Source: Faecalibacter macacae
GTDB lineage: Bacteria; Bacteroidota; Bacteroidia; Flavobacteriales; Weeksellaceae
DNA length: 64,000 bases
Direction of reading: 5' to 3'
NCBI RefSeq assembly: GCF_003687725.1
Contig: NZ_RDOJ01000011.1
Location: 1 to 64,000, forward strand
In this document: positions 1 through 64,000 of the stretch, in pieces
Numbering within the stretch: position 1 is the stretch's first letter
Layout of the letters: every line of letters starts with the position of its first letter
Position numbers and translations under genes: made by a program
Notes under the pieces: generated by a model
What the model saw: the letters and a program-made list of their open reading frames with translations, nothing else
Database searches by the model: none
Told to the model about the DNA's origin: nothing

Positions 1-106
1 CTAATTAAAAATCAAAATATTTATAAAAATAACTTGGTTTTGTCATAGAAATCAGCTTGACAATATTTAATCAAAATAAGTCATTTCAGAATCGCATCAA
101 GAAACA

Positions 107-136
107 AAAAAGCTGGAAATTGACTTCCAGCTTTTT
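107..136 (-). terminator. Terminator of copA
   Basis: Perfect 12-bp inverted repeat (107-118 with 125-136) around a 6-nt loop; the T-run on the minus strand follows the stem. It lies just beyond the copA stop codon and fits a Rho-independent terminator. Confidence 0.85.
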
Positions 137-142
137 CTATTT

Positions 143-2551
143 CTAAATCTTACGATAATTCAGTAAAATACTATTGGTTACAACACTGATGCTACTAAAC
201 GCCATCGCAGCTCCTGCAACCATCGGATTTAAAAGAAATCCATTGTAATAATATAATACTCCGGCTGCAATCGGAATCCCGATTACATTATAAATAAACG
301 CCCAAAATAAGTTCATTTTAATCGTTTTTACCGTTTGTTTTGATAAATGAATCGCCTGAACAACTTTATTCAAATCACCATTCATAATCGTTAATTGCGC
401 GACATCCATCGCAATATCAGAACCATTTCCCATTGCAATGGAAACATCAGCTTTAGCCAATGCAGCAGAATCGTTGATTCCGTCACCAACCATCGCTACA
501 ATTTTTCCTTGTTGTTGCAATTTTTCAACAAATTCTAATTTTTGATTAGGTAAACAATTTCCGATGACACGATCAATTCCAACTTCATTTGCAACTTTTT
601 CTCCTGCTTTTTGCTGATCTCCGGTTAACATATAAACTTCAATACCTTCTTTTTTTAGGTTTTGAATTGCAGTTTTTGACGAAGATTTAATTTGATCCGC
701 AATTCCGAAAATTCCGATTAATTCTTGATCTTTTATAAAGACAGAAATCGAATAATTATGATTAATATATTCATCAATTATTTGTTTTTGATCCAGTTTT
801 AAAGCGATATTTTTTTCATTCAACCAATCTAATTTTCCAATAGAATAGTTTAAATTGTTAAATGAAGTTTCTAATCCAAAACCAATAACTTCATCAATTT
901 TCAAGTCATTTTGAATATTAATATTTGAAGGAATTATAGCTAAAATAGCTTTAGAAATTGGATGATGAGTTCCTTGTTCTAAACTTTTTAATACAGAATA
1001 ATCTTCATCATTACCAAACCATTTAGATTCTACAACAGCAGGTTTACCTTCGGTAATTGTTCCAGTTTTATCTAAAATAATTGTGTTTACTTTTATTGCT
1101 TTTTCTAGACTTTCAGCATCTTTTACTAAAATTCCGTTTTTGGCACCTTTACCCATAGCGACCATCAAAGCCGTTGGTGTAGCCAATCCAAGTGCACAAG
1201 GACAAGCAATAACCAAAACAGTGATAGAGGTTAATAAAGCCAAGTTTAAATTTTCGGAAGGATTTGCTATAAACCAAACCAAAAATGTAAGCAAAGCAAT
1301 TCCTAAAACTATAGGAACAAATATTCCTGCAATTTTATCTACTAATTGCTGCACTGGCGCTTTAGAGGCTTGAGCCATCTGTACTGAATGAATGATTTTT
1401 GCTAATACAGTATCATCACCAATTTTATCAGCTCGGTAATGAATCATTTGTGTTTGATTGATTGTTCCTGTAAAAACTTTAGCATCAATTCCTTTTTCAA
1501 CAGGTAAAGGTTCGCCAGTTAAAGAACTCTCATCAAAAGCAGAATTTCCTTTAATAATAGTTCCATCAACAGCAATTTTTTCACCAGCTTTAGCAACTAA
1601 AATATCATTGATTTTTACTTCTTCAATCGCTTTGATTTTAATTTCATTACCATCTAAATAAGACACTTCTTTAGGTTGTAATTCCATTAAACCTTGAATA
1701 GCTTGAGTAGTTTTGAACTTTGCTTTTTCTTCTAAATATTTACCAATCAAAATAAAAACAACAATGATACCTGCAGCCTCAAAATAAATAGGAGCGTGGT
1801 GTGTTCCTGGTTGATGAAAAGTATGCGGAAAAATGTAGTTGTATAAACTGAATAAATAGGCAATTCCCGTACTTAATGCTACTAAAGTATCCATATTAGC
1901 CGTTCTATTCTTGAATTGTTGAACTGCATTTACAAAGAATTTTTGGCCAAAAATGAACAGAATCATCGAGCTTAAAATCCACATGGTGAAGTTTGCCCAT
2001 TCCCAATCCATAAAAAACATTCCGATTACAAACAACGGAATTCCTAAAGCTACAGCTCCTAAAGTATTATTTTTTTGAAGTTCTAAACGCAAAGCCATCA
2101 TTTCATCAAATGGCAAAATATCATCATCTTTATCATCCGGAACAACAAGTTCAAAACCAATTTGATCCAATTGTTCTTTTAAAGTTTCAGGATTTGTTTT
2201 TGATGGAATATACTTTATTGTACCAGATGTACTTGCGTAATTAACATCAGCAGAAATAACACCTTCTTGGCGTCTTAAAAATGATTGCGAACTTGAAGCA
2301 CAAGAAGCACAAGTCATATTTAATATAGGGAAAGTTTCTGTTGTTGATTCGTATTCTAAACCAAAATCATCTAAAGTTTTGTATACAAATTCAGTGATTT
2401 TGAAGATTTTTTTCGCTTCAATTGAAATTGATTTTGAGGTTGTATCTATTGATACATTTTCAATCAATTCATTTGTTTTAATTTGATCTAAGACCTTTTG
2501 GTAATCGGTGTTTTGATCAAAATTTAATATATCTATTGTTAGGATTGACAT
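143..2551 (-). CDS. copA: Copper-translocating P1B-type ATPase
   Basis: Inner-membrane ATPase that exports monovalent copper from the cytosol. The 802 residues hold a metal-binding HMA domain with MTCASC (Cys81, Cys84), the transmembrane CPC motif (450-452) that marks P1B metal pumps, TGEP (345-348), the phosphorylated DKTGT (494-498), an HP-locus (THHPIS) and the GDGIND hinge. Residues 1 to about 70 look like a second HMA domain (beta-alpha-beta pattern) that has no CxxC. No CopZ, CueR or other copper gene is adjacent; the gene stands alone with its own terminator. Family and P1B copper class are clear; specificity for copper rather than silver is inferred from the CPC and MTCASC motifs. Confidence 0.95.
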   Translation of the reverse strand: MSILTIDILNFDQNTDYQKVLDQIKTNELIENVSIDTTSKSISIEAKKIFKITEFVYKTLDDFGLEYESTTETFPILNMTCASCASSSQSFLRRQEGVISADVNYASTSGTIKYIPSKTNPETLKEQLDQIGFELVVPDDKDDDILPFDEMMALRLELQKNNTLGAVALGIPLFVIGMFFMDWEWANFTMWILSSMILFIFGQKFFVNAVQQFKNRTANMDTLVALSTGIAYLFSLYNYIFPHTFHQPGTHHAPIYFEAAGIIVVFILIGKYLEEKAKFKTTQAIQGLMELQPKEVSYLDGNEIKIKAIEEVKINDILVAKAGEKIAVDGTIIKGNSAFDESSLTGEPLPVEKGIDAKVFTGTINQTQMIHYRADKIGDDTVLAKIIHSVQMAQASKAPVQQLVDKIAGIFVPIVLGIALLTFLVWFIANPSENLNLALLTSITVLVIACPCALGLATPTALMVAMGKGAKNGILVKDAESLEKAIKVNTIILDKTGTITEGKPAVVESKWFGNDEDYSVLKSLEQGTHHPISKAILAIIPSNINIQNDLKIDEVIGFGLETSFNNLNYSIGKLDWLNEKNIALKLDQKQIIDEYINHNYSISVFIKDQELIGIFGIADQIKSSSKTAIQNLKKEGIEVYMLTGDQQKAGEKVANEVGIDRVIGNCLPNQKLEFVEKLQQQGKIVAMVGDGINDSAALAKADVSIAMGNGSDIAMDVAQLTIMNGDLNKVVQAIHLSKQTVKTIKMNLFWAFIYNVIGIPIAAGVLYYYNGFLLNPMVAGAAMAFSSISVVTNSILLNYRKI

Positions 2552-2886
2552 GTAGTTTATTTTATATTTAAAGGTCGGAATTATTTAAATGATTAGCCAA
2601 TATCATTCATCAATTAATTTTATGTTTCGATTATGATATTTATATTCTTAGAATAACTATTACTTATATTTATCCTGAACTTGATTCAGGAACTCATAAA
2701 TGGGAAGCTGAAATGAATTCAGCTTGACAAATATGAATCGAGAAGTAATACATTATTAATAATTTTCATCTAAGTTCTCGATACAAAAATCAAAGATTTT
2801 CAGTCGTACTGACAGTAATAAAACATTCTTAGACAAGCTCAGAATGACAACTAGTCAAATTTCATTCTTCTGTATGGAAGAATCTT
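2552..2886. repeat. Intergenic cluster of hairpin repeats
   Basis: No gene is visible in these 335 bases. From about 2673 to 2846 there are successive short inverted repeats: TCCTGAA/TTCAGGA (2673-2691), AAGCTGAA/TTCAGCTT (2705-2725), TCGAGAA/TTCTCGA (2738-2781), TCAGT/ACTGA (2800-2812) and CATTCT/AGAATG (2824-2846). Part of it (around 2720-2740, beginning CAGCTTGACAA) resembles positions 51-72 on the other side of copA. This looks like a mosaic of dispersed intergenic repeats of the kind scattered through flavobacterial genomes; the family has not been checked. Confidence 0.55.
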
Positions 2887-4167
2887 TTAATTATTTAATC
2901 CTTCCTTGTATGTAGAAATCGCTCTTTGACGAGCAAAATCATGTGGAACGATAGGTTCGATATAATTATTTTCCTCAAAATTTGGAATCCATTTTTTTAT
3001 GTATTTAAAATCTTTATCAAATTTTTGTTGCTGCAACGTGGGATTAAAAACTCTAAAATAAGGAGTCGCATCACAACCCGAACTTGATGCCCATTGCCAA
3101 TTACCAACGTTCGATGCCATTTCGTAATCATTTAATTTTTTAGCAAAATAAGATTCTCCCCAGCGCCAATCGATCAAAAGATGTTTGCAAAGAAAACTAG
3201 CAACAATCATTCTGACACGGTTATGCATAAATCCAGTTGCATTTAATTCTTTCATTCCTGCATCAACAATTGGATAACCGGTTTCTCCTTTACACCAAAG
3301 TTCAAATTCATTTTCGTTATTTCGCCATGAAATATGATCATATTTTGGCTTAAAAGCAGAATATGCAGAATAAGGAAAATGAGCTAAAATTTGAATAAAG
3401 AAATCTCTCCAGATTAATTCATTCAGCCAAGTTTCTAAATTATTTTCGATTGCTATACGAACACATTTACGAATAGAAATAGTTCCGAAACGTAACGGTA
3501 AACTTAATTTACTTGTAGAATCTAAACTCGGAATATCTCTCGTTTCTTTATAATTATGTAAAGAATCGAGTGGGATAGAAGGCTCGCTAAATTCTATATC
3601 TGTTCTATGAAAACCAATTGATTCAAGAGTAGGGAATTCAAAATTTGAAGGATAAAAACTTTCTAAATTAAGTTGAAATGCTTTATAATCATTTGCTGTT
3701 ACCTTTAATTTCCATTGTTTTGAATAAGGCGTAAAAACAGTGTAAGGCGTATTATCTTTCTTTAAAATTTCATCATATTTAAAAATAACATGATCTTTAA
3801 ATTGAAGTAAATTAAAATGTTGTTTTACCTCATTGTCTCGATTTATTCCGTAAGTTTCATAATCTTCGTTACAAAAAATATGTTCAATATTATATTCTTT
3901 TTTTAATTGAAGTAAAACATCAATTGGATTACCATATCTAATTAATAATGATGATTTTAATTGTAAAAGTTCAGTGTTGATATTTTCTAAACTTTGATGA
4001 ATATAATCAACACGACGATCATATTTATCATTTAAATCATCTAAAATATTAGTATCAAAAATAAAAAGTGGAAGTACAGGATTTCCTTGATTTAAGGCAT
4101 GAAATAATCCAATATTATCTTCTAATCTTAAATCTCTTCTAAACCAAAATATATTAATTGTATCCAT
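2887..4167 (-). CDS. phrB: Deoxyribodipyrimidine photolyase (cryptochrome/photolyase family)
   Basis: Repairs UV-induced cyclobutane pyrimidine dimers with blue light, using FAD and an antenna cofactor. The 426-residue protein opens with the class I signature FWFRRDLRLEDN of the Rossmann-like antenna domain. The C-terminal FAD-binding half has the conserved blocks ELIWRDFF, GYPIVDAGMKEL, HNRVRMIVASFL, DWRWGESYF, and the NWQWASSSGCDATPYFRVFN stretch, which includes the Trp pair used in flavin photoreduction and the family's substrate pocket. Start at ATG 4167. It is transcribed alone: a terminator closing the upstream operon lies between it and the peroxidase gene. DASH-type cryptochrome activity is less likely given the standard length and the lack of a C-terminal extension. 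Confidence 0.93.
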   Translation of the reverse strand: MDTINIFWFRRDLRLEDNIGLFHALNQGNPVLPLFIFDTNILDDLNDKYDRRVDYIHQSLENINTELLQLKSSLLIRYGNPIDVLLQLKKEYNIEHIFCNEDYETYGINRDNEVKQHFNLLQFKDHVIFKYDEILKKDNTPYTVFTPYSKQWKLKVTANDYKAFQLNLESFYPSNFEFPTLESIGFHRTDIEFSEPSIPLDSLHNYKETRDIPSLDSTSKLSLPLRFGTISIRKCVRIAIENNLETWLNELIWRDFFIQILAHFPYSAYSAFKPKYDHISWRNNENEFELWCKGETGYPIVDAGMKELNATGFMHNRVRMIVASFLCKHLLIDWRWGESYFAKKLNDYEMASNVGNWQWASSSGCDATPYFRVFNPTLQQQKFDKDFKYIKKWIPNFEENNYIEPIVPHDFARQRAISTYKEGLNN

Positions 4168-4190
4168 TGTATAAATTTAAGTTTTAATAA

Positions 4191-4220
4191 AAAAGCGACT
4201 TTAAAACTAAAGTCGCTTTT
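4191..4220 (-). terminator. Terminator of the receptor-peroxidase operon
   Basis: Perfect 12-bp stem (4191-4202 with 4209-4220), 6-nt loop, with the T-run on the minus strand. It closes the four-gene operon that begins at 11100 and separates it from the photolyase gene. Confidence 0.85.
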
Positions 4221-4245
4221 CAAATTTAATATTTAGAAACCAGAA

Positions 4246-5397
4246 TTATTTTGGTAATTCTGGAGCTCTCATTTTGTATTGATTCTGTTTTAAACTCATT
4301 AAGAAAGATTCTAATGCATCCATTTCTGCTGCATTTAAATTCAATTTCTGAACCAATGGAGAAGTTTTAGGGAATAATGAGTCATTCTTTTGTTTCTCGT
4401 TTGGTTGAAAATGGAACATTCCTGCGTTGTACATATTCAATACACCGCGAATAGTTGGAAATAAACCATTGTGCATATAAGGTGCATTTTGAGGAACTTC
4501 TCTTAATGAAGGCGTTTTAAACTCTCCAACATTTTTAGCTAATTTTGTTGTGTTATAAAAACCTAAATCTTCATATTCACGACCATAGTAAGTTAAACCA
4601 ATATTATGGAATTTACTATCAGAAAATAAAGCTGTATTGTGACAGTTAATACAACGTGCTTTTGTACGGAAAAGGTGTAAACCTTCAACTTCTTGATTAT
4701 TTAATTGCGTAGAATCTCCAGCAATAAATTTATCAAATCTTGTTTTTGGAGATAAAATTGTACGTTGGAATGTTGCTAAAGATTGTACAATTCTTTCGTT
4801 TGTAACTTTGCTATCACCAAAAGCATCTTTAAATAACTTTTTATACCCATCGATTTGACTAATTTTCTTCGTTGCAAAATCGATGTGATGATTCATTTCT
4901 TTAGGATCTTTAATTGGGAAAACCGCTTGCTCTTCTAAAGTAGTAGCGCGACCATCCCAGAACATCGCTTTAGTGTAAGCAACATTCATTAAAGAAATAG
5001 AATTACGAGTACCTTGTTGACGATCTTCTCCATAAGGAACACGTCTTGCATCGCCCCAGTTTTGTTCTGGATCGTGACAGTTGGCACAAGAAATTTGATT
5101 AGAATTTGATAAACGAGGATCAAAAAATAAAGTTTTACCTAAATCTGCTTTTTCTTTAGAATATGGATTGTTTGCAGGAAAAGGAACTTTTCCTAATGTC
5201 CCAATATCCTCAAAACCATCTGCATATACACTTGCATCTACATTTGGTTTTGGCCATTTAGATTGGTCACCACTTGAATATAATGTTTTTAACTGATCAA
5301 TAGTATAACCTTGATCAATTACATTATTAGGTTTTAAAGCTAAAAAAGTAAAAGTAACACCTAGTGCAACTAAAGGAATTGCCTTCTTCATTCTCAT
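4246..5397 (-). CDS. Di-haem cytochrome c peroxidase (MauG/CcpA superfamily)
   Basis: Periplasmic c-type cytochrome with two haem-binding motifs, CANCH (104-108) and CINCH (249-253), after an N-terminal hydrophobic signal/anchor (residues 5-22). The conserved blocks LGKTLFFDPRLS, CHDPEQNW, MFWDGR, FKTPSLRE and YMHNG (307-311) are those of bacterial di-haem peroxidases. Family members either reduce hydrogen peroxide or, like MauG and MbnH, oxidise aromatic residues of a partner protein. It is the last gene of a tight operon, 3 bases after the DUF6850 gene, with a receptor and a lipoprotein upstream; that context makes a dedicated partner plausible but unproven. ATG at 5397; a second ATG two codons on (MKK) is equally good. 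Confidence 0.93.
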   Translation of the reverse strand: MRMKKAIPLVALGVTFTFLALKPNNVIDQGYTIDQLKTLYSSGDQSKWPKPNVDASVYADGFEDIGTLGKVPFPANNPYSKEKADLGKTLFFDPRLSNSNQISCANCHDPEQNWGDARRVPYGEDRQQGTRNSISLMNVAYTKAMFWDGRATTLEEQAVFPIKDPKEMNHHIDFATKKISQIDGYKKLFKDAFGDSKVTNERIVQSLATFQRTILSPKTRFDKFIAGDSTQLNNQEVEGLHLFRTKARCINCHNTALFSDSKFHNIGLTYYGREYEDLGFYNTTKLAKNVGEFKTPSLREVPQNAPYMHNGLFPTIRGVLNMYNAGMFHFQPNEKQKNDSLFPKTSPLVQKLNLNAAEMDALESFLMSLKQNQYKMRAPELPK

Positions 5398-5400
5398 TTA

Positions 5401-7005
5401 TTAATAATTCAACTGAATACCGAAATTAACTTGGTAAGTAGTTTCTGTATTCAAATCAATAGTTTGATTTCTATTTTTATCTAACGCGAAGATACTTCTT
5501 AATTGCGTATATATTACGACATTTTTGTTATTTTTAACAGGTAAAATGTAGCGTACATCGGCTTTTGCGTCCAGTTTATCCATAGAATTGTAAACAAAAT
5601 CGTGTGCGATTACTTCCTTATAAAATACATTATCTGTTGCACCAGTTAAGTTTAAGAAATCTAATTCATTTTTTAAAGCAGTGTAATAATTCAATCCAAC
5701 ACCTACATTAAATTTAGCATCATTTTTAGATTCAATGTCACGATTAGCGTAAATTCCGGCAGTTAATGAATTAATCTTTTGATCTACATAACCCAATTGA
5801 TCCATGTATCTGTTTTGATTATATGCTGCAAATGCACCAACATAATATTTTACAATTTGGTTATTTTGTTTCAATAAATTAACATCAAAAGTAATGTTAC
5901 GCTGACGGTTCATGTAATTAGTTCCTAAAGCTTTAACATCATAATTTTTAGATGTTGTTTTAAAACCACTTAATGAAGAACGTAGTATTTTATCGTTTAT
6001 ATTTTGTTTTAAACGAATTGCTCCTTGATGAGTAATTGTTTGATATTGAAAGCGTTTAAATTTATCATTCATAAACTTATCATCGTAGAAATTCTCTAAA
6101 TTTTCTTGATAAGTATATTGTCCTGATAATAATGTATTTGCTGAATTGTATTGATATCCGGCTCCAGCTTTTTTATACGTTGTACGTGTATAATAACCAG
6201 AAGAATAATTTAAAAATGGTCGATTAATTACACGTCCAAAACCAGAGTTGTAACGTAAATAAGTATCTGGATATGCAATATTATTTAATTGCGAATTACT
6301 GTAATAATATGAGTAATCTTTGTCTTTTACAGCATAACCTGCCAAAGCAAATATTTGATGATTCCCATATGTATAACCTGCATGGATTTCTCCACTTAAT
6401 TTTCTGTTAGAAATTTCTGGTCGTGGATCAACTTCACGCGCTAATTTATTGGCATATAAACCTGCTTTAGCAGCAAGATTAAAATTACCAAAGCTTTTAA
6501 TTACTCCTGCGTTAATATCATATTGTTGATTATTCCAATTAGAAGAACGAGGTACAAAATAATATTGAGGATGTAAAACCTCCATATCATCCGTACGCGT
6601 GTCGTCTAAAGTATATGCTAAATCTTTTTCCGTATATTTTTGTAAATCTATAGAACCAAAAATCTTTAAATCTTCTTTTACATTAAATAAACCTTGACTT
6701 CTAAAACCATATCGCATAGTTTCTGAAGCTGTTTGTTTACGAGCAAATTCATTTTTCTTGAAGTTAAAATAAACTTCAGTTTGAGTAAAATTTTGAATAT
6801 TTTGGTTTGCAAATGTAACAGGAAGTTGTTTTAATTGCGCTAATTCTTGCTCGTATAAAGGATTAGAATCTATCTTGATTGTATCCTTATCTTGAGCAAT
6901 CGCAAAACCACCTAATGTAGTTGCCATTAAGACAAAAACCTTATTTGCATTTTTACGTGCAAATAAGGATATATCGTATGAATTTAAATCTATTTTAGAT
7001 TTCAT
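5401..7005 (-). CDS. DUF6850-type outer-membrane beta-barrel protein
   Basis: 534 residues. A secretion signal (hydrophobic stretch about 23-37, ending FAIAQ) is followed by many alternating aromatic/polar strands with Tyr- and Asn-rich turns, and the last residue is aromatic (VNFGIQLNY), as expected for an outer-membrane barrel folded by BamA. The N-terminus is long for a signal peptide (about 20 residues before the hydrophobic part), so the start may lie downstream at MATTLGG. I place it in the DUF6850 family from its position between a DUF4876 protein and a di-haem peroxidase and from its overall look; a profile search was not possible. Function unknown. It is 15 bases after the DUF4876 gene and 3 bases before the peroxidase gene. 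Confidence 0.8.
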   Translation of the reverse strand: MKSKIDLNSYDISLFARKNANKVFVLMATTLGGFAIAQDKDTIKIDSNPLYEQELAQLKQLPVTFANQNIQNFTQTEVYFNFKKNEFARKQTASETMRYGFRSQGLFNVKEDLKIFGSIDLQKYTEKDLAYTLDDTRTDDMEVLHPQYYFVPRSSNWNNQQYDINAGVIKSFGNFNLAAKAGLYANKLAREVDPRPEISNRKLSGEIHAGYTYGNHQIFALAGYAVKDKDYSYYYSNSQLNNIAYPDTYLRYNSGFGRVINRPFLNYSSGYYTRTTYKKAGAGYQYNSANTLLSGQYTYQENLENFYDDKFMNDKFKRFQYQTITHQGAIRLKQNINDKILRSSLSGFKTTSKNYDVKALGTNYMNRQRNITFDVNLLKQNNQIVKYYVGAFAAYNQNRYMDQLGYVDQKINSLTAGIYANRDIESKNDAKFNVGVGLNYYTALKNELDFLNLTGATDNVFYKEVIAHDFVYNSMDKLDAKADVRYILPVKNNKNVVIYTQLRSIFALDKNRNQTIDLNTETTYQVNFGIQLNY

Positions 7006-7020
7006 TCTTTATTTTTTAAA

Positions 7021-8346
7021 TTAATTAGCAAAAGCTTTTGGTTCAGCTTTTATACTGATAAAGTCTTCTGTAGAATTATTCGTATCCTTTAAAATAATAC
7101 GACCGTTAACAACTTTTTGTGTCTTTCTAATTACAGAAAAAGAACTAAACGCTCCAGCAGGAACGTATGTTACACCAGCGTCGTGCATTGCGTTTAATTT
7201 TTTAGGAACTAAATTATTTCCTAAATCTCTAGTCGTATCTAAACCGTCTAAAATTAAATTATTAGGTATTTGTAAGTATAAACTATTGTTCGCATTACTT
7301 GGGTTACGAAGCTTGTCAAAAGCTGCAACTTCTTCAGCAGAAGCTCTAAAAATAACATATCCATCTCTTCCTTGATTATCCAAAACCATGTCTTGACCTG
7401 AAACCCAATGTACAATTTCTAAATCTGGAACATTTGGATTTTGAATATCATAGCGGAATTGATTTCCTGTGTATGAAGTCAAATTCGCTTCAAAATCTGC
7501 GTTAGATAAATCAACAGTTAATTCAGGTTCTTGAATACTAACTGAATTTCCATTATTATCTGTATAATTTGATTTATGATTAATTGCTGTTGCTGCAATT
7601 GTAATACTTTCTCCTGGCTGAATTGGATACTGTTGTCCTGAACCCGGAATACGATAAACTGCATCTGCGTATACATAATCTGTATTAGCAGCGTTACCTT
7701 TTGTATTTCCTTCGCTCATTGCCCAATTTAATTGCCCAGAAGGTAAGTGGAAAGGATCAGTTCCAACTGTATTATTTCCAAATAATTGAGCGAAAATTAA
7801 ACCATCAGCATATATAACTTCAGCCGAATTATTATAAATCTCTACGAATTGATCACGAAAAGATGCAGCTCTTGTTGTATGTGAACCTGCATAATAAACT
7901 TGTTTAATCACTAAACCACCAATTGTATTGGCTGAGAAGATTTCTACTGTAATTGTAGTTCCGCTTGATAAAATATCAATATTCTGTGTTACACCATTAA
8001 AAACAATATACTCATCCGAACCTGAATCATACCCAAAGTATTCCTCAAATTGAGTAGGAGTTAATGTAAAGTTTACAGTTGCTGAATATTTTCCTGGTAA
8101 AACTGCTGGTAAAACATAATTTCCGTTCGCGTCTGTAACGCCAATATATTCTACACCAGTATCAACATTTCTGAAAATTACATTGGCATTAACTGCATTT
8201 TTATCTGTAACAAAATCACCACCAAATTTAACATGCGCTGTAACACTTACAGGAGATAAATTCATCCCACCAAAATCATCATCCATACATGAGTTGAATA
8301 ATAATCCTGCGATAAAAGGTGTTAATAATAGTAACTTTTTATACAT
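7021..8346 (-). CDS. DUF4876 lipoprotein, probably surface-exposed
   Basis: 441-residue lipoprotein with a short signal and lipobox (LLFNSC, acylated Cys20). The residues right after the Cys are Met-Asp-Asp-Asp, an acidic run like the lipoprotein export signal that sends Bacteroidota lipoproteins to the cell surface. Residues about 35-95 form a carboxypeptidase-regulatory-like beta-sandwich (VDTGVEYIGVTDANGNYVLP), and about 142-190 resemble a lamin-tail-like fold (GGLVIKQVYYAG, FVEIYNNSAEV). Only two Trp were seen in the first 320 residues (208, 314). The gene is second in the operon, 21 bases after the receptor. Known for the family: Bacteroidota, function undetermined. Inferred: a surface partner of the receptor, and possibly a substrate of the co-transcribed peroxidase. 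Confidence 0.85.
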   Translation of the reverse strand: MYKKLLLLTPFIAGLLFNSCMDDDFGGMNLSPVSVTAHVKFGGDFVTDKNAVNANVIFRNVDTGVEYIGVTDANGNYVLPAVLPGKYSATVNFTLTPTQFEEYFGYDSGSDEYIVFNGVTQNIDILSSGTTITVEIFSANTIGGLVIKQVYYAGSHTTRAASFRDQFVEIYNNSAEVIYADGLIFAQLFGNNTVGTDPFHLPSGQLNWAMSEGNTKGNAANTDYVYADAVYRIPGSGQQYPIQPGESITIAATAINHKSNYTDNNGNSVSIQEPELTVDLSNADFEANLTSYTGNQFRYDIQNPNVPDLEIVHWVSGQDMVLDNQGRDGYVIFRASAEEVAAFDKLRNPSNANNSLYLQIPNNLILDGLDTTRDLGNNLVPKKLNAMHDAGVTYVPAGAFSSFSVIRKTQKVVNGRIILKDTNNSTEDFISIKAEPKAFAN

Positions 8347-8367
8347 TATATTGTTTTTTCTAGTTTA

Positions 8368-11100
8368 TTAAAAAGAGTATTCTAATTTTCCTCCTAAAGA
8401 AAATTGAGCAATTGGATAAATTTGTTTTACACCATTTGTATCATAATAAGTCGGTTTTAAACCTAATACATTTGTCGTGTAAACAGAAACTTTAAATCCA
8501 TTCATAAAATCCTTCGATAATCTTAAATGAACATTATGAATCGAATTTTGTAGACTTTGATCTCCTTTAACAGGTGTCTTGATTAAATGTCCGTACAAAT
8601 CTGTATTCGTTTGATCTGCAACCGGAATTGCATGATATTGCATTTGTTCATCTAAATATCCTATTGGAAATCTATCTTGGTTACGATTATGATTCATTAA
8701 CAAGATATGTTCTGTTCTAAGAGATAACAATAATCCTACTTTGCGTAAATGATAATTAAAATTAGACCCAAGTGTTAATTGGTCTGTCTTAGAAACTAGT
8801 GCATTATAAACTGCATATTTTTCTGGTTCTGTAATCACAGAAGAAATAGAATATTCAGTCTTATTTGGCGTATTTGTTGTTTTTATATACGAAGCATTTA
8901 CTTGTATATCTAAGTTTAAAGGTTTGATACGATTAAATGTCATAAACGCTTCTAAACCTAAATCTTCAGATTGTAAATTATTTCTTAATTCGCTTGCGAA
9001 GAAACCAATATTCTCTTGTCCAATTACAGTGTAAGAGGCTGGAGTAGTGGTAGTATCTAATGCGATTTGACTAATAGTTCTGTAAAATGGATCTGAAATA
9101 GAAGAAATTCCGTCCGTCATTTTATTGTAAAAACCTGTCAGGTTTAATGTACCAAATTTGAAGTTTAAATCAGCTCCAAATTCTGTGTTCATTGAACGAA
9201 TTGGTTTTAAATCTGGATTATCAGCAGGTAATTCAAAAGTCTGAATCCAACCAATTAATCCAGTTCCAGGAACAGAATAAATTCCGTCACCTAATAAATA
9301 ATCATAGTAACGATTTCCAGTATATAATTGATTTAATGATGGTGTTTTACTTGCCATACCAAATCCTCCGCGTAAGCGTAAGAATTTGTTAAAAGCATAA
9401 GAAGTATTTACACGTGGTTGAAACGTTGAAAATCCTAATTGATTTTCGTAACGTAAACCTAAATCAAGTTTTAATACTGCATCATTTTCATAATATTTTG
9501 TGATTTGATCTTCCGCATACGCAGAAAATTGAAATACAGTTTTAGTATTTCTAAAGTTATAATCACGGTATCCTAAACTTCCGCCAGCTCCACTTAAAGT
9601 AAGATAATTAGGAACGCCGTTACCTGTTGTATAACGTCCGCGTCCTTTATTTGCACTTGTTCTAGTAGAAATACCCGCAGAAATCGTATGTATCCATTGG
9701 TTTTTACTTTTAATCGATTTATTACCTTCTAAGTTTAAATAAGTAGAAACTGGAATTCCTTCCACATTCATGTTATAAAAATATTGAGAAGGAACTATAA
9801 TCGCTTGATGAATTCCATCAGTTGTAGCATCAGTAATCGCTGCATTACCTAAATTACGCCATTCTTCTTTGTAAGAATTTGACTTTTCATAATTAAGATT
9901 TGCATCAATATTAAACGTATCAATCCAAGATTTGTTAAAATTCCATTTTAAATTATTTGAAATTCGGATTGAAGTACGATCATCTTTTACCTTCGCATCA
10001 GAAAAATCATCTGGATTACTTTTTAATTCATCATTACGGTAACCAATATTTGCTGTAAGCGTATTGGTTAGAGTAGTTGCTGCATTATTCGTTTTCCAAG
10101 AAATATTTCCGTTGATACGGTTATATTTAGTTAAGCTATTTCTTGGATCTGAATTAGATTCTAAAAAGTTTATTTGAGTATTAATAAAGTTACGAGAACT
10201 TAATTTAAATCCTTTAGATAAATTGTATTCAGTTGTAGCATCTCTCATAGAAATCGATGCACGGTAAGGAGTTTCACCAACTTTGGTTTGAACTAAAATT
10301 AAGCCAGAAGTCATGTCACCATATTTTGCTGGCGCAATACCTTGAATTACTTTAATCTCTTCGATATTATTTGTAGGAACTTCTCTTAAATCGAAACCAT
10401 AATTTGCGTTAGAGAAAGTGTTTTCAGATCCATCTCCAAAAGTATTTCCGGAATTATAGCTAAATGCTCCCGAAGTATTAGGAGAAAAGGTTTGCATATT
10501 CTCGTTATTAGACAACGGAATATCATTAACTACGATTGATGTACCAAACGCACGATTGGCAAAGTAATCTTGTCTATCGCCACTAGCATTTGATAATTTA
10601 GTAATGTTTGCATTATTATTTGCCGTACGGAAAACAATATTTTTGAACTGATTGTTATTAAAGTCAGGCGTAAACTGACCAGGTAACTGTTCTAAAACTT
10701 CGTTAATAGAAAATGCTTGTACATTTTCAATCGCTTCTTTTCCTAAAACAATTTCAGAATATTCTTTTTTACGTTTTGGAAAGATAACAACTTCTTCTAA
10801 ACGTAAATTTTGTTTAAAAAGAGTAGTAGTTACATTATTAAAATCTGGATCAACAAAAACTTCAATTAAATCTTTACCTAATTGAGAAATAAGTAATGTT
10901 GTATTTTCACTTGAGACTTCTAATTGATAAGTTCCATCTTCTTTTGTATGCGTCCATTTTTTACTAATCGGTTCTTGAACCAATACGTTAGATAATGGTT
11001 TATTATTCTCGTCAACTACTTTTCCTGTAATAGTCTTCTGAGCCTGTAAACTTGATAACGTACCAAGTAATAAACCTAGTGTAAATAACCCTTTTTTCAT
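8368..11100 (-). CDS. TonB-dependent receptor with carboxypeptidase-like N-terminal domain
   Basis: Outer-membrane active transporter powered by TonB-ExbBD. After the signal peptide (MKKGLFTLGLLLGTLSSLQA) come a CarboxypepD_reg-like domain (ITGKVVDENNKPLSNVLVQE), a plug (INEVLEQLPGQF, IEEIKVIQGIAPAKYGDMTSG) and a roughly 650-residue barrel ending in the aromatic motif GKLEYSF. It has no SusD partner, so it is not a polysaccharide-type SusC pair. The reading frame can be extended to a TTG at 11121, but that TTG is part of the TAnnTTTG promoter element, so I start at ATG 11100 (910 residues). It is the first gene of an operon with a lipoprotein, a barrel and a di-haem peroxidase; the ligand is unknown, and metal-related cargo is a reasonable guess. 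Confidence 0.93.
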   Translation of the reverse strand: MKKGLFTLGLLLGTLSSLQAQKTITGKVVDENNKPLSNVLVQEPISKKWTHTKEDGTYQLEVSSENTTLLISQLGKDLIEVFVDPDFNNVTTTLFKQNLRLEEVVIFPKRKKEYSEIVLGKEAIENVQAFSINEVLEQLPGQFTPDFNNNQFKNIVFRTANNNANITKLSNASGDRQDYFANRAFGTSIVVNDIPLSNNENMQTFSPNTSGAFSYNSGNTFGDGSENTFSNANYGFDLREVPTNNIEEIKVIQGIAPAKYGDMTSGLILVQTKVGETPYRASISMRDATTEYNLSKGFKLSSRNFINTQINFLESNSDPRNSLTKYNRINGNISWKTNNAATTLTNTLTANIGYRNDELKSNPDDFSDAKVKDDRTSIRISNNLKWNFNKSWIDTFNIDANLNYEKSNSYKEEWRNLGNAAITDATTDGIHQAIIVPSQYFYNMNVEGIPVSTYLNLEGNKSIKSKNQWIHTISAGISTRTSANKGRGRYTTGNGVPNYLTLSGAGGSLGYRDYNFRNTKTVFQFSAYAEDQITKYYENDAVLKLDLGLRYENQLGFSTFQPRVNTSYAFNKFLRLRGGFGMASKTPSLNQLYTGNRYYDYLLGDGIYSVPGTGLIGWIQTFELPADNPDLKPIRSMNTEFGADLNFKFGTLNLTGFYNKMTDGISSISDPFYRTISQIALDTTTTPASYTVIGQENIGFFASELRNNLQSEDLGLEAFMTFNRIKPLNLDIQVNASYIKTTNTPNKTEYSISSVITEPEKYAVYNALVSKTDQLTLGSNFNYHLRKVGLLLSLRTEHILLMNHNRNQDRFPIGYLDEQMQYHAIPVADQTNTDLYGHLIKTPVKGDQSLQNSIHNVHLRLSKDFMNGFKVSVYTTNVLGLKPTYYDTNGVKQIYPIAQFSLGGKLEYSF

Positions 11101-11118
11101 TATAACTGAATTCGGGTG

Positions 11119-11149
11119 CAAATTTATTTTAAATTAATCTAAATAGCAA
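11119..11149 (-). promoter_or_regulatory. Promoter of the TonB-receptor operon
   Basis: On the minus strand TTG (11147-11149) is followed after 20 bases by TAAATTTG (11119-11126), the Bacteroidota sigma-A type -33/-7 pair. Transcription would begin about 6-7 bases further on, leaving a leader of roughly 12 bases before ATG 11100. No Fur-like palindrome is evident next to it. Confidence 0.75.
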
Positions 11150-11240
11150 TAAATTGGTTAGTTATTTATCTTTTTAGCTATTTAATCTCAATAAAAACAA
11201 TGTTATGTTAAATAGAAAAAGTTAAAAGATTATTAAATAA

Positions 11241-11573
11241 TTAATGACTTGTTGATTTTGAAAATAGGTTAATTACCAATACACCTGAAACTATTAATAA
11301 TATACCAATAATAGCAGGTATATCTAGTTTTTCGTTATATACAAAATATCCTACAAGTGAAATTAAAACGATTCCTGCAGCAGACCAAATTGCATAAGAG
11401 ATACCAATAGGAATACCTTTTAATGCATGGCTTAATAAATAAAATGATCCAACCATTGCAACCACAAAAATAATGCTTGGTATAGGTTTAGAAAATTGTT
11501 CAGTCTTCTTAAGAAATGATGTTCCCAAAGTTTCACATAAAATTGCTGCAGCTAAAAATAAATAATATTTCAT
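11241..11573 (-). CDS. Small multidrug resistance (SMR) family transporter
   Basis: 110-residue, four-helix inner-membrane protein of the EmrE/SugE type. It has the membrane-embedded Glu14 (AILCETLGTSFLKKTEQF), which couples proton and substrate exchange in the family, and the helix-3/4 motif GIPIGISYAIWSAAGIVLISLVGY; the fourth helix (PAIIGILLIVSGVLVINLF) is complete. Members expel quaternary ammonium compounds or guanidinium. The sequence YAIWSAAG resembles EmrE-type rather than guanidinium-type (Gdx) members, but I cannot settle substrate by eye. The gene stands alone; no guanidine riboswitch-like structure is apparent upstream. It lies between the TonB-receptor promoter and an AT-rich gap of 200 bases (11574-11773) in which I see nothing coding. 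Confidence 0.92.
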   Translation of the reverse strand: MKYYLFLAAAILCETLGTSFLKKTEQFSKPIPSIIFVVAMVGSFYLLSHALKGIPIGISYAIWSAAGIVLISLVGYFVYNEKLDIPAIIGILLIVSGVLVINLFSKSTSH

Positions 11574-11773
11574 TTTAGTTTATAATAATATCAAAAATAC
11601 AATATTAAGATATTATTCCTTTTAAATAGGGATATCTTTTCTTCTTACTTAACATAATATATATTATAATAATAAAAATAACATAGTTATTTTATTATTA
11701 ATAATCTTTATTATGTTAAATTGGATATTTATGAAGCACTATTATTAAAGGATTAATCTAAAATATCTTTTAT

Positions 11774-12574
11774 TTAATAAACAGCTGTTTCAGGTTCTAA
11801 AGGTTTTCTTTTTGTGACGATTGGATAAATAAATTTTTCAGGTTTTTGTGCTGGAATATATTTCAGAATAATATAATCTGTAAACATAATGATTGATGAA
11901 AGATCTTTATTATCATAAATCACTTTTGGATTATTAATGATTGTATGATTATCGATTACAATTTGATGACCGTAACCTAATTCTGAAATTGTATCTAATT
12001 TAATACTTTCTTTTGATAGCTTTGATTGTATCATTCGATACAACATTACATCTTTTGGTTCTAATTTAAATTCATAACCTCCAGCATAATCTGTTTCGGC
12101 ATATTTTAAAGGATAATTTTTTCCGGCTTCTATATTTACCTTAACTATATAATTTTCTTCAATTTGAATTTCATAAGGCATTGTAAAATTTTCTCTTTGT
12201 GTGTAATAGTAATGTAGTTTGTTACTTACGATTAATTCATTAAATTCTACTTCATTTTTCGTTTTATCATTAATTAAAGCTTTATAATTATGTTTTACAA
12301 CTTCGTTATAGCTTTTAGGATTTGTTCCAATTATATTAGATGAATCAGCTATTTGTACAGTTTCAGTATCTACTAATTGATTTTCTAATTTTCTACTATT
12401 AAAATGATATTGAATCAAGTACGTATATTTTCCATCATTTAAACTCCAAACTAATTGTCTATTATTATCAACTAATTCGTAACGAACATCGATTTGTTCT
12501 TTATTCTTTAATTGATGGCAACTTATAAATGTACTTCCTATTAATAAAGTTATTGCGAATATTATCTTTTTCAT
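11774..12574 (-). CDS. Lipoprotein of unknown function
   Basis: 266 residues with a clear lipoprotein signal: MKK, hydrophobic core, lipobox STFISC (Cys about 19). The mature part is rich in beta-prone segments and charged residues and has no motif I recognise. It ends in a Lys/Pro-rich tail (KRKPLEPETAVY). Residues after the Cys (HQLKNKE) are not acidic, so a periplasm-facing location is more likely than surface display. Single gene, separated from ffh by a terminator. I do not recognise the family; the clean signal and codon use like its neighbours support a real gene. Confidence 0.8.
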   Translation of the reverse strand: MKKIIFAITLLIGSTFISCHQLKNKEQIDVRYELVDNNRQLVWSLNDGKYTYLIQYHFNSRKLENQLVDTETVQIADSSNIIGTNPKSYNEVVKHNYKALINDKTKNEVEFNELIVSNKLHYYYTQRENFTMPYEIQIEENYIVKVNIEAGKNYPLKYAETDYAGGYEFKLEPKDVMLYRMIQSKLSKESIKLDTISELGYGHQIVIDNHTIINNPKVIYDNKDLSSIIMFTDYIILKYIPAQKPEKFIYPIVTKRKPLEPETAVY

Positions 12575-12685
12575 AAATGTGCTTATTATTATAAATATAA
12601 TAAATCCCGTATAATGAACTTCTAATCTATTTTAAATATTTATAACACTTGCTATTTAACATAATATTTATGTAAATAAAATAAA

Positions 12686-12713
12686 AAAAACCTCCAATTT
12701 CTTGAAGGTTTTT
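12686..12713 (-). terminator. Terminator of ffh
   Basis: 12-bp stem with one mismatch (12686-12697 with 12702-12713) and a 4-nt loop; the A-run on the plus strand gives the T-run after the stem on the minus strand. It follows the ffh stop codon by about 25 bases. Confidence 0.8.
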
Positions 12714-12738
12714 GATTATATAGAATTAATAATATTAA

Positions 12739-14112
12739 TTACATTTTTGGCATACCACCAGGCATTCCAGGGAAACCACCTGCAGGCATATTTTTAGCCA
12801 TTGATTCCATCATTGACTTTCCTTGAGACGAGTTCATGAATTTCATCATTTTACCCATTTCAGAGAATTGTTTCAATAATTGATTCACCTCTTGTAACGT
12901 TGTTCCAGAACCAGCTGCGATTCTTTTCTTACGAGAATTATCAATAATATTTGGATTTTTACGCTCTTTTGGAGTCATCGATTTAATGATTGCTTCTACA
13001 CCTTTAAATGCATCATCATTAATTTCAACATCTTTTAAAGCTTTTCCAGCACCTGGGATCATTCCGATTAAATCTTTCATGTTACCCATACGCTTGATTT
13101 GTTGAATTTGTTTTAAGAAATCATCAAAATCAAAACTGTTTTTAGCAATTTTCTTTTGTAAACGCTTTGCTTCTTCTTCATCGAATTGTGCTTGTGCACG
13201 TTCAACTAACGAAACAACGTCACCCATTCCTAAAATACGATCCGCCATACGTTCTGGATAGAAAACGTCTAAAGCTTCCATTTTCTCACCAGTAGAAATA
13301 AACTTAATTGGTTTATCTACAACTGTACGAATCGTTAATGCAGCTCCACCACGTGTATCACCATCTAACTTTGTTAAAACAACACCGTTATAATCTAATA
13401 CATCATTGAAAGCTTTTGCAGTATTAACAGCATCTTGTCCAGTCATCGAATCCACAACGAATAAAGTTTCCGTTGGATTAACCGTTTGGTGAACACGACG
13501 AATTTCTTCCATCATTTGCTCATCAATCGCTAAACGACCAGCAGTATCTATAATTACTACATTATTTCCGTTTTGTTTTGCTTGTGCTAATGCATTTTGT
13601 GCAATTTCAACTGGATTTTTGTTTTCTAAATCTGCGAAAACATCAACACCAATTTGTTCACCTAAAACCTGTAACTGATTGATAGCGGCAGGACGGTAAA
13701 CGTCACCAGCAACTAATAAAACTTTTTTGTTTTTAGAAGTCTTTAAGTAATTAGCTAACTTTCCAGAAAATGTTGTTTTACCAGAACCTTGTAAACCTGC
13801 AATTAAAATAATAGCTGGATTCGCCTCGATGTTTAAATCGGCTTGCTTACCTCCCATTAATTCAGTTAATTCGTCATGAACGATTTTAACCATTAATTGG
13901 CTAGGATTTAATGATGTTAATACATCAGAACCTAATGCTTTTTTCTTAACTGTATCTGTAAAATCTTTAGCTACTTTGTAACTAACATCAGCGTCAACTA
14001 AGGCACGTCTTACCTCTTTAATCGTTTCTGCAACGTTAATTTCTGTAATCTGTCCTTTTCCTTTTAAGGTATGTAAAGCTTTGTCTAATTTATCTTGAAG
14101 ACTTTGAAACAT
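12739..14112 (-). CDS. ffh: Signal recognition particle protein Ffh (SRP54)
   Basis: GTPase that binds 4.5S RNA and hands signal-sequence-bearing ribosomes to FtsY at the membrane. The 457 residues follow the standard order: N domain (1 to about 85), G domain with P-loop GLQGSGKTTFSGKLA, DTAGRLAIDEQMM, TKLDGDTRGGAAL and GEKMEALDVF, and the Met-rich M domain with FDFDDFLKQIQQIKRMGNM and the RNA-binding region RKKRIAAGSGT. The tail is unusually rich in Gly, Met and Pro (GGFPGMPGGMPKM), a common variation in this phylum. The gene is monocistronic, divergent from the small secreted protein gene at 14241. Confidence 0.97.
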   Translation of the reverse strand: MFQSLQDKLDKALHTLKGKGQITEINVAETIKEVRRALVDADVSYKVAKDFTDTVKKKALGSDVLTSLNPSQLMVKIVHDELTELMGGKQADLNIEANPAIILIAGLQGSGKTTFSGKLANYLKTSKNKKVLLVAGDVYRPAAINQLQVLGEQIGVDVFADLENKNPVEIAQNALAQAKQNGNNVVIIDTAGRLAIDEQMMEEIRRVHQTVNPTETLFVVDSMTGQDAVNTAKAFNDVLDYNGVVLTKLDGDTRGGAALTIRTVVDKPIKFISTGEKMEALDVFYPERMADRILGMGDVVSLVERAQAQFDEEEAKRLQKKIAKNSFDFDDFLKQIQQIKRMGNMKDLIGMIPGAGKALKDVEINDDAFKGVEAIIKSMTPKERKNPNIIDNSRKKRIAAGSGTTLQEVNQLLKQFSEMGKMMKFMNSSQGKSMMESMAKNMPAGGFPGMPGGMPKM

Positions 14113-14138
14113 GTCTGTATTGTTTTTTTAAAGGTTTA

Positions 14139-14146
14139 CAAAGATA
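14139..14146 (-). promoter_or_regulatory. -7 element of the ffh promoter
   Basis: TATCTTTG on the minus strand matches TAnnTTTG and lies 26 bases before the ffh ATG. The upstream element is a weaker TTC about 17 bases away, so only the -7 box is firmly seen. Confidence 0.6.
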
Positions 14147-14240
14147 ATAATTTCTTTCTATTAGAATAGTATATAAATTATTTAGCTTGTTTAAAATAAA
14201 TGTTTAATTTTAAACACTTGAAAATAAATATTATAAACGT

Positions 14241-14612
14241 ATGAAACATTTCTATCTTTTTGTATTTGGATTATTATTCTCGTCAATTGTTACTTCACAG
14301 GCGCCGATTGATATACAAAATAATGAAGATACACCCTTTTATTTTTATACAATTCATTATGGTTTTAATAAAGATGTATACATATCAGATGTATATTCAT
14401 TAGATATAGAACGTAATGATGTGTATAAATATTCTAAAGACAGGTTTGAAGATGTTAAGGATTATATTATCGAAAATGGTATTGCGAAAGAAATTCAATC
14501 TGGATATGAAAAAAATTATTTTAAAAAAGAACAAGCCGAAACAGAAAGAAAATATTTAATGTATCAATTCAAGAATCAAGATTATAAAATTATTACTTTT
14601 AAATATAAATAA
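14241..14612 (+). CDS. Small secreted protein of unknown function
   Basis: 123 residues with a signal peptide (MKHFYLFVFGLLFSSIVTSQA) and a mature region of about 100 residues rich in Tyr, Lys and Asp with no recognised motif. A start at ATG 14241 gives the signal directly. It is a single gene between ffh (divergent) and fumC (convergent), closed by a strong terminator. No family assigned. The signal peptide, terminator and codon use indicate a real gene rather than chance. Confidence 0.7.
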   Translation: MKHFYLFVFGLLFSSIVTSQAPIDIQNNEDTPFYFYTIHYGFNKDVYISDVYSLDIERNDVYKYSKDRFEDVKDYIIENGIAKEIQSGYEKNYFKKEQAETERKYLMYQFKNQDYKIITFKYK

Positions 14613-14643
14613 GAAAAGCCGTTCTTTTAAGAACGGCTTTTCT
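14612..14643. terminator. Bidirectional terminator between the 14241 gene and fumC
   Basis: Perfect 15-bp stem (14612-14626 with 14629-14643) with A-rich and T-rich flanks on both sides, between two converging genes. Confidence 0.88.
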
Positions 14644-14666
14644 ATTTGAATAAATTAATTAATTTC

Positions 14667-16064
14667 TTATTTTAAAGAACCTACCATATCTTCTGGTTTA
14701 ACCCACTCGTCAAATTCTTCAGCAGTAACATATCCTAATGCAATTGCAGTTTCTTTTAACGTAGAGTTATTTTTGTGAGCTGTTTGAGCAATTTCAGCAG
14801 CTTTGTAGTAACCAATTTTAGTATTTAAAGCTGTAACTAACATTAAAGAGTTATCTACTAATTCTTTAATACGTCCGTAGTTTGGCTCAATACCTTGTGC
14901 ACAGTGCTCGTCGAAAGAAACACATGCATCACCAATTAAACGAGCTGATTGTAAGAAATTAGCAGCCATTAATGGTTTGAATACGTTTAATTCGTAGTGA
15001 CCTTGAGTACCACCAATTGTAATAGCAACATCGTTACCCATTACTTGTGCAGCAACCATTGTTAATGCCTCACATTGTGTTGGATTAACTTTACCAGGCA
15101 TGATTGAAGATCCTGGCTCGTTTTCTGGAATTAAAATTTCTCCAATACCTGAACGAGGTCCTGATGCTAACATACGGATATCATTCGCAATTTTGTTTAA
15201 AGAAACAGCTAATTGTTTTAATGCTCCGTGAGTTTCTACGATTGCATCGTGAGCAGCTAAAGCTTCGAATTTGTTTTCAGCAGTAACAAATGGGTGTCCT
15301 GTAAATTCAGCAATATATTTAGCAACTAGAACATCGTAACCTTCCGGTGTATTTAAACCTGTACCAACTGCAGTTCCTCCTAAAGCAACTTCAGATAAGT
15401 GAGCTAAAGTATTACGTAATGCTTTTAAACCGTAGTTTAATTGAGCAACGTAACCTGATAATTCTTGACCTAATGTTAATGGAGTTGCATCCATTAAGTG
15501 TGTACGTCCAATTTTAACTACGTTCATGTACTCAGCAGATTTTTTAGCTAAAGTATCACGTAATTGCTCAACTCCTGGAATTGTAACTTCTACAACAGCT
15601 TTGTAAGCGGCGATGTGCATACCTGTTGGGTAAGTATCGTTAGAAGATTGAGATTTGTTAACGTCGTCGTTTGCTTTTAAAACTGGTTCTCCTTCACCAA
15701 TTTTACCACCAGCTAAAACTTGAGCACGGTTAGCAACAACTTCGTTTACATTCATATTAGATTGAGTACCTGAACCTGTTTGCCAGATAACTAATGGGAA
15801 TTGGTCAGCTAATTCACCTGCTAAAATTTCATCACATACTGCAGCAATCGCATCACGTTTTTCAACTGGTAAAACACCTAATTCAGCATTTGCATAAGCA
15901 GCAGCTTTCTTTAAGTAAGCAAAACCTTCGATGATTTCTTTAGGCATTGAAGCCGATTCACCAATTTTAAAGTTATTTCTTGAACGTTCTGTTTGAGCAC
16001 CCCAATATTTATCAGCAGGAACTTTAACTTCCCCCATGGTGTCTTTCTCAATTCTATATTCCAT
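14667..16064 (-). CDS. fumC: Class II fumarate hydratase
   Basis: Iron-independent fumarase of the citric acid cycle, converting fumarate and water to L-malate in the cytosol. 465 residues, the usual length. Conserved segments include [15 protein letters not shown] near the start, [13 protein letters not shown], the region [44 protein letters not shown] and the superfamily signature [15 protein letters not shown]. All are intact. Transcribed alone. Upstream lies a TAAATTTG box covered by an 8-bp inverted repeat, which may be an operator. Confidence 0.97.
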
Positions 16065-16096
16065 TTTTTTGTATTTATTTCGTTAATTGAAATGTT

Positions 16097-16118
16097 ATTG
16101 CTTACAAATTTAAGCAAT
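16097..16118 (-). promoter_or_regulatory. fumC -7 element inside an inverted repeat
   Basis: ATTGCTTA (16097-16104) and TAAGCAAT (16111-16118) form an 8-bp inverted repeat with a 6-base spacer. The minus-strand -7 box TAAATTTG (16105-16112) sits in its middle. This arrangement fits a repressor or activator site on the fumC promoter; the regulator is unknown. Confidence 0.45.
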
Positions 16119-16172
16119 AGCTTTGTTAAAGAAAAGTGATAATTATTAGTTTTAATACTAAAAATAATATAT

Positions 16173-16180
16173 TACTTTTG
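16173..16180 (+). promoter_or_regulatory. -7 element before the 68-residue membrane protein
   Basis: TACTTTTG matches TAnnTTTG and lies 19 bases before ATG 16200. No clear TTG is seen at the -33 position. Confidence 0.5.
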
Positions 16181-16199
16181 TACAACTAAATTATATGTC

Positions 16200-16406
16200 A
16201 TGGCACAATTCTTAGGATTTTTCGCATGGTTATTTATGGAATTCGCTGGATTCTGGTGTATTGCTTTCTTAGCAACTATCCCATTTATCTGGATTCCAAT
16301 GTGGATGAACAATACTCGTAAAGAAAAAGCTGGTATTATCACTGCAGAAGAACCACGCCAAACAATTGCAAATCAAGAAGGATACACTGTTTTATTCAAA
16401 AAGTAA
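16200..16406 (+). CDS. Small membrane protein (68 residues) of unknown function
   Basis: One long hydrophobic, aromatic-rich segment (FLGFFAWLFMEFAGFWCIAFLATIPFIWIPMWM, residues 4-36) that can form one long or two short membrane helices, followed by a soluble Lys/Glu tail of about 30 residues. Trp and Phe content in the membrane part is high. It has its own -7 box and two consecutive hairpins behind it, so it is an independent transcription unit. Family not recognised; it is probably a conserved flavobacterial small protein. Confidence 0.72.
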   Translation: MAQFLGFFAWLFMEFAGFWCIAFLATIPFIWIPMWMNNTRKEKAGIITAEEPRQTIANQEGYTVLFKK

Positions 16407-16410
16407 GACC

Positions 16411-16460
16411 TTCATTTTTTCGAAAAAATGAAAAAGGATTCAATATTGAATCCTTTTTTT
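16411..16460. terminator. Tandem hairpins ending the 68-residue gene and the AHSA1 gene
   Basis: A first A/T-rich hairpin (16411-16432) is followed by a perfect 14-bp stem (16431-16444 with 16445-16458) and a T-run on the plus strand; the A-run on the other side lets it also serve the converging minus-strand gene. Confidence 0.8.
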
Positions 16461-16467
16461 ATATAAT

Positions 16468-16887
16468 TTATTCAACATATTCTCTCAAAGAAATTTCTAA
16501 AAGTTCTTCCCAACCCGCTTCAAAACTATTTCTTGAAAAATTAGCATCATCTTGTGGAAAGCTTGCAATTCCGTCATGAATTAATTTAAGCTGACTATAA
16601 TTTTCAAATTCTTTATCAGGATTTATTAAAAAAGTTACTTCAGATTCTCCTTCATAAATTGGATATGTCCATGTATAAACCAATTTATGATACAAAAAGA
16701 CATCTTCAATTCTACATTCATGTAAATATTCACCGGCATAAAATTCAAATTGATTACCGACTTCTAATTCAAAACCTTTTACATCAAAATACCATTCTTT
16801 CATTGCATTTGGATTTGAAATAGCGTTCCATAATACTTCTATCGTGCAATTGTATTGCTTTTCAATAATTAAAGGATTTCCTATCAT
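16468..16887 (-). CDS. AHSA1/SRPBCC-domain protein
   Basis: 139-residue cytosolic protein of the START-like helix-grip fold. It begins with the family pattern (IEKQYNCTIEVLWNAISNPNAMKEWYFDVKGFELEVG) and ends with the long C-terminal helix (RNSFEAGWEELLEISLREYVE) that closes the hydrophobic ligand cavity. Members range from Hsp90 co-chaperone-like proteins to ligand-binding proteins; nothing here fixes the ligand. It is single, sharing a terminator with the 68-residue gene. Confidence 0.88.
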   Translation of the reverse strand: MIGNPLIIEKQYNCTIEVLWNAISNPNAMKEWYFDVKGFELEVGNQFEFYAGEYLHECRIEDVFLYHKLVYTWTYPIYEGESEVTFLINPDKEFENYSQLKLIHDGIASFPQDDANFSRNSFEAGWEELLEISLREYVE

Positions 16888-16952
16888 AGTTTGTGGTTTT
16901 TATGTTGATTAATCTCTTCAATTATAATTCCAAATTTCACATTTAGATAATA

Positions 16953-16981
16953 TTGTAAGAAGATTAATAGTATTAAATTTG
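16953..16981 (+). promoter_or_regulatory. Promoter of pafA
   Basis: TTG (16953-16955), 18-base spacer, TAAATTTG (16974-16981): a full match to the Bacteroidota housekeeping promoter, 20 bases before ATG 17001. I see no Pho-box-like direct repeats, which agrees with the phosphate-irrepressible nature of this enzyme class. Confidence 0.8.
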
Positions 16982-17000
16982 AAAGCTAAAATAAATACAC

Positions 17001-18644
17001 ATGAAATTCAATAAAACTTTTATAGGTGTTTTATCTCTATTCGCGAGTTTATCGCTTAATGCACAAGAAAAACATTCAGATAAACCAAAATTAGTCGTTG
17101 GAATTGTAGTCGACCAAATGCGTTGGGATTATTTATACCGTTATCAAGATCGTTATACAAAAGATGGATTTAATCGCCTTTTAAGCGAAGGATTTTCCAA
17201 TGAAAATACATATATCCCCTACGTTCCAACGTATACTGCAATTGGACATAGTACAATTTATACAGGTTCTGTTCCTGCGATTCATGGTATCGCGGGGAAT
17301 GATTTTATCATTCAAGCTACAGGACAAGAAATGTATTGTACACAAGATGATGAGGTTAATGGAGTTGGAACAACATCTAAAGCCGGAAAAATGTCACCTA
17401 AAAATCTATTAACTACAACAGTTACAGATCAATTAAAACTTGCTACAAATTTTAGATCCAAAGTTTATGGTGTTTCGTTAAAAGATCGTGGTGGAATTTT
17501 ACCTGCAGGTCATTTTGCTGATGCTGCTTTTTGGTTTGATGGCGAAACTGGAAATTGGATTTCGAGTACTTTTTATATGAATGAGTTACCGCAATGGTTA
17601 CAAAAATTTAATGATAAAAAATTAACTGATAAATATCTTGATAAATGGACAACATTATATCCTATTGATACTTATAAACAAAGTGAAAAAGATGGAAATC
17701 CTTACCGCGCGAATTATAAAGGAAATGATAAAATGATTTTTCCTTATGATTTAAAAGCAATGAAAAAAGATAATGGATTTGGATTGATTCGTTCTACTCC
17801 ATTTGGAAATACGTTGACAAAAGATATTGCTTTAGCAATTATTGAAAATGAAAAATTAGGTAAAAATGATGCCGGAATTACAGATTTCTTAGCGATTAGT
17901 TTTTCTTCTACTGATTATGTTGGACACCAATTTTCTCCAAATACAATTGAAGCTGAAGATACTTACCTACGTTTAGATAAAGATTTAGGAGATATTTTTA
18001 ATTATTTAGATAAAAACATTGGTAAAGGAGAATATTTAGTTTTCTTAAGTGCCGATCATGGTGGTGCTCATAATCCTAAATATATTCAGGATAAAAAAGG
18101 AAATGCTGGTTATTTTCAAACTAGTACAGTTAAAAAAGAACTGAATGCTAAACTTGAATCAAAATTTAAAGCAAAAGATATTGTAAGATCTTTATCAAAT
18201 TATCAAGTGCATTTAAATTATGATGTTATCAATTCTAATGATTTAGATGAAGATAATATTCGTGAAGAAATTGTAAAATATATGCAAAAAGTTGATGGAG
18301 TTTCTTTTGCCGCAGACATGGACAATATTGCAAATTCTCCAATTCCTGCTATCATCAAAGAGCGTATGATTAATGGTTACAACAGAAAACGCTCTGGAGC
18401 TATTAATTACATCTTAGATCCACAATGGTATGGTGGAAAAGTAAATGCAGGAGGAACTACGCACGGAACTTGGGGATCTTACGATTCGCATATTCCATTT
18501 GTATTAATGGGTTGGGGAATTAAACCTGGAAAAAATTATAATCCAGTACATATGACTGATATTGCTCCGACTATTTCAGCATTATTAAAAATTGAAGAAC
18601 CAAACGGAAACATTGGAAAACCTGTTGTTGAGGTTTTACAATAA
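17001..18644 (+). CDS. pafA: PafA-type alkaline phosphatase
   Basis: Secreted phosphomonoesterase that releases phosphate from organic phosphates; in flavobacteria PafA is made irrespective of phosphate supply. 547 residues with a signal peptide (MKFNKTFIGVLSLFASLSLNAQ). The nucleophile Thr79 (PTYTAIGHSTIYTG) and Asn100 fall at exactly the residue numbers known for Elizabethkingia PafA, Asp38 is the zinc ligand in GIVVDQMRWD, and the active-site Lys and Arg are at 161 and 163 (KDRGG), one lower than in PafA. Further zinc-ligand blocks are SADHGGAHN and HGTWGSYDSHIPF. It has a perfect promoter and its own terminator. Confidence 0.95.
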   Translation: MKFNKTFIGVLSLFASLSLNAQEKHSDKPKLVVGIVVDQMRWDYLYRYQDRYTKDGFNRLLSEGFSNENTYIPYVPTYTAIGHSTIYTGSVPAIHGIAGNDFIIQATGQEMYCTQDDEVNGVGTTSKAGKMSPKNLLTTTVTDQLKLATNFRSKVYGVSLKDRGGILPAGHFADAAFWFDGETGNWISSTFYMNELPQWLQKFNDKKLTDKYLDKWTTLYPIDTYKQSEKDGNPYRANYKGNDKMIFPYDLKAMKKDNGFGLIRSTPFGNTLTKDIALAIIENEKLGKNDAGITDFLAISFSSTDYVGHQFSPNTIEAEDTYLRLDKDLGDIFNYLDKNIGKGEYLVFLSADHGGAHNPKYIQDKKGNAGYFQTSTVKKELNAKLESKFKAKDIVRSLSNYQVHLNYDVINSNDLDEDNIREEIVKYMQKVDGVSFAADMDNIANSPIPAIIKERMINGYNRKRSGAINYILDPQWYGGKVNAGGTTHGTWGSYDSHIPFVLMGWGIKPGKNYNPVHMTDIAPTISALLKIEEPNGNIGKPVVEVLQ

Positions 18645-18651
18645 TAAATTT

Positions 18652-18680
18652 AAAAAGCGACCTGTTGAGGTCGCTTTTTT
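18652..18680. terminator. Bidirectional terminator between pafA and the OmpA-type lipoprotein gene
   Basis: Perfect 12-bp stem (18652-18663 with 18668-18679), 4-nt loop, A-run and T-run on either side, between converging genes. Confidence 0.88.
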
Positions 18681-18681
18681 T

Positions 18682-19662
18682 CTATAATTTAATCAATTCT
18701 ACTCTTCTATTTTTTGCTTTATTCTCTTCAGAATCGTTAGCTACTAAAGGATTTTCTGCGCCAAAACCTTTAGCAGAAAGTCTATTCTTGTCAATACCAG
18801 ATTGAATCAAATCATTCATAACTGAATTTGCACGATCATTAGATAATTTTTTATTGTGATTTCCATCGCCCGAATTATCTGTATGACCTTCAATAGATAT
18901 TTTTAAAGAATTATCTTTTTTCAAAGCTTCTGAAATTTGTGAAATCAACTCTTTCCCATCCATTGAAACGTTTGATTTATCGACATCAAAATTAATATAT
19001 AAAATAGATTTTCCCTTTTCGTTTAAATCTTTTACAATATCATCTGCTGTAATTTTTTTAATGGTTTGATTTAATTTCCCTTCTTGTAATATATTTAATT
19101 TTCCAGTAGCATTGTCAGCAGTAAACTGAACATAGATATTTCCTTTATCTTTCGTACGAAGCACATAACATTTAACAGCTTCATTACCATAACCTATATC
19201 TCCTTCATCGCCGATATTTGGATCATTATCCTTTCTTGTATTATAATTATCATTGGTTAATTTACCATCAAAAACTTTTACTGCACCAATTGATTTTAAA
19301 TAATCATCGAAACTTTTTATAAAATAATGCTGAGAAAAAGGAACTTCTCTTGTACCTCTAATATTTGCTTTGTAAACTTTCCCTTCAATAGGTATATATT
19401 GGTCTTTTATAGAAAAATAAATTAAATCAAAATCTCTAACTAAAGGTTTATTCATTTCCTCAATATTTTCAGGAAGCGAAAAAAATGGAAAATCGCCAAT
19501 TTCAGTTGTAATAAAAGGGATTTCTTCTATAGAGAAAGAATTTGAAACTTGTATACTATCAGTTAAATTTCCTTCAACAGTATTAATATCAGTTTTATTT
19601 TCAGTTTTATTACATGAGAATAATAATACAGTTGAACTAAGTAATAAAATTAATCTTTTCAT
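18682..19662 (-). CDS. OmpA-family lipoprotein
   Basis: 326 residues. Lipoprotein signal with lipobox VLLFSC (Cys17). Residues about 50-210 form a novel periplasmic region with no recognised domain; the last 110 residues are an OmpA-like peptidoglycan-binding domain, with INFDVDKSNV, ISIEGHTDNSGDGNHNKKLS, RANSVMNDLIQSGI, RLSAKGFGAENPL and KAKNRRVELIKL. The Asp and Arg that hold meso-diaminopimelate in this fold are present. Likely tethers the outer membrane to the cell wall. Single gene. Confidence 0.9.
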   Translation of the reverse strand: MKRLILLLSSTVLLFSCNKTENKTDINTVEGNLTDSIQVSNSFSIEEIPFITTEIGDFPFFSLPENIEEMNKPLVRDFDLIYFSIKDQYIPIEGKVYKANIRGTREVPFSQHYFIKSFDDYLKSIGAVKVFDGKLTNDNYNTRKDNDPNIGDEGDIGYGNEAVKCYVLRTKDKGNIYVQFTADNATGKLNILQEGKLNQTIKKITADDIVKDLNEKGKSILYINFDVDKSNVSMDGKELISQISEALKKDNSLKISIEGHTDNSGDGNHNKKLSNDRANSVMNDLIQSGIDKNRLSAKGFGAENPLVANDSEENKAKNRRVELIKL

Positions 19663-19825
19663 ATTTTGTTAATTGATAATTAGATAAAGATAAAAAAGCT
19701 CTAAAAATAAACAAATTACTAAAAGTTAAATATTTAAAATATGAATTAAATACAACAATGAATTATATTAAAAACTTATAATTAATTCTCAAAAAATTAT
19801 ATTTTTACAGAAACACTACAAAACA

Positions 19826-20656
19826 ATGAAGTATCAACATCCTGTAATTTCTGTACAAGAACTAGATGAGATTATTGAAAATCCTAATCTTATTTTATTA
19901 GATTGTTCAATTGATAAAGTTGGCAAAAAATTAGATGATTTAGATTTTGAATTGATTCCAAATTCACATTTTTTTGATATTGAACATCGATTTTCAGATC
20001 AACGATCTGAATTGCCGCATACACTTGTAGATGAAAAAACTTTCACCAGAGAAGCACAATTATTAGGAATTGATAAAGAGAGTATCATTGTTTGTTACGA
20101 TCGTTGGGGTGTTTACTCAAGTCCACGAGCTTGGTGGATGTTCAAAACGATGGGATTTGATGAGGTTTATGTTTTAAATGGAGGAATTTCAGCATGGAAA
20201 AATGCAAAGAAATCTATAGCTAAAACTTATAAATTAACTGAAGATTTAGGGAATTTTGAAGCTCATCTAAATGAAAATTGGTTAGCTAATGTTAATGATG
20301 TTTTAGATGCAATCGATCAATACGAAACAAAAATTATAGATGCTCGTTCTTCTTCGAGATTTCATGCTGAGGTTGATGAACCAAGACCAGGTTTAAGAAA
20401 AGGTCATATCAAAAACGCTGGTAATATTCCTTTTGAAATGGTTTTAGAAGAAGAATTTATTAAATCTGATGAAGATTTAATAGAAATCTTCAATAAATAT
20501 AACGAAAAAGAAGAATTGATTTTTACTTGCGGTTCTGGAATTACAGCTTCAATTTTAGCGTTAGCAAATCATCAAATCAATCCAAATCAAACGATAAAAG
20601 TGTATGATGGTTCTTGGTCCGAATGGGGAAAAGATCCTGAATTACCTATCGAATAA
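19826..20656 (+). CDS. sseA: Sulfurtransferase (3-mercaptopyruvate/thiosulfate type)
   Basis: 276-residue cytosolic protein made of two rhodanese domains. The N-terminal one (5-130) is inactive-type; the C-terminal one carries the catalytic loop CGSGITAS, where the Cys takes up the sulfane sulfur. CGSG-T-A is the loop of 3-mercaptopyruvate sulfurtransferases, whereas thiosulfate-type enzymes usually have CRKGVTA. Other family marks are DARSSSRFHAEVDEPRPGLRKGHIKNAGNIPF and YDGSWSEWG. It is 12 bases upstream of a SIMPL-domain gene and probably co-transcribed. The E. coli name is used for the closest known type. Confidence 0.9.
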   Translation: MKYQHPVISVQELDEIIENPNLILLDCSIDKVGKKLDDLDFELIPNSHFFDIEHRFSDQRSELPHTLVDEKTFTREAQLLGIDKESIIVCYDRWGVYSSPRAWWMFKTMGFDEVYVLNGGISAWKNAKKSIAKTYKLTEDLGNFEAHLNENWLANVNDVLDAIDQYETKIIDARSSSRFHAEVDEPRPGLRKGHIKNAGNIPFEMVLEEEFIKSDEDLIEIFNKYNEKEELIFTCGSGITASILALANHQINPNQTIKVYDGSWSEWGKDPELPIE

Positions 20657-20668
20657 ATAAACTATATC

Positions 20669-21370
20669 ATGAAAAAACAATCATTACTATTTTTTACCCT
20701 TTTTTCTACTGCATTATTCGCACAAGAGAAAAATTTTATAGATCAACCTTTTATTGAAACTGCTGCTAAAGTTGATACTTTGGTTAGTCCAGATCGCATT
20801 TATTTAACTATAATTTTATCTGAAAAAGACTCGAAAAACAAAATTTCTGTAGAAGAGTTGGAAAATAAAATGGCATCGAAATTAACAAGTTTAGGAATTG
20901 ATTTGAAGAAACAATTATCGATGCAAGATTTGGCAAGTAATTTTAAAAAATACTTTCTAAAACAACAAGATATTGTCAAAGCGAAATCATATTCGTTATT
21001 GGTTTATGATGCACAAACGGCGAGCAAAGTAATAGTTGGATTAGAAAACGAATCTATTTCTAATGTTTATTTGGACCGAACTGAATATTCAAAATTAGAA
21101 GAATTGAAATTAGATTTAAAATCAAAAGCAATTCTTAAAGCAAAAACTATTGCCAAAGCAATGACTGAGCCTATTGGACAAAAAGTTGGTTCGGCGATTT
21201 ATATTTCTGATCATACGACAAGCAATTATGGACTTGCTGGTGCAGCTCCTGGAATAGTTGTTAGAGGAATGTCTAAGATGAAAGTAAATGAAACCTATCA
21301 ACCCTTAGATATCGAGTTTGATAAAATCAACGTTGAAGCAAGTGTAAATGCAAAATTTAAAATCGAATAA
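20669..21370 (+). CDS. SIMPL-domain (DUF541) secreted protein
   Basis: 233 residues with a signal peptide (MKKQSLLFFTLFSTALFAQ). The mature part fits the SIMPL/DUF541 fold: a strand-helix opening (ETAAKVDTLVSPDRIYLTIILSEKD), a central region with alternating helices, and the C-terminal helix-strand LKSKAILKAKTIAKAMTEPIGQKVGSAIYISD. Members are periplasmic or outer-membrane-associated and of uncertain role, often linked to envelope or oxidative stress. It lies 12 bases after sseA and overlaps the next small membrane protein gene by 23 bases. Confidence 0.82.
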   Translation: MKKQSLLFFTLFSTALFAQEKNFIDQPFIETAAKVDTLVSPDRIYLTIILSEKDSKNKISVEELENKMASKLTSLGIDLKKQLSMQDLASNFKKYFLKQQDIVKAKSYSLLVYDAQTASKVIVGLENESISNVYLDRTEYSKLEELKLDLKSKAILKAKTIAKAMTEPIGQKVGSAIYISDHTTSNYGLAGAAPGIVVRGMSKMKVNETYQPLDIEFDKINVEASVNAKFKIE

Positions 21371-21626
21371 CGACTTTTTTAAAAAAGATCAAAAGTTATT
21401 TAGTATAGCATTTAAAACATTTTTTATCGTTTTAATACTTAATATTTTTTTTCATTTTATAAATATCAAACATTTTATAGTCGATATTATATTAGATAAT
21501 TTAATAAGGATTTCTATTAGTTTTATGATCTTTCTAATACCTGTTTTTATATTTCCAAAGACGAGAAAATTTTTCTATTTCATGATTTATTCATTGATTG
21601 CCTATTCTATTTATTTAAGTTTTTAG
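21348..21626 (+). CDS. Small membrane protein (92 residues)
   Basis: After a polar N-terminus (about 20 residues with Lys/Asp) come two or three hydrophobic helices (FKTFFIVLILNIFFHFI, ISISFMIFLIPVFIF, FYFMIYSLIAYSIYLSF). It overlaps the 3' end of the SIMPL gene by 23 bases in another frame and stops 2 bases before the next gene, a spacing typical of translational coupling. No family recognised. The start could also be an internal codon, and a chance frame is not excluded. Confidence 0.55.
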   Translation: MQNLKSNNDFFKKDQKLFSIAFKTFFIVLILNIFFHFINIKHFIVDIILDNLIRISISFMIFLIPVFIFPKTRKFFYFMIYSLIAYSIYLSF

Positions 21627-21628
21627 CC

Positions 21629-22450
21629 ATGTTAATCTATAAAAACTACGATGAGTCTACAGTAAAATTTGATAATCAAATAAAGTATAGTTTCTATATT
21701 CTAAATTTAATTCTTGTATCGGCCATTATATATATTTTGATTCAAGAAATCATCTTTGAGTTTGCTATCTTCTTTATCATCTATTGGTTTGTACTTGGAT
21801 ATTATATTTATAAAAAGACATTATCTGTTGAATATTTCGAATTGCATGATGAATATATTTTAACAAAAGGATTTTTTGATCGTAAATGGAAAAACACACC
21901 AATTCAAGAAATTACGTATGATTATAATTACAAAAAAGAAGTAGAATATTTAACGATACATTTAGGTGATAAATTATTTGAATTTGAAGCATCATCAAAT
22001 CTGACGATTACTGAATATATTGAATCAAAATGTGAAAAAAATATTTTTTATAAACATTCATGGAAATATTATTTCTATCATATACTTTGTTTTTCTCCTT
22101 TTTTATTGACAATTCTTTTTGGTGCAATTTTAAAGAATGAACAAGATCAATTAATGCATGCTTCTGTCAAAGAAAAAGGTTTGATTGAAGTGAAAGATCA
22201 AATTAAAGAAATTCGTTTTAAAGGAAGAAGTGCATCTGCAACAATTGATTTAATAAAATACAATGAATTTGATTTCTCATATAAAAATGATTCAATTCGT
22301 TTAAAGAAATTAAAAGATGGTGATTCTATAAAATTCTATCTCTCTCCATACGAATATGAAAGAAAAATTATGAAAACAGAACCATTAAACTGGTACGATA
22401 AATACTATAGATATAAGTATATTTCAATTGAAGAACTTAAAAAATTATAA
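21629..22450 (+). CDS. Membrane protein of unknown function
   Basis: 273 residues: two N-terminal membrane helices (about 24-42 and 47-64), a cytosolic region of about 80 residues with alternating strands that resembles a PH-like module (FELHDEYILTKGFFDRKWKNTPIQEITYDY), a third helix (YYFYHILCFSPFLLTILFGAIL, about 146-168) and a soluble C-terminal domain of about 100 residues with a beta-rich pattern. I cannot name the family. It is the last gene of the sseA-SIMPL-small membrane protein run and is closed by a terminator. Confidence 0.75.
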   Translation: MLIYKNYDESTVKFDNQIKYSFYILNLILVSAIIYILIQEIIFEFAIFFIIYWFVLGYYIYKKTLSVEYFELHDEYILTKGFFDRKWKNTPIQEITYDYNYKKEVEYLTIHLGDKLFEFEASSNLTITEYIESKCEKNIFYKHSWKYYFYHILCFSPFLLTILFGAILKNEQDQLMHASVKEKGLIEVKDQIKEIRFKGRSASATIDLIKYNEFDFSYKNDSIRLKKLKDGDSIKFYLSPYEYERKIMKTEPLNWYDKYYRYKYISIEELKKL

Positions 22451-22458
22451 TAAAACTT

Positions 22459-22493
22459 TGCCTTTTGAGTAAAATCCAAAAGGCATTTTTTTT
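22459..22493 (+). terminator. Terminator after the 21629 gene
   Basis: 9-bp stem (22459-22467 with 22477-22485) followed by a run of eight T. Confidence 0.85.
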
Positions 22494-22605
22494 TCAAATC
22501 TGAGTGAATTTCGCCACTTTTCTTTTTATTATCTTTTTAATGACACTTATTACTCTATTAAACCTATCGGATATATTATTTATATATAGTAATATATTAA
22601 AAAGT

Positions 22606-22632
22606 AAGGTTAAACCCATACAGTTTAACCTT
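22606..22632 (-). terminator. Terminator of the PorV-like gene
   Basis: Perfect 10-bp stem (22606-22615 with 22623-22632), 7-nt loop, followed on the minus strand by ACTTTTT. It is 8 bases beyond the stop codon. Confidence 0.75.
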
Positions 22633-22639
22633 TTAAAAT

Positions 22640-23740
22640 TTATTTATTTAAATGACCAAAATCTAATCGAAGTGAAAAAATATTTGAATACAAGCCTAAT
22701 CCTTGATCACCAAAATTAGTTAAAGCATAATCTATGGAAATTCCACCATATTTAAAGCCTACTCCAACATTTGGTTGAATACTAGTCTTTTTATCACCGT
22801 TAAATTGCTCAATTTGTTGTAGATTATTTAAACCACCTCGAACAAAAACCATATCATCATAACCTAATTCAAAACCTACCATTGGATTGATGGAGAAATT
22901 CCCCATAGATAAAGCAGCATTTGTTTCTTGAAATTCCATTCCAAGATCAACTTCTCCTAATAACGACCAACGATCATCAAATTGAAACTTCTTCCCTATC
23001 CCAACTTGTAATTTTGGTAAAGTTAATTCTGTACCTTCAGCAGGTAAATCATTTAAAATTGTTTCATTAGGGTCTGCAGGACCATCAACAACAATAGGTT
23101 TTACTTCGTCATAATTAATTTTCCATGCATTGAATGTCGTCGTAATATCACGAGCCATAGCACCTAAATACCATCCATCATCTGTACGATATTGCATACC
23201 TAAATCTAAACCAAAACCAATTCCTTTAGCAAATTTCCCAATATGACGATAAACCACCTTAGCGTTAGCACCTACTTGAATATCCTTGTTTCCTAAAAAA
23301 TAACCTGCATATGACATTGTTAAAGCATAATCAGCTGTAGAAAACTTTGTTATTTTATCGTAATTAATATTTCCTTGATTATCGATTAATTCTGTTGTAT
23401 TTAAAATATCATCAACACCAAAACGCATTAATGAAAACGCAACTGTCGAATTACTTTCTCGTAACGGAATTGCAACTGCAGCATAATCAAACTTCGCAAT
23501 TGATTGGAAATATTCAGCATGCATTGCTGTAGCATCAACTCCCCAATAAACTTCCGTTAAACCTGCAGGATTCCAATAACTAGCGTTTGCATTTCCAATA
23601 TTAGCAACAACTGCATTACCCATTGCAAATGAGCGAGCATCAACACCAATATTAAGAAATTCGTTAGAGTATTTTCGGGCTGTTTGTGCCTGAATTCCTA
23701 AACTTGTAAATACGCTTAAAAGGAAAACAATTTTTTTCAA
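22640..23740 (-). CDS. PorV/PorQ-family outer-membrane barrel protein
   Basis: Mature barrel opens with the family signature (ARKYSNEFLNIGVDARSFAMGNAVVA, then ASYWNPAGL) known from PorV and PorQ, outer-membrane components or partners of the type IX secretion system, and ends with a strand (NIFSLRLDFGHLNK). The only start codons are TTG: 23770 lies in a TAnnTTTG promoter box (23768-23775), whereas TTG 23740 gives a classic signal peptide (MKKIVFLLSVFTSLGIQAQ). I chose 23740 (366 residues). Whether it is the true PorV or a paralogue cannot be settled here; no other T9SS core gene is adjacent. Divergent from pssA. Confidence 0.85.
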   Translation of the reverse strand: MKKIVFLLSVFTSLGIQAQTARKYSNEFLNIGVDARSFAMGNAVVANIGNANASYWNPAGLTEVYWGVDATAMHAEYFQSIAKFDYAAVAIPLRESNSTVAFSLMRFGVDDILNTTELIDNQGNINYDKITKFSTADYALTMSYAGYFLGNKDIQVGANAKVVYRHIGKFAKGIGFGLDLGMQYRTDDGWYLGAMARDITTTFNAWKINYDEVKPIVVDGPADPNETILNDLPAEGTELTLPKLQVGIGKKFQFDDRWSLLGEVDLGMEFQETNAALSMGNFSINPMVGFELGYDDMVFVRGGLNNLQQIEQFNGDKKTSIQPNVGVGFKYGGISIDYALTNFGDQGLGLYSNIFSLRLDFGHLNK

Positions 23741-23767
23741 AGGTCTTTTTATTATGAAATTAGAACT

Positions 23768-23775
23768 CAAAATTA
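23768..23775 (-). promoter_or_regulatory. -7 element before the PorV-like gene
   Basis: TAATTTTG on the minus strand, matching TAnnTTTG, 27 bases before the TTG start at 23740. No clear -33 TTG. Confidence 0.5.
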
Positions 23776-23817
23776 AATGAATTATTGTATTTTCTTTACT
23801 ATAAACGCTTTTGTTTG

Positions 23818-23825
23818 TACTTTTG
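23818..23825 (+). promoter_or_regulatory. -7 element of the pssA promoter
   Basis: TACTTTTG matches TAnnTTTG and is 18 bases before the pssA ATG. The -33 region is only T-rich. Confidence 0.55.
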
Positions 23826-23843
23826 TGACTGAAATTTATTTAC

Positions 23844-24593
23844 ATGAAATTATTTACAATCCCTAATTATCTGACATTATTAAACTTATCTTGTGGTGTA
23901 TTGTCTTGTGTGTTAATCTCTTCAAGCAACGGAAACATAACTCCACAAACGGTAACAATAGTAATGATCTTAATGATGATTTCTTTGGTTGCAGATTTTT
24001 TAGACGGTATGGTTGCTCGTTTATTAAAACAAAGTAGCCCTATTGGTGGCGAATTAGATTCTTTGGCTGACTGTATTTCTTTCGGAATGGTTCCTGGATT
24101 AATGCTTTTTGCTATGTTTAATAACCTATCTACTGATTTCATTTTCGAGAATGAAAATTTAAAAATTTCAGCATTATCATTAGTTGCTTTATTAGTTCCA
24201 GCATTTTCAGCTTTACGTTTAGCAAAATTTAATTTAGATGAAGATCAAACAACATATTTTAAAGGATTAGCAACTCCTTCAAACACGTTATTTATTTTCT
24301 CTATTTTTTCATTATACTTCAATAACGGTAAAATTATAAGTCCAGAAATTGACACTTATTTATTAATCGCAATTTCAGTTATTTTTAGTATTTTATTAAT
24401 CGTAGATTTACCATTATTTGCATTCAAATTTAAAGGATTAGGATGGCAAGAAAATAATTATAAATATATATTTTTAATCATTACAATTGCGTTGTTAGCT
24501 CTTTTTCAAGTTGCAGCAATTCCTTTTGTAATCTTATTATACGTAATCATTTCAATTTTATTTAGAAAAAAAATTACAAATGAACTTGACTAA
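23844..24593 (+). CDS. pssA: CDP-diacylglycerol--serine O-phosphatidyltransferase
   Basis: Integral membrane enzyme that joins CDP-diacylglycerol and L-serine to phosphatidylserine, the precursor of phosphatidylethanolamine. 249 residues with about eight helices. The CDP-alcohol phosphotransferase motif D-G-x2-A-R-x8-G-x3-D-x3-D is complete within DGMVARLLKQSS through GGELDSLADC (about residues 55-77). It heads a three-gene run: its end overlaps the exonuclease gene by 14 bases. Confidence 0.93.
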   Translation: MKLFTIPNYLTLLNLSCGVLSCVLISSSNGNITPQTVTIVMILMMISLVADFLDGMVARLLKQSSPIGGELDSLADCISFGMVPGLMLFAMFNNLSTDFIFENENLKISALSLVALLVPAFSALRLAKFNLDEDQTTYFKGLATPSNTLFIFSIFSLYFNNGKIISPEIDTYLLIAISVIFSILLIVDLPLFAFKFKGLGWQENNYKYIFLIITIALLALFQVAAIPFVILLYVIISILFRKKITNELD

Positions 24594-25338
24594 AAACATC
24601 TGTTTCTTTGATTTAGAAACAACAGGAGTAAATATATCTAAAGATAGAATCGTAGAAATTTCTATCGTAAAAGCTTTAAAAGACGGTGGAAAAGAAGTTA
24701 AAACTTGGAAAGTAAATCCAGGTATTCCGATTCCTCCTGAAACAACAGCAATACACGGAATAAGTGATGAAGATGTAAAAGATGCACCAACTTTTAAAGA
24801 AATCGCACCTCAAATCATGGAAATGATTAAAGATTCTGATTTGGCTGGATTCAACTCTAATCGATTTGATATTCCATTATTAGCAGAAGAATTAATTCGT
24901 AATGATTTTGATTTTGATTTAACTAAACATCGTCCGATTGATGTTCAAGTTATCTACCACAAAATGGAGCCAAGAAATCTTTCAGCAGCATACAAATTTT
25001 ACTGTGATAAAGATTTAGTTGATGCACATTCTGCAGAAGCTGATACATTAGCAACCTATGAAATTTTTAAGGCACAGGTAGAGAAATACGAGGAATTAGA
25101 AAATGATAATCAATTTTTAAGTGAATTTTCTAATCAAAAGAAAACTGCAGATTTAGCTGGATTTATACATATAGATGCGCAAGGAAATGAAACTATCAGT
25201 TTTGGAAAATACAAAGGACAAAAAGTTGCTGAAGTATTCCAAAAAGATCCAGGATATTATGCATGGATTCAGAATGCTGATTTCCCATTATATACCAAAA
25301 AAGTTTTTACAAGAATTAAATTAAAATCATCATTCTAA
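24580..25338 (+). CDS. DnaQ-like 3'-5' exonuclease
   Basis: 252 residues. A DEDDh exonuclease domain fills residues 1-175: Exo I FFDLETTG (Asp9, Glu11), Exo II region FNSNRFDIPLL, and Exo III HSAEADTLATYE with His and Asp. The C-terminal 60 residues (ISFGKYKGQKVAEVFQKDPGYYAWI) form the small exodeoxyribonuclease-X-type C-terminal motif often attached to such proteins in Bacteroidota. It may be the DNA polymerase III proofreading subunit or a separate RNase T/ExoX-like enzyme. Overlaps pssA by 14 bases and is 4 bases from the FAH gene. Confidence 0.9.
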   Translation: MNLTKNICFFDLETTGVNISKDRIVEISIVKALKDGGKEVKTWKVNPGIPIPPETTAIHGISDEDVKDAPTFKEIAPQIMEMIKDSDLAGFNSNRFDIPLLAEELIRNDFDFDLTKHRPIDVQVIYHKMEPRNLSAAYKFYCDKDLVDAHSAEADTLATYEIFKAQVEKYEELENDNQFLSEFSNQKKTADLAGFIHIDAQGNETISFGKYKGQKVAEVFQKDPGYYAWIQNADFPLYTKKVFTRIKLKSSF

Positions 25339-25342
25339 GAAT

Positions 25343-25951
25343 ATGAAAATTATATGTGTTGGTCGCAACTACGAAGAGCATGCAAAAGAGCTAAATAATG
25401 AAGTACCAGATGCACCAATGTTTTTTATGAAACCTGATTCGGCTATTTTAAGAAAGAATTTTCCTTTTGTAATTCCTACATTCACAAAAGAAGTTCATTT
25501 TGAAACTGAATTAGTAATTAAAATTGATCGTGTAGGAAAAATGATTCAGCCACAATTTGCTGATCGTTATTTCTCTGAAATTGGTTTAGGAATTGATTTT
25601 ACTGCACGTGATGTTCAACAAGAATTAAAAGCAAAACAATTTCCTTGGGAAATTGCAAAAGCATTTGACGGATCAGCTTTTGTTTCTGATTTCTTCCCGA
25701 AAGAAAATTTCGATTTAACGAATCTAAATTTTAGTATGACAAGAAATGGAGATCAAGTACAAACTGCTAATACAAAAGATATGATTTTTGATATCAATAC
25801 GCTGATTGCAGAATGTTCTAAATACTTCACATTAAAGAAAGGAGATTTAATCTATACAGGAACACCAGCCGGAGTTAGTAAAATCAACTCTAAAGACACT
25901 TTAGAAGGTTTTATTAATGAAGAAAAAGTTTTCGAAGTAAAGGTATTATAA
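25343..25951 (+). CDS. Fumarylacetoacetate hydrolase-family enzyme
   Basis: 202-residue cytosolic enzyme. The short form of the family starts with the conserved KIICVGRNYEEHAKELNNEVPDAPMFFMKPDSA, has the metal-binding HFETELVIKI (Glu pair), the block GLGIDFTARDVQQELKAKQFPWEIAKAFDGSA and GDLIYTGTPAGVSKI. Members include oxaloacetate decarboxylase/acylpyruvase and 2-hydroxyhepta-2,4-diene-1,7-dioate isomerase; acylpyruvase-type activity is the likeliest by length and motif. Last gene of the pssA run, with a terminator after it. Confidence 0.92.
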   Translation: MKIICVGRNYEEHAKELNNEVPDAPMFFMKPDSAILRKNFPFVIPTFTKEVHFETELVIKIDRVGKMIQPQFADRYFSEIGLGIDFTARDVQQELKAKQFPWEIAKAFDGSAFVSDFFPKENFDLTNLNFSMTRNGDQVQTANTKDMIFDINTLIAECSKYFTLKKGDLIYTGTPAGVSKINSKDTLEGFINEEKVFEVKVL

Positions 25952-25954
25952 TAC

Positions 25955-25987
25955 AAAAGCGTTACAAATTGTAACGCTTTTTTTTGT
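25955..25987. terminator. Bidirectional terminator between the FAH gene and the T9SS cargo gene
   Basis: Perfect 11-bp stem (25955-25965 with 25971-25981), 5-nt loop, followed by a T-run; lies between convergent genes. Confidence 0.88.
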
Positions 25988-25988
25988 G

Positions 25989-27083
25989 TTATTTCTTGAT
26001 AATTTTATGTGATTCTATTTCTCCTTTTTTATTAGTTATTTTAACAACATAAATACCTTTTTTAAAATGCTTAACATCTATCATACGCTTTGCTTCTGTT
26101 TTTAATATTTCTTTACCTGAAATATCAAAAATTTGGATAAACTTTACATTTTCTATAGTATTAATTCTTAAAATATCAACGACAGGATTTGGACTTAATT
26201 CTAGTTTAATAGTTGATAAATCATTAGTATTTAAATTCTCTACTACAGCTAAAGTATAGTCTTCTGTTTCGCCATAATATTGACTAATATCACATGATTT
26301 ATCCCAAGTAGCTGTATTTTGATCAACTGTCACAACTCTTAATCTCATTCTATATTCTCCTAATTCTACATCAGATGGTAAAGTAAAAGTTCCATTAATT
26401 ACTTGATTTGTGCCACTACCTAAATAATAAAATTCGTTTTCATCGAATTGAAAATTATTATTAAAATCAATCCACATTGATACAGATTGATTATACCAGC
26501 CGTAACCAATTGCTACATCAATTTGGTTAGTAGAACCTTTTTCTATATTTATTACGTTTGAGGTAAAATCATTATAGCCGTTAACACCACAAGCAGATTC
26601 ATTTATAAAGTCATTTATTGAAACTGAATTTATAGAAGCTCCATCAGTACAATCTAATATTGGTTTACAATAATCGGTCGGAGTTGAAAAACATTTTACG
26701 CTTCTTATTTTAAGATCATCATAATCACTTCCGCAATTTGCATTCGTGTGCAAATAGAAACGAATTATCATATTTTCTGATGGAGTGAAATTAACTTTAT
26801 TAGTTCCTGAAACCAAAACTTCATTCCCATTTTCATTTGTAATAGTTAAAAAATCAGAACTAATTGAACCTTGAAATTCATAATTAACACCTGCGGTTAA
26901 TTGCACCTTTGAATACTCTCCAGAATATCCATATTCAGTAATATATTCAATATTACCACTGCAACTTGGTGTATATACATTTTCTGGATACTGACCGTTT
27001 GGTGCATCTGTACAACCTTGTATATCTTGTGCTGATAAACTTAAGACTACTCCTAATAATAAAGGTGTAAAAATTTTCTTCAT
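25989..27083 (-). CDS. Secreted GEVED-domain protein with T9SS type A sorting domain
   Basis: 364 residues. Signal peptide (MKKIFTPLLLGVVLSLSAQ), a beta-sandwich region with four Cys (about 20-150), a GEVED domain (about 160-280; YGWYNQSVSMWIDFNNNFQFDENEFYY, ending with CDISQYYGETEDYTL), and a C-terminal sorting domain of about 70 residues (LSPNPVVDILRIN, IQIFDISGKEIL, FKKGIYVVKI, KIIKK). The last domain is the T9SS signal recognised by the Por machinery and removed or attached at the surface. No catalytic motif is seen, so an adhesive or binding role is likely. Confidence 0.92.
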   Translation of the reverse strand: MKKIFTPLLLGVVLSLSAQDIQGCTDAPNGQYPENVYTPSCSGNIEYITEYGYSGEYSKVQLTAGVNYEFQGSISSDFLTITNENGNEVLVSGTNKVNFTPSENMIIRFYLHTNANCGSDYDDLKIRSVKCFSTPTDYCKPILDCTDGASINSVSINDFINESACGVNGYNDFTSNVINIEKGSTNQIDVAIGYGWYNQSVSMWIDFNNNFQFDENEFYYLGSGTNQVINGTFTLPSDVELGEYRMRLRVVTVDQNTATWDKSCDISQYYGETEDYTLAVVENLNTNDLSTIKLELSPNPVVDILRINTIENVKFIQIFDISGKEILKTEAKRMIDVKHFKKGIYVVKITNKKGEIESHKIIKK

Positions 27084-27194
27084 AATATAATTAGTTAATT
27101 AAAATGAAGATATAAAATATTTATTACAATATACTATTTAAAGGAAAATGATTGTGTCATTACTTTTTGTACTTTAGATTATTATTTAAAAAAC

Positions 27195-27830
27195 ATGAAA
27201 ATATTTTTATTTACTTTTATTTTATGCCTTCCATTTATTTGTAATGCACAAATGAATGTGAACTTAGAACGTATTGAAACACTTGCAAAAGATTCTACTA
27301 ATTCAGATTTTTATTATCCGATTTTGAAAGAAAAATTTAAATCAGAACCCGAAAAGTTAAGTTCGCATCAAATTCAGACTTTATATTATCAGTCATTAAA
27401 TGAATTAGGAAGTTTTAATTATAGTATAAAAACTTCTGCAGCTTATGCAGATTTTAAAGAAGTAAAATTCAAGAAATTTATAATAGACGCTGAAGCTAAA
27501 TTAGAACAAATGCCAACCAATATTTCGTTATTATTTTTATTGTCTTTAGCTTATGGTGAAATTAAAGATGGTACGAGTAAAGCGAATAATTATGCAAAGA
27601 AATTTAAAATAGTAAGTGAGGCAATAGCACAAAATAAAAGTTTAACGAACAAAGATTATTTGATTGAATTAAATTGCATAACTGACGAATATATTTTGAT
27701 GCAAACTATGGGAATTGACCCATCAAAAATGAAAAGAACTTCTGTAATTGAAAATGGTCATTATATTGATACATTTGAACTAAATCGAGAAAAAATATAT
27801 TTTAAAATTTTAAATAAACTCAGTTTATAA
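27195..27830 (+). CDS. DUF4919 secreted protein
   Basis: 211 residues with a signal peptide (MKIFLFTFILCLPFICNAQ). The mature part is mostly helical with the tetratricopeptide-like look of the DUF4919 family (FYYPILKEKFKSEPEKLSSHQIQTLYYQS, LLFLLSLAYGEI). Family function is unknown, found in Bacteroidota. Single gene sharing a terminator with the converging HAD gene. Confidence 0.8.
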   Translation: MKIFLFTFILCLPFICNAQMNVNLERIETLAKDSTNSDFYYPILKEKFKSEPEKLSSHQIQTLYYQSLNELGSFNYSIKTSAAYADFKEVKFKKFIIDAEAKLEQMPTNISLLFLLSLAYGEIKDGTSKANNYAKKFKIVSEAIAQNKSLTNKDYLIELNCITDEYILMQTMGIDPSKMKRTSVIENGHYIDTFELNREKIYFKILNKLSL

Positions 27831-27835
27831 AAAAC

Positions 27836-27861
27836 AAAACCACTTCATATGAAGTGGTTTT
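27836..27861. terminator. Bidirectional terminator between DUF4919 and HAD genes
   Basis: Perfect 26-base palindrome (13-bp stem) ending in T-runs on both strands, 4 bases from the HAD stop codon. Confidence 0.85.
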
Positions 27862-27864
27862 TTA

Positions 27865-28521
27865 TTAGTTTAATTGCTGTATATATTTTGCATCAATAGC
27901 ATGGAAATCCTCACAAATCCAATTAGCTTTTGATAAATCTTGTCGTTTTGTATTTTGACTTACATAACCTAAAACTTTAATTTCGGCACGTACAGCTGCT
28001 TCAATTCCATTTGTAGAGTCTTCAATTACAATACATTCATCTTTCGTAGAATTTGCTAATGAAGCTGCGTGAATAAAAATAGCAGGATCTGGTTTAGATT
28101 TTGGAAAATCTTCTCCTGAAACTTTTGCCTTAAAGTATTGATTTAAGTTGAAACGATTAAATACTCTGTCTATCGTAGATTTAGAAGCTGAAGATGCTAA
28201 AACTAATTCGAAACCATTTGCATGTAAATCTTTAATCAATTGTTCAACTCCTGGAATCAATTCTAAATCTGGTTTTGTATCAAAAGCTTCATTAAAAATA
28301 GCTCTTTTTCGTAAAACTAAGTCATTTACATCTTCTGATAAATCAAATTTATCTTTTAATATTTGATAAACATTTTTAGTCGATTGACCTGTAAATGTTG
28401 CAAATAATTCTGGAGTAACAGGAATGTTTAATTCCTTATAATGTTCATGATATGCATAGTGATGTACTGGCTCTGTATCCACGATTACACCATCCATATC
28501 AAATATTACTGTTTTTGTCAT
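27865..28521 (-). CDS. HAD-superfamily hydrolase (beta-phosphoglucomutase-like)
   Basis: 218-residue cytosolic protein. Motif I is FDMDGVIVDTEPVH (nucleophile Asp8, acid Asp10), motif II VLASSASKS, motif III Lys within KPDPAIFIHAA (SGEDFPKSKPDP) and motif IV VIEDSTNGIEAA. The helical cap after motif I places it in the beta-phosphoglucomutase/phosphatase branch. Substrate is a small sugar phosphate or similar; it cannot be named from sequence. Single gene. Confidence 0.92.
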   Translation of the reverse strand: MTKTVIFDMDGVIVDTEPVHHYAYHEHYKELNIPVTPELFATFTGQSTKNVYQILKDKFDLSEDVNDLVLRKRAIFNEAFDTKPDLELIPGVEQLIKDLHANGFELVLASSASKSTIDRVFNRFNLNQYFKAKVSGEDFPKSKPDPAIFIHAASLANSTKDECIVIEDSTNGIEAAVRAEIKVLGYVSQNTKRQDLSKANWICEDFHAIDAKYIQQLN

Positions 28522-28669
28522 TGTGTTTGTTTGTGCAAAAGTATGAATTTAGAAGAAAATTAAAAAAATCTTAAGGTATTATCCAATTAAATACTTAAAA
28601 AACAACTAAGTATAACAATATATTTTGTTATAAAAATTTATAATATAATTTTACAATAAACTAAATCTT

Positions 28670-29245
28670 ATGAAAATTATTCTTTTTATTATTTTACATT
28701 TCTTTTCTAATTCTATAAATGCACAATATTTTAAAATATCTCCAAATGGATATGTTTTAGGAGAAAATAATCAAGGTGTTACATTAGAATTTCCTAATAG
28801 AAGTAAAACTAATATTTATAATGCATTATTAGGATTTATTAATGAACGACTTACTGAAACTGAACAAATTATTTCTCCACATAAAAATAAAAATTTTTTA
28901 AAATTTACTACTATTGACAACAATATTTTAAATACAAAATCTATTTTTGGTACTAATTCTAATATATACGGTTTTACAACATACGAAATAGAAATAGATC
29001 ATGAGAAGATTAAACTAGTAAATATAATTCCTGATTTATATAAATATGATAATAAAAACCCATTAAGTATTAAAGCAAAATATAGTGCTTCATATTATAA
29101 CATGAACGGTGAACCGAGGGAATTAACTGTAAAATATAATATTATTGGTAATGTAGAAAAATACTATAATAATTTTATTGATTCAATTATAACACACATT
29201 AATAATTCAGTTAGAACAGATCTGCCTACGATAATTATAAAATAA
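28670..29245 (+). CDS. Secreted protein of unknown function
   Basis: 191 residues with a signal peptide (MKIILFIILHFFSNSINAQ). The mature region has an ordered strand-helix pattern (SKTNIYNALLGFINERLTE, then FTTYEIEIDHEKIKLVNI, ending in a helix NFIDSIITHINNS), reminiscent of the TBP-like folds seen in DUF4468 proteins, but this is only a resemblance. Strongly AT-biased codon use, like its neighbours. Single gene. Confidence 0.72.
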   Translation: MKIILFIILHFFSNSINAQYFKISPNGYVLGENNQGVTLEFPNRSKTNIYNALLGFINERLTETEQIISPHKNKNFLKFTTIDNNILNTKSIFGTNSNIYGFTTYEIEIDHEKIKLVNIIPDLYKYDNKNPLSIKAKYSASYYNMNGEPRELTVKYNIIGNVEKYYNNFIDSIITHINNSVRTDLPTIIIK

Positions 29246-29266
29246 ATATTACATACAACTTAAACA

Positions 29267-29298
29267 AAAAAAGCATCTCAAAAATGAGATGCTTTTTT
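29267..29298. terminator. Bidirectional terminator at the end of the RND operon
   Basis: Perfect 14-bp stem (29267-29280 with 29285-29298), 4-nt loop; ends both the 28670 gene and the minus-strand efflux operon. Confidence 0.9.
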
Positions 29299-29320
29299 AT
29301 TTATTTATCGTGATGTAAGA

Positions 29321-30727
29321 TTATTTCCATCCTCCACCAACGGCACGATATAATTCTACTACAGAATTTAATTTACCTAATTTAGAATTAATCATCGCTA
29401 ATTCTGCATTTAATGCAGCTTCACGAGCAGTTAAAACTTCTAAGTAATTTGCCATTCCGTAGTTTAATAATTCTTGCGAATATTCTACAGATTGTTCATA
29501 TAACTCTGCTTCTTTTTGCTTTAAAGGAATTTTTTCATCTGCAGCTTTGTAACGAGCTAATGCATCTGAAACTTCTTTACTCGCATTTAAAATTGATTTT
29601 TTATACGCTAATAAAGATACTTCTTGATTTGCTAAAGCAACTTCTTTCTGAGTCTTTAATTGTCTTTTCTGTAAAATTGGTTGAGCTAAACGAGCTACAA
29701 CATTTGCAAATAAAGAATGTGCATCAAATAATTTATCAATATCAATTCCTTGTAAACCACCCGATGCAGTTAAAGTTAATGATGGATAAAAACTTGCGTT
29801 AGCAATATTTACATTTTCAAAAGAATTAATTAATGCATATTCAGCTGCTTTTACATCCGGACGATTTTCTAAAATTTGTGCAGGTACACCAACTGCTAAA
29901 TCAGTTGTGATATTTTGACTATCTATTGTACCACGCTCTAAAACTTTAGGTGTTTCCCCTAATAAAACGTTTAATATATTTTCATTTACAGCAATATTTG
30001 CATCAATATCAACTATCATAGCTTTCGCGCTATATAATTGAGCTTCTGATTGATTTACTGCAACCTGTGTAACATTTCCAGCCTCTTTTAAAGCTTTCAT
30101 CGTTTCAAAACTTTGTTCACGGAAACCAATAGTTTCTGTAACAGCTTTTTTCTGCTCATCTAAAGCAATTAACTGAAAATACGTATTTGCTATTGTAGTA
30201 ACAATATTTGTTTGAATTGCTTTATGCGCTTCTATTGTTTGTAAATAGTTTGCAGTTGCACCACGGTAGTTACTTCTAATTTTACCCCAGATATCAGCTT
30301 CCCAAGAAAAATTTCCTGTAACATCATACTGAGATAACGATTGTGCTCCCGTAATACGCCCAAATTGTGTATTTGCTGAAGTACGTGTAAAAGTATAACC
30401 AGGTCCAACAGATAAAGTAGGTAAATAACCAGATTTACCTTGTTTCATATAAGCTTCAGTTACTGCAATATTTTGTAAAGCCGTACGAACATCTAAATTG
30501 TTTTGTAAACCTTTAGAAATATATGATTTTAATGTTGGATCACTAAAAAACGTTTGCCATGAAACATCCGCCATAGTTTTATCCTGTTGTGCAACAACAT
30601 CAGTTCTGAACTGAGCTTCTGTTTGTACACCTTCAGGTCTTTGATAGTCTTTCGCTACAAAACAAGATTGAATAGAAATCAATCCAATTGCAAGCAATGT
30701 AACTTTAATTACTCTAAATTTTTTCAT
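29321..30727 (-). CDS. Outer-membrane efflux lipoprotein (TolC/OprM-NodT family)
   Basis: Outer-membrane exit duct of the RND pump. 468 residues with lipobox SIQSC (Cys22), then the family start DYQRPEGVQTEAQFR. Two homologous halves of long alternating helices and strand pairs follow, including FSWEADIWGKIRSNYRGATANYL, and LENRPDVKAAEYALINSFENVNIANASFYPSLTLTASGG in the second half. Its ATG overlaps the stop of the permease gene, so the two are translationally coupled. Confidence 0.95.
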   Translation of the reverse strand: MKKFRVIKVTLLAIGLISIQSCFVAKDYQRPEGVQTEAQFRTDVVAQQDKTMADVSWQTFFSDPTLKSYISKGLQNNLDVRTALQNIAVTEAYMKQGKSGYLPTLSVGPGYTFTRTSANTQFGRITGAQSLSQYDVTGNFSWEADIWGKIRSNYRGATANYLQTIEAHKAIQTNIVTTIANTYFQLIALDEQKKAVTETIGFREQSFETMKALKEAGNVTQVAVNQSEAQLYSAKAMIVDIDANIAVNENILNVLLGETPKVLERGTIDSQNITTDLAVGVPAQILENRPDVKAAEYALINSFENVNIANASFYPSLTLTASGGLQGIDIDKLFDAHSLFANVVARLAQPILQKRQLKTQKEVALANQEVSLLAYKKSILNASKEVSDALARYKAADEKIPLKQKEAELYEQSVEYSQELLNYGMANYLEVLTAREAALNAELAMINSKLGKLNSVVELYRAVGGGWK

Positions 30728-33700
30728 TAGTGAACTGATTTTTGTTCTTCGTTAACATTATCAAATTTAATTGGTTTGATTTTCTCTTGGATAGTTTGGA
30801 AAATCACAAATAATACAGGAATTACAAAAACTCCTAATACTGTTCCAATTAATAATCCAAATGCTGCACCAGTACCAACAGAACGGTTACCCGCAGACGA
30901 AACACCAGTTGCAAATACAAGAGGTAATAATCCAACAATAAATGCAAATGAAGTCATTAAGATTGGACGTAAACGTGCTTTAGCACCATCTATAGCAGCT
31001 TCTACAATTGTCATTCCATGTTGACGTCTTTGTAATGCGAACTCAACAATTAAGATGGCATTCTTAGCTAATAAACCAACCAACATGACTAATGCAATTT
31101 GGAAATAAATGTTATTTTCTAATCCAGCTAACCATTGTGCTAAAAATGCTCCCATAATACCACAAGGAACTGAAAGTAATACAGCTAATGGTAAAATGTA
31201 AGATTCATATTGACCTGATAAGATGAAGTATACGAATACCACACATAATGCGAAAATTAACATTGTTTGAGAACCTGCTTTAATTTCCTCACGTGTTAAT
31301 CCTGTAAAATCAGTTCCGTAAGATGCTGATAATGTTTGTTCATTAACTTCATTAATTGCTGTAATCGCATCCCCTGTAGAGAATCCTGGATTTACTGCTC
31401 CAGTAATATTTGCTGATGTAAATAAGTTAAAACGGTTAACAGAGTTAGGCCCATACACACGGTTTAAAGTCACAAACTGTGATACAGGTGCCATTTGTCC
31501 TGAAGGAGTTTTAACAAACATTTTATCTAAACTTGCTTGGTTAATACGATCTTTTGGATCAGCTTGTACATACACACGGTATTGTTTACCAAAACGTGTA
31601 AAGTCAGCTGCATATAATCCTCCGATGTAACCTTGTAAAGTTGAAAAAATAGTACTTACAGAAACCCCAGATTGTTTTGCTCTTTCAATATTAACATCAA
31701 TTTCGTATTGAGGGAAATTAGTGTTTAATGAAGTTTGCGCATACATAATTTCTGGACGTTGCATTAATGCACCCAAATATTCTTTAGCTACTTTATCAAA
31801 ATCATTGATATCACCCCCTGTTTTATCTAATAATTTTAACTCAAAACCAGAAGACATACCAAAACCTGGAATTGAAGGTGGTTGGAAGAAAATCATTTGT
31901 GCATCTGTGAAACCAGCTGCAACACCGAACAATTTCCCTACAATTGTTTGAATTGCAGTATCCTCTGTTTTACGCTCAGCAAACGGTTTTAATTTAACTA
32001 AAACCATTCCGTAGTTAGAACCTGAACCTGAAATAATTGAGTTCCCTGAAATTACAGTAACTTTATCAATACCTGGAATTTGTGTAGCTGCAGCTTCAAA
32101 TTGTCTTTGAACTTGATATACACGGTCCATAGAAGCTCCAGCTGGTAATTCTACATTTCCAATAATGAAACCTTGATCCTCGTTCGGTACGAAACCAGAG
32201 GGCATTAATTTACTAACACCTAAAATCCCTGCAATCGAACCAATTAATATCAATGCAGTAACCCATTTATGTTTAAATAAGAACTTGAATGAGTTTCCGT
32301 ATTTGTGTGTAATTGAATTAAAAGCTCTATTGAATCCATCAAAGAACCTTTGAATAAAATTACGTTTCTTTCCATGCTCATTTTCATCATGTGCCTTTAG
32401 AAATAACGCACATAAAGCTGGAGATAATGTTAAGGCGTTAACAGCCGAAATTAAGATGGCAACTATTAATGTAATCCCAAATTGTTTATAGAATACCCCA
32501 GTTGGACCTGAGATAAATGTTACAGGAATAAAAACCGCACACATTACCAAAGTAATCGAAATAATGGCACCAGTAATTTCGTCCATGGCATTTTTAGTTG
32601 CCTCCATAGGAGATTCGTGTTGCGATTCCATACGTGCATGAACCGCTTCCACAACTACAATGGCATCATCCACAACAATACCAATTGCAAGTACTAAGGC
32701 GAATAACGTTAATAAGTTAATCGAGAAACCTGCTAAATTCAAGAAAAAGAATGTTCCGATAATTGAAATCGGTACTGCGATTAATGGAATTAACGTTGAA
32801 CGCCAATCTTGTAAGAAAATATATACAACAATGAAAACTAAGATAAATGCTTCTATCATCGTAGTTAATACCTTAGAAATAGATGCATCTAAGAACTGAT
32901 TCGTATCCATCATGATCGTATAATTGATCCCTTCTGGAAAAGTTTCAGATGCTTTTTCTAAAGTTTCATATAAAGCTTTATTGATTTCTTGTGCATTAGA
33001 TCCTGGCGTTTGATAAACTGCAAAAGCTGCAGCTGGATTTCCATTCATTTCAGATGCTCCAGCATATGATTGTGCTCCAAATTCTATATTTGCAACATCT
33101 TTCAATCTTAATACTTGTCCGTTATCTAAAGATTTAATTACGATATTTTCATACTGAGCTTCCGTTTTATAACGACCTGAATAAGTAATTGTGTATTGGA
33201 AAGATTGACCAGAATTCTCACCTAATGCTCCGGCGGCTGCCTCTAAAGATTCTTGCGCTAAAGCAGCTTGAACTTCTGAAGGAATTAATCCATAATTAGC
33301 CATACGAGCTGGATCTAACCAAATACGCATTGCATAGGTTTGCGCCCCAAATACAGAAGCGTCCCCTACACCGTTAACACGTTTAATTTCAGGAATAATA
33401 TTAATATTCAAATAATTCTGTAAGAATGTTGCATCATATTTTGGATTTGTTGATCCGAAAGAAACGAACATTAAGGCAGAAGTTTGTTGTTTTTGTGTAA
33501 CAACACCTGAACGAGTTACCTCTGCAGGTAATAAAGGAGTAGCACGAGCCACACGGTTTTGTACATTTACCTGAGCTATATCTCCATCAATACCAGGTTT
33601 AAAAATCACATCAATAGAAGCAGAACCATTGTTTGATGCAGTGGATTGAATATAATCCATCCCTTCAACACCATTCACTTGTTCCTCTATTGGAATGATA

Positions 33701-33882
33701 ACCGACTCCATAACTGTTTTTGCATTCGCTCCTGGGTAAGAAGCTGAAATTTTAACAGTAGCTGGAGCGATATCAGGATATTGAGTAACTGGAAGAGTAA
33801 CTACTCCCAGAATACCCAATATCAATATCAAAATAGAAATAACCGTAGATAATACGGGTCTTTCAATAAACTTTTTTAACAT
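30727..33882 (-). CDS. RND multidrug efflux permease (HAE1/AcrB family)
   Basis: Inner-membrane proton-driven pump subunit of 1051 residues, the standard length. It starts with KKFIERPVLSTVISILILILG, followed by two large periplasmic loops and twelve helices. The TM4 proton relay Asp pair is in GIVVDDAIVVVEA, the family signature is LAIGIVVDD, and helix 10-11 has LLAKNAILIVEFA. Hydrophobic substrates such as dyes and antibiotics are typical. Preceded by the adaptor (10 bases) and overlapping the outer-membrane factor gene by one base. Confidence 0.97.
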   Translation of the reverse strand: MLKKFIERPVLSTVISILILILGILGVVTLPVTQYPDIAPATVKISASYPGANAKTVMESVIIPIEEQVNGVEGMDYIQSTASNNGSASIDVIFKPGIDGDIAQVNVQNRVARATPLLPAEVTRSGVVTQKQQTSALMFVSFGSTNPKYDATFLQNYLNINIIPEIKRVNGVGDASVFGAQTYAMRIWLDPARMANYGLIPSEVQAALAQESLEAAAGALGENSGQSFQYTITYSGRYKTEAQYENIVIKSLDNGQVLRLKDVANIEFGAQSYAGASEMNGNPAAAFAVYQTPGSNAQEINKALYETLEKASETFPEGINYTIMMDTNQFLDASISKVLTTMIEAFILVFIVVYIFLQDWRSTLIPLIAVPISIIGTFFFLNLAGFSINLLTLFALVLAIGIVVDDAIVVVEAVHARMESQHESPMEATKNAMDEITGAIISITLVMCAVFIPVTFISGPTGVFYKQFGITLIVAILISAVNALTLSPALCALFLKAHDENEHGKKRNFIQRFFDGFNRAFNSITHKYGNSFKFLFKHKWVTALILIGSIAGILGVSKLMPSGFVPNEDQGFIIGNVELPAGASMDRVYQVQRQFEAAATQIPGIDKVTVISGNSIISGSGSNYGMVLVKLKPFAERKTEDTAIQTIVGKLFGVAAGFTDAQMIFFQPPSIPGFGMSSGFELKLLDKTGGDINDFDKVAKEYLGALMQRPEIMYAQTSLNTNFPQYEIDVNIERAKQSGVSVSTIFSTLQGYIGGLYAADFTRFGKQYRVYVQADPKDRINQASLDKMFVKTPSGQMAPVSQFVTLNRVYGPNSVNRFNLFTSANITGAVNPGFSTGDAITAINEVNEQTLSASYGTDFTGLTREEIKAGSQTMLIFALCVVFVYFILSGQYESYILPLAVLLSVPCGIMGAFLAQWLAGLENNIYFQIALVMLVGLLAKNAILIVEFALQRRQHGMTIVEAAIDGAKARLRPILMTSFAFIVGLLPLVFATGVSSAGNRSVGTGAAFGLLIGTVLGVFVIPVLFVIFQTIQEKIKPIKFDNVNEEQKSVH

Positions 33883-33892
33883 AGGACAATTT

Positions 33893-35134
33893 TTAGAATA
33901 CTGGTTTTGTAGATTCTACGATTTGTTCAAATTTTGCTGGTTTTGGAGTAATTGGTGTTTTATCGCGTAATTTACCAACTCCTTGCGCAACAACTTTATC
34001 TCCTTTTTTAACACCTTCTGTTACAATTGCCATATTCTGAGCTCTTGCTTGAACTTGGATTGGAGTTGCAATAGCAGAATCATTTCTAACTTTGTACACA
34101 TAAACAATTCCTTGTTGCTCGTAAGTTGCAGCTTCTGGAACAACGATTGCATCAACAAATGTTTTAGGTACACGAATTGTTCCTGAGTTTCCGTTTGATA
34201 AAATTTTAGATGCATTGTCAAATTTAACTCGGAATTGAATCGAACCAGTTGTAGGATTAATTTGACCTGTTACAGTTTGAATTTTTCCTTTTTCAGGATA
34301 AACTTCACCATTCGCTAATACTAATTCAACAGGTGGAATATTATTTAATTTTTGTTGTAATGTTGCTCCTTCAGTTTTTGAAATGAAGTTTAAATATTCT
34401 TTCTCATTCATAGAGAAATAAGCATAAACACTACTTGTATTTGAAACAACTGTTAATGGCGTTAAATCTGATGGTCCAACTAATGCTCCTTGACGGAAGT
34501 TGATTGCTCCTACTACACCTGCAGTTTCACTTCTAACAACAGAATAATCTACATTCGCTTGTGCTCCTTTGTAATTAGCTTGAGCTTGTGATTGACCTGC
34601 TTGCGCTTGAGATAAAGCAGCTTTTGCTTGCGCAGCCTGAGCTTGTGCTTGTGCTAATCTAGCCTTAGCAGTTTCTAATTGTACATTAGAAATAATATTT
34701 TTTTGAACTAATGGAACTAATTTATCAACTTCAACCTGAGCAGCTTTTACATTGGCATTTGCAGATTGTACATTTGCAGAAGCAGCACTAACACTTGCAG
34801 AAGCAGCGCTTACACCAGATTTTGCAGCATCAGCACTCTGAGATAACACATTAGTCTCTAATCTAAATAAAGGTTGTCCTGCTGAAACATATTGTCCCTC
34901 ATCTACTAATACTTGTGTAATGTATCCTTGGATTTTTGCACGAACATCGTTATTTACAACCCCTTCAATATTTGCTGGGAATTCGTCATAGCTCGTTACA
35001 ACTTTTGTTGGTACGTCTACAATCTCATAAGCCGCTGGACCTTGTGGTTGCTGTGCGCCTTGACCGTCCTTTTTACCACAAGAACTAAGTGCAATAGCTA
35101 ATGCACCAACTAACATAACGTTAACATTCTTCAT
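33893..35134 (-). CDS. RND efflux periplasmic adaptor (AcrA/MexA family) lipoprotein
   Basis: 413 residues with a lipobox ALSSC (Cys about 19). Lipoyl-type halves (VRAKIQGYITQVLVDEGQYVSAGQPLFRLE, later YSVVRSETAGVVGAINFRQGALV) flank a long Ala/Gln-rich helical hairpin of near-repeats (residues about 80-195: SAASASVSAASANV, AQAQAQAAQAKAALSQAQAG). Beta-barrel and membrane-proximal domains follow. It links permease and outer-membrane duct. Second gene of the operon, 1 base after the regulator. Confidence 0.96.
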   Translation of the reverse strand: MKNVNVMLVGALAIALSSCGKKDGQGAQQPQGPAAYEIVDVPTKVVTSYDEFPANIEGVVNNDVRAKIQGYITQVLVDEGQYVSAGQPLFRLETNVLSQSADAAKSGVSAASASVSAASANVQSANANVKAAQVEVDKLVPLVQKNIISNVQLETAKARLAQAQAQAAQAKAALSQAQAGQSQAQANYKGAQANVDYSVVRSETAGVVGAINFRQGALVGPSDLTPLTVVSNTSSVYAYFSMNEKEYLNFISKTEGATLQQKLNNIPPVELVLANGEVYPEKGKIQTVTGQINPTTGSIQFRVKFDNASKILSNGNSGTIRVPKTFVDAIVVPEAATYEQQGIVYVYKVRNDSAIATPIQVQARAQNMAIVTEGVKKGDKVVAQGVGKLRDKTPITPKPAKFEQIVESTKPVF

Positions 35135-35135
35135 A

Positions 35136-35630
35136 TTACTTATTTTCTAGTTGAATTGTTTTTATATTATTTATCGTTTCTTCTAATAATTTTTGTGCTT
35201 CATTCAAATAATTCAAATAAATCGCAAGACATTTATTATCTTTTGTATGATTATTTAAATGATGATTGATTCTATGATCATTTATCTTATTTGTGTAGAT
35301 GATATCATCAGTAATCATTTCATGTAAAAATTCTAACTTCTCAGGAATATAATTTGGGTTTAACCTGAAATACCGCTTTCTTGAATCTATCTTATTGATA
35401 TATTCAATTTGATTTAAGGATAAAAGTAAATTAATAGAATTTGAGAGAGAGCTTTTACTCACTTTAAAAACTTCTAATAATATATCAAAAGAATATCCAT
35501 CAGCACTTGATTGCATAACCATATATGCCAAAATCTTAGCAGGTAAAGGAGGAAAATTATAAGTTTTCTCTAAATGAGCACTAAAACTTTCAAACAGTTC
35601 TAAATCACATGTTATATTGTTTTCATCCAT
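35136..35630 (-). CDS. MarR/GbsR-type transcriptional regulator of the RND operon
   Basis: 164-residue DNA-binding protein. A winged helix-turn-helix (PPLPAKILAYMVMQSSADGYSFDILLEVFKVSKSSLSNSINLL, about residues 25-70) is followed by the wing (YINKIDSRKRYFRLN) and a C-terminal helical dimerisation region (about 105-160). The pattern is the GbsR-like group of Bacteroidota regulators. It heads the efflux operon, with an operator-like palindrome over its own promoter, so it probably represses itself and the pump genes until a toxic ligand binds. Confidence 0.9.
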   Translation of the reverse strand: MDENNITCDLELFESFSAHLEKTYNFPPLPAKILAYMVMQSSADGYSFDILLEVFKVSKSSLSNSINLLLSLNQIEYINKIDSRKRYFRLNPNYIPEKLEFLHEMITDDIIYTNKINDHRINHHLNNHTKDNKCLAIYLNYLNEAQKLLEETINNIKTIQLENK

Positions 35631-35649
35631 TTTTTACAATAATAATTTG

Positions 35650-35682
35650 CAAATATAGTAATTGGTTCGTTTTATACCGAAC
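35650..35682 (-). promoter_or_regulatory. Promoter and operator of the RND operon
   Basis: The minus-strand -7 box TATATTTG (35650-35657) is 19 bases before the regulator ATG. Just upstream, GTTCG (35665-35669) and CGAAC (35678-35682) form an inverted repeat with an 8-base spacer that covers the -33 to -16 region. A repressor bound there would block RNA polymerase, consistent with autorepression by the first gene. Confidence 0.6.
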
Positions 35683-35814
35683 TAAATAGTCTTAAATAAA
35701 TATTAATTACCAATACTATTAATAGATTTTAGTAATAGATATTCAGATTAAATATCAAATAAAATACCAATAGAGGAGTTTAATAATTTATTTTCAGATA
35801 GATATGTAAATATA

Positions 35815-35843
35815 AAAGGCTATTCATAAAATGAATAGCCTTT
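35815..35843 (-). terminator. Terminator of the ferredoxin reductase gene
   Basis: Perfect 13-bp stem (35815-35827 with 35831-35843), 3-nt loop, 23 bases beyond the stop codon. Confidence 0.8.
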
Positions 35844-35866
35844 ATAAAAGTATCTAATATGTTTTA

Positions 35867-36916
35867 TTAAACATCATCAAAATCAATTGCTAAAGTACCA
35901 GTTTTTGGTCTAGAAATACACGCTAACGTCATTCCGTCTTCGTAATCAGAATCAGTTAAGACAAAATTTTCACCGATATGCACCTCTCCTTCAGTCACTT
36001 TACATAAACAAGACGAACAAACACCTCCTTTACATGAATATGGCGCATCGATATCATTATCTAACATGGCGTCAATTAAATTTTTCTCACGATTCCATAC
36101 AAATTCTAATTCATCACCATCTAAAGTAACCTTAACATTTACTTCATTTACATCATCTTCTTTTTTCTCAAAAATTTCTTCTGGTTTGACTGAAGTTGTA
36201 AATAATTCAAAATGTATATGTTTCTCAATAATACCAGCTTCATTAATTTTCTTAGATAAAGTAAAAATCATATCTTCTGGTCCACAAATCATTGCTTCAT
36301 CCACTTCGTTAATATCAATGATTTGATTTAAGATTAAATCAAATTTATGTTCATCAATACGACCGTTAAAAATAAAATTATCTTGTTCTTCTTCTGTATA
36401 GAAATTGTAAACATTTAATTGGTTTGGATACTTAGCTTGAAGTTCAGCTAATTTATCCTTAAACATAACTGTTTCATTGTTTTTGTTTACATAGAATAAG
36501 TTAAAAACAACCCATTCTTCTGTTTGTAAAGCAAATTCAGCCATTGACATAATTGGTGTAATTCCAGATCCTGCCGTAAAAGCCATTAACGTACGTTTTT
36601 CGTTCGGCTTATAAGGAATTGTAAAACGTCCGTTAGGTGTAGAAACTTTTAGTTCGTCACCAACTTTTAATTCATTTACTAAATAAGTAGATATCTTACC
36701 ACCTTGCATTGCTTTAACACCTATGCTCCATTCTTTGTTTAAAGGAGATTCGCAAATCGAGTAATCACGTCTTTCACCATCAATATCTAACGTAATATAT
36801 TGACCAGCTGTAAATGAAAAGTCTTCATGTAATTCTGTCGGAACGTCAAAAGTAATTTGAACAGAATCGGCAGTTAAGCGTTGAATGGCTTTGATTTTTA
36901 ATAAATGAAATTTCAT
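35867..36916 (-). CDS. Ferredoxin-type flavin oxidoreductase (PaaE-like)
   Basis: 349-residue cytosolic electron-transfer protein. N-terminal FAD-binding barrel with RDYSICESPLNKEW and GGKISTYLVNELKVGDELKV; the NAD(P)-binding domain has AFTAGSGITPIMSM and MICGPEDMI; the C-terminus is a plant-type [2Fe-2S] ferredoxin with Cys in YSCKGGVCSSCLCKV and a fourth in LACISRP. This order (FAD, NAD, then 2Fe-2S) is that of PaaE, the reductase of phenylacetyl-CoA epoxidase. No paaABCD genes are nearby, so it may serve another oxygenase. Single gene, divergent from mgsA. Confidence 0.92.
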   Translation of the reverse strand: MKFHLLKIKAIQRLTADSVQITFDVPTELHEDFSFTAGQYITLDIDGERRDYSICESPLNKEWSIGVKAMQGGKISTYLVNELKVGDELKVSTPNGRFTIPYKPNEKRTLMAFTAGSGITPIMSMAEFALQTEEWVVFNLFYVNKNNETVMFKDKLAELQAKYPNQLNVYNFYTEEEQDNFIFNGRIDEHKFDLILNQIIDINEVDEAMICGPEDMIFTLSKKINEAGIIEKHIHFELFTTSVKPEEIFEKKEDDVNEVNVKVTLDGDELEFVWNREKNLIDAMLDNDIDAPYSCKGGVCSSCLCKVTEGEVHIGENFVLTDSDYEDGMTLACISRPKTGTLAIDFDDV

Positions 36917-36984
36917 TGTTATATCTTTATTTAATGTTGTTGGACTATTTTAGAAATAAACCTGCAACTAATTAATATCTTGAT

Positions 36985-36992
36985 TAAATTTG
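36985..36992 (+). promoter_or_regulatory. -7 element of mgsA
   Basis: TAAATTTG, a full TAnnTTTG match, 42 bases before ATG 37035. The TTG of this box is the apparent start of a longer reading frame. Confidence 0.55.
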
Positions 36993-37034
36993 TACAAAAG
37001 TAGTATTTTCTCGAATAAAAATAAACTTACAAAT

Positions 37035-37400
37035 ATGGAAATTGCATTAATTGCACATGATGGAAAAAAAGCCGAAATGGTTAATTTTCTGATGAAACAT
37101 AAAGAGGCATTACAAAATAATAAAATTACATTTATTGCCACAGGAACTACTGGAAAATATGCTGAACAAACTGGTTTAACAGTTACTAAATTCTTATCAG
37201 GACCATTAGGTGGCGATGCGCAAATTGCTGCAAGAGTCGTTGAAGGACAAACAAATATGGTATTCTTTTTCCGTGATCCTATGGGGAAACATCCACATGA
37301 ACCAGATGTAAATATGTTATTAAGATTATGTGATGTACATAACGTTCCGTTAGCAACAAACCCTGCTACTGCTGAAATGTTATTAGATCATTTAAGATAA
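37035..37400 (+). CDS. mgsA: Methylglyoxal synthase
   Basis: Converts dihydroxyacetone phosphate to methylglyoxal and phosphate, a bypass relieving sugar-phosphate stress. 121 residues from ATG 37035, starting with the conserved MEIALIAHDGKKAEM and followed by FIATGTTG, the catalytic-Asp block SGPLGGDAQIAA, FFRDPMGKHPHEPDV and LATNPATAEMLL. The frame can be extended upstream to a TTG at 36990, but that lies inside the TAAATTTG promoter box and adds no conserved sequence. Single gene, closed by a terminator. Confidence 0.95.
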   Translation: MEIALIAHDGKKAEMVNFLMKHKEALQNNKITFIATGTTGKYAEQTGLTVTKFLSGPLGGDAQIAARVVEGQTNMVFFFRDPMGKHPHEPDVNMLLRLCDVHNVPLATNPATAEMLLDHLR

Positions 37401-37402
37401 AA

Positions 37403-37429
37403 AAAGCCACTCGATTTGAGTGGCTTTTG
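37403..37429. terminator. Bidirectional terminator between mgsA and the DUF4328 gene
   Basis: Perfect 11-bp stem (37403-37413 with 37419-37429), 5-nt loop, A- and T-runs on both sides, between converging genes. Confidence 0.85.
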
Positions 37430-37449
37430 TAATTTATAATGAGAAAGAA

Positions 37450-38154
37450 TTATGATACTGTATCTGCTCCTATCTTTTTCAATTCTTCTAATTCCGCTAA
37501 ATCTTCAAGTTTATCTTGTGTCTTTCCTAAACTCTGTATTAATAAAATTGTAAGAATTGCAGAAAGTAAAGTTATACCGAATCCAATAATATCATATAAT
37601 TGATAATCTATCATCTGATCTAATGATTCATAATCAGTTTTAAAAGTTATTCTAGAATAAACATTCTCAACCCAAAAAAGAACCCACCATGCAACAATTA
37701 CTGAATAGTTATTATAATTTTTTTGATGATTAGAATCTAATTCTTCAACTAGATAATCGTATTTAAGATCTATTTCTTTCGCTATTTTGACCGGTTTAAA
37801 CCAATTTAAAATAGGGATAATGAAACCCCATAAAGCCATGTTTTCTTTATTTTCAATATAAACTCCTATTCGATTTAAATTTGCATATGAACGTCTGAAC
37901 CAAAGAATAAAAAATACAATTGTTGCAATCATATTAATCATAACTAAAATATTGAAAATTGCATAAATAGTTTCTAAAGTAGAAATATCTTCAATTTCAT
38001 TATTATTAAATTTAATTAATTGAAAATAGTAAAATAACCCAATAAATATATCAATAATTAGCAGAGCTGATAAACTATAAAAGCTCCATAATACATTCTT
38101 TTTTCGCTCTTTATTCGATAGTAATTTTAAGTAATCTTTTTCTTCAAGAATCAT
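37450..38154 (-). CDS. DUF4328 membrane protein
   Basis: 234 residues with four or five hydrophobic helices. The DUF4328 pattern is recognisable: FFILWFRRSYANLNRIG after helix 2, NMALWGFIIPILNWFKPVKIAKEI, then VAWWVLFWVENVYSRI. Known from many bacteria without an assigned function. Last gene of a minus-strand run: sulP, then AI-2E family transporter (17 bases later), then this (36 bases later). Confidence 0.85.
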   Translation of the reverse strand: MILEEKDYLKLLSNKERKKNVLWSFYSLSALLIIDIFIGLFYYFQLIKFNNNEIEDISTLETIYAIFNILVMINMIATIVFFILWFRRSYANLNRIGVYIENKENMALWGFIIPILNWFKPVKIAKEIDLKYDYLVEELDSNHQKNYNNYSVIVAWWVLFWVENVYSRITFKTDYESLDQMIDYQLYDIIGFGITLLSAILTILLIQSLGKTQDKLEDLAELEELKKIGADTVS

Positions 38155-38190
38155 AGTAGTAATTTAGTAGAGTTATTATTGATTTGTATA

Positions 38191-39357
38191 TTATTCTTCT
38201 TTTGATGATTCATCTTCAAGAACTGAATCGTCTGTAGTTTCAGGTAGAACTTCAATATTATTTTCTAATTCCTGTTCCTGCTCCTTCATTTTCTTATTTT
38301 CAATTTCAGGATCTCCTAATAAATATCCAAAAGATTCTAATTGTGGAATTGAATCAAAAACGACTTTAAGTAAAGCAGCTATAGGCAGAGCTAAAATGAA
38401 ACCAGCAAAACCAAATAACATTCCCCCTAAAATAATCGCTAACATCGAAACCATAGGATTTAAAGAAACTTTACCACCAACTATATTTGGAGTAATAAAA
38501 TTTCCTTCTAAAAATTGTACTACTTGGAACCAACCCACAATTCCTAAAGCATAATAAGGAGAATCCATCGTTGCTAATGCGAAAATTGCTGGAAAAATTG
38601 ATCCAATAGCAATACCAACATAAGGTAAAATCATTAATAATGATGCCAATACGCCAAAAAACCAAGCATATTCTAACCCAATAAGATATAATCCAATAGT
38701 ATTTAATATTGCAACAATTGCCATTACAGTCAATTGTCCTAGCATATAATTCTGAAGTGCATCATACATCTTTTTTAAAGTATCTTCTACTTTTTCTTGT
38801 GGTGTAGATTTAAAAGCTTTGATGAAAAATGATTTGAAAAAATCTCTATAATACAAAAAGAAAAATGCAAATATAGGAACAAGAATACCGGAAGTTAATA
38901 CACTCCCAAATGACGAAAAGAATGTCATTGCATATTTACTAATTGTAGATAAACCTTGTTCTAATTCTTTTAAAGCTTTATCAGCTAATTCGTTCTGAGA
39001 AATTTGAAACGTTTTTGTTATCCATTTTAATGTATCGTTTGATAAAACTTGAAGTTTATCTATTATCGCAGCAGCATCTTTAGAAATATCAATAACTTGC
39101 ATAATTATCAAATAACTAATTCCAGTAAAAAGCAATATTGCTAAGAGTAAACTAAAAATAGTTGAAAAAGTTCGATTAAATTTTAGGTTTTCTAACAATT
39201 TTGCAATTGGATAAACCATTACCGCTAATATAATAGAAAATAGAATCGGCAATACAATTGTTTGTGTAAAAAACAATATAACAACTATTAGTACAATAGC
39301 TAATAAACTTGTCGCTAAATTCAATGATAACTTATTAATTTGTATATTTTTATTCAT
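38191..39357 (-). CDS. AI-2E family transporter (UPF0118/PerM)
   Basis: 388-residue inner-membrane protein. N-terminal helices (LATSLLAIVLIVVILFF, VLPILFSIILAVMVYPIAKLLENL) with a long amphipathic region, then the family core LGQLTVMAIVAILNTIGLYLIGLEYAWFFGVLASLLMILPYVGIAIGS and the GNFITPNIVGGKVSLNPMVSMLAIILGGMLFGFAGFILALPIAAL block. The C-terminus is acidic and polar. Members export autoinducer-2 or act as Na+/H+ antiporters; function here is unassigned. Lies between SulP and DUF4328 genes. Confidence 0.92.
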   Translation of the reverse strand: MNKNIQINKLSLNLATSLLAIVLIVVILFFTQTIVLPILFSIILAVMVYPIAKLLENLKFNRTFSTIFSLLLAILLFTGISYLIIMQVIDISKDAAAIIDKLQVLSNDTLKWITKTFQISQNELADKALKELEQGLSTISKYAMTFFSSFGSVLTSGILVPIFAFFFLYYRDFFKSFFIKAFKSTPQEKVEDTLKKMYDALQNYMLGQLTVMAIVAILNTIGLYLIGLEYAWFFGVLASLLMILPYVGIAIGSIFPAIFALATMDSPYYALGIVGWFQVVQFLEGNFITPNIVGGKVSLNPMVSMLAIILGGMLFGFAGFILALPIAALLKVVFDSIPQLESFGYLLGDPEIENKKMKEQEQELENNIEVLPETTDDSVLEDESSKEE

Positions 39358-39374
39358 AGTTTATTTTATAATAT

Positions 39375-40913
39375 CTAGTGGTTTGGCATTACTTTATAAG
39401 TTGGATCTTCTTCTATATTTACTTCAATTACACCTTGTGCGTTATCTAATAATTGAATAGAATCTGAACTTAAATGTCTTAAAATGACTTTCTTATTTCT
39501 TGCAGCATATTTTGATGTAATTACACTTAAAGCATCAATTGCACTCATATCAACTACTCTACTCTCTTTCAAGTCAATAACTATTATTTCTGGATCATCA
39601 ATCACATCAAATTTCTCGTAAAATGCAGTTACAGATCCAAAGAATAATGGACCATAAATTTCATAAATTTTACGACCTTCATCATCTACAGATTTCCTTG
39701 CTCTGATACGTTTTGCATTGTCCCATGCAAAAACTAATGCGCTTATTATAACACCTACAAAAACTGCTAATGCTAAATTATGTAAAACAACAGTTATTGC
39801 CGCAACAATTATAGCAACAAAAATATCAGACTTTGGCATTTTAAATAATAAATTAAAAAATCCCCATTTAAAGGTTGAAATTGCAACCATCATCATAACA
39901 CCAACTAAAGCAGCCATCGGAATTTTTTCGATAACTGGAGCTCCTATTAATATAATAAACAATATCGTAATTGCACCAATTGCTGGCGCGATACGAGAAC
40001 GTGACCCTGCATCTAAATTAACAAATGTTTGCGCAATCATTGCACAACCACCCATACCACCAAAGAAACCATTGGTTATATTCGCTACACCTTGTGCAAT
40101 AGATTCTTTATTTGATTCACCTTTTGTATTTGTTTTTTCATCAACTAAAGTCAATGTTAACAAAGTTTCAATCAAACCTACAGATCCCATTATAATAGAA
40201 TAAGGCAGAATGATTTGTAAAGTATCTAAAGTAAACGGAACCATTGGTATATGAAAAGAAGGTAAATCACCCTTTATTGCTGCTATATCTCCAACTGTTT
40301 TAGTATCAATATTAAATCCTAAAACTATAGCAAAAACAACCATTATTGCAACCAACGATGCTGGAATTACTTTTGTGATTTTTGGAAAAAAGTAAAATAT
40401 TAATATTGTTAAAACCGTAAGTCCTAACATTGTATATAAAGCTGTCCCTTCAATCCATGTTTTTACACCATTTGATGTTGTTTCAAATTGCTCTAATTGC
40501 GACATAAATATTACAATTGCTAAACCATTCAAAAATCCATACATCACTGGTTGTGGTATAAGACGAACAAATTTCCCTAATTTAAATACTCCAACCAAAA
40601 TCTGAAAAACTCCAGCCAAAGCAACCGCCGCAAAAATATATTCAACTCCATGAGATTGATTTAATGCTATTAAAGTGATGACTGTTGCACCTGCACCACC
40701 AGAAACCATTCCTGGACGACCACCAAAAATAGCGGTAACAATTCCCATAATAAAAGCAGCATATAAACCAACTAAAGGCGATAATCCTGCAAGAATTGCA
40801 AACGACAAAGATTCAGGTATCATCGTCATTGCTACCGTTAATCCAGCTAAGATTTCGTTTTTTATGTTAATTGGTTCGTTGGGTTTAAAATGATTTAGTA
40901 TTGCTTCTTTCAT
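39375..40913 (-). CDS. SulP-family anion transporter with STAS domain
   Basis: 512-residue inner-membrane protein. The SLC26/SulP core starts with EILAGLTVAMTMIPESLSFAILAGLSPLVGLYAAFI and contains ITNGFFGGMGGCAMIAQTFVNLDAGSRSRIAPA; about 12-14 helices. The last 110 residues form a cytoplasmic STAS domain (KIYEIYGPLFFGSVTAFYEKF, VIDLKESRVVDMSAIDAL). Substrates in bacteria are sulfate, bicarbonate or dicarboxylates; there is no carbonic anhydrase alongside to decide. First gene of the run with the AI-2E transporter. Confidence 0.94.
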   Translation of the reverse strand: MKEAILNHFKPNEPINIKNEILAGLTVAMTMIPESLSFAILAGLSPLVGLYAAFIMGIVTAIFGGRPGMVSGGAGATVITLIALNQSHGVEYIFAAVALAGVFQILVGVFKLGKFVRLIPQPVMYGFLNGLAIVIFMSQLEQFETTSNGVKTWIEGTALYTMLGLTVLTILIFYFFPKITKVIPASLVAIMVVFAIVLGFNIDTKTVGDIAAIKGDLPSFHIPMVPFTLDTLQIILPYSIIMGSVGLIETLLTLTLVDEKTNTKGESNKESIAQGVANITNGFFGGMGGCAMIAQTFVNLDAGSRSRIAPAIGAITILFIILIGAPVIEKIPMAALVGVMMMVAISTFKWGFFNLLFKMPKSDIFVAIIVAAITVVLHNLALAVFVGVIISALVFAWDNAKRIRARKSVDDEGRKIYEIYGPLFFGSVTAFYEKFDVIDDPEIIVIDLKESRVVDMSAIDALSVITSKYAARNKKVILRHLSSDSIQLLDNAQGVIEVNIEEDPTYKVMPNH

Positions 40914-41072
40914 AATCTTTATAAAGATGCGAAATTACTGCACTTTTTTTAGAATATTTTTTGATTTTATTAAGAAATTTAGAATTTATATCAGAAAAAG
41001 AAATTCGAAAATTCATTGGAAAATATGCGACTTTGTTTATACCTTTAGACTACAATTAATTCATAATTAAAA

Positions 41073-42851
41073 ATGACACATTCAGAAAAGCTTCAAGCGA
41101 TTCGTTCTTTAATGAAAGAACAAAACATTGACGCATATATCATACCTTCATCGGATCCTCATATCAGCGAATATTTACCAGATCATTACAAATGTATTGA
41201 ATGGACATCTGGATTTACAGGTTCAGCTGGTACATTAATGATTACGCAAGAATTTGCAGGTTTATGGACTGATTCTCGTTACTTTGTACAAGCTAAAGAA
41301 CAATTACAAGGAACTGGTTTTGAATTAGTAAAATTAAAAGTTCAACACGCTCCTGAATATGTACAATGGGTAAGTGAAAATTTACCTGCAGGTGCAAAAG
41401 TTGCTTTTGACGGAAATTTAGCCTCTTTATTAGTAGCTAATACAATCAAAAATACATTGGCTCCTTTAGGATATGCGATTGATGGCCACGCAGATTTATT
41501 AGGACCAATTTGGGAAAATCGTCCAAGTTTACCAGTAAATCCTGCTTATACATTAGACGTTTATACAACTGGACAATCTACAATTGATAAATTAAATGCA
41601 ATTAAAGCACAATTAAAAGCGAAGCGTGCTGATGCACATTTAATCTCTTCTTTAGATGATTTAGCTTGGGCTTTAAACGTACGTGGAACTGATGTTCCTT
41701 GCAATCCTGTTGTTTTAGGATTTGCTTACATCAGTGATTCTGAAACTATTTTATATATCACTGAAGGTAAATTAAATGAGGAAGCTATTGCTGAATTTAA
41801 TAGTTTTGGTGTTGAAATTAAGCCTTACGAAGAAGTTTATACTAAATTAAAAGGTTTAGCTACTGACACATCTATTTTAGTAGATCCAAAACGTACATGT
41901 TTTGCTGTTTATGATTCTATTCCAGAAGGTGTAAAAATCATCGAAGATATGAATCCATCAACTATGTTAAAAGCAATTAAAAACAATGTTGAAATTGGGC
42001 ATACACGTAATGCAATGATTAACGATGGTGTTGCTTTAACGAAATTCTTTAAATGGTTAGAAGAAAATGTTGATTCTGGTGAATTATCAGAAATTTCAGT
42101 TGCTGATCATTTAGCAAGTTTACGTGCAGAGCAGCCAGGATTTAAAGATATTTCTTTTGGTTCTATTGTTGGATACAAAGCACACGGAGCATTACCACAC
42201 TACTCTGCTACACCAGAAAGTAATTCTTTATTAGAACAAAACGGATTATTATTAGTTGATTCGGGAGGACAATACGAAACAGGAACTACAGATATCACTC
42301 GTGTTGTTTCTTTAGGAAATATTACACAAGCTGAAAAAGACGATTATACTTATGTTTTAAAAGGTACAATTGAAGGTTCGATGGCGATTTATCCAAAAGG
42401 AACTCGTGGTTACCAAATCGATGCAATTACTCGTCGCCCAATGTGGCAAACTTTACGTAATTATGGTCACGGAACTGGACACGGTGTTGGTTTTTGTTTA
42501 AATGTACATGAAGGACCTCACGTGTTTAATGGTACTGCAACGGATATTGCGATTGAAACTGGTATGATTACATCAATTGAACCAGGATTATACAAAGAGG
42601 GAGAATATGGTATTCGTATCGAGAACTTAGTTGTATCAAAAGATTTAGAATCAACTCAATATGGTGATTTTATGGATTTTGAAACATTAACTATTTGTTA
42701 TATTGATACTGATTTAGTTGAGAAATCAATTTTAGATCAAGTTCATATCGATTGGTTAAACAATTACAATGAATGGACTTATAATCAATTAGAATCTAAA
42801 TTATCTGACGAAGAAAAATCTTGGTTAAGAAATAAAACAAAAGCAATTTAA
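41073..42851 (+). CDS. Xaa-Pro aminopeptidase (M24B, long form)
   Basis: 592-residue cytosolic metallopeptidase removing an N-terminal residue before proline. Two creatinase-type N-terminal domains (about 1-150 and 160-310), the pita-bread catalytic domain (about 315-530) and the extra C-terminal domain of the APP1-like long form. Dinuclear metal ligands are in LLVDSGGQYETGTTDITR (Asp, Asp), HGTGHGVGFCLNVHEGP (His) and TSIEPGLYKEGEYGIRIEN (Glu, Glu). Length is that of eukaryotic APP1 rather than E. coli PepP. Single gene, divergent from sulP. Confidence 0.95.
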   Translation: MTHSEKLQAIRSLMKEQNIDAYIIPSSDPHISEYLPDHYKCIEWTSGFTGSAGTLMITQEFAGLWTDSRYFVQAKEQLQGTGFELVKLKVQHAPEYVQWVSENLPAGAKVAFDGNLASLLVANTIKNTLAPLGYAIDGHADLLGPIWENRPSLPVNPAYTLDVYTTGQSTIDKLNAIKAQLKAKRADAHLISSLDDLAWALNVRGTDVPCNPVVLGFAYISDSETILYITEGKLNEEAIAEFNSFGVEIKPYEEVYTKLKGLATDTSILVDPKRTCFAVYDSIPEGVKIIEDMNPSTMLKAIKNNVEIGHTRNAMINDGVALTKFFKWLEENVDSGELSEISVADHLASLRAEQPGFKDISFGSIVGYKAHGALPHYSATPESNSLLEQNGLLLVDSGGQYETGTTDITRVVSLGNITQAEKDDYTYVLKGTIEGSMAIYPKGTRGYQIDAITRRPMWQTLRNYGHGTGHGVGFCLNVHEGPHVFNGTATDIAIETGMITSIEPGLYKEGEYGIRIENLVVSKDLESTQYGDFMDFETLTICYIDTDLVEKSILDQVHIDWLNNYNEWTYNQLESKLSDEEKSWLRNKTKAI

Positions 42852-42872
42852 TTTGCGAAAAATATAACTATT

Positions 42873-42907
42873 AAAAGGTGTTGGGATTAAATTCTAACAC
42901 CTTTTTT
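42873..42907 (+). terminator. Terminator of the aminopeptidase gene
   Basis: 10-bp stem (42873-42882 with 42896-42905), extendable by a G-T pair, followed by six T in total. Confidence 0.8.
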
Positions 42908-42936
42908 ATGTTTGAACAAATATTTTAAAAAAACTC

Positions 42937-43077
42937 TTAAACAATATATTTATCAATTGTTCCTAACTCTAATATTTTTAAAATCTTGCTGACATAAGCG
43001 ATTTCTTTCATCGAAATATTGTTATCAATATTACAGAAAGCTAACATATCAAATACAAATAGATTTTTATCTGATTG
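42937..43077 (-). pseudogene. 3' fragment of an unidentified gene (TerB-like tail?)
   Basis: The last 46 codons of a minus-strand frame (SDKNLFVFDMLAFCNIDN, then ISMKEIAYVSKILKILELG and TIDKYIV) look like a genuine protein C-terminus: amphipathic helices with an acidic loop, similar in pattern to TerB-like domains. Upstream of about 43077 the same frame only runs antisense through the xanthine-dehydrogenase remnant, so its real 5' part is missing. I infer a truncated gene cut at a rearrangement point. The TerB comparison is tentative. Confidence 0.45.
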
Positions 43078-43401
43078 GTTACTGTGGTTGATGGTGGTAA
43101 AATTATTAATGAAAAAGCTGCCGAAAATCAAATTATTGGAGCTGCTTTTGGTGGAATTGGAATGGCTTTGATGGAAGAACAAAATGTAGATACCAAATTA
43201 GGATCTTTAATCGGCCACGATTTAGCTGGTTATCATTTTGCTGTAAATGCAGATGGTCCTAAAATTGAAGTCGCTTTAATCAATAAACCAGATTTTAATA
43301 TTAATCCAAATGGTGCTAAAGGAATTGGCGAAGTTGGTATTATTGGAACAGCACCCGCAATAGCAAATGCTCAGGCTTTTTTATCTAATATGATTAGGTG
43401 A
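43075..43401 (+). pseudogene. C-terminal remnant of a xanthine dehydrogenase-family molybdenum subunit
   Basis: About 100 residues matching the end of the molybdopterin-binding large subunit of this family: VTVVDGGKIINEKAAENQII, GAAFGGIGMALMEEQN, the LAGYHFAVNAD block, VALINKPDFNINPNGAKGIG and EVGIIGTAPAIANA. The intact subunit has about 700-750 residues, so the first 600 or more are gone, as is the usual final segment after AIANA; the frame then runs QAFLSNMIR to a stop. No FAD or 2Fe-2S subunit is nearby. The only possible start (TTG 43075) is at the breakpoint. A non-functional fragment. Confidence 0.85.
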
Positions 43402-43851
43402 AAATTTTAATTTAGTGATAATTATATCTAAAATATTTTTAAAAAATTTATACATAAAATTTCCAGTTATTACTCCAATTATTACATTTAAAATCCCAAC
43501 AAAAACATAAATTAAATTCGATTCATACCAATTATAATACCCGTTCAAAATCCAAAATAATCCTGTAAAAAATAAACCTGAAATAAAAGAATTAGATAGA
43601 ATAAAAAATATTCTAAAACCTGAATTAATAGATTTATTTTTTAATCCAACTAAAATTGAAGTTGATAAAATACCTAAAGAAATTAGTCCCAATAATAATC
43701 CAACCAAAATTATAACTAAAGCACAAATTAGTATTAGAAAAACTAACAATACTAAAAAGGTAAAAAGTATCATTAGAAACAAACCTGGCGCTCCATCTAA
43801 ACCTTCATCTATCTGATTAATTTGTAAATAAATTGAAACTAATTTCCCCAT
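43381..43851 (-). CDS. Membrane protein of unknown function
   Basis: 156 residues with four or five hydrophobic helices: FLMILFTFLVLLVFLILICALVIILVG, LISLGILSTSILVG, a helix around FFILSNSFISGLFFTGLFW, and YVFVGILNVIIGVITGNFMY; short Lys-rich C-terminus. No family recognised. Its 3' end overlaps that of the xanthine-dehydrogenase remnant by 21 bases on the opposite strand. Start at ATG 43851. The frame is clean, so I treat it as intact. Confidence 0.7.
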   Translation of the reverse strand: MGKLVSIYLQINQIDEGLDGAPGLFLMILFTFLVLLVFLILICALVIILVGLLLGLISLGILSTSILVGLKNKSINSGFRIFFILSNSFISGLFFTGLFWILNGYYNWYESNLIYVFVGILNVIIGVITGNFMYKFFKNILDIIITKLKFSPNHIR

Positions 43852-43866
43852 AAGTTTAAAACAAAA

Positions 43867-43894
43867 AAAAGTCCAAGTTATTACTCAGACTTTT
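43867..43894 (-). terminator. Probable terminator of lplA
   Basis: 7-bp stem (43867-43873 with 43888-43894) with an inner 3-bp stem and a mismatch bulge; A-run before it supplies a minus-strand T-run. Weaker than the other terminators here. Confidence 0.55.
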
Positions 43895-43917
43895 GAATTT
43901 ATAATTTTATTTTTAGG

Positions 43918-44904
43918 TTATTTAAACAACTCAATAATCTCTTCTTTCGTAACTTTTCCAAAATATTCAGTTAAATCTATACTTTCAAACAATTTATTTA
44001 AAGTATTGATATCATGGTTTTTATTAATTAATAAGTTTTCAAATTCTTCAATTGGTTTTGAGGCAAAAAAGTCTCCAAATATTTTAGCTTTTTCAATTTG
44101 TCCACCTCTTTCAACATCTAAATGAACTTCAATAAATCCGGCTGGAACTTTCTTCGCATTTTTGAAATTGTATTTAGGCGAAAAACCAAAATTCCAATCC
44201 CAAGTATTATACTTCTCCTCTATTAATTGATTAACTCCTTTGATATCTTCATCCGATAATTGATAGATTGTTGCACCTTCATTTGTTTCCAACATTTCTT
44301 CGATTAGTAATTCTTTCAAATCATCAGTTATCATATCATCAGGTAAAAAATCAATCAAATTAGTAACACGTGCACGATTAGACTTTACCGCTTTATCTAC
44401 AAATTTTAATGGATTAACTTTTAATGCATCACCTAAAACAGACATTTCAGAATTGAATAATATCGTTCCGTGTTGAATCATTTTACCGTTTCGTGCTAAT
44501 TTTGCATTTCCACTAAATTTCTTCCCATCAACCAATAAATCATTACGACCTTCTAATTTCGCAGGCACATTTAATTCGTTCAAAAGATGAATAACAGGCT
44601 CTGTAAATTGTGAGAAATCCATAAAATCATATGTTCCTAAAAGTGTATGAAACGAAAAATTTAAATTCCCTAGATCGTGATAAACAGTTCCACCACCCGA
44701 CATACGTCGAACTACTTTTATGTTTTTATCTTTAACATAATCTAAATTAATTTCAGCTAAAGTGTTCTGAAATTTTCCAACAATAATTGATGGAGCATTG
44801 ATATACAATAAAAAGATATCCTCTGTTGGATATTTATATAAAAGATATTCTTCTAATGCAATATTGAAATATGCATCGTGTGAAGGAGAATCGATAATTA
44901 ACAT
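43918..44904 (-). CDS. lplA: Lipoate--protein ligase A
   Basis: Activates lipoate with ATP and attaches it to the lipoyl domains of 2-oxoacid dehydrogenases and the glycine-cleavage H protein. 328 residues: catalytic N-terminal domain with RRMSGGGTVYHDLGNLNFSF (lipoyl-AMP loop), the Lys in GKKFSGNAKL, and a C-terminal accessory domain (about 245-328; KVPAGFIEVHLDVERGGQIEKAKIFGDFF) that identifies the ligase rather than LipB or LplJ-like short forms. Single gene. Confidence 0.95.
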   Translation of the reverse strand: MLIIDSPSHDAYFNIALEEYLLYKYPTEDIFLLYINAPSIIVGKFQNTLAEINLDYVKDKNIKVVRRMSGGGTVYHDLGNLNFSFHTLLGTYDFMDFSQFTEPVIHLLNELNVPAKLEGRNDLLVDGKKFSGNAKLARNGKMIQHGTILFNSEMSVLGDALKVNPLKFVDKAVKSNRARVTNLIDFLPDDMITDDLKELLIEEMLETNEGATIYQLSDEDIKGVNQLIEEKYNTWDWNFGFSPKYNFKNAKKVPAGFIEVHLDVERGGQIEKAKIFGDFFASKPIEEFENLLINKNHDINTLNKLFESIDLTEYFGKVTKEEIIELFK

Positions 44905-44961
44905 ACTATAGTTTTTACAAAAATAAGAAGTAAAAAAGTCTTTTTTCTAACTTTTAACCAT

Positions 44962-44985
44962 AAAAAAAGCCGGATAAATCCGGCT
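44962..44985 (-). terminator. Terminator of fabI
   Basis: 8-bp stem AGCCGGAT/ATCCGGCT (44968-44975 with 44978-44985), followed on the minus strand by a run of seven T; 30 bases past the fabI stop. Confidence 0.85.
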
Positions 44986-45016
44986 CTTCATTTTTTTGTA
45001 TTTGATAAAAAGATAA

Positions 45017-45841
45017 TTAGTCTTCTTTGTTATTTGCGTCCATAGCTTCAATAACTTCCTGAGAAACTCCAGTGTTACTGTAACCTCCGTCGTGGAATAA
45101 GTTTTGTAAGGTAACTTTCGCTGTTAAATCAGAGAACATAGCTACAATATAGTTTGCACAATCTAAAGCTGTTGCGTTTCCTAGTGGAGACATTTTATCA
45201 GCAAATCCCATGAAACCAGAGAAACCTTTAACACCGTTACCTGCAGTTGTAGGTGTTGGAGATTGAGAAATTGTGTTTACACGAACTCCTCTTTCTTTCC
45301 CCCAGAAATATCCGAATGAACGAGCAATAGACTCTAAATAAGCTTTGTTATCAGCCATATCGTTGTAATCTGGGAAAGTACGTTGAGCTGCAATGTAAGT
45401 TAATGCTAAAATAGAACCTCCTTGATTCATTGCATCTTTATCCCAAGCACATTTCATAACACGGTGGAAAGAAACTGAAGAAATATCCCATCCTTTAGTT
45501 AACCAATCGTAGTTTAAATCTGTATAATGTTTTCCTTTTCTTACGTTTACACTCATTCCGATTGAATGTAAAATAAAATCAATCTTTCCGAATTTAGCGA
45601 TAGCAATATCAAATAATTTGTTTAAATCTTCCATTGAAGTAGCGTCTGCTCCTACAACTTCAGATCCTGTTTTTTCTGCTAATGCGTTTAATTCACCCAT
45701 TCTTAAAGCTACAGGAGCATTTGTTAAAATGAACTCTGCTCCTTCTTCGTGACATTGTTCAGCCGCTTTCCACGCGATTGAATTTTGATCTAATGCACCA
45801 AAGATGATTCCTTTCTTACCTTTAAGTAATCCGTATGACAT
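45017..45841 (-). CDS. fabI: Enoyl-[acyl-carrier-protein] reductase (NADH)
   Basis: Last step of the fatty-acid elongation cycle, reducing trans-2-enoyl-ACP with NADH. From ATG 45841 it has 274 residues, close to the family norm; it starts MSYGLLKGKKGIIFGALDQNSIAW. The active site has the FabI pattern Y-x6-K in TFPDYNDMADNKAYL, plus TLQNLFHDGGYSNTG near the end. A frame continuing to TTG 45886 passes through the promoter box TACATTTG (45861-45868), so the longer form is unlikely. Single gene; the usual target of triclosan-type inhibitors. Confidence 0.96.
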   Translation of the reverse strand: MSYGLLKGKKGIIFGALDQNSIAWKAAEQCHEEGAEFILTNAPVALRMGELNALAEKTGSEVVGADATSMEDLNKLFDIAIAKFGKIDFILHSIGMSVNVRKGKHYTDLNYDWLTKGWDISSVSFHRVMKCAWDKDAMNQGGSILALTYIAAQRTFPDYNDMADNKAYLESIARSFGYFWGKERGVRVNTISQSPTPTTAGNGVKGFSGFMGFADKMSPLGNATALDCANYIVAMFSDLTAKVTLQNLFHDGGYSNTGVSQEVIEAMDANNKED

Positions 45842-45860
45842 AGTATTTATTTTTTCAATC

Positions 45861-45868
45861 CAAATGTA
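45861..45868 (-). promoter_or_regulatory. -7 element of the fabI promoter
   Basis: TACATTTG on the minus strand, a TAnnTTTG match, 19 bases before ATG 45841. A TTG lies 15 bases upstream, a little closer than usual. Confidence 0.6.
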
Positions 45869-46045
45869 TAAGAAATATTCAAACAAACCTTAACATTTTC
45901 TAATTGTCGTTATTCATGCATAATAAATTTACGAATTTTCTTTATTTATCTATTGATATTCAATTTTTTAATTATTTCACTCCAAAATAGCATTTATTAA
46001 ATTCAGCCAATGAAAATTCTGAAAAATTTCAAAAAAGTAGGAAAT

Positions 46046-46068
46046 AAATATCATACGAAATGATATTT
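46046..46068. repeat. Inverted repeat in the gap between fabI and the methyltransferase pseudogene
   Basis: Perfect 9-bp inverted repeat (46046-46054 with 46060-46068), 5-base spacer, no T-run on the expected side. It lies in the 215-base gap 45887-46101, where I see no gene. It could be a regulatory site of the decayed methyltransferase gene or chance in an AT-rich region. Confidence 0.35.
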
Positions 46069-46101
46069 AAATTACATTTATCATAAAAAAATTAACCTAC
46101 C

Positions 46102-46573
46102 ATGTATAAAATATAACCTGAAAAACGTTATAATGAAACGCTTCTATTATTAAATAAGTTTGCTAAAAATATACAATTACAAACACTTCTAGCGAAGATT
46201 TAGATTATCATTATAATAATTTAAAGAATAATGATGTTACCTTTGTCACTGCATTAGAGATTTTAGAACATTTAGTTAATCCAATGGAAGTTTTAAGAAA
46301 CTTACCTGGCGAAAAATTATTAGCTTCTATCCCAATGCGTTTATGGTTTGCTCCTGCTTATCGAAATAAAAATGATCCGAGAGATTTGCATTATCACGAA
46401 TTTGAGGATTGGCAATTTGATATGTTATTGGAAAAAGCCGGATGGAAAATTATTCATCGCCACAAATGGACACATCCAACGAATAAAATTGTAATTCGTC
46501 CATTGTTAAGAAAATTACACCAAGATATTATGCCGTTTACGCAGAACGAATCAAAGATTTCGAATTTAAATAA
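46102..46573 (+). pseudogene. Class I SAM-dependent methyltransferase pseudogene
   Basis: The gene can be read as ATG-Tyr-Lys-Ile followed by an in-frame TAA (46114-46116), then PEKRYNETLLLLNKFAKN. After 46170 the reading frame changes and resumes as ITNTSSEDLDYHY through FVTALEILEHLVNPMEVLR to HYHEFEDWQFDMLLEKAGW. Between these parts the usual SAM-binding glycine-rich segment (about 25 residues) is missing. Near 46511-46514 one A is lost from an A-run, so the expected tail ITPRYYAVYAERIKDFEFK (ending at 46573) is in another frame, while the original frame continues into the glycosyltransferase. Three lesions make loss of function almost certain. Confidence 0.85.
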
Positions 46574-47420
46574 ATATTCAATTGTAATTCCAGCTCATAA
46601 CGAAGAGGAATTTATCAAAATAACGTTAGATAGTTTGGTTAATCAAACTATTACACCATATCAAGTTGTTATAGTTAACGACAATTCTACCGATAATACA
46701 CAAATTATCATCGAAGAGTATGCGAATAAATATGAATGGATTACATTATTTAATCGAATTTCTAAAGGCGAGCATCAACCAGGAAGTAAAGTAATACAAG
46801 CTTTTTTAGCAGGATATGAAATTATTAAAAAAGACTATGATTTTATTGTAAAATTGGATGCTGATTTAGATATTCCTACAAATTACTTTGAAACTATATT
46901 GAAACATTTTAATGCCAATCCGAAATATGGAATGGTTGGCGGTTTTGCATACATCGAGAAAAATGGAGATTGGATTTTAGAAAATCTAACAGATAAAGAC
47001 CATATTCGTGGAGCTTTTAAAGCATATAGAAAAGAGACCTACAATCAAATTGAAGGTTTACGACCGCATATGGGTTGGGATACGGTAGATGAATTGCTGT
47101 GTCATTTTTATAATTGGGATATAAAAACGGACGATTCTTTACATATTAAACATCTAAAACCAACTGGTGCTGTTTATTCTAAAAGTGCTTTATACAAACA
47201 AGGAACTGCATATTATGCATTAGGGTATGGATTTTGGATAACTCTTATTGCCGCTACTAAATTAGCACTACGCAAGAAAAAATTATCGTACATTAGATAT
47301 TACATCCAAGGCTATTTACAAGCATGGCGAAAAAAACAACCAAAAATGGTTACGGCTGAACAAGAAAAATTCATCCGAAACTATCGTTGGTCAAAAATGA
47401 AACAAAAGGTACTTAAATGA
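46530..47420 (+). CDS. Family 2 glycosyltransferase
   Basis: 296 residues from ATG 46530. The GT-A fold begins KYSIVIPAHNEEEFIKITLDSL, with VVIVNDNSTDNT for nucleotide binding, the metal-binding DxD in VKLDADLDIP, and the acceptor region RGAFKAYRKETYNQIEGLRPHMGWDTVDELL. A Lys/Arg-rich tail follows. The ATG lies within the 3' end of the methyltransferase pseudogene, the overlap usual for this gene pair in flavobacteria. The frame is also open upstream to 46284, so a larger fusion (378 residues) that includes the methyltransferase remnant could be translated. Likely acts in surface polysaccharide or lipid glycan synthesis. Confidence 0.85.
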   Translation: MPFTQNESKISNLNKYSIVIPAHNEEEFIKITLDSLVNQTITPYQVVIVNDNSTDNTQIIIEEYANKYEWITLFNRISKGEHQPGSKVIQAFLAGYEIIKKDYDFIVKLDADLDIPTNYFETILKHFNANPKYGMVGGFAYIEKNGDWILENLTDKDHIRGAFKAYRKETYNQIEGLRPHMGWDTVDELLCHFYNWDIKTDDSLHIKHLKPTGAVYSKSALYKQGTAYYALGYGFWITLIAATKLALRKKKLSYIRYYIQGYLQAWRKKQPKMVTAEQEKFIRNYRWSKMKQKVLK

Positions 47421-48181
47421 GAAAAATCGTTTCCTTAATTCTTTTAATCTTATTCAACTTCAGCTTTGCCCAATCAAAATTGATCACTGGAGCTGTGATT
47501 ATTGATCAAGTAGACGAATATACTTCGCCATCTAATGTGCGAATCGATAACTTACGCTCTTTTGCTAAAACTGTAACAAACGCAGATGGATATTATTCTA
47601 TTCCAGTCATGGTTGGCGACACAATTCAGTTTAGTTCTAGTTATTTGGTTCCACGTAAAATTGTAATTTCCCAGAATCTATATGATAAAGGAGTTTTACA
47701 AGCTCACTTAGACGTAGAGACAATAGAATTAAGTGAAGCTTTAATTGGTGGTTTAGACAAAAATTTACGTAATAATTTACATTATAGAAGAGATATTAAA
47801 GGTGAAATTTATAATCAGATTGGTTTAGATCAACGATTAAGAGATTTGGAACCTAAAAAAGATATCTCAAAATTTAGAGCAACTGATATTATGAATCCTG
47901 TTCGTTTAATTGGCCACGTAAATGGACATTACAAAAAACAACGCAAGATTCAGTTATTTGAACGTAATCAGAATATTTTAAATGAAGTAATTAATTACTT
48001 TCCTGATGAATTCTTTATCAATGATTTAAAAATTCCGGATTATAAAGTACACGAATTTTTACAATACGCAGATAAAAAGATAAATATCAAATCAAGAGTA
48101 ATGAATCGACAATTTGAATTGATTGGTTTAGAACTTGAGCCTGTTGCAGAAATGTATTTAAAAGAGTTAAATCAATCTTAA
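47417..48181 (+). CDS. Secreted carboxypeptidase-regulatory-like protein, paralogue 1
   Basis: 254 residues with a signal peptide (MRKIVSLILLILFNFSFAQ). N-terminal beta-sandwich (ITGAVIIDQVDEYTSPSNVRI, TVTNADGYYSIPVMVGDTIQF, VETIELSEALIGG) like the CarboxypepD_reg fold, then a helical C-terminal region with DISKFRATDIMNPVRLIGHVNG and DLKIPDYKVHEFL. These marks recur in the next two gene copies. Its ATG overlaps the glycosyltransferase stop by 4 bases, so it is co-translated with it. Function unknown; envelope location likely. Confidence 0.82.
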   Translation: MRKIVSLILLILFNFSFAQSKLITGAVIIDQVDEYTSPSNVRIDNLRSFAKTVTNADGYYSIPVMVGDTIQFSSSYLVPRKIVISQNLYDKGVLQAHLDVETIELSEALIGGLDKNLRNNLHYRRDIKGEIYNQIGLDQRLRDLEPKKDISKFRATDIMNPVRLIGHVNGHYKKQRKIQLFERNQNILNEVINYFPDEFFINDLKIPDYKVHEFLQYADKKINIKSRVMNRQFELIGLELEPVAEMYLKELNQS

Positions 48182-48248
48182 AATTTATCACAATATAGTT
48201 TTTGGTTCAATATTAGAGTGTAAATACTTTATAATCAACCAAAAGACT

Positions 48249-49013
48249 ATTAAAAAATTTCTATTCACTATTTTTATTTCACTATCCAGCATCGTATTTT
48301 CACAAACAATAACAGGTAAAGTTCAGTTTTATGATGCCTATTTTAACGACGATTATTTAGGAAATATCACAATCTTAAATAATAAAACAAATTAGAAATA
48401 TAAAACTTCTACTGATGGTCAATTTGTTATTGAAGCTAATGTTGGAGACGAAATAATTTTAACTTCTCCTTACATTATTAAAAGAACAGTTAAAATTAGA
48501 AATCAAGCTTTAAAACCAAATTTTATCATCTATATTAAACCAGATTTAATTAGGTTAAACGAAGTTCGCGTCAATAATCTAAACAAATATCTAAATCAAA
48601 ATATTTACGACGATCAAGCAAGTATCAATACTTTATATTCTAATTTAGGATTAGATCCAAATGTGCGTTTTCTTGAATCTACAAAAGATGTATCAAAATT
48701 TAAAGCTACTGATATTTTAAATGTTGGTCGTTTATACGGACATTTTTCTGGGAAAAACAAAGAGGAAAGAAAGATGAGAGAAATAGAATCCAAAATAAAA
48801 TCTTTGGAGAAAGTTGAAAATCTTTTTCCTAAAGAATTTTACACAGAAAAATTAAATATACCGGATTATAAGATCAAAGAATTTATTCTTTGGGTAAATT
48901 CAAAACAAGACTTAACTAAAATGCTGAATAATTCGCCACGAGAAATGATTCAAGAAACACTATTTAAGTACAGTACTCAATATAAAAGATTACTTAAAGA
49001 TACTAAGTCTTAA
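48249..49013 (+). pseudogene. Broken second copy of the secreted carboxypeptidase-regulatory-like protein
   Basis: The frame encodes the full protein: signal peptide (KKFLFTIFISLSSIVFSQ), ITGKVQFYDAYFNDDYLGNI, DGQFVIEANVGDEIILTS, VSKFKATDILNVGRLYGHFSG, LNIPDYKIKEFILW. However, the start codon position is ATT (48249-48251) and an in-frame TAG (48393-48395) interrupts residue 49. Downstream the frame is open for about 206 codons to the natural stop. The copy appears recently inactivated, since the rest shows no frameshift. Downstream part might still be made from GTG 48663, but that seems unlikely. Confidence 0.8.
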
Positions 49014-49109
49014 TTATTTTATAAAATAACTACAAAAATGCGTTAACATTTCCGCCTTATCTATTGTTTCACTTATATTAGCTATCCAATTAAAGCAGAT
49101 AGAAGACAA

Positions 49110-49997
49110 ATGTCTACAAGAAGAAAAACAATTTTATTATCGCTACTATGTATGATATTTTATTTCATACCACAATTTGTCGATGCGCAACAAAAATGGA
49201 TACAAGGAAATATCATCATTGATAATTCTGAAGAAGTTGCAGAAGGAGTTTATGTTACAAACAAAAGAACAAACCATACTACGAAAAGTAATTTTGCAGG
49301 AACATTTTTTATGCAAGTTCAGCCAAATGACACAATTATTTTTCGTTCAGATTGGTATGAAAATAGAAATATAATTTTACGTCCGGTTTTATATAACAAA
49401 GATCAAATTGTAGTGCACTTAGCCATTAAAACAATTAATTTAAGTGAAGCTTTAATTACTAAAAAATTAACTGGAATTCTTGAAAAAGATGTTACAGTTG
49501 GTAAAAAAGAAGATGATGTAACACGTATTTATCGATTATTAAATGTTAATCCTGATATCAAACCGATGAAAGATACAGCAGCTTTAAAAACTGGTTTATT
49601 TAATGGTGATATTCGATTAACTGGAATGGATGTTGGACGTATTTATGATGTTTTTTCTGGTGATCTTAGAAAACGTAAAGCTTTAATTGATTATGAAAAT
49701 AAAGCATACAAAATCTCTGAAATTAGAGCTTATTACGGAGATAACTACTTTAAAATTGACTTAAATATTCCGGGTTATAAAATCAATGAATTTATTGAAA
49801 CTACATTATTAAACACTAATAACAAGCAATATTTATTTAACCCAAATTATTTCTTAGTGCAAACAATTTTGAAAGATTATAGTCAAAAATATTTAGACGA
49901 TTTATTTAAATCGAGAATTAACAAAGAATATAAAAAGGAAATTGACGAAAAAGAATTATTTATTGGTGTTCCATTAGATTCGATTCCAAGAGATTAA
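49110..49997 (+). CDS. Secreted carboxypeptidase-regulatory-like protein, paralogue 3
   Basis: 295 residues with a signal peptide (MSTRRKTILLSLLCMIFYFIPQFVDAQ). Same order as copies 1 and 2: beta-sandwich (IQGNIIIDNSEEVAEGVYV, SNFAGTFFMQVQPNDTIIF, IKTINLSEALIT), then a helical region with ALKTGLFNGDIRLTGMDVGRIYDVFSG and LNIPGYKINEFIETT. It carries about 40 extra C-terminal residues. Intact, with a terminator after it. Function unknown. Confidence 0.8.
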   Translation: MSTRRKTILLSLLCMIFYFIPQFVDAQQKWIQGNIIIDNSEEVAEGVYVTNKRTNHTTKSNFAGTFFMQVQPNDTIIFRSDWYENRNIILRPVLYNKDQIVVHLAIKTINLSEALITKKLTGILEKDVTVGKKEDDVTRIYRLLNVNPDIKPMKDTAALKTGLFNGDIRLTGMDVGRIYDVFSGDLRKRKALIDYENKAYKISEIRAYYGDNYFKIDLNIPGYKINEFIETTLLNTNNKQYLFNPNYFLVQTILKDYSQKYLDDLFKSRINKEYKKEIDEKELFIGVPLDSIPRD

Positions 49998-50002
49998 AAT
50001 AA

Positions 50003-50031
50003 AAAAGCGAACTCAAAATGAGTTCGCTTTT
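50003..50031. terminator. Bidirectional terminator between the 49110 gene and the aminotransferase gene
   Basis: Perfect 13-bp stem (50003-50015 with 50019-50031), 3-nt loop, A- and T-runs outside, between converging genes. Confidence 0.87.
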
Positions 50032-50049
50032 CTTTCATATTGATTTGAA

Positions 50050-51240
50050 TTATTCTTCTAAATCGTTTAATACTTCTTTTAGAATATTACATCCTTTAAT
50101 AATGTCTTCGTCTGAAATATTGATTGGTGGAGTAATTCTTAAATTCTCTATACTATACATCAAAAAGAATAAGATTAATCCTCGTTTCATACATTCAGCC
50201 TGAACTTTTAATGTATATTCTGGCGATGATAATTCTGGCGCTAACATTAATCCACGACCATGAATTGTTTTAATTTTTGGATGTTGTAAATGCTCGCGAA
50301 ATAAAGCTTCTTTACGATCAATATCCTGCATTAAATTAGTTTCCTCTAATTCTTCTAACAACGCTAAAGCTGCTGCCGCAATTACAGGATTTCCTCCAAA
50401 AGTTGTGATATGTCCTAAATGTGGATTCTCTTTTAATGTATTCATCACTTCGTTCGAAGCCATAAACGCACCAACTGGTAAACCACTTGCCATACCTTTC
50501 CCCATTGCTAAAATATCAGGTGTAACACCATAGTGTTCAAAAGCAAATAACCTTCCTGTACGACCAAAACCTGGCTGAATTTCATCAAAAATTAACTTCG
50601 CTCCGACTTCTTCGCAACGTGTTTTTAATTTTTTCAAATAATTATTTACTGGAACTCTAAATCCAGATGCACCACGAATTGTTTCTACAATTACACCAGC
50701 CGTTTTAGTTGTGATTCGTTGTAAATCTTCTTCGTTATTAAAGTCGATAAAATATACTTCTGGTAACAACGGTCTAAAAGCGGCTTTCTTTCTTTCGTCA
50801 CCCGAAACACTTAACGAACCATGTGTATTTCCATGATAAGCATTTCTGAACGATATAATTTCTTGTCGACCTGTTGCTCTTTTTGCTAATTTAAGTGAAG
50901 CTTCAATCGCCTCAGTTCCAGAATTTACTAAGTAAACCTGATCAAGTCCATCTGGAGTCATAGCAACCAATTTCTTACATAAAGCTACTGGCTTTTCTTG
51001 TGCATATTCTCCATATACTGCAACGTGCATGTATTTATTAACTTGATCTATGATCGCTTGATTGATTCGAGGATGACTATGTCCTAACGTATTTACAGAA
51101 ACTCCGGCAACGAAATCTAAATAAGCTTTGCCATCTTTTCCGTATATGTAAGAACCTTTAGCATAATCTACTTCAAAACCTGAAGCAAAATTTGTAGTTT
51201 GTGCTTGGTATTTAAAAAAACCGTCTTTTAAATTTTCCAT
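50050..51240 (-). CDS. Class III pyridoxal-phosphate aminotransferase (ArgD/ornithine type)
   Basis: 396-residue cytosolic enzyme of the acetylornithine/ornithine/4-aminobutyrate aminotransferase group. Conserved pieces: FVAGVSVNTLGHSHPRI, YLVNSGTEAIEASLKLAKRATGR, NAYHGNTHGSLSVSG, LIFDEIQPGFGRTG, and the PLP Lys in DILAMGKGMASGLPVGAF; then TFGGNPVIAAAALALLEEL. No arginine-biosynthesis gene is adjacent, so the substrate stays open. Its ATG overlaps the stop of the upstream lipoprotein gene by one base. Confidence 0.93.
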   Translation of the reverse strand: MENLKDGFFKYQAQTTNFASGFEVDYAKGSYIYGKDGKAYLDFVAGVSVNTLGHSHPRINQAIIDQVNKYMHVAVYGEYAQEKPVALCKKLVAMTPDGLDQVYLVNSGTEAIEASLKLAKRATGRQEIISFRNAYHGNTHGSLSVSGDERKKAAFRPLLPEVYFIDFNNEEDLQRITTKTAGVIVETIRGASGFRVPVNNYLKKLKTRCEEVGAKLIFDEIQPGFGRTGRLFAFEHYGVTPDILAMGKGMASGLPVGAFMASNEVMNTLKENPHLGHITTFGGNPVIAAAALALLEELEETNLMQDIDRKEALFREHLQHPKIKTIHGRGLMLAPELSSPEYTLKVQAECMKRGLILFFLMYSIENLRITPPINISDEDIIKGCNILKEVLNDLEE

Positions 51241-51764
51241 TATTTTAATAATAAAAATACCCCAACTCCTACTGAGGCGTAAGCAGCAACAGTTAGTGCA
51301 TCTGAACGTCCTTTAGAGAATTGTCTTACTTTTAAATTTTGAATATCCTTTTCGTGAAATTTTAATTCTTTCTTTGGTTTGCCTTTAACATGAGCTACAA
51401 TTGTATCTCCCTGCCATTTAACAGCTTCCATTTTATATGTTTTATCAAAAACATCTACTTGGTAATATCCTTTTTCTTTTATGATTGATTTTACAGAAAC
51501 ATCTCCAGTTGGTGTTGTTTCTGAATTTTTTGTATTATCATTTCTCGAAGAAATATCCTTACTTTGAGTACTTTCTACATCTTGATTTATATTTGCAGAT
51601 GATTTAGCTTCACGTGCTGTTCTAACAAAACTTTCGCGAACAGACATAGATGAATTATTATTTTGTTCAGCTTGCTGTTCAGCAGTTTCAGGTTCGTATA
51701 CTTTGTACGAATAACAACTACTTAATAATAAAGATGAAACCAGTAGTAAGGTATATTTTTTCAT
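51240..51764 (-). CDS. Lipoprotein of unknown function
   Basis: 174 residues with lipobox LLLSSC (Cys17). Residues about 25-95 are a Ser/Asn/Gln/Glu-rich linker of low complexity; about 95-150 form a small beta-rich domain (KGYYQVDVFDKTYKMEAVKWQGDTIVAHVKGKPKKELKFHEKDI) like those of flavobacterial lipoproteins; the end is hydrophobic (VAAYASVGVGVFLLLK). Located between ostA-like and aminotransferase genes; overlaps the latter by one base. Confidence 0.82.
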   Translation of the reverse strand: MKKYTLLLVSSLLLSSCYSYKVYEPETAEQQAEQNNNSSMSVRESFVRTAREAKSSANINQDVESTQSKDISSRNDNTKNSETTPTGDVSVKSIIKEKGYYQVDVFDKTYKMEAVKWQGDTIVAHVKGKPKKELKFHEKDIQNLKVRQFSKGRSDALTVAAYASVGVGVFLLLK

Positions 51765-51805
51765 GTGTTTTTATAGTGTGTAATCTATCCAAAGATAGAA
51801 ATATA

Positions 51806-53449
51806 TTAAGGTTTAGTAATAAAAATATCTTTCCAAGATTTTAAACTTTCAGCAAAACGCCATTTAAAATCTGGTAAATATCTTAGTTCTTCAGGAAATT
51901 TAGATTCTGGATAAGTTTTTCCGTTTGCTTTAACGCTACAAGCTATTGTTTCAATTTCTTTCCCTACAACATCTACCTCAATAATTCCACAATAAGTTAC
52001 GTCAATTCCCATACGTTCTTTCAACTTTGTTTTCTTATCCGTATCATCCATATAACTTAAAGCAACTGCATTTCCTATAACACGCATAAAATCAATTTCG
52101 TCGTTATAAAAATATACAGTCATATCTTTTCCTTTAACTTGATTAAATTCGTTATCTTTTAAAGAATCAACTTTAGATATAGCAAAAGCATTTTCTAAGA
52201 TATTAACCGAATCAAATTTCTCTGTTTTAGGATTTAAATAACCTTTAATAAATTTACCTGAAAGTTGATTTTCTCCAGAGAAAAATAAAGGATCTTTATG
52301 AAATTCTAACTCACCTTCCGTTCTTTTATAAACTAATGAATCTGTTTTTCCATTAACATTAGATTTATAAAAACGAGCATTGTGAAAAGCTCTTACAATT
52401 TCTGTTGAATCTTTGTCGTGACGACGTACAGCCATTAATGTATCTGCATGAACGTATAACGAATCTTCTTCGAAAGCTTTTACAAAATAAGCATCTTTTG
52501 TAAAATAAACCGAATCAATTCCTGAACGGAAAGCCTCTGCAAATTCACCTTTAATAAACATTTTTTGCTCTGGATCATCTAACGTAACATTACCAGTTGC
52601 TTTACCATAACCGGTTTTATCATTCGCATAAATATCCTTCGCTTTTAAAGTTTTTCCTTGGTAATGAATTTCAGAATTATCTCTTAACCAAACTTCACGC
52701 GTAATTTTATTAAAATCTCCATTACTTGTAATAACAAATTGTGTAGGATCTTTACGTGATGTTACTTTCGAATAATCTCTAAATGTAGTTAAACCTGTTT
52801 TTTCATTCGTTGTCATCTTACGAGAATAGATTAAATAATCCTTTGACGTAATATAAACTTCCGAATTAAAAACTGCTCCATTATCTTTTACATTATAAAC
52901 TGCATCCTTCCCCTCTATTATCGTTCCATCTTTATCAATGGTTTTATAATTACCGGGTACAGTTACAGTTTCTGATTTACGATTATAGAAAATTTCGTTT
53001 GTATCAATATTATTTCCAGGGCTACGAACCACAACATTTCCTAATGCATGCGCAATTTCAGAAGTACGATTATACTCCATAAAATCAGCATCTACAGAAG
53101 ATGTTGCATCTCTGAATTGTACATTATCCCAAGCTTTTGCAATTGTAGTATTCGCGTCATATTCCATTTTTTTAGCCGTGATATTTTTATCCTTGCTAAC
53201 TAAACGAACGTTTGACCAAACGACAGCTTTATTTTTATCGTGATAATAAACTGCACTATCACAATAAAGCATATCTCCATTATGCTCTAAAACTACATTA
53301 CCGTGAATTAATTGATTTCCTTCGTAATCCGTTGGATTACGTTCGGCGACATCGAAATTCTTTAAATTTAAACGAGGCTTTTGAGGTTTAACTTGCGCAA
53401 AAGTCGTTAAAGAAAGTAATAGTAATAAGAGCGAAAAACTATATTTCAT
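51806..53449 (-). CDS. OstA-like protein (LptA/LptD organic-solvent-tolerance fold)
   Basis: 547 residues with a signal peptide (MKYSFSLLLLLLSLTTFAQ). Repeated beta-jellyroll strands of the OstA/LptA type: LIHGNVVLEHNGDMLYCDSAVYYHDKNKAVVWSNVRLV, KKMEYDANTTIAKAWDNV, ARALGNVVV-like turns, ending in a C-terminal domain (IDVTYCGIIEVDVVGKEIETIACSVKANGKTYPE). In Bacteroidota this soluble two-domain form is thought to assist lipopolysaccharide transport in the periplasm. The barrel of true LptD is absent. Nine bases after the Fur-family regulator gene. Confidence 0.9.
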   Translation of the reverse strand: MKYSFSLLLLLLSLTTFAQVKPQKPRLNLKNFDVAERNPTDYEGNQLIHGNVVLEHNGDMLYCDSAVYYHDKNKAVVWSNVRLVSKDKNITAKKMEYDANTTIAKAWDNVQFRDATSSVDADFMEYNRTSEIAHALGNVVVRSPGNNIDTNEIFYNRKSETVTVPGNYKTIDKDGTIIEGKDAVYNVKDNGAVFNSEVYITSKDYLIYSRKMTTNEKTGLTTFRDYSKVTSRKDPTQFVITSNGDFNKITREVWLRDNSEIHYQGKTLKAKDIYANDKTGYGKATGNVTLDDPEQKMFIKGEFAEAFRSGIDSVYFTKDAYFVKAFEEDSLYVHADTLMAVRRHDKDSTEIVRAFHNARFYKSNVNGKTDSLVYKRTEGELEFHKDPLFFSGENQLSGKFIKGYLNPKTEKFDSVNILENAFAISKVDSLKDNEFNQVKGKDMTVYFYNDEIDFMRVIGNAVALSYMDDTDKKTKLKERMGIDVTYCGIIEVDVVGKEIETIACSVKANGKTYPESKFPEELRYLPDFKWRFAESLKSWKDIFITKP

Positions 53450-53458
53450 TAATAGAAA

Positions 53459-53911
53459 TTATTTAGATTTCTTTTTCCCGTAAAAATATAACGAGTGATT
53501 TTCGATTTCGATATCAAAAATTTCTTCAATCGTTTTCTTGATTGTTTGAATACGTGGATCACAAAACTCTAACACTTCTCCTGTATCAGTTAAAATAATG
53601 TGATCGTGATTTTTATCGAAATATGATTTCTCGTAATGAGCTTGTTGATCTCCAAATTGATGCTTACGCACAAGTTTAGCTTCCATTAATAATTCGATTG
53701 TATTATATAATGTAGCACGACTTACACGGTATTTTTTATTTTTCATTTTGATATACAACATATCAATATCAAAATGGTCATCTGTAAAATATATTTCTTC
53801 TAAAATAGCATAACGTTCTGGCGTCTTACGGTGTCCATTATCTTCTAAGAACTTTGTAAATACTTGTTTTACCGTTTCGTAATTGCTTAATTTTACTGAT
53901 TCGTCTGTCAT
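53459..53911 (-). CDS. Fur-family transcriptional regulator
   Basis: 150-residue metal-dependent repressor. Winged helix with [13 protein letters not shown] and [28 protein letters not shown]; the dimerisation part has [30 protein letters not shown] with the metal-site HDH. The CxxC pairs of structural-zinc Fur are absent (only one Cys, in EFCDPRI), as in many flavobacterial homologues. It may be Fur itself, Zur or PerR; the lack of Cys4 argues against Zur. It is upstream of and probably co-transcribed with the OstA-like gene. Confidence 0.9.
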
Positions 53912-54069
53912 ATAAAAAATTTGGGGTAAATATAGGAATTAAAAACGAATATAAAATATCCGTTTTTCAATTATACACAACGTTTCTTCTATGTTTCCAT
54001 AAGGAATTTTGATATTTAAATATCAATGAAGTTTATCTAAATATATTTCATCTTTTAAACATGATAACT

Positions 54070-54077
54070 TAAATTTG
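54070..54077 (+). promoter_or_regulatory. -7 element of the pcrA promoter
   Basis: TAAATTTG, a perfect TAnnTTTG match, ends 7 bases before ATG 54084. The start site of transcription would fall at or next to the ATG. No clear -33 TTG. Confidence 0.5.
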
Positions 54078-54083
54078 CCAACG

Positions 54084-56438
54084 ATGGAAAATTATTTAGA
54101 CTTATTAAATGAGCCGCAAAGAAAGGCGGTTGAAGCAACAGAAGGTCCAGTAATGGTAATTGCAGGTGCAGGTTCTGGAAAAACGCGTGTACTTACGTAC
54201 CGTATCGCGCATTTACTAAATAAAGGTGTAGATTCTTTCAACATCTTATCGCTAACGTTTACAAACAAGGCGGCAAAAGAAATGAAAGAACGTATCTCTA
54301 ATGTAGTTGGACATTCAGAAGCTAAAAACTTATGGATGGGAACTTTTCACTCTGTTTTTGCACGTATGTTACGTGTTGAAGCACCACTTTTAGGATATCC
54401 TTCAGATTTTACCATCTACGATCAACAAGATGCTGTTTCAGTAATGTCTAAAATTATTACTGAAATGAATTTAGACAAAGATATTTACAAGCCAAAACAA
54501 GTTTTGGGTCGTATATCTCAATATAAAAATAATTTAATCACAGTTCGTGCTTATCATAACAATCAAACTTTAATTGAAGCTGATGCTGAAGCAATGAAAC
54601 CTCGTATGGGCGATATTTATCGTGCTTACGTAGACCGTTGTTTCAAATCTGGAGCAATGGATTTTGATGATTTATTATTAAGAACAAATGAAATTTTAAC
54701 ACGTTTTCCTGATGTTTTATCTAAATATCAAGATCGTTTTAAATATATTATGGTTGATGAGTACCAAGATACGAATCATTCACAATATTTAATAGTAAAA
54801 GCTTTAGCATCACGATTCGAGAATCTTTGTGTGGTTGGTGATGATGCGCAATCTATCTATGCTTTCCGTGGTGCAAATATTCGAAACATCTTATCTTTTA
54901 AACAAGATTATCCAGATGCAAAATTATATCCTTTAGAACAAAATTATCGTTCTTCTCAAGTTATTGTTAAAGCTGCAAATACAATTATTGCGCACAATCA
55001 AGATCAATTAGAGAAAAACGTTTGGACATCTAACGAAGAAGGTGAAAAAATTGCTGTTTATCGTGCATTATCTGATGCTGATGAAGCGCGTTATATTGCT
55101 TCACAGATTTGGGAAAGACAAATTAGTGAGCATTTACAGCCAAAAGATTTTGCAATTCTTTATAGAACAAATGCTCAATCTCGTGCGTTAGAAGAAGCTT
55201 TACGTAAACGTGGAATTAAATACCGTGTTTTTGGTGGAACTTCTTTTTACCAACGTAAAGAGATTAAAGATATGGTTGGTTATATGCGATTATTAATCAA
55301 TCAGAACGATGAAGAAGCTTTATTACGTACTATAAATTATCCTGCAAGAGGAATTGGTCAAACAACAATTTCTAAATTATTAGTAGCTGCAGACCAACAT
55401 AACTTAACTTTATTTAATTTAGTTGAAAATATTGCTATGTATGCTCCTACAATCGGAATCAATGCAGGTACTTCTAATAAATTAAACGATTTTGGTTTAT
55501 TAATCAAACGTTTCCAAGTAATGCTGAAAACACATGATGTGTACGAGGTAACTATGGAAATGGCAAAAACAACTGGATTACTAAGAGCTTTAAAAGAAGA
55601 TTCAACTCCGGAAGGAATTTCTCGTTTAGAAAACGTTCAAGAGTTATTAAACTCAATACAAGGTTATGTTGACGAGCAAAAACAATTAGAAGATGGAGAT
55701 GCTTCTTTAAGTGGATTCTTAGAAAACATAGCCTTAGCAACTGATGCAGATAATGCGGATGATGATGACAATCAAGTCAATTTAATGACAGTTCACTTAG
55801 CAAAAGGTTTAGAATTCCCAGTGGTTTTTATTCCTGGTTTAGAAGAAAATTTATTTCCATCAATGATGGCTGTAAATACTCGTGCTGAATTAGAAGAAGA
55901 ACGTCGTTTATTTTATGTTGCTTTAACTCGTGCCGAAAAAGTAGCTTATTTTACATATTCAGTTTCAAGATTCCGTTGGGGAAAAATTATTGATTGCGAA
56001 CCTTCAAGATTCTTGGAAGAAGTTGATGATGAATTCTTAGATTGGAAAAACTTACATATTCCATCACAAAGAAATTCAAATAACAGTGGATTATCAGCTG
56101 ACATTTTTGGAGATGATAGTTACTCTGCTCCAGCAAGATATTCATCAGAATCTAGAGATAAATCTGCAGCAAGACAAAATCCAAATATGAGAAGAGCTAC
56201 TCCTGCTCCACCAAAAGCGAATTTTAAACCTGTTGATCAAACAAAATCTGCAGGAGCTGGTGCAGCAAATCATTTGGGCTTACAGATTGGTCAAATTGTA
56301 TTACATGATCGTTTTGGGCGTGGCGAAGTTAAAGATTTACAAGGGGAACCATCTGATATGAAAGCAATTATCCATTTTGATACAGCTGGAGAAAAGAAAT
56401 TATTATTAAATTTCGCTAAACTTAAAATTATATCATAA
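54084..56438 (+). CDS. pcrA: UvrD/PcrA-type superfamily 1 DNA helicase
   Basis: 3'-5' helicase for repair and replication-fork maintenance. From ATG 54084 it has 784 residues. Motifs in order: Q-motif NEPQRKAVEATEGPVMVIAGAGSGKTRVL (Walker A), FTNKAAKEMKERI (Ia), VDEYQDTN (II), VGDDAQSIYAFRGAN (III), LEQNYRSSQVI (IV), VNLMTVHLAKGLEFPVVFIPGLEENLFPS (V) and ERRLFYVALTRAEKVAYFTY (VI). The C-terminal domain (LGLQIGQIVLHDRFGRGEVKD...KLKII) is the Tudor-like module that binds RNA polymerase in PcrA. The frame extends to TTG 54075, but that codon lies in the promoter box. Confidence 0.95.
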   Translation: MENYLDLLNEPQRKAVEATEGPVMVIAGAGSGKTRVLTYRIAHLLNKGVDSFNILSLTFTNKAAKEMKERISNVVGHSEAKNLWMGTFHSVFARMLRVEAPLLGYPSDFTIYDQQDAVSVMSKIITEMNLDKDIYKPKQVLGRISQYKNNLITVRAYHNNQTLIEADAEAMKPRMGDIYRAYVDRCFKSGAMDFDDLLLRTNEILTRFPDVLSKYQDRFKYIMVDEYQDTNHSQYLIVKALASRFENLCVVGDDAQSIYAFRGANIRNILSFKQDYPDAKLYPLEQNYRSSQVIVKAANTIIAHNQDQLEKNVWTSNEEGEKIAVYRALSDADEARYIASQIWERQISEHLQPKDFAILYRTNAQSRALEEALRKRGIKYRVFGGTSFYQRKEIKDMVGYMRLLINQNDEEALLRTINYPARGIGQTTISKLLVAADQHNLTLFNLVENIAMYAPTIGINAGTSNKLNDFGLLIKRFQVMLKTHDVYEVTMEMAKTTGLLRALKEDSTPEGISRLENVQELLNSIQGYVDEQKQLEDGDASLSGFLENIALATDADNADDDDNQVNLMTVHLAKGLEFPVVFIPGLEENLFPSMMAVNTRAELEEERRLFYVALTRAEKVAYFTYSVSRFRWGKIIDCEPSRFLEEVDDEFLDWKNLHIPSQRNSNNSGLSADIFGDDSYSAPARYSSESRDKSAARQNPNMRRATPAPPKANFKPVDQTKSAGAGAANHLGLQIGQIVLHDRFGRGEVKDLQGEPSDMKAIIHFDTAGEKKLLLNFAKLKIIS

Positions 56439-56464
56439 TTAAATAAAAAATTTATATAATTATC

Positions 56465-56496
56465 AAAAAAGCATACAATCATGTATGCTTTTTTTT
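56465..56496 (+). terminator. Terminator of pcrA
   Basis: 12-bp stem (56465-56476 with 56483-56494), 6-nt loop and a T-run, 27 bases past the stop codon. Confidence 0.87.
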
Positions 56497-56578
56497 ATTT
56501 TGTTAAAAATAGTTAACATTCCATGTGAAATAATTGCTAAATTTTCTACAAATTAGCATCACAAAATAAAACAAACAC

Positions 56579-58027
56579 ATGGACGCGATTATTCAATCGA
56601 TTAATAGTTACGTTTGGTCTACCGCACTTATTGCATTATGTGGTATTACAGGCGTTTACTTCTCTGTAAGACTCGGTTTCTTACAATTCACAAACATCAA
56701 AGAAATGGTTCGCTTATTATTTAGCGGAGAAAAAACTGAAAAAGGTATTACACCATTTCAGGCATTTTCGTTAGCTATATCTGGACGTGTAGGTACAGGA
56801 AACATTGTTGGTGTTGCCACAGCTATTGCAATGGGAGGACCTGGAGCTGTATTCTGGATGTGGTTTATTGCACTTATGGGTTCTGCTTCTGCATTTGTTG
56901 AAGCGACATTAGGGCAAGTATATAAACAAGAAATTGATGGTGAATACCGTGGTGGACCAGCCTATTACATCGAAAAAGGTTTAGGAGTAAAATGGTATGC
57001 TGTGTTATTTGCTGTTGTAACTATTATTAGTTGTGGATTTTTATTACCAGGTGTACAGAGTAATAGTATTGCATCATCTATGAATAATGCATTCCAGATA
57101 ACTACAAATGATTTTGGTGGTATTCCAATCAATTATATCGGTTTAATAATTATTGCTTTATTAGCTTTAATCATCTTTGGAGGTGTAAAACGTTTAGGAC
57201 AAGCTTCTGAATATATCGTTCCTTTTATGGCTGGAGCTTACATTTTAATGGCTTTAGTGATTATTGGAATGAATATTACTCAGATTCCATCAGTATTAAA
57301 ATTAATCTTAGCGTCGGCTTTCAATATGGAATCACTTTACAGTGGAGTATTCGGAATGGCAATTGCTTGGGGAATTAAACGTGGAATTTATTCAAACGAA
57401 GCCGGACAAGGTACTGCACCACACGCTGCTGCTGCTTCAGAAGTATCTCACCCTGCACAACAAGGATTAGTACAAGCATTCTCTGTTTATATCGATACTT
57501 TATTCGTTTGTACAGCTACAGCATTTATGATATTATTTACAGGTCAATATAATGTTCAAAACGAAGCCGGAGAATTTATCGTACAAAATGTACCAGGTGT
57601 AGATTATACAGGATTTACACAAGCCGCAGTATCTCATCACTTTCCTGCTATAGGAAACGGATTTGTTGCATTTGCATTATTCTTCTTTGCCTTTACAACT
57701 ATTATGGCTTACTATTATTATGCAGAAACAAATATTACATACATCTTTAAAAACGGTAACACTAAAGTTGTTATTTGGATTTTAAGAATTGTATTTTTAT
57801 TAGCTGTATATTATGGAACCGTGAAAACAGCTGAAACAGCTTGGGCTTTAGGAGATATAGGCGTTGGATTAATGGCTTGGGTTAATATTATTGCTATTTT
57901 ATTACTTGGTGGAGTAGCAATTAAAGTTTGGAAAGATTATCGTTCGAAAAAGAAACAAGGTATTTTAAACCCTACATTTAATGCAAAAGAAGCTGGTATT
58001 AAAAACGCAGATTTTTGGGATAAATAA
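56579..58027 (+). CDS. Sodium:alanine/glycine symporter (AGCS family)
   Basis: 482-residue inner-membrane protein with about 11 helices. Family marks: GITGVYFSVRLGFLQFTNIKEM, FQAFSLAISGRVGTGNIVGVATAIAMGGPGAVFWMWFIALMG, EATLGQVYK, RGGPAYYIEKGLG, and FGMAIAWGIKRGIYSNEAGQGTAPHAAAASEVSHPAQQGL, all typical of DagA/AlsT. Transports alanine or glycine with Na+. Single gene, promoter not obvious. Confidence 0.95.
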   Translation: MDAIIQSINSYVWSTALIALCGITGVYFSVRLGFLQFTNIKEMVRLLFSGEKTEKGITPFQAFSLAISGRVGTGNIVGVATAIAMGGPGAVFWMWFIALMGSASAFVEATLGQVYKQEIDGEYRGGPAYYIEKGLGVKWYAVLFAVVTIISCGFLLPGVQSNSIASSMNNAFQITTNDFGGIPINYIGLIIIALLALIIFGGVKRLGQASEYIVPFMAGAYILMALVIIGMNITQIPSVLKLILASAFNMESLYSGVFGMAIAWGIKRGIYSNEAGQGTAPHAAAASEVSHPAQQGLVQAFSVYIDTLFVCTATAFMILFTGQYNVQNEAGEFIVQNVPGVDYTGFTQAAVSHHFPAIGNGFVAFALFFFAFTTIMAYYYYAETNITYIFKNGNTKVVIWILRIVFLLAVYYGTVKTAETAWALGDIGVGLMAWVNIIAILLLGGVAIKVWKDYRSKKKQGILNPTFNAKEAGIKNADFWDK

Positions 58028-58042
58028 TTAAAAAATAATCAT

Positions 58043-58079
58043 AAAAAAGGGATTTCAAGTAATTTGAAATCCCTTTTTT
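58043..58079. terminator. Bidirectional terminator between the AGCS and coiled-coil genes
   Basis: Perfect 16-bp stem (58043-58058 with 58064-58079), 5-nt loop, between converging genes. Confidence 0.9.
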
Positions 58080-58096
58080 ATTATCTATAAATGAAA

Positions 58097-59314
58097 TTAT
58101 AAAAACTTAATGTAATTAATTTTATTCACACTATTTTCTAATTGATTAATTCTGATTGTGTTTTCTAAAGATTGTAAATTTTCGTTACTTACTTTACTTA
58201 ATTGATCAATTACGTCTTGATGAATCTTATCTACCGATTTATTGTCTTTTGCTTCGATAATATTATTCGCTTTTGCTTCATTTACAATCTTCGTTAAATT
58301 ACCTACATAAGATTTATTGAATGATATATAAAAATCATATGTACTTTTAAAACGAGTTGCATATTCATCTAGATTTTCAAAATTATTGTTTATTGTAAAA
58401 ACTGAAGGCTCAGATTGTAATAACACCTCAATATTTTTATGTTTTGCGGATAAGTTTAATAAATACTTCGCGACAAAATCTGGATTTAAATCTTCTAATA
58501 AATAATTTAGATATGCATCTAAATTCTCTGTTTTTTCGTTTCGTTCTCTAACTTTTAAACCAAGATTTTCACGAATAATCACAACATCTTTTACCATATC
58601 TTGTTGGATACTTTCCAATCCTTTTACATAAGTTGCGTTATTAACGCTTAATTCTTGATTTTGAGCAGACATTTCATTGAAATATTTTAGATATTTACTA
58701 ATCTCTTTCTCAAATTTCTGAATATTAGCTAATTCACTTTCTTTAGCTGAAGCCTCATTTGTATATAAAATATTTAAGACAGAATTTGTAACCGTAGAAG
58801 CTTGCGAAGCAATCGGGACTAATTGCACTAATGGACTTGTTGTAATTGCTTCAATAATTTTTGTAAACTTAGGTTGTTTCTTTTTATCTGTAAAATTAGA
58901 TTTATAAGAACTTTCTATTTTATCCTTAAAAGAAAAACCAAGTGGATTATCAGTTATACCACTTAAAGAATTGGTATAATTAACGTATGATGCAGTTTTA
59001 GAAACTGTTTTTAATATCTGGATTTTATCATTTAAATGACGGTAACTTTCTACTCCATTTGTAATATTATTTTTTATTGTTGTCCACTTTGTACTATTAT
59101 TATAATTATTATTTTTCTGTAAAGAATTTAATAATTCCTCATGCAACTTTATAGTTTGTTGCAAAGATTCTTTATCATTTTTAAGTTGATTAATCTCTAA
59201 ACGATATAGATCTAATAATTTTATAGTTTGATCTTCAACATGTGGTATAGTTTCTTCCTGAGCCAAAACAAAATTAGCACATAAAAAACTTAACAATAAA
59301 AATCGATTTTTCAT
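58097..59314 (-). CDS. Secreted coiled-coil protein of unknown function
   Basis: 405 residues with a signal peptide (MKNRFLLLSFLCANFVLA). The mature protein is almost entirely helical with heptad-like stretches (about 30-70: IKLLDLYRLEINQLKNDKESLQQTIKLHEELLNSLQK; and 200-260), rich in Asn, Lys and Glu, with no Cys. No family recognised. Such proteins may be envelope spacers or partners of gliding/T9SS machinery, but nothing here proves it. Single gene. Confidence 0.8.
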   Translation of the reverse strand: MKNRFLLLSFLCANFVLAQEETIPHVEDQTIKLLDLYRLEINQLKNDKESLQQTIKLHEELLNSLQKNNNYNNSTKWTTIKNNITNGVESYRHLNDKIQILKTVSKTASYVNYTNSLSGITDNPLGFSFKDKIESSYKSNFTDKKKQPKFTKIIEAITTSPLVQLVPIASQASTVTNSVLNILYTNEASAKESELANIQKFEKEISKYLKYFNEMSAQNQELSVNNATYVKGLESIQQDMVKDVVIIRENLGLKVRERNEKTENLDAYLNYLLEDLNPDFVAKYLLNLSAKHKNIEVLLQSEPSVFTINNNFENLDEYATRFKSTYDFYISFNKSYVGNLTKIVNEAKANNIIEAKDNKSVDKIHQDVIDQLSKVSNENLQSLENTIRINQLENSVNKINYIKFL

Positions 59315-59380
59315 ATTTTAAAATAGTTTGAGCAAATATATTGAATATTAGATTTTGACCAAGAAAAACTTCATAAAGAA

Positions 59381-59404
59381 AGGCGTAACTCAAGAGTTAC
59401 GCCT
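59381..59404 (-). terminator. Terminator of the 59436 YceI gene
   Basis: 11-bp stem (59381-59391 with 59394-59404), 2-nt loop; minus strand then has a short T-rich stretch. Confidence 0.65.
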
Positions 59405-59435
59405 AAAATATTAAAGAATATGGATAATTAAAAAA

Positions 59436-59948
59436 TTATGCCTTTACGAATTCTAAGTTTACTAATAATTTTACTTTATCAGAAACTACTAATCCACCAG
59501 CTTCAGTAGTTGCAGTCCAAGATAATCCGAAATCTTTACGATTAATTTCTCCTTCAAACTCAAAACCAACTCTAGTCATTCCCCATGGATCAACAATTTC
59601 TCCACCAAAATCTGCAGATAAAACAATAGGTTGTTTTGATCCTTTGATTTCAATTTCACCAGAAATCTTACCATCTACTATTCCAGTATTAGATTCAAAT
59701 CTAATTTGAGGATATTGATCAGCTGAAAAGAAATCATCAGATTTTAAATGACCATCACGATCAGCATTTTTTGTATTAATTGAAGTGACATCTGCTGAAA
59801 AAGTAAATTTAGCATCAGTAAAATCATCTGCATTTGATTCAGCAGTTGCTGTAAATTGGTCAAAGCTGCCTGTAACAGTAGAGATAACCATATGTTTTAC
59901 TTTAAATTGTACTTCTGAATGAGAAGCATCTAAATTCCATTTTGCCAT
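59436..59948 (-). CDS. YceI-family lipid-binding protein without signal peptide
   Basis: 170 residues forming the YceI lipocalin-like barrel: WNLDASHSEVQFKVKHMVISTVTGSFDQF, DVTSINTKNADRDGHLKSDDFF, QIRFESN, INRKDFGLSW. Members bind polyisoprenoid or other long-chain lipids. It starts MAKWNLD directly, so no export signal, unlike the neighbour at 59975, from which it is separated by 26 bases. The pair is a likely duplication with one copy in the cytosol. Confidence 0.93.
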   Translation of the reverse strand: MAKWNLDASHSEVQFKVKHMVISTVTGSFDQFTATAESNADDFTDAKFTFSADVTSINTKNADRDGHLKSDDFFSADQYPQIRFESNTGIVDGKISGEIEIKGSKQPIVLSADFGGEIVDPWGMTRVGFEFEGEINRKDFGLSWTATTEAGGLVVSDKVKLLVNLEFVKA

Positions 59949-59974
59949 GATTAAATATATTTATGTTGATTAAA

Positions 59975-60547
59975 TTATTTAGCTTTTGGTGTAGCAAACT
60001 CTAAGTTTGAAGTTAAAGTAACAACATCACCAACAACAGCTTCAGGAATTGAAGTTCCTACATTAAAATCACTTCTTTTAATTTTCCCTTTAACTGTAAA
60101 TCCGTAAGTTTTAATTCCTTGATTATCTACACTTCCATTATAAACTAGTGTTAGTACAACAGGTTTTGTTACACCATTTAAGGATAAATCACCAACTAAT
60201 TTGTATTGATTTCCTTTAACTTTAGCAATTGATTTAGAAGTAAATTCTAATTTTCCGTTTTTAGCTACATTAAAAAAATCTGCTGATTTTAAGTGATTAT
60301 CACGAGCTTCAATTCCTGTGTTAATTGATGCAACATCGGCAACAACATGGAATTTGGCATCTGATAAATCTGCTTTAGTGAAATTTAAATGAACATCAAA
60401 ATTTTTAAATTCTCCCGCTACATCAGAAATAGTCATATGAGGAACTGAGAAATTTAATTGAGAATGATATTTATCGTTTGTATAATTTTGAGCAAATGCA
60501 GTCGCTGATATAGCAATAAACATTGCAGATAATAATAATTTTTTCAT
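59975..60547 (-). CDS. Secreted YceI-family lipid-binding protein
   Basis: 190 residues from ATG 60547, with signal peptide MKKLLLSAMFIAISATAFAQ. Barrel motifs: YHSQLNFSVPHMTISDVAGEFKNFDVHLNF, VADVASINTGIEARDNHLKSADFF, GKLEFTSKSI, RSDFNVG. The frame continues to TTG 60583, but that TTG is the end of the promoter box TACATTTG; ATG 60562 is a second possibility. First gene of the pair with the cytosolic YceI at 59436. Confidence 0.93.
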   Translation of the reverse strand: MKKLLLSAMFIAISATAFAQNYTNDKYHSQLNFSVPHMTISDVAGEFKNFDVHLNFTKADLSDAKFHVVADVASINTGIEARDNHLKSADFFNVAKNGKLEFTSKSIAKVKGNQYKLVGDLSLNGVTKPVVLTLVYNGSVDNQGIKTYGFTVKGKIKRSDFNVGTSIPEAVVGDVVTLTSNLEFATPKAK

Positions 60548-60580
60548 TGTATGTTGTTTCATTTGATTAATTGAACAAGG

Positions 60581-60588
60581 CAAATGTA
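60581..60588 (-). promoter_or_regulatory. -7 element of the yceI pair
   Basis: TACATTTG on the minus strand, a TAnnTTTG match, 33 bases before ATG 60547. The -33 region has TGT rather than TTG. Confidence 0.5.
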
Positions 60589-60715
60589 GAATGGAAATTT
60601 CTACAGTGTCTTGATATAGGTTAAGAAATAAAATATTTTAAAAAATAATTTTAGACTATTTATTCAACTTCAATAAATATTCCAAAATAAAACACATAAC
60701 AATTTGATATTAAAC

Positions 60716-60743
60716 AAAAAAGCATCTACTTTTAGTAGATGCT
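60716..60743 (-). terminator. Terminator after the 60749 gene
   Basis: 10-bp stem AGCATCTACT/AGTAGATGCT (60721-60730 with 60734-60743) followed on the minus strand by a T-run; 5 bases past the stop codon. Confidence 0.85.
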
Positions 60744-60748
60744 CTTTA

Positions 60749-61048
60749 TTATTTTACCGGGCTAAAGTACCAATAAGTCGAAGTCTTTTTATTTTCAACT
60801 TCTAAATATTCTGGTGTTGCCTGTGGGATTAAATCTAATTCTTCTGTCTTTTTTAAGTCAGTTAAAATCTGACGTAAAGGATAACCTTTTTTACGATCGT
60901 GCGGAAAATAACCTTTTTCAATTAGAAATGGCATCATATCCTTTGTTTTTACACGCTCTAAGTTATTTTCTACTAAATAAGCTTGGATATCAGCACTCAT
61001 CATTTTTACGATTTCACGGTCGATTTGTTCGTATGTATTTTTCTTCAT
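60749..61048 (-). CDS. Small conserved protein co-transcribed with map
   Basis: 99 residues, mixed helix and strand: an N-terminal helix (YEQIDREIVKMMSADIQAYLVEN), a helix-turn-helix-like middle (VKTKDMMPFLIEKGYFPHDRKKGYPLRQILTDLKKT) and a C-terminal beta hairpin (TSTYWYFSPVK). No signal or membrane segment, so cytosolic. It follows map by 8 bases and has the operon terminator. Winged-helix nucleic-acid binding is possible from the shape only. Family not recognised. Confidence 0.75.
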   Translation of the reverse strand: MKKNTYEQIDREIVKMMSADIQAYLVENNLERVKTKDMMPFLIEKGYFPHDRKKGYPLRQILTDLKKTEELDLIPQATPEYLEVENKKTSTYWYFSPVK

Positions 61049-61056
61049 ATAATATT

Positions 61057-61818
61057 TTACCAGTTTCCGTTCATTAGAGTTAAGATCATTGGTCCTTCCG
61101 AGGTTACTAAAACAGTATGTTCATGCTGTGCAAAAACACCAGGTTCATTCCCTATCATTGTCCAACCATCAGCTTGTTCAATTGCTTCGTAAGAATTTTC
61201 AGAAATAAAAGTTTCTAAAGCAATTACTGAGTTTTTACGTAAACGACGTTTATCATCAGGATCACGGAAATTTAATAAATCCAATGGTTCTTCGTGTAAA
61301 GAACGACCAACTCCATGTCCAGTTAAATTTTCAATTACATGAAAACGATGTTTTTTCGCTTCTTTTTCTATAATTCCACCAATATCAGCAATTTTCACTC
61401 CAGATTTTACAGCTCCAATTGCCTTTTGCAATGCAGAAATAGATGCATCAACAATTTTTTGGTAACCATTAATATCATCACCAACAACTATAGAACCACC
61501 ATTATCAGCCCAAAAACCATTTAATTCGGCAGATACATCAATATTGATAACATCACCTTCCAAAATAATTTTATCCGCTTTTGGAATTCCATGACAAATT
61601 TCTTCATTTACACTTAAGCAAGTATAACCTGGAAATTGATACGTTTCGTAAGGTGCAGATTTAGCTCCAAACTTGGCTAAAATTGTAGCTCCGAATTGAT
61701 CTAATTCTAACGTAGACATTCCTGGTTTAACATAATCTTTCATTTCTTTAAGAGTAATCGCTACAGCTTCACTTACTGCTTTCATTCCAATTAACTCTTC
61801 TTCTGTCTCTATAATCAT
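61057..61818 (-). CDS. map: Type I methionine aminopeptidase
   Basis: Removes the initiator methionine from new proteins. 253 residues, typical for the bacterial type I enzyme. Metal ligands: DINVSAELNGFWAD block (Asp, Asp in VINIDVSAELNGFWADNGG), His in ENLTGHGVGRSLHEEP, Glu in VIALETFISE and Glu in the terminal EHTVLVTSEGPMIL. First His of the active site is in NEEICHGIP. Followed after 8 bases by a small unknown gene. Confidence 0.96.
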   Translation of the reverse strand: MIIETEEELIGMKAVSEAVAITLKEMKDYVKPGMSTLELDQFGATILAKFGAKSAPYETYQFPGYTCLSVNEEICHGIPKADKIILEGDVINIDVSAELNGFWADNGGSIVVGDDINGYQKIVDASISALQKAIGAVKSGVKIADIGGIIEKEAKKHRFHVIENLTGHGVGRSLHEEPLDLLNFRDPDDKRRLRKNSVIALETFISENSYEAIEQADGWTMIGNEPGVFAQHEHTVLVTSEGPMILTLMNGNW

Positions 61819-61977
61819 TGCTTAAACTTCTATTTAATTTCTTTTTCGAAATCGAGTCCAAAATTACATTATATCCTACAATTTATCATTCAAACATTAT
61901 AAAATAAGCCAATAAAGTCTAAAATTTTATATATGGAATTGATTTTAAATCTATGTTTAAATATTAATTTAACACAA

Positions 61978-62397
61978 ATGAAAAACATAATCATTAACGT
62001 ACTTGCTGTTTTACTAGGATTAATAATAGGAAGTGTTGTAAATGGAGGTTTAATTCAGATTAGTGGAACTATCATTCCTCCTCCCGCAGGAATTGATGTT
62101 ACTACTGAAGCTGGTTTAAGGCAAGCATTACCATTATTTGAACCAAAACATTTTATTTTTCCATTTTTAGCACATGCTTTAGGAACATTAATTGGAGCCT
62201 TTTTTGCTGCATTAATTGCAACATCATATAAATTACAACTTGCTTTAATCGTAGGATTTATTTTCTTAATTGGTGGAATTTTTATGGTATTTTTAGTCCC
62301 TTCACCTATATGGTTTACAATCTTAGATTTATTAGTGGCATATATACCGATGGCTTTAATTGGTGGTAAATTAATAATTAAAAAAAATGAAAAATAA
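61978..62397 (+). CDS. Small membrane protein of unknown function
   Basis: 139 residues from ATG 61978 with four helices (VLAVLLGLIIGSVVNGGLIQISG, FIFPFLAHALGTLIGAFFAALIA, LALIVGFIFLIGGIFMVFLV, WFTILDLLVAYIPMALIGG). Such four-helix proteins are common in Bacteroidota without assigned role. An upstream ATG at 61933 would add 15 residues; the downstream one starts MKNIIINVLAV, as in related proteins I recall. Overlaps the next gene by 11 bases. Confidence 0.8.
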   Translation: MKNIIINVLAVLLGLIIGSVVNGGLIQISGTIIPPPAGIDVTTEAGLRQALPLFEPKHFIFPFLAHALGTLIGAFFAALIATSYKLQLALIVGFIFLIGGIFMVFLVPSPIWFTILDLLVAYIPMALIGGKLIIKKNEK

Positions 62398-62791
62398 AAC
62401 TCCAATTATTATTACATTCTTACTATTCTCAATTTATTTTTTAGTAAATCCTATTATCGAATTTAAATCAAATAATATTGAAATAAGTTCTAAAATTTTA
62501 GTCAGTATAGTATGGTTTTTAATATTCATAAGACTAGTTAATAAGGCTGAATTCAAAAAAGTTAGAGTTGTAAGTAAATTAACAATTTGGATCTTTTTTG
62601 CAATAAATATGCTGATTTGTTTTACAAATTTTGGAAAAAATACAAGTAGAAATACGTATTATACAATTAAACAAAATTCTAATAATGAATTCAATCAATT
62701 AAGAGAAACAAGCGGCTCTATTTATGATTACCGTACTAGAATTATATATTATGAAAATTACATATTTACTTTAGGTTATACGAAGTATTGA
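62387..62791 (+). CDS. Membrane protein of unknown function
   Basis: 134 residues with three hydrophobic segments (IIITFLLFSIYFLVNPII, ILVSIVWFLIFIRLV, LTIWIFFAINMLICF) and a soluble C-terminal part of about 45 residues rich in Tyr, Asn and Thr. ATG overlaps the stop region of the preceding membrane protein by 11 bases, so both are likely translated together. No family recognised. Confidence 0.65.
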   Translation: MKNKTPIIITFLLFSIYFLVNPIIEFKSNNIEISSKILVSIVWFLIFIRLVNKAEFKKVRVVSKLTIWIFFAINMLICFTNFGKNTSRNTYYTIKQNSNNEFNQLRETSGSIYDYRTRIIYYENYIFTLGYTKY

Positions 62792-62803
62792 TTCATATAA
62801 AAT

Positions 62804-62831
62804 AAAAAAACGAACAATTGTTCGCCTTTTT
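62804..62831. terminator. Bidirectional terminator between the 62387 and 62846 genes
   Basis: 7-bp core stem CGAACAA/TTGTTCG (62811-62824, no extra loop) with A-run before and T-run after, between converging genes. Confidence 0.7.
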
Positions 62832-62845
62832 ATTTTATATGTATT

Positions 62846-63085
62846 TTATTTAGATAGATCATTTATCATTTGTTCATTTTCTTTTGTTTCAGCTTTTTTA
62901 TCATATTTTTTCTTAATATAATCTGCAGCTAATGATACAGATACACCTCCTACAATACCATAAATTGATCTTTTACCAAGAAAACGAGCAACCGTAATTC
63001 CTGTAGTTGCAGCAGCAGCTAACATACCAGCTTTTGTTCCTTTTGTTCTTGAATTTGATCCTAAAATATTCAATAATGTTTTCAT
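62846..63085 (-). CDS. Small Ala/Gly-rich protein of unknown function
   Basis: 79 residues: a short N-terminal part (MKTLLNILGSNSRTKGTKAG), an Ala/Gly-rich hydrophobic middle (MLAAAATTGITVARFLGKRSIYGIVGGVSVSLAADYI) that could be one or two weak membrane helices, and a charged tail (KKKYDKKAETKENEQMINDLSK). Single gene with its own ATG. Not recognised. Confidence 0.7.
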   Translation of the reverse strand: MKTLLNILGSNSRTKGTKAGMLAAAATTGITVARFLGKRSIYGIVGGVSVSLAADYIKKKYDKKAETKENEQMINDLSK

Positions 63086-63137
63086 AGTAATTTATTTACA
63101 ATGAATTAATCAAACAATATTCCAAAAATTTAGTCAC

Positions 63138-63165
63138 AAAAAAAGCTTAGATTTCTCTAAGCTTT
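63138..63165 (-). terminator. Terminator of the 63173 gene
   Basis: 9-bp stem AAAGCTTAG/CTAAGCTTT (63142-63150 with 63157-63165), preceded by A-run giving a T-run on the minus strand; 8 bases past the stop. Confidence 0.75.
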
Positions 63166-63172
63166 AATTTTA

Positions 63173-63991
63173 TTAGTATTGAATAACAATGTAATCGATT
63201 TGTTTTTTCAATTCAACAAATTCAGTTAATAATTGTTCTTCTAATTCTTTCTCGATAACGTATTTGTATAATTTTTTCGAAATTTTAGCAGTTAAATCTT
63301 TTTTCTGCTTTTTGTCTTTAGAAGACTTTTTATCTTTTTTCGATTTTTTCTTATTTTTCTTCGACTTCTTTTTATCCTTTTTAGTCTCTTTCTCGTCTTT
63401 TTTAACTTCTTTACGGATAACTTCTAATTGTTCTATAACTTCTCTAAAAGCAGGTAAATCGTCAATTAATTCGTCTAATAATTCATCTAAATCAGTTGTA
63501 GCAGCTAACGTAATTAACTCTGCATGTCCATTATCTAAAATAATCGGACGTGGTACAAAATCTAATCCATCGTAATCTTCATCAATTTCTTCATCATCAT
63601 CACCATCTATAACCAAATAAGATTCTTCATCTTCAATAGTAATTTCTTCATTTAATTCGTATTCTTCAACGATTTCATTACCATCTACAACAATATAAGA
63701 ATCATCATCATCTAATGATATTTCAGAATTTTCTTCGTATTCGATTCCTTCTTCGTCTTCATAATCTTCTTCTTCATCAATTTCTGCAGGCTCTACAACT
63801 TGATATGTTTGCCCTTTAATCAAAACATATAATTCATCCTCTTCATTAGTAAAAAACTCTTCAATTTCAGAAAATTCAACAGTTGATGTAACATCATCTT
63901 TATGGATAAAGAAGATTAATTTTTCTAAAGCTTCAGCTACTAATTCATTTGATATATTAAAATCGATATCATCAAATAAACGAACAAACAT
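63173..63991 (-). CDS. Highly charged protein with acidic and lysine-rich blocks
   Basis: 272 residues from ATG 63991. After a helical N-terminus (1-45) comes a strongly acidic region (about 50-155) holding three related units: LYVLIKGQTYQVVEP, SYIVVDGNEIVEEYELNEE and SYLVIDGDDDEE. Residues about 195-235 are a Lys/Ser/Asp-rich block (KKDKKKSKKNKKK-like), then a helical end. No signal peptide or membrane segment. The frame is also open upstream to the window edge (codons before ATG read Ile-Ala-Ser), so the true start may be outside. Function unknown; charge pattern suggests RNA or ribosome contact, unproven. Confidence 0.72.
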   Translation of the reverse strand: MFVRLFDDIDFNISNELVAEALEKLIFFIHKDDVTSTVEFSEIEEFFTNEEDELYVLIKGQTYQVVEPAEIDEEEDYEDEEGIEYEENSEISLDDDDSYIVVDGNEIVEEYELNEEITIEDEESYLVIDGDDDEEIDEDYDGLDFVPRPIILDNGHAELITLAATTDLDELLDELIDDLPAFREVIEQLEVIRKEVKKDEKETKKDKKKSKKNKKKSKKDKKSSKDKKQKKDLTAKISKKLYKYVIEKELEEQLLTEFVELKKQIDYIVIQY

Positions 63992-64000
63992 AGATGCGAT

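Follow-up and report, generated by a model that had tools for sequence, protein, structure and literature searches.

Four minus-strand genes in the window (the whole 64,000-nucleotide stretch of DNA analysed) are one uptake operon, probably a conserved, iron-controlled system by which Bacteroidota bring an iron-containing nutrient of some kind across the outer membrane, and we tentatively favor a reading in which its di-haem enzyme oxidises the imported cargo or its carrier. The four open reading frames are spaced 21, 15 and 3 bases apart and encode, in order, a TonB-dependent outer-membrane receptor with a CarbopepD_reg_2 N-terminal extension (8368..11121, start codon likely the ATG at 11100; Pfam PF07715, PF00593 and PF13715), a 441-aa DUF4876 surface-type lipoprotein of the long, GQxDW-loop type (type A; 7021..8346; PF16215 at 108.6 bits, PDB 4q1z and AlphaFold), a DUF6850 outer-membrane beta-barrel (5401..7005; PF21012 at 185.6 bits, AlphaFold and Foldseek), and a di-haem MauG/CCP-superfamily enzyme with an N-terminal signal or anchor, hereafter the peroxidase, which forms its own subfamily (4246..5397; PF03150). 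Downstream, an intrinsic terminator hairpin with a T run (4190..4221, minus strand) folds at -16.6 kcal/mol (z = -5.0), a value equalled by 0 of 200 shuffles. The reading frames, their spacings, the strong terminator and the Pfam families all verify the single-transcript operon proposed in an earlier reading of the letters alone (the sequence-only reading).

A Bacteroidota-type promoter, TTG-N20-TAAATTTG (11119..11149, minus strand), precedes the receptor gene. Its fit to the TTG-N20-TAnnTTTG form and the conserved 23-bp palindrome on the site uphold the earlier claim of a clear promoter in part; by itself the consensus turns up in the window no more often than chance predicts (13 matches vs about 15 expected). 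The palindrome, CTATTTAGATTAATTTAAAATAA (11124..11146, minus strand; family consensus TTATTTAGAATAATTCTAAATAA), overlaps the promoter, is the sole copy in the 64-kb window, and is a predicted Fur-type operator by its 7-1-7 form (TTAGAAT-n-ATTCTAA) and its location at iron genes. The motif was grown from enriched words with no preset consensus, other approaches being unsuccessful; the E. coli Fur consensus GATAATGATAATCATTATC was rejected, its upstream scores being no better than those of shuffles. Among the 72 operons that have both the peroxidase and an intact receptor, 69 carry the operator over the promoter (shuffles, 0); genome G000 has 21 sites where the control gave 6, and genome G277 has 20 where it gave 3. 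In the operon's own genome and in a Chryseobacterium-like genome the same operator lies ahead of siderophore TonB receptors, feoAB and a gene resembling enterochelin esterase, with none of the sites looked at belonging to a recognisable peroxide-response gene. With the site shared between the operon, feoAB and siderophore receptors in these two genomes, iron control of the operon is, judged from sequence, probable. A candidate repressor is encoded outside the operon by a Fur-family gene (53459..53911, minus strand; PF01475, 88.6 bits), one of three PF01475 genes in the genome. The Fur-type palindrome over the promoter of peroxidase-bearing operons is new here, and its consensus is usable for predicting iron regulons across Flavobacteriia.

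The operator evidence agrees with the published induction of DUF4876-TonB loci by iron or haemin starvation in Porphyromonas and Bacteroides. PG1019-22 of Porphyromonas gingivalis rise 21- to 214-fold under iron deficiency, with BT1933-39 and BT3625-33 of Bacteroides thetaiotaomicron also up (PMC10434189), and a DUF4876 gene responds strongly to haemin (PMC10470040); in Bacteroidota of medical and ecological importance, few genes react to iron as strongly as those of such loci. As in the window, the Bacteroidales loci (PG1019-22, BT1938-39 and BT3625-33) have a DUF4876 lipoprotein beside a TonB receptor, and the surveyed DUF4876-TonB loci also have a DUF6850 barrel; the published loci differ in that no di-haem peroxidase is named and some have HEAT-repeat or PepSY/ABC proteins instead. 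The main-text passages found for an Elizabethkingia iron transcriptome name no gene of the operon (PMC7221216). BfpR/HfpR of Flavobacterium psychrophilum were rejected as a counterpart on account of a different arrangement, BfpR lying beside asd and HfpR beside hfpY (PMC9331221).

The receptor, DUF4876 and DUF6850 genes are a fixed triad across Bacteroidota, found in nearly every locus examined, and the DUF4876/DUF6850 pair singled out earlier nearly always travels together. All four families co-occur far above chance: of the 80 closest peroxidase relatives, 66 have the other three genes in the same locus, all 77 complete units measured share one gene order, with a gap of at most 60 bases in 71 of them, and DUF4876 and the peroxidase subfamily co-occur at the genome level with p = 3e-10 (395 genomes). 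The association spans Flavobacteriia, Rufibacter (Hymenobacteraceae) and genomes of other classes in the phylum. Many triads have no peroxidase, commonly in lineages without the enzyme, which seems confined to lineages meeting oxygen; in other lineages a HEAT-repeat protein stands in for it, of which a PDB search recognised the HEAT part only. The best explanation is that the peroxidase is an aerobic add-on, present in Chryseobacterium, Elizabethkingia, Flavobacterium, Capnocytophaga and Empedobacter, to a triad that arose earlier and elsewhere functions on its own. The enzyme's sister clade lies in SusC/SusD operons that lack DUF4876. The Fur-type operator is present in three or more of these operons, which makes iron-linked uptake, rather than DUF4876, what the two settings have in common. 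The window operon resembles SusC/SusD systems in its CarbopepD_reg_2 receptor and surface lipoprotein but has no SusD, and its receptor scores 39.6 bits against the SusC model (cut-off 368.25).

The peroxidase belongs to the CCP_MauG superfamily (PF03150, 183.7 bits vs a cut-off of 25.6), and its subfamily is bounded by members at 448 bits or more, other relatives scoring at most 290. The first haem-binding motif, C104-xx-C107-H108 (5074..5088, minus strand), is kept in 86 of 86 rows covering the site and the second, C249-xx-C252-H253 (4639..4653, minus strand), in 87 of 87. Tyr323 (codon 4429..4431, minus strand), invariant in 87 of 87 subfamily members, aligns with Tyr294, the axial residue at the second haem of MauG, and MbnH (6e1c) also has Tyr in this column. 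Since classical peroxidases have Met there, as ligand of the high-potential haem, the invariant Tyr suggests MauG/MbnH-type chemistry and bears out the earlier view of a MauG-like rather than classical peroxidase. MauG functions in tryptophan tryptophylquinone biosynthesis. The window enzyme shares with it the di-haem fold, the axial-position Tyr and a conserved inter-haem Trp motif (WDGR), but falls below the MauG equivalog cut-off (TIGR03791, 232 bits vs 443.85), and no methylamine dehydrogenase substrate was noticed in the loci.

The oxidase linkage points to oxidation as a step in the acquisition of iron, where the enzyme probably oxidises something; neither such a step nor the peroxidase linkage of DUF4876 loci was found in the searchable literature. 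Under iron limitation a Fur-family repressor would leave the palindrome over the promoter, the operator being assigned by comparison, and the four genes would then be made as a single transcript. The DUF4876 lipoprotein may aid the TonB receptor at the cell surface in capturing an iron-containing cargo. The DUF6850 protein may serve as an accessory outer-membrane barrel: its AlphaFold model (pLDDT 86.5) has about 18 long strands without a plug, Foldseek gave distant matches to TonB receptors, FadL and AlgE (generic barrels only), a literature search returned no match for DUF6850 and three for DUF4876, and no NCBIfam model matched it or the DUF4876 protein. The di-haem enzyme, MauG/MbnH-like by its Tyr, would be exported to the periplasm and could use H2O2 to oxidise either the incoming cargo or the molecule that carries it, thereby freeing iron or keeping it accessible. 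Cargo oxidation in the periplasm is our best guess, with no basis beyond the discounting of rivals and the Tyr ligand. In a broader form, it is quite possible, though held a little less firmly, that this MauG-type oxidase family performs a peroxide-dependent step in TonB iron uptake, acting in the periplasm on an imported iron carrier or surface receptor complex, in two unrelated outer-membrane machines (TonB-DUF4876-DUF6850 and SusC-SusD). A dedicated oxidase under an identifiable Fur-type operator provides a genetic handle on the transported cargo. Counting against the model as a whole, the two-haem enzyme itself costs iron, the receptor has no structure-known relative at E<=0.01 in a PDB search, and a few enzyme relatives lie outside any TonB locus, among them L197, whose neighbor is by Pfam an RND efflux protein and not SusC.

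The enzyme might instead clear H2O2 at the point of iron entry with a cytochrome donor, limiting Fenton damage. Its closest solved structures over the full length are bacterial cytochrome c peroxidases (best, Nitrosomonas europaea 1iqc, E 7e-49), with which it shares the two CxxCH motifs and the EM-motif Glu; oxidative risk comes with haem and iron import, and the gene's apparent restriction to oxygen-exposed lineages would fit. This is nevertheless rather unlikely: replacement of the classical axial Met by an invariant Tyr disfavors electron uptake from cytochromes, the operator marks an iron regulon with peroxide-response genes unrecognised among its sites, and general protection needs no tight operon link of the kind that binds this enzyme to its partner genes.

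A protein-maturation role, in which the enzyme would oxidise Trp208 or another DUF4876 residue in the periplasm before surface flipping and so create a metal or ligand site, as MbnH acts on MbnP, is unlikely. The DUF4876 protein (AlphaFold pLDDT 88) has a full-length structural relative in BT_1938 (4q1z, a solved structure) and shares only about 22-37% identity with types outside its own clade. Its lipobox Cys20 is followed by MDDDFGG, and of the 95 relatives whose lipobox was recognised, 71 have at least two acidic residues at +2 to +7, which upholds the surface-export signal proposed earlier. Trp208 (codon 7723..7725, minus strand), in the loop GQ[LFY][DN]W, is invariant in 76 of 76 type A units, with the peroxidase adjacent in 71 and the subfamily elsewhere in the genome in the other five; together with the MauG- and MbnH-like Tyr, this favors maturation. 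Of the two Trp residues named earlier, Trp314 fell short of invariance, being conserved in 58 of 74, and was ruled out as a universal oxidation target. Type A is, however, one clade, so the Trp208 correlation is not independent evidence, and a second peroxidase-linked type (type B) lacks both Trp208 and its loop. In none of the three partner proteins (DUF4876, DUF6850, receptor) does a Trp, Tyr, Met, His or Cys column track the peroxidase, and redox residues of this kind were rejected. The sister enzyme clade occurs in operons and genomes without DUF4876, enzyme-free triads are common, and the DUF4876 loci of anaerobes respond to iron starvation (PMC10434189). Modification of the lipoprotein, one of two targets raised in the sequence-only reading, is therefore weakened and unsupported as a general function, and oxidation of cargo or carrier is preferred.

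That the peroxidase is merely co-transcribed, with no functional tie to uptake, would suit the peroxidase-free triads and the stand-alone copies of the gene, but is very unlikely given the constant order and close spacing of the units, the association kept across classes, and a second large partner group that is again a TonB-dependent operon. Copper-peptide uptake like that of methanobactin (MbnT/MbnP/MbnH), the analogy drawn earlier, would account for a di-haem enzyme, a surface or periplasmic partner and a TonB receptor in a single operon, shares the axial-position Tyr and could draw on a CopA-type copper ATPase gene 1.7 kb away, but is highly improbable and methanobactin membership was rejected: the enzyme falls below the MbnH cut-off (TIGR04039, 222.1 bits vs 362.85), its neighbors are DUF6850, DUF4876 and the TonB receptor in place of MbnP, the operator is that of feoAB and siderophore receptors with no copper signal, shortage of iron or haemin induces the related loci (PMC10434189, PMC10470040), and the CopA gene lies past the terminator with a photolyase gene in between.

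The operon lies on the minus strand and consists of closely packed genes for a TonB receptor (8368-11121), a DUF4876 lipoprotein (7021-8346), a DUF6850 barrel (5401-7005) and a di-haem enzyme (4246-5397); the gaps of 21, 15 and 3 bases reported by the sequence-only reading hold. The terminator it had proposed is real by folding energy (-16.6 kcal/mol, z -5.0, 0 of 200 shuffles equal), while its promoter stands in part: the hexamers alone are at chance level in this AT-rich window, but a 23-bp palindrome overlies the promoter. A CopA-type copper ATPase and a photolyase (143-2551 and 2887-4167, respectively) follow past the terminator on the same strand as separate units.

The TonB receptor, DUF4876 and DUF6850 form a unit, hereafter the triad. 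Among 296 genomes of the phylum, DUF4876 and DUF6850 (above cut-off) each occur in 29, the two genome sets are nearly identical, and the order receptor, DUF4876, DUF6850 is kept in almost all of about 38 extracted loci. DUF4876 has a single solved relative, 4q1z (BT_1938). DUF6850 is modeled as a plugless barrel with some 18 long strands, and its predicted structure has generic matches only (TonB receptors, FadL, AlgE). Iron deficiency induces PG1019-22, BT1933-39 and BT3625-33, strongly so for PG1019-22 and BT3625-33 (PMC10434189), and the DUF4876 gene of P. gingivalis shows a strong response to haemin (PMC10470040). DUF4876 genes are duplicated or triplicated in tandem beside one receptor and one DUF6850 at L208:7625-11748 and L202:8368-10894. 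In other lineages, a secreted protein of about 740 residues adjoins the triad at the place of the aerobes' peroxidase (L085:3531-5759, L087:12715-14925, L093:13397-15667, L089:1017-3242 and L071:12165-14420); it has C-terminal HEAT repeats and an N-terminal half that matches nothing identified, and its His/Cys motifs resemble clan CD peptidases by eye alone, a likeness backed by no database match.

The peroxidase is a dedicated add-on to the triad. A subfamily model built from seven operonic enzymes scores members at 448 to 653 bits, versus at most 290 for all other MauG/CCP relatives. The survey of co-occurrence and gene order suggested by the sequence-only reading came out in its favor: relatives were sought in 84,980 species, all four genes share one locus for 66 of the best 80, the order is identical in 77 of 77 complete four-gene units, and among 395 genomes of the class the subfamily occurs in 10, DUF4876 in 12 and both in 7 (p = 3e-10). 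Five of six stand-alone enzyme copies are in genomes with DUF4876 at another site, and many triad-bearing lineages have no subfamily member at all. The window enzyme is 85% identical to that of Faecalibacter rhinopitheci, its nearest named relative. A sister clade (L162, L168, L175, L176, L178, L179, L180, L199 and L200) is placed in FecR-SusC-SusD operons, an assignment based on Pfam for parts of three loci and on gene size and order for the rest; DUF4876 was found in none of the seven sister-clade genomes tested. These operons run FecR, SusC, SusD, unknown lipoprotein, peroxidase, then often a T9SS-sorted protein.

Overall, the window enzyme best matches cytochrome c peroxidases; for its C-terminal part, however, the best alignments are to MbnH and MauG. 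Tyr323 does not vary among 87 subfamily members and aligns to MauG residue 294, the known axial Tyr ligand of that enzyme; classical peroxidases have Met here. Since the enzyme falls far below the curated cut-offs of both MauG and MbnH, it is neither, and at most may work similarly.

A motif search of receptor upstream regions, started without a consensus, yielded the 23-bp palindrome TTATTTAGAATAATTCTAAATAA, whose 7-1-7 geometry is that of Fur-family sites. Of 109 such regions, 74 have a site above threshold, and shuffled sequences have none. When only operons whose receptor is intact are counted, the site precedes 63 of 64 type A loci (those with the window's long DUF4876) and 6 of the 8 remaining loci with a peroxidase. 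Training of the motif model drew chiefly on Flavobacteriia, so a missing motif in distant lineages says little. In the window the palindrome occupies 11124-11146, flanked by the -33 and -7 elements, as the single copy in 64 kb. There are 21 sites in this genome versus 6 in the control, and 20 versus 3 in a Chryseobacterium-like genome. Because these sites precede feoAB, siderophore receptors, other TonB receptors and an enterochelin-esterase-like gene, the predicted operator points to control by iron, and to neither copper nor peroxide. At least three of the SusC-linked peroxidase loci (L178, L199 and L200) also carry a site. The genome has three Fur-family genes, one in the window (53459-53911).

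The sequence-only reading proposed that the peroxidase modifies either the lipoprotein or the cargo. DUF4876 comes in two types, long A and short B. Trp208, within the loop GQ[FLY][DN]W, is invariant in 76 of 76 type A units; 71 of these have the enzyme alongside, and the other five have a subfamily member elsewhere in the genome. Type A units were mostly gathered via the enzyme, making the phylum and class surveys the fairer sample, and there the enzyme is present in every type A genome. Type A is one clade, and the correlation is therefore not independent evidence. Enzyme-bearing type B units lack the loop, and the three partner proteins have no Trp, Tyr, Met, His or Cys column that tracks the enzyme across both types. 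Lipoprotein oxidation is accordingly possible in type A units but cannot account for what the subfamily does in general.

We propose that iron limitation derepresses the operon, that lipoprotein and receptor would capture an iron-containing cargo at the cell surface, and that the enzyme may oxidize cargo or carrier in the periplasm in a peroxide-dependent manner. Peroxide defense is a serious rival for the enzyme's role. We favor oxidation of the cargo above maturation of the lipoprotein, since a single enzyme family works with two receptor machines that are unrelated to each other, and this family seems absent without oxygen. DUF4876-TonB loci under iron regulation have been described, as have MauG-like enzymes, but separately; the open-access full text searched yielded no mention of the four genes together, of their operator or of the enzyme's second association, with SusC/SusD. 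The enzyme supplies a testable chemical clue to the uptake locus.

Further loci of this genome carry predicted Fur-type operators. A second triad (L061:7964-13626, contig C46) is also preceded by the palindrome, with two predicted operators upstream; no peroxidase is adjacent to it, and its DUF4876 is type B and 29% identical to the window's. A decayed third copy (L062:9362-11653, contig C12) retains receptor fragments and a C-terminal piece of DUF6850, without DUF4876; two predicted operators still precede it and two large HEAT-repeat proteins follow. At L227:1535-5646 (contig C2), two predicted operators separate a divergent TonB receptor gene from one for a secreted ankyrin-repeat protein, which suggests that this pair is under iron control.
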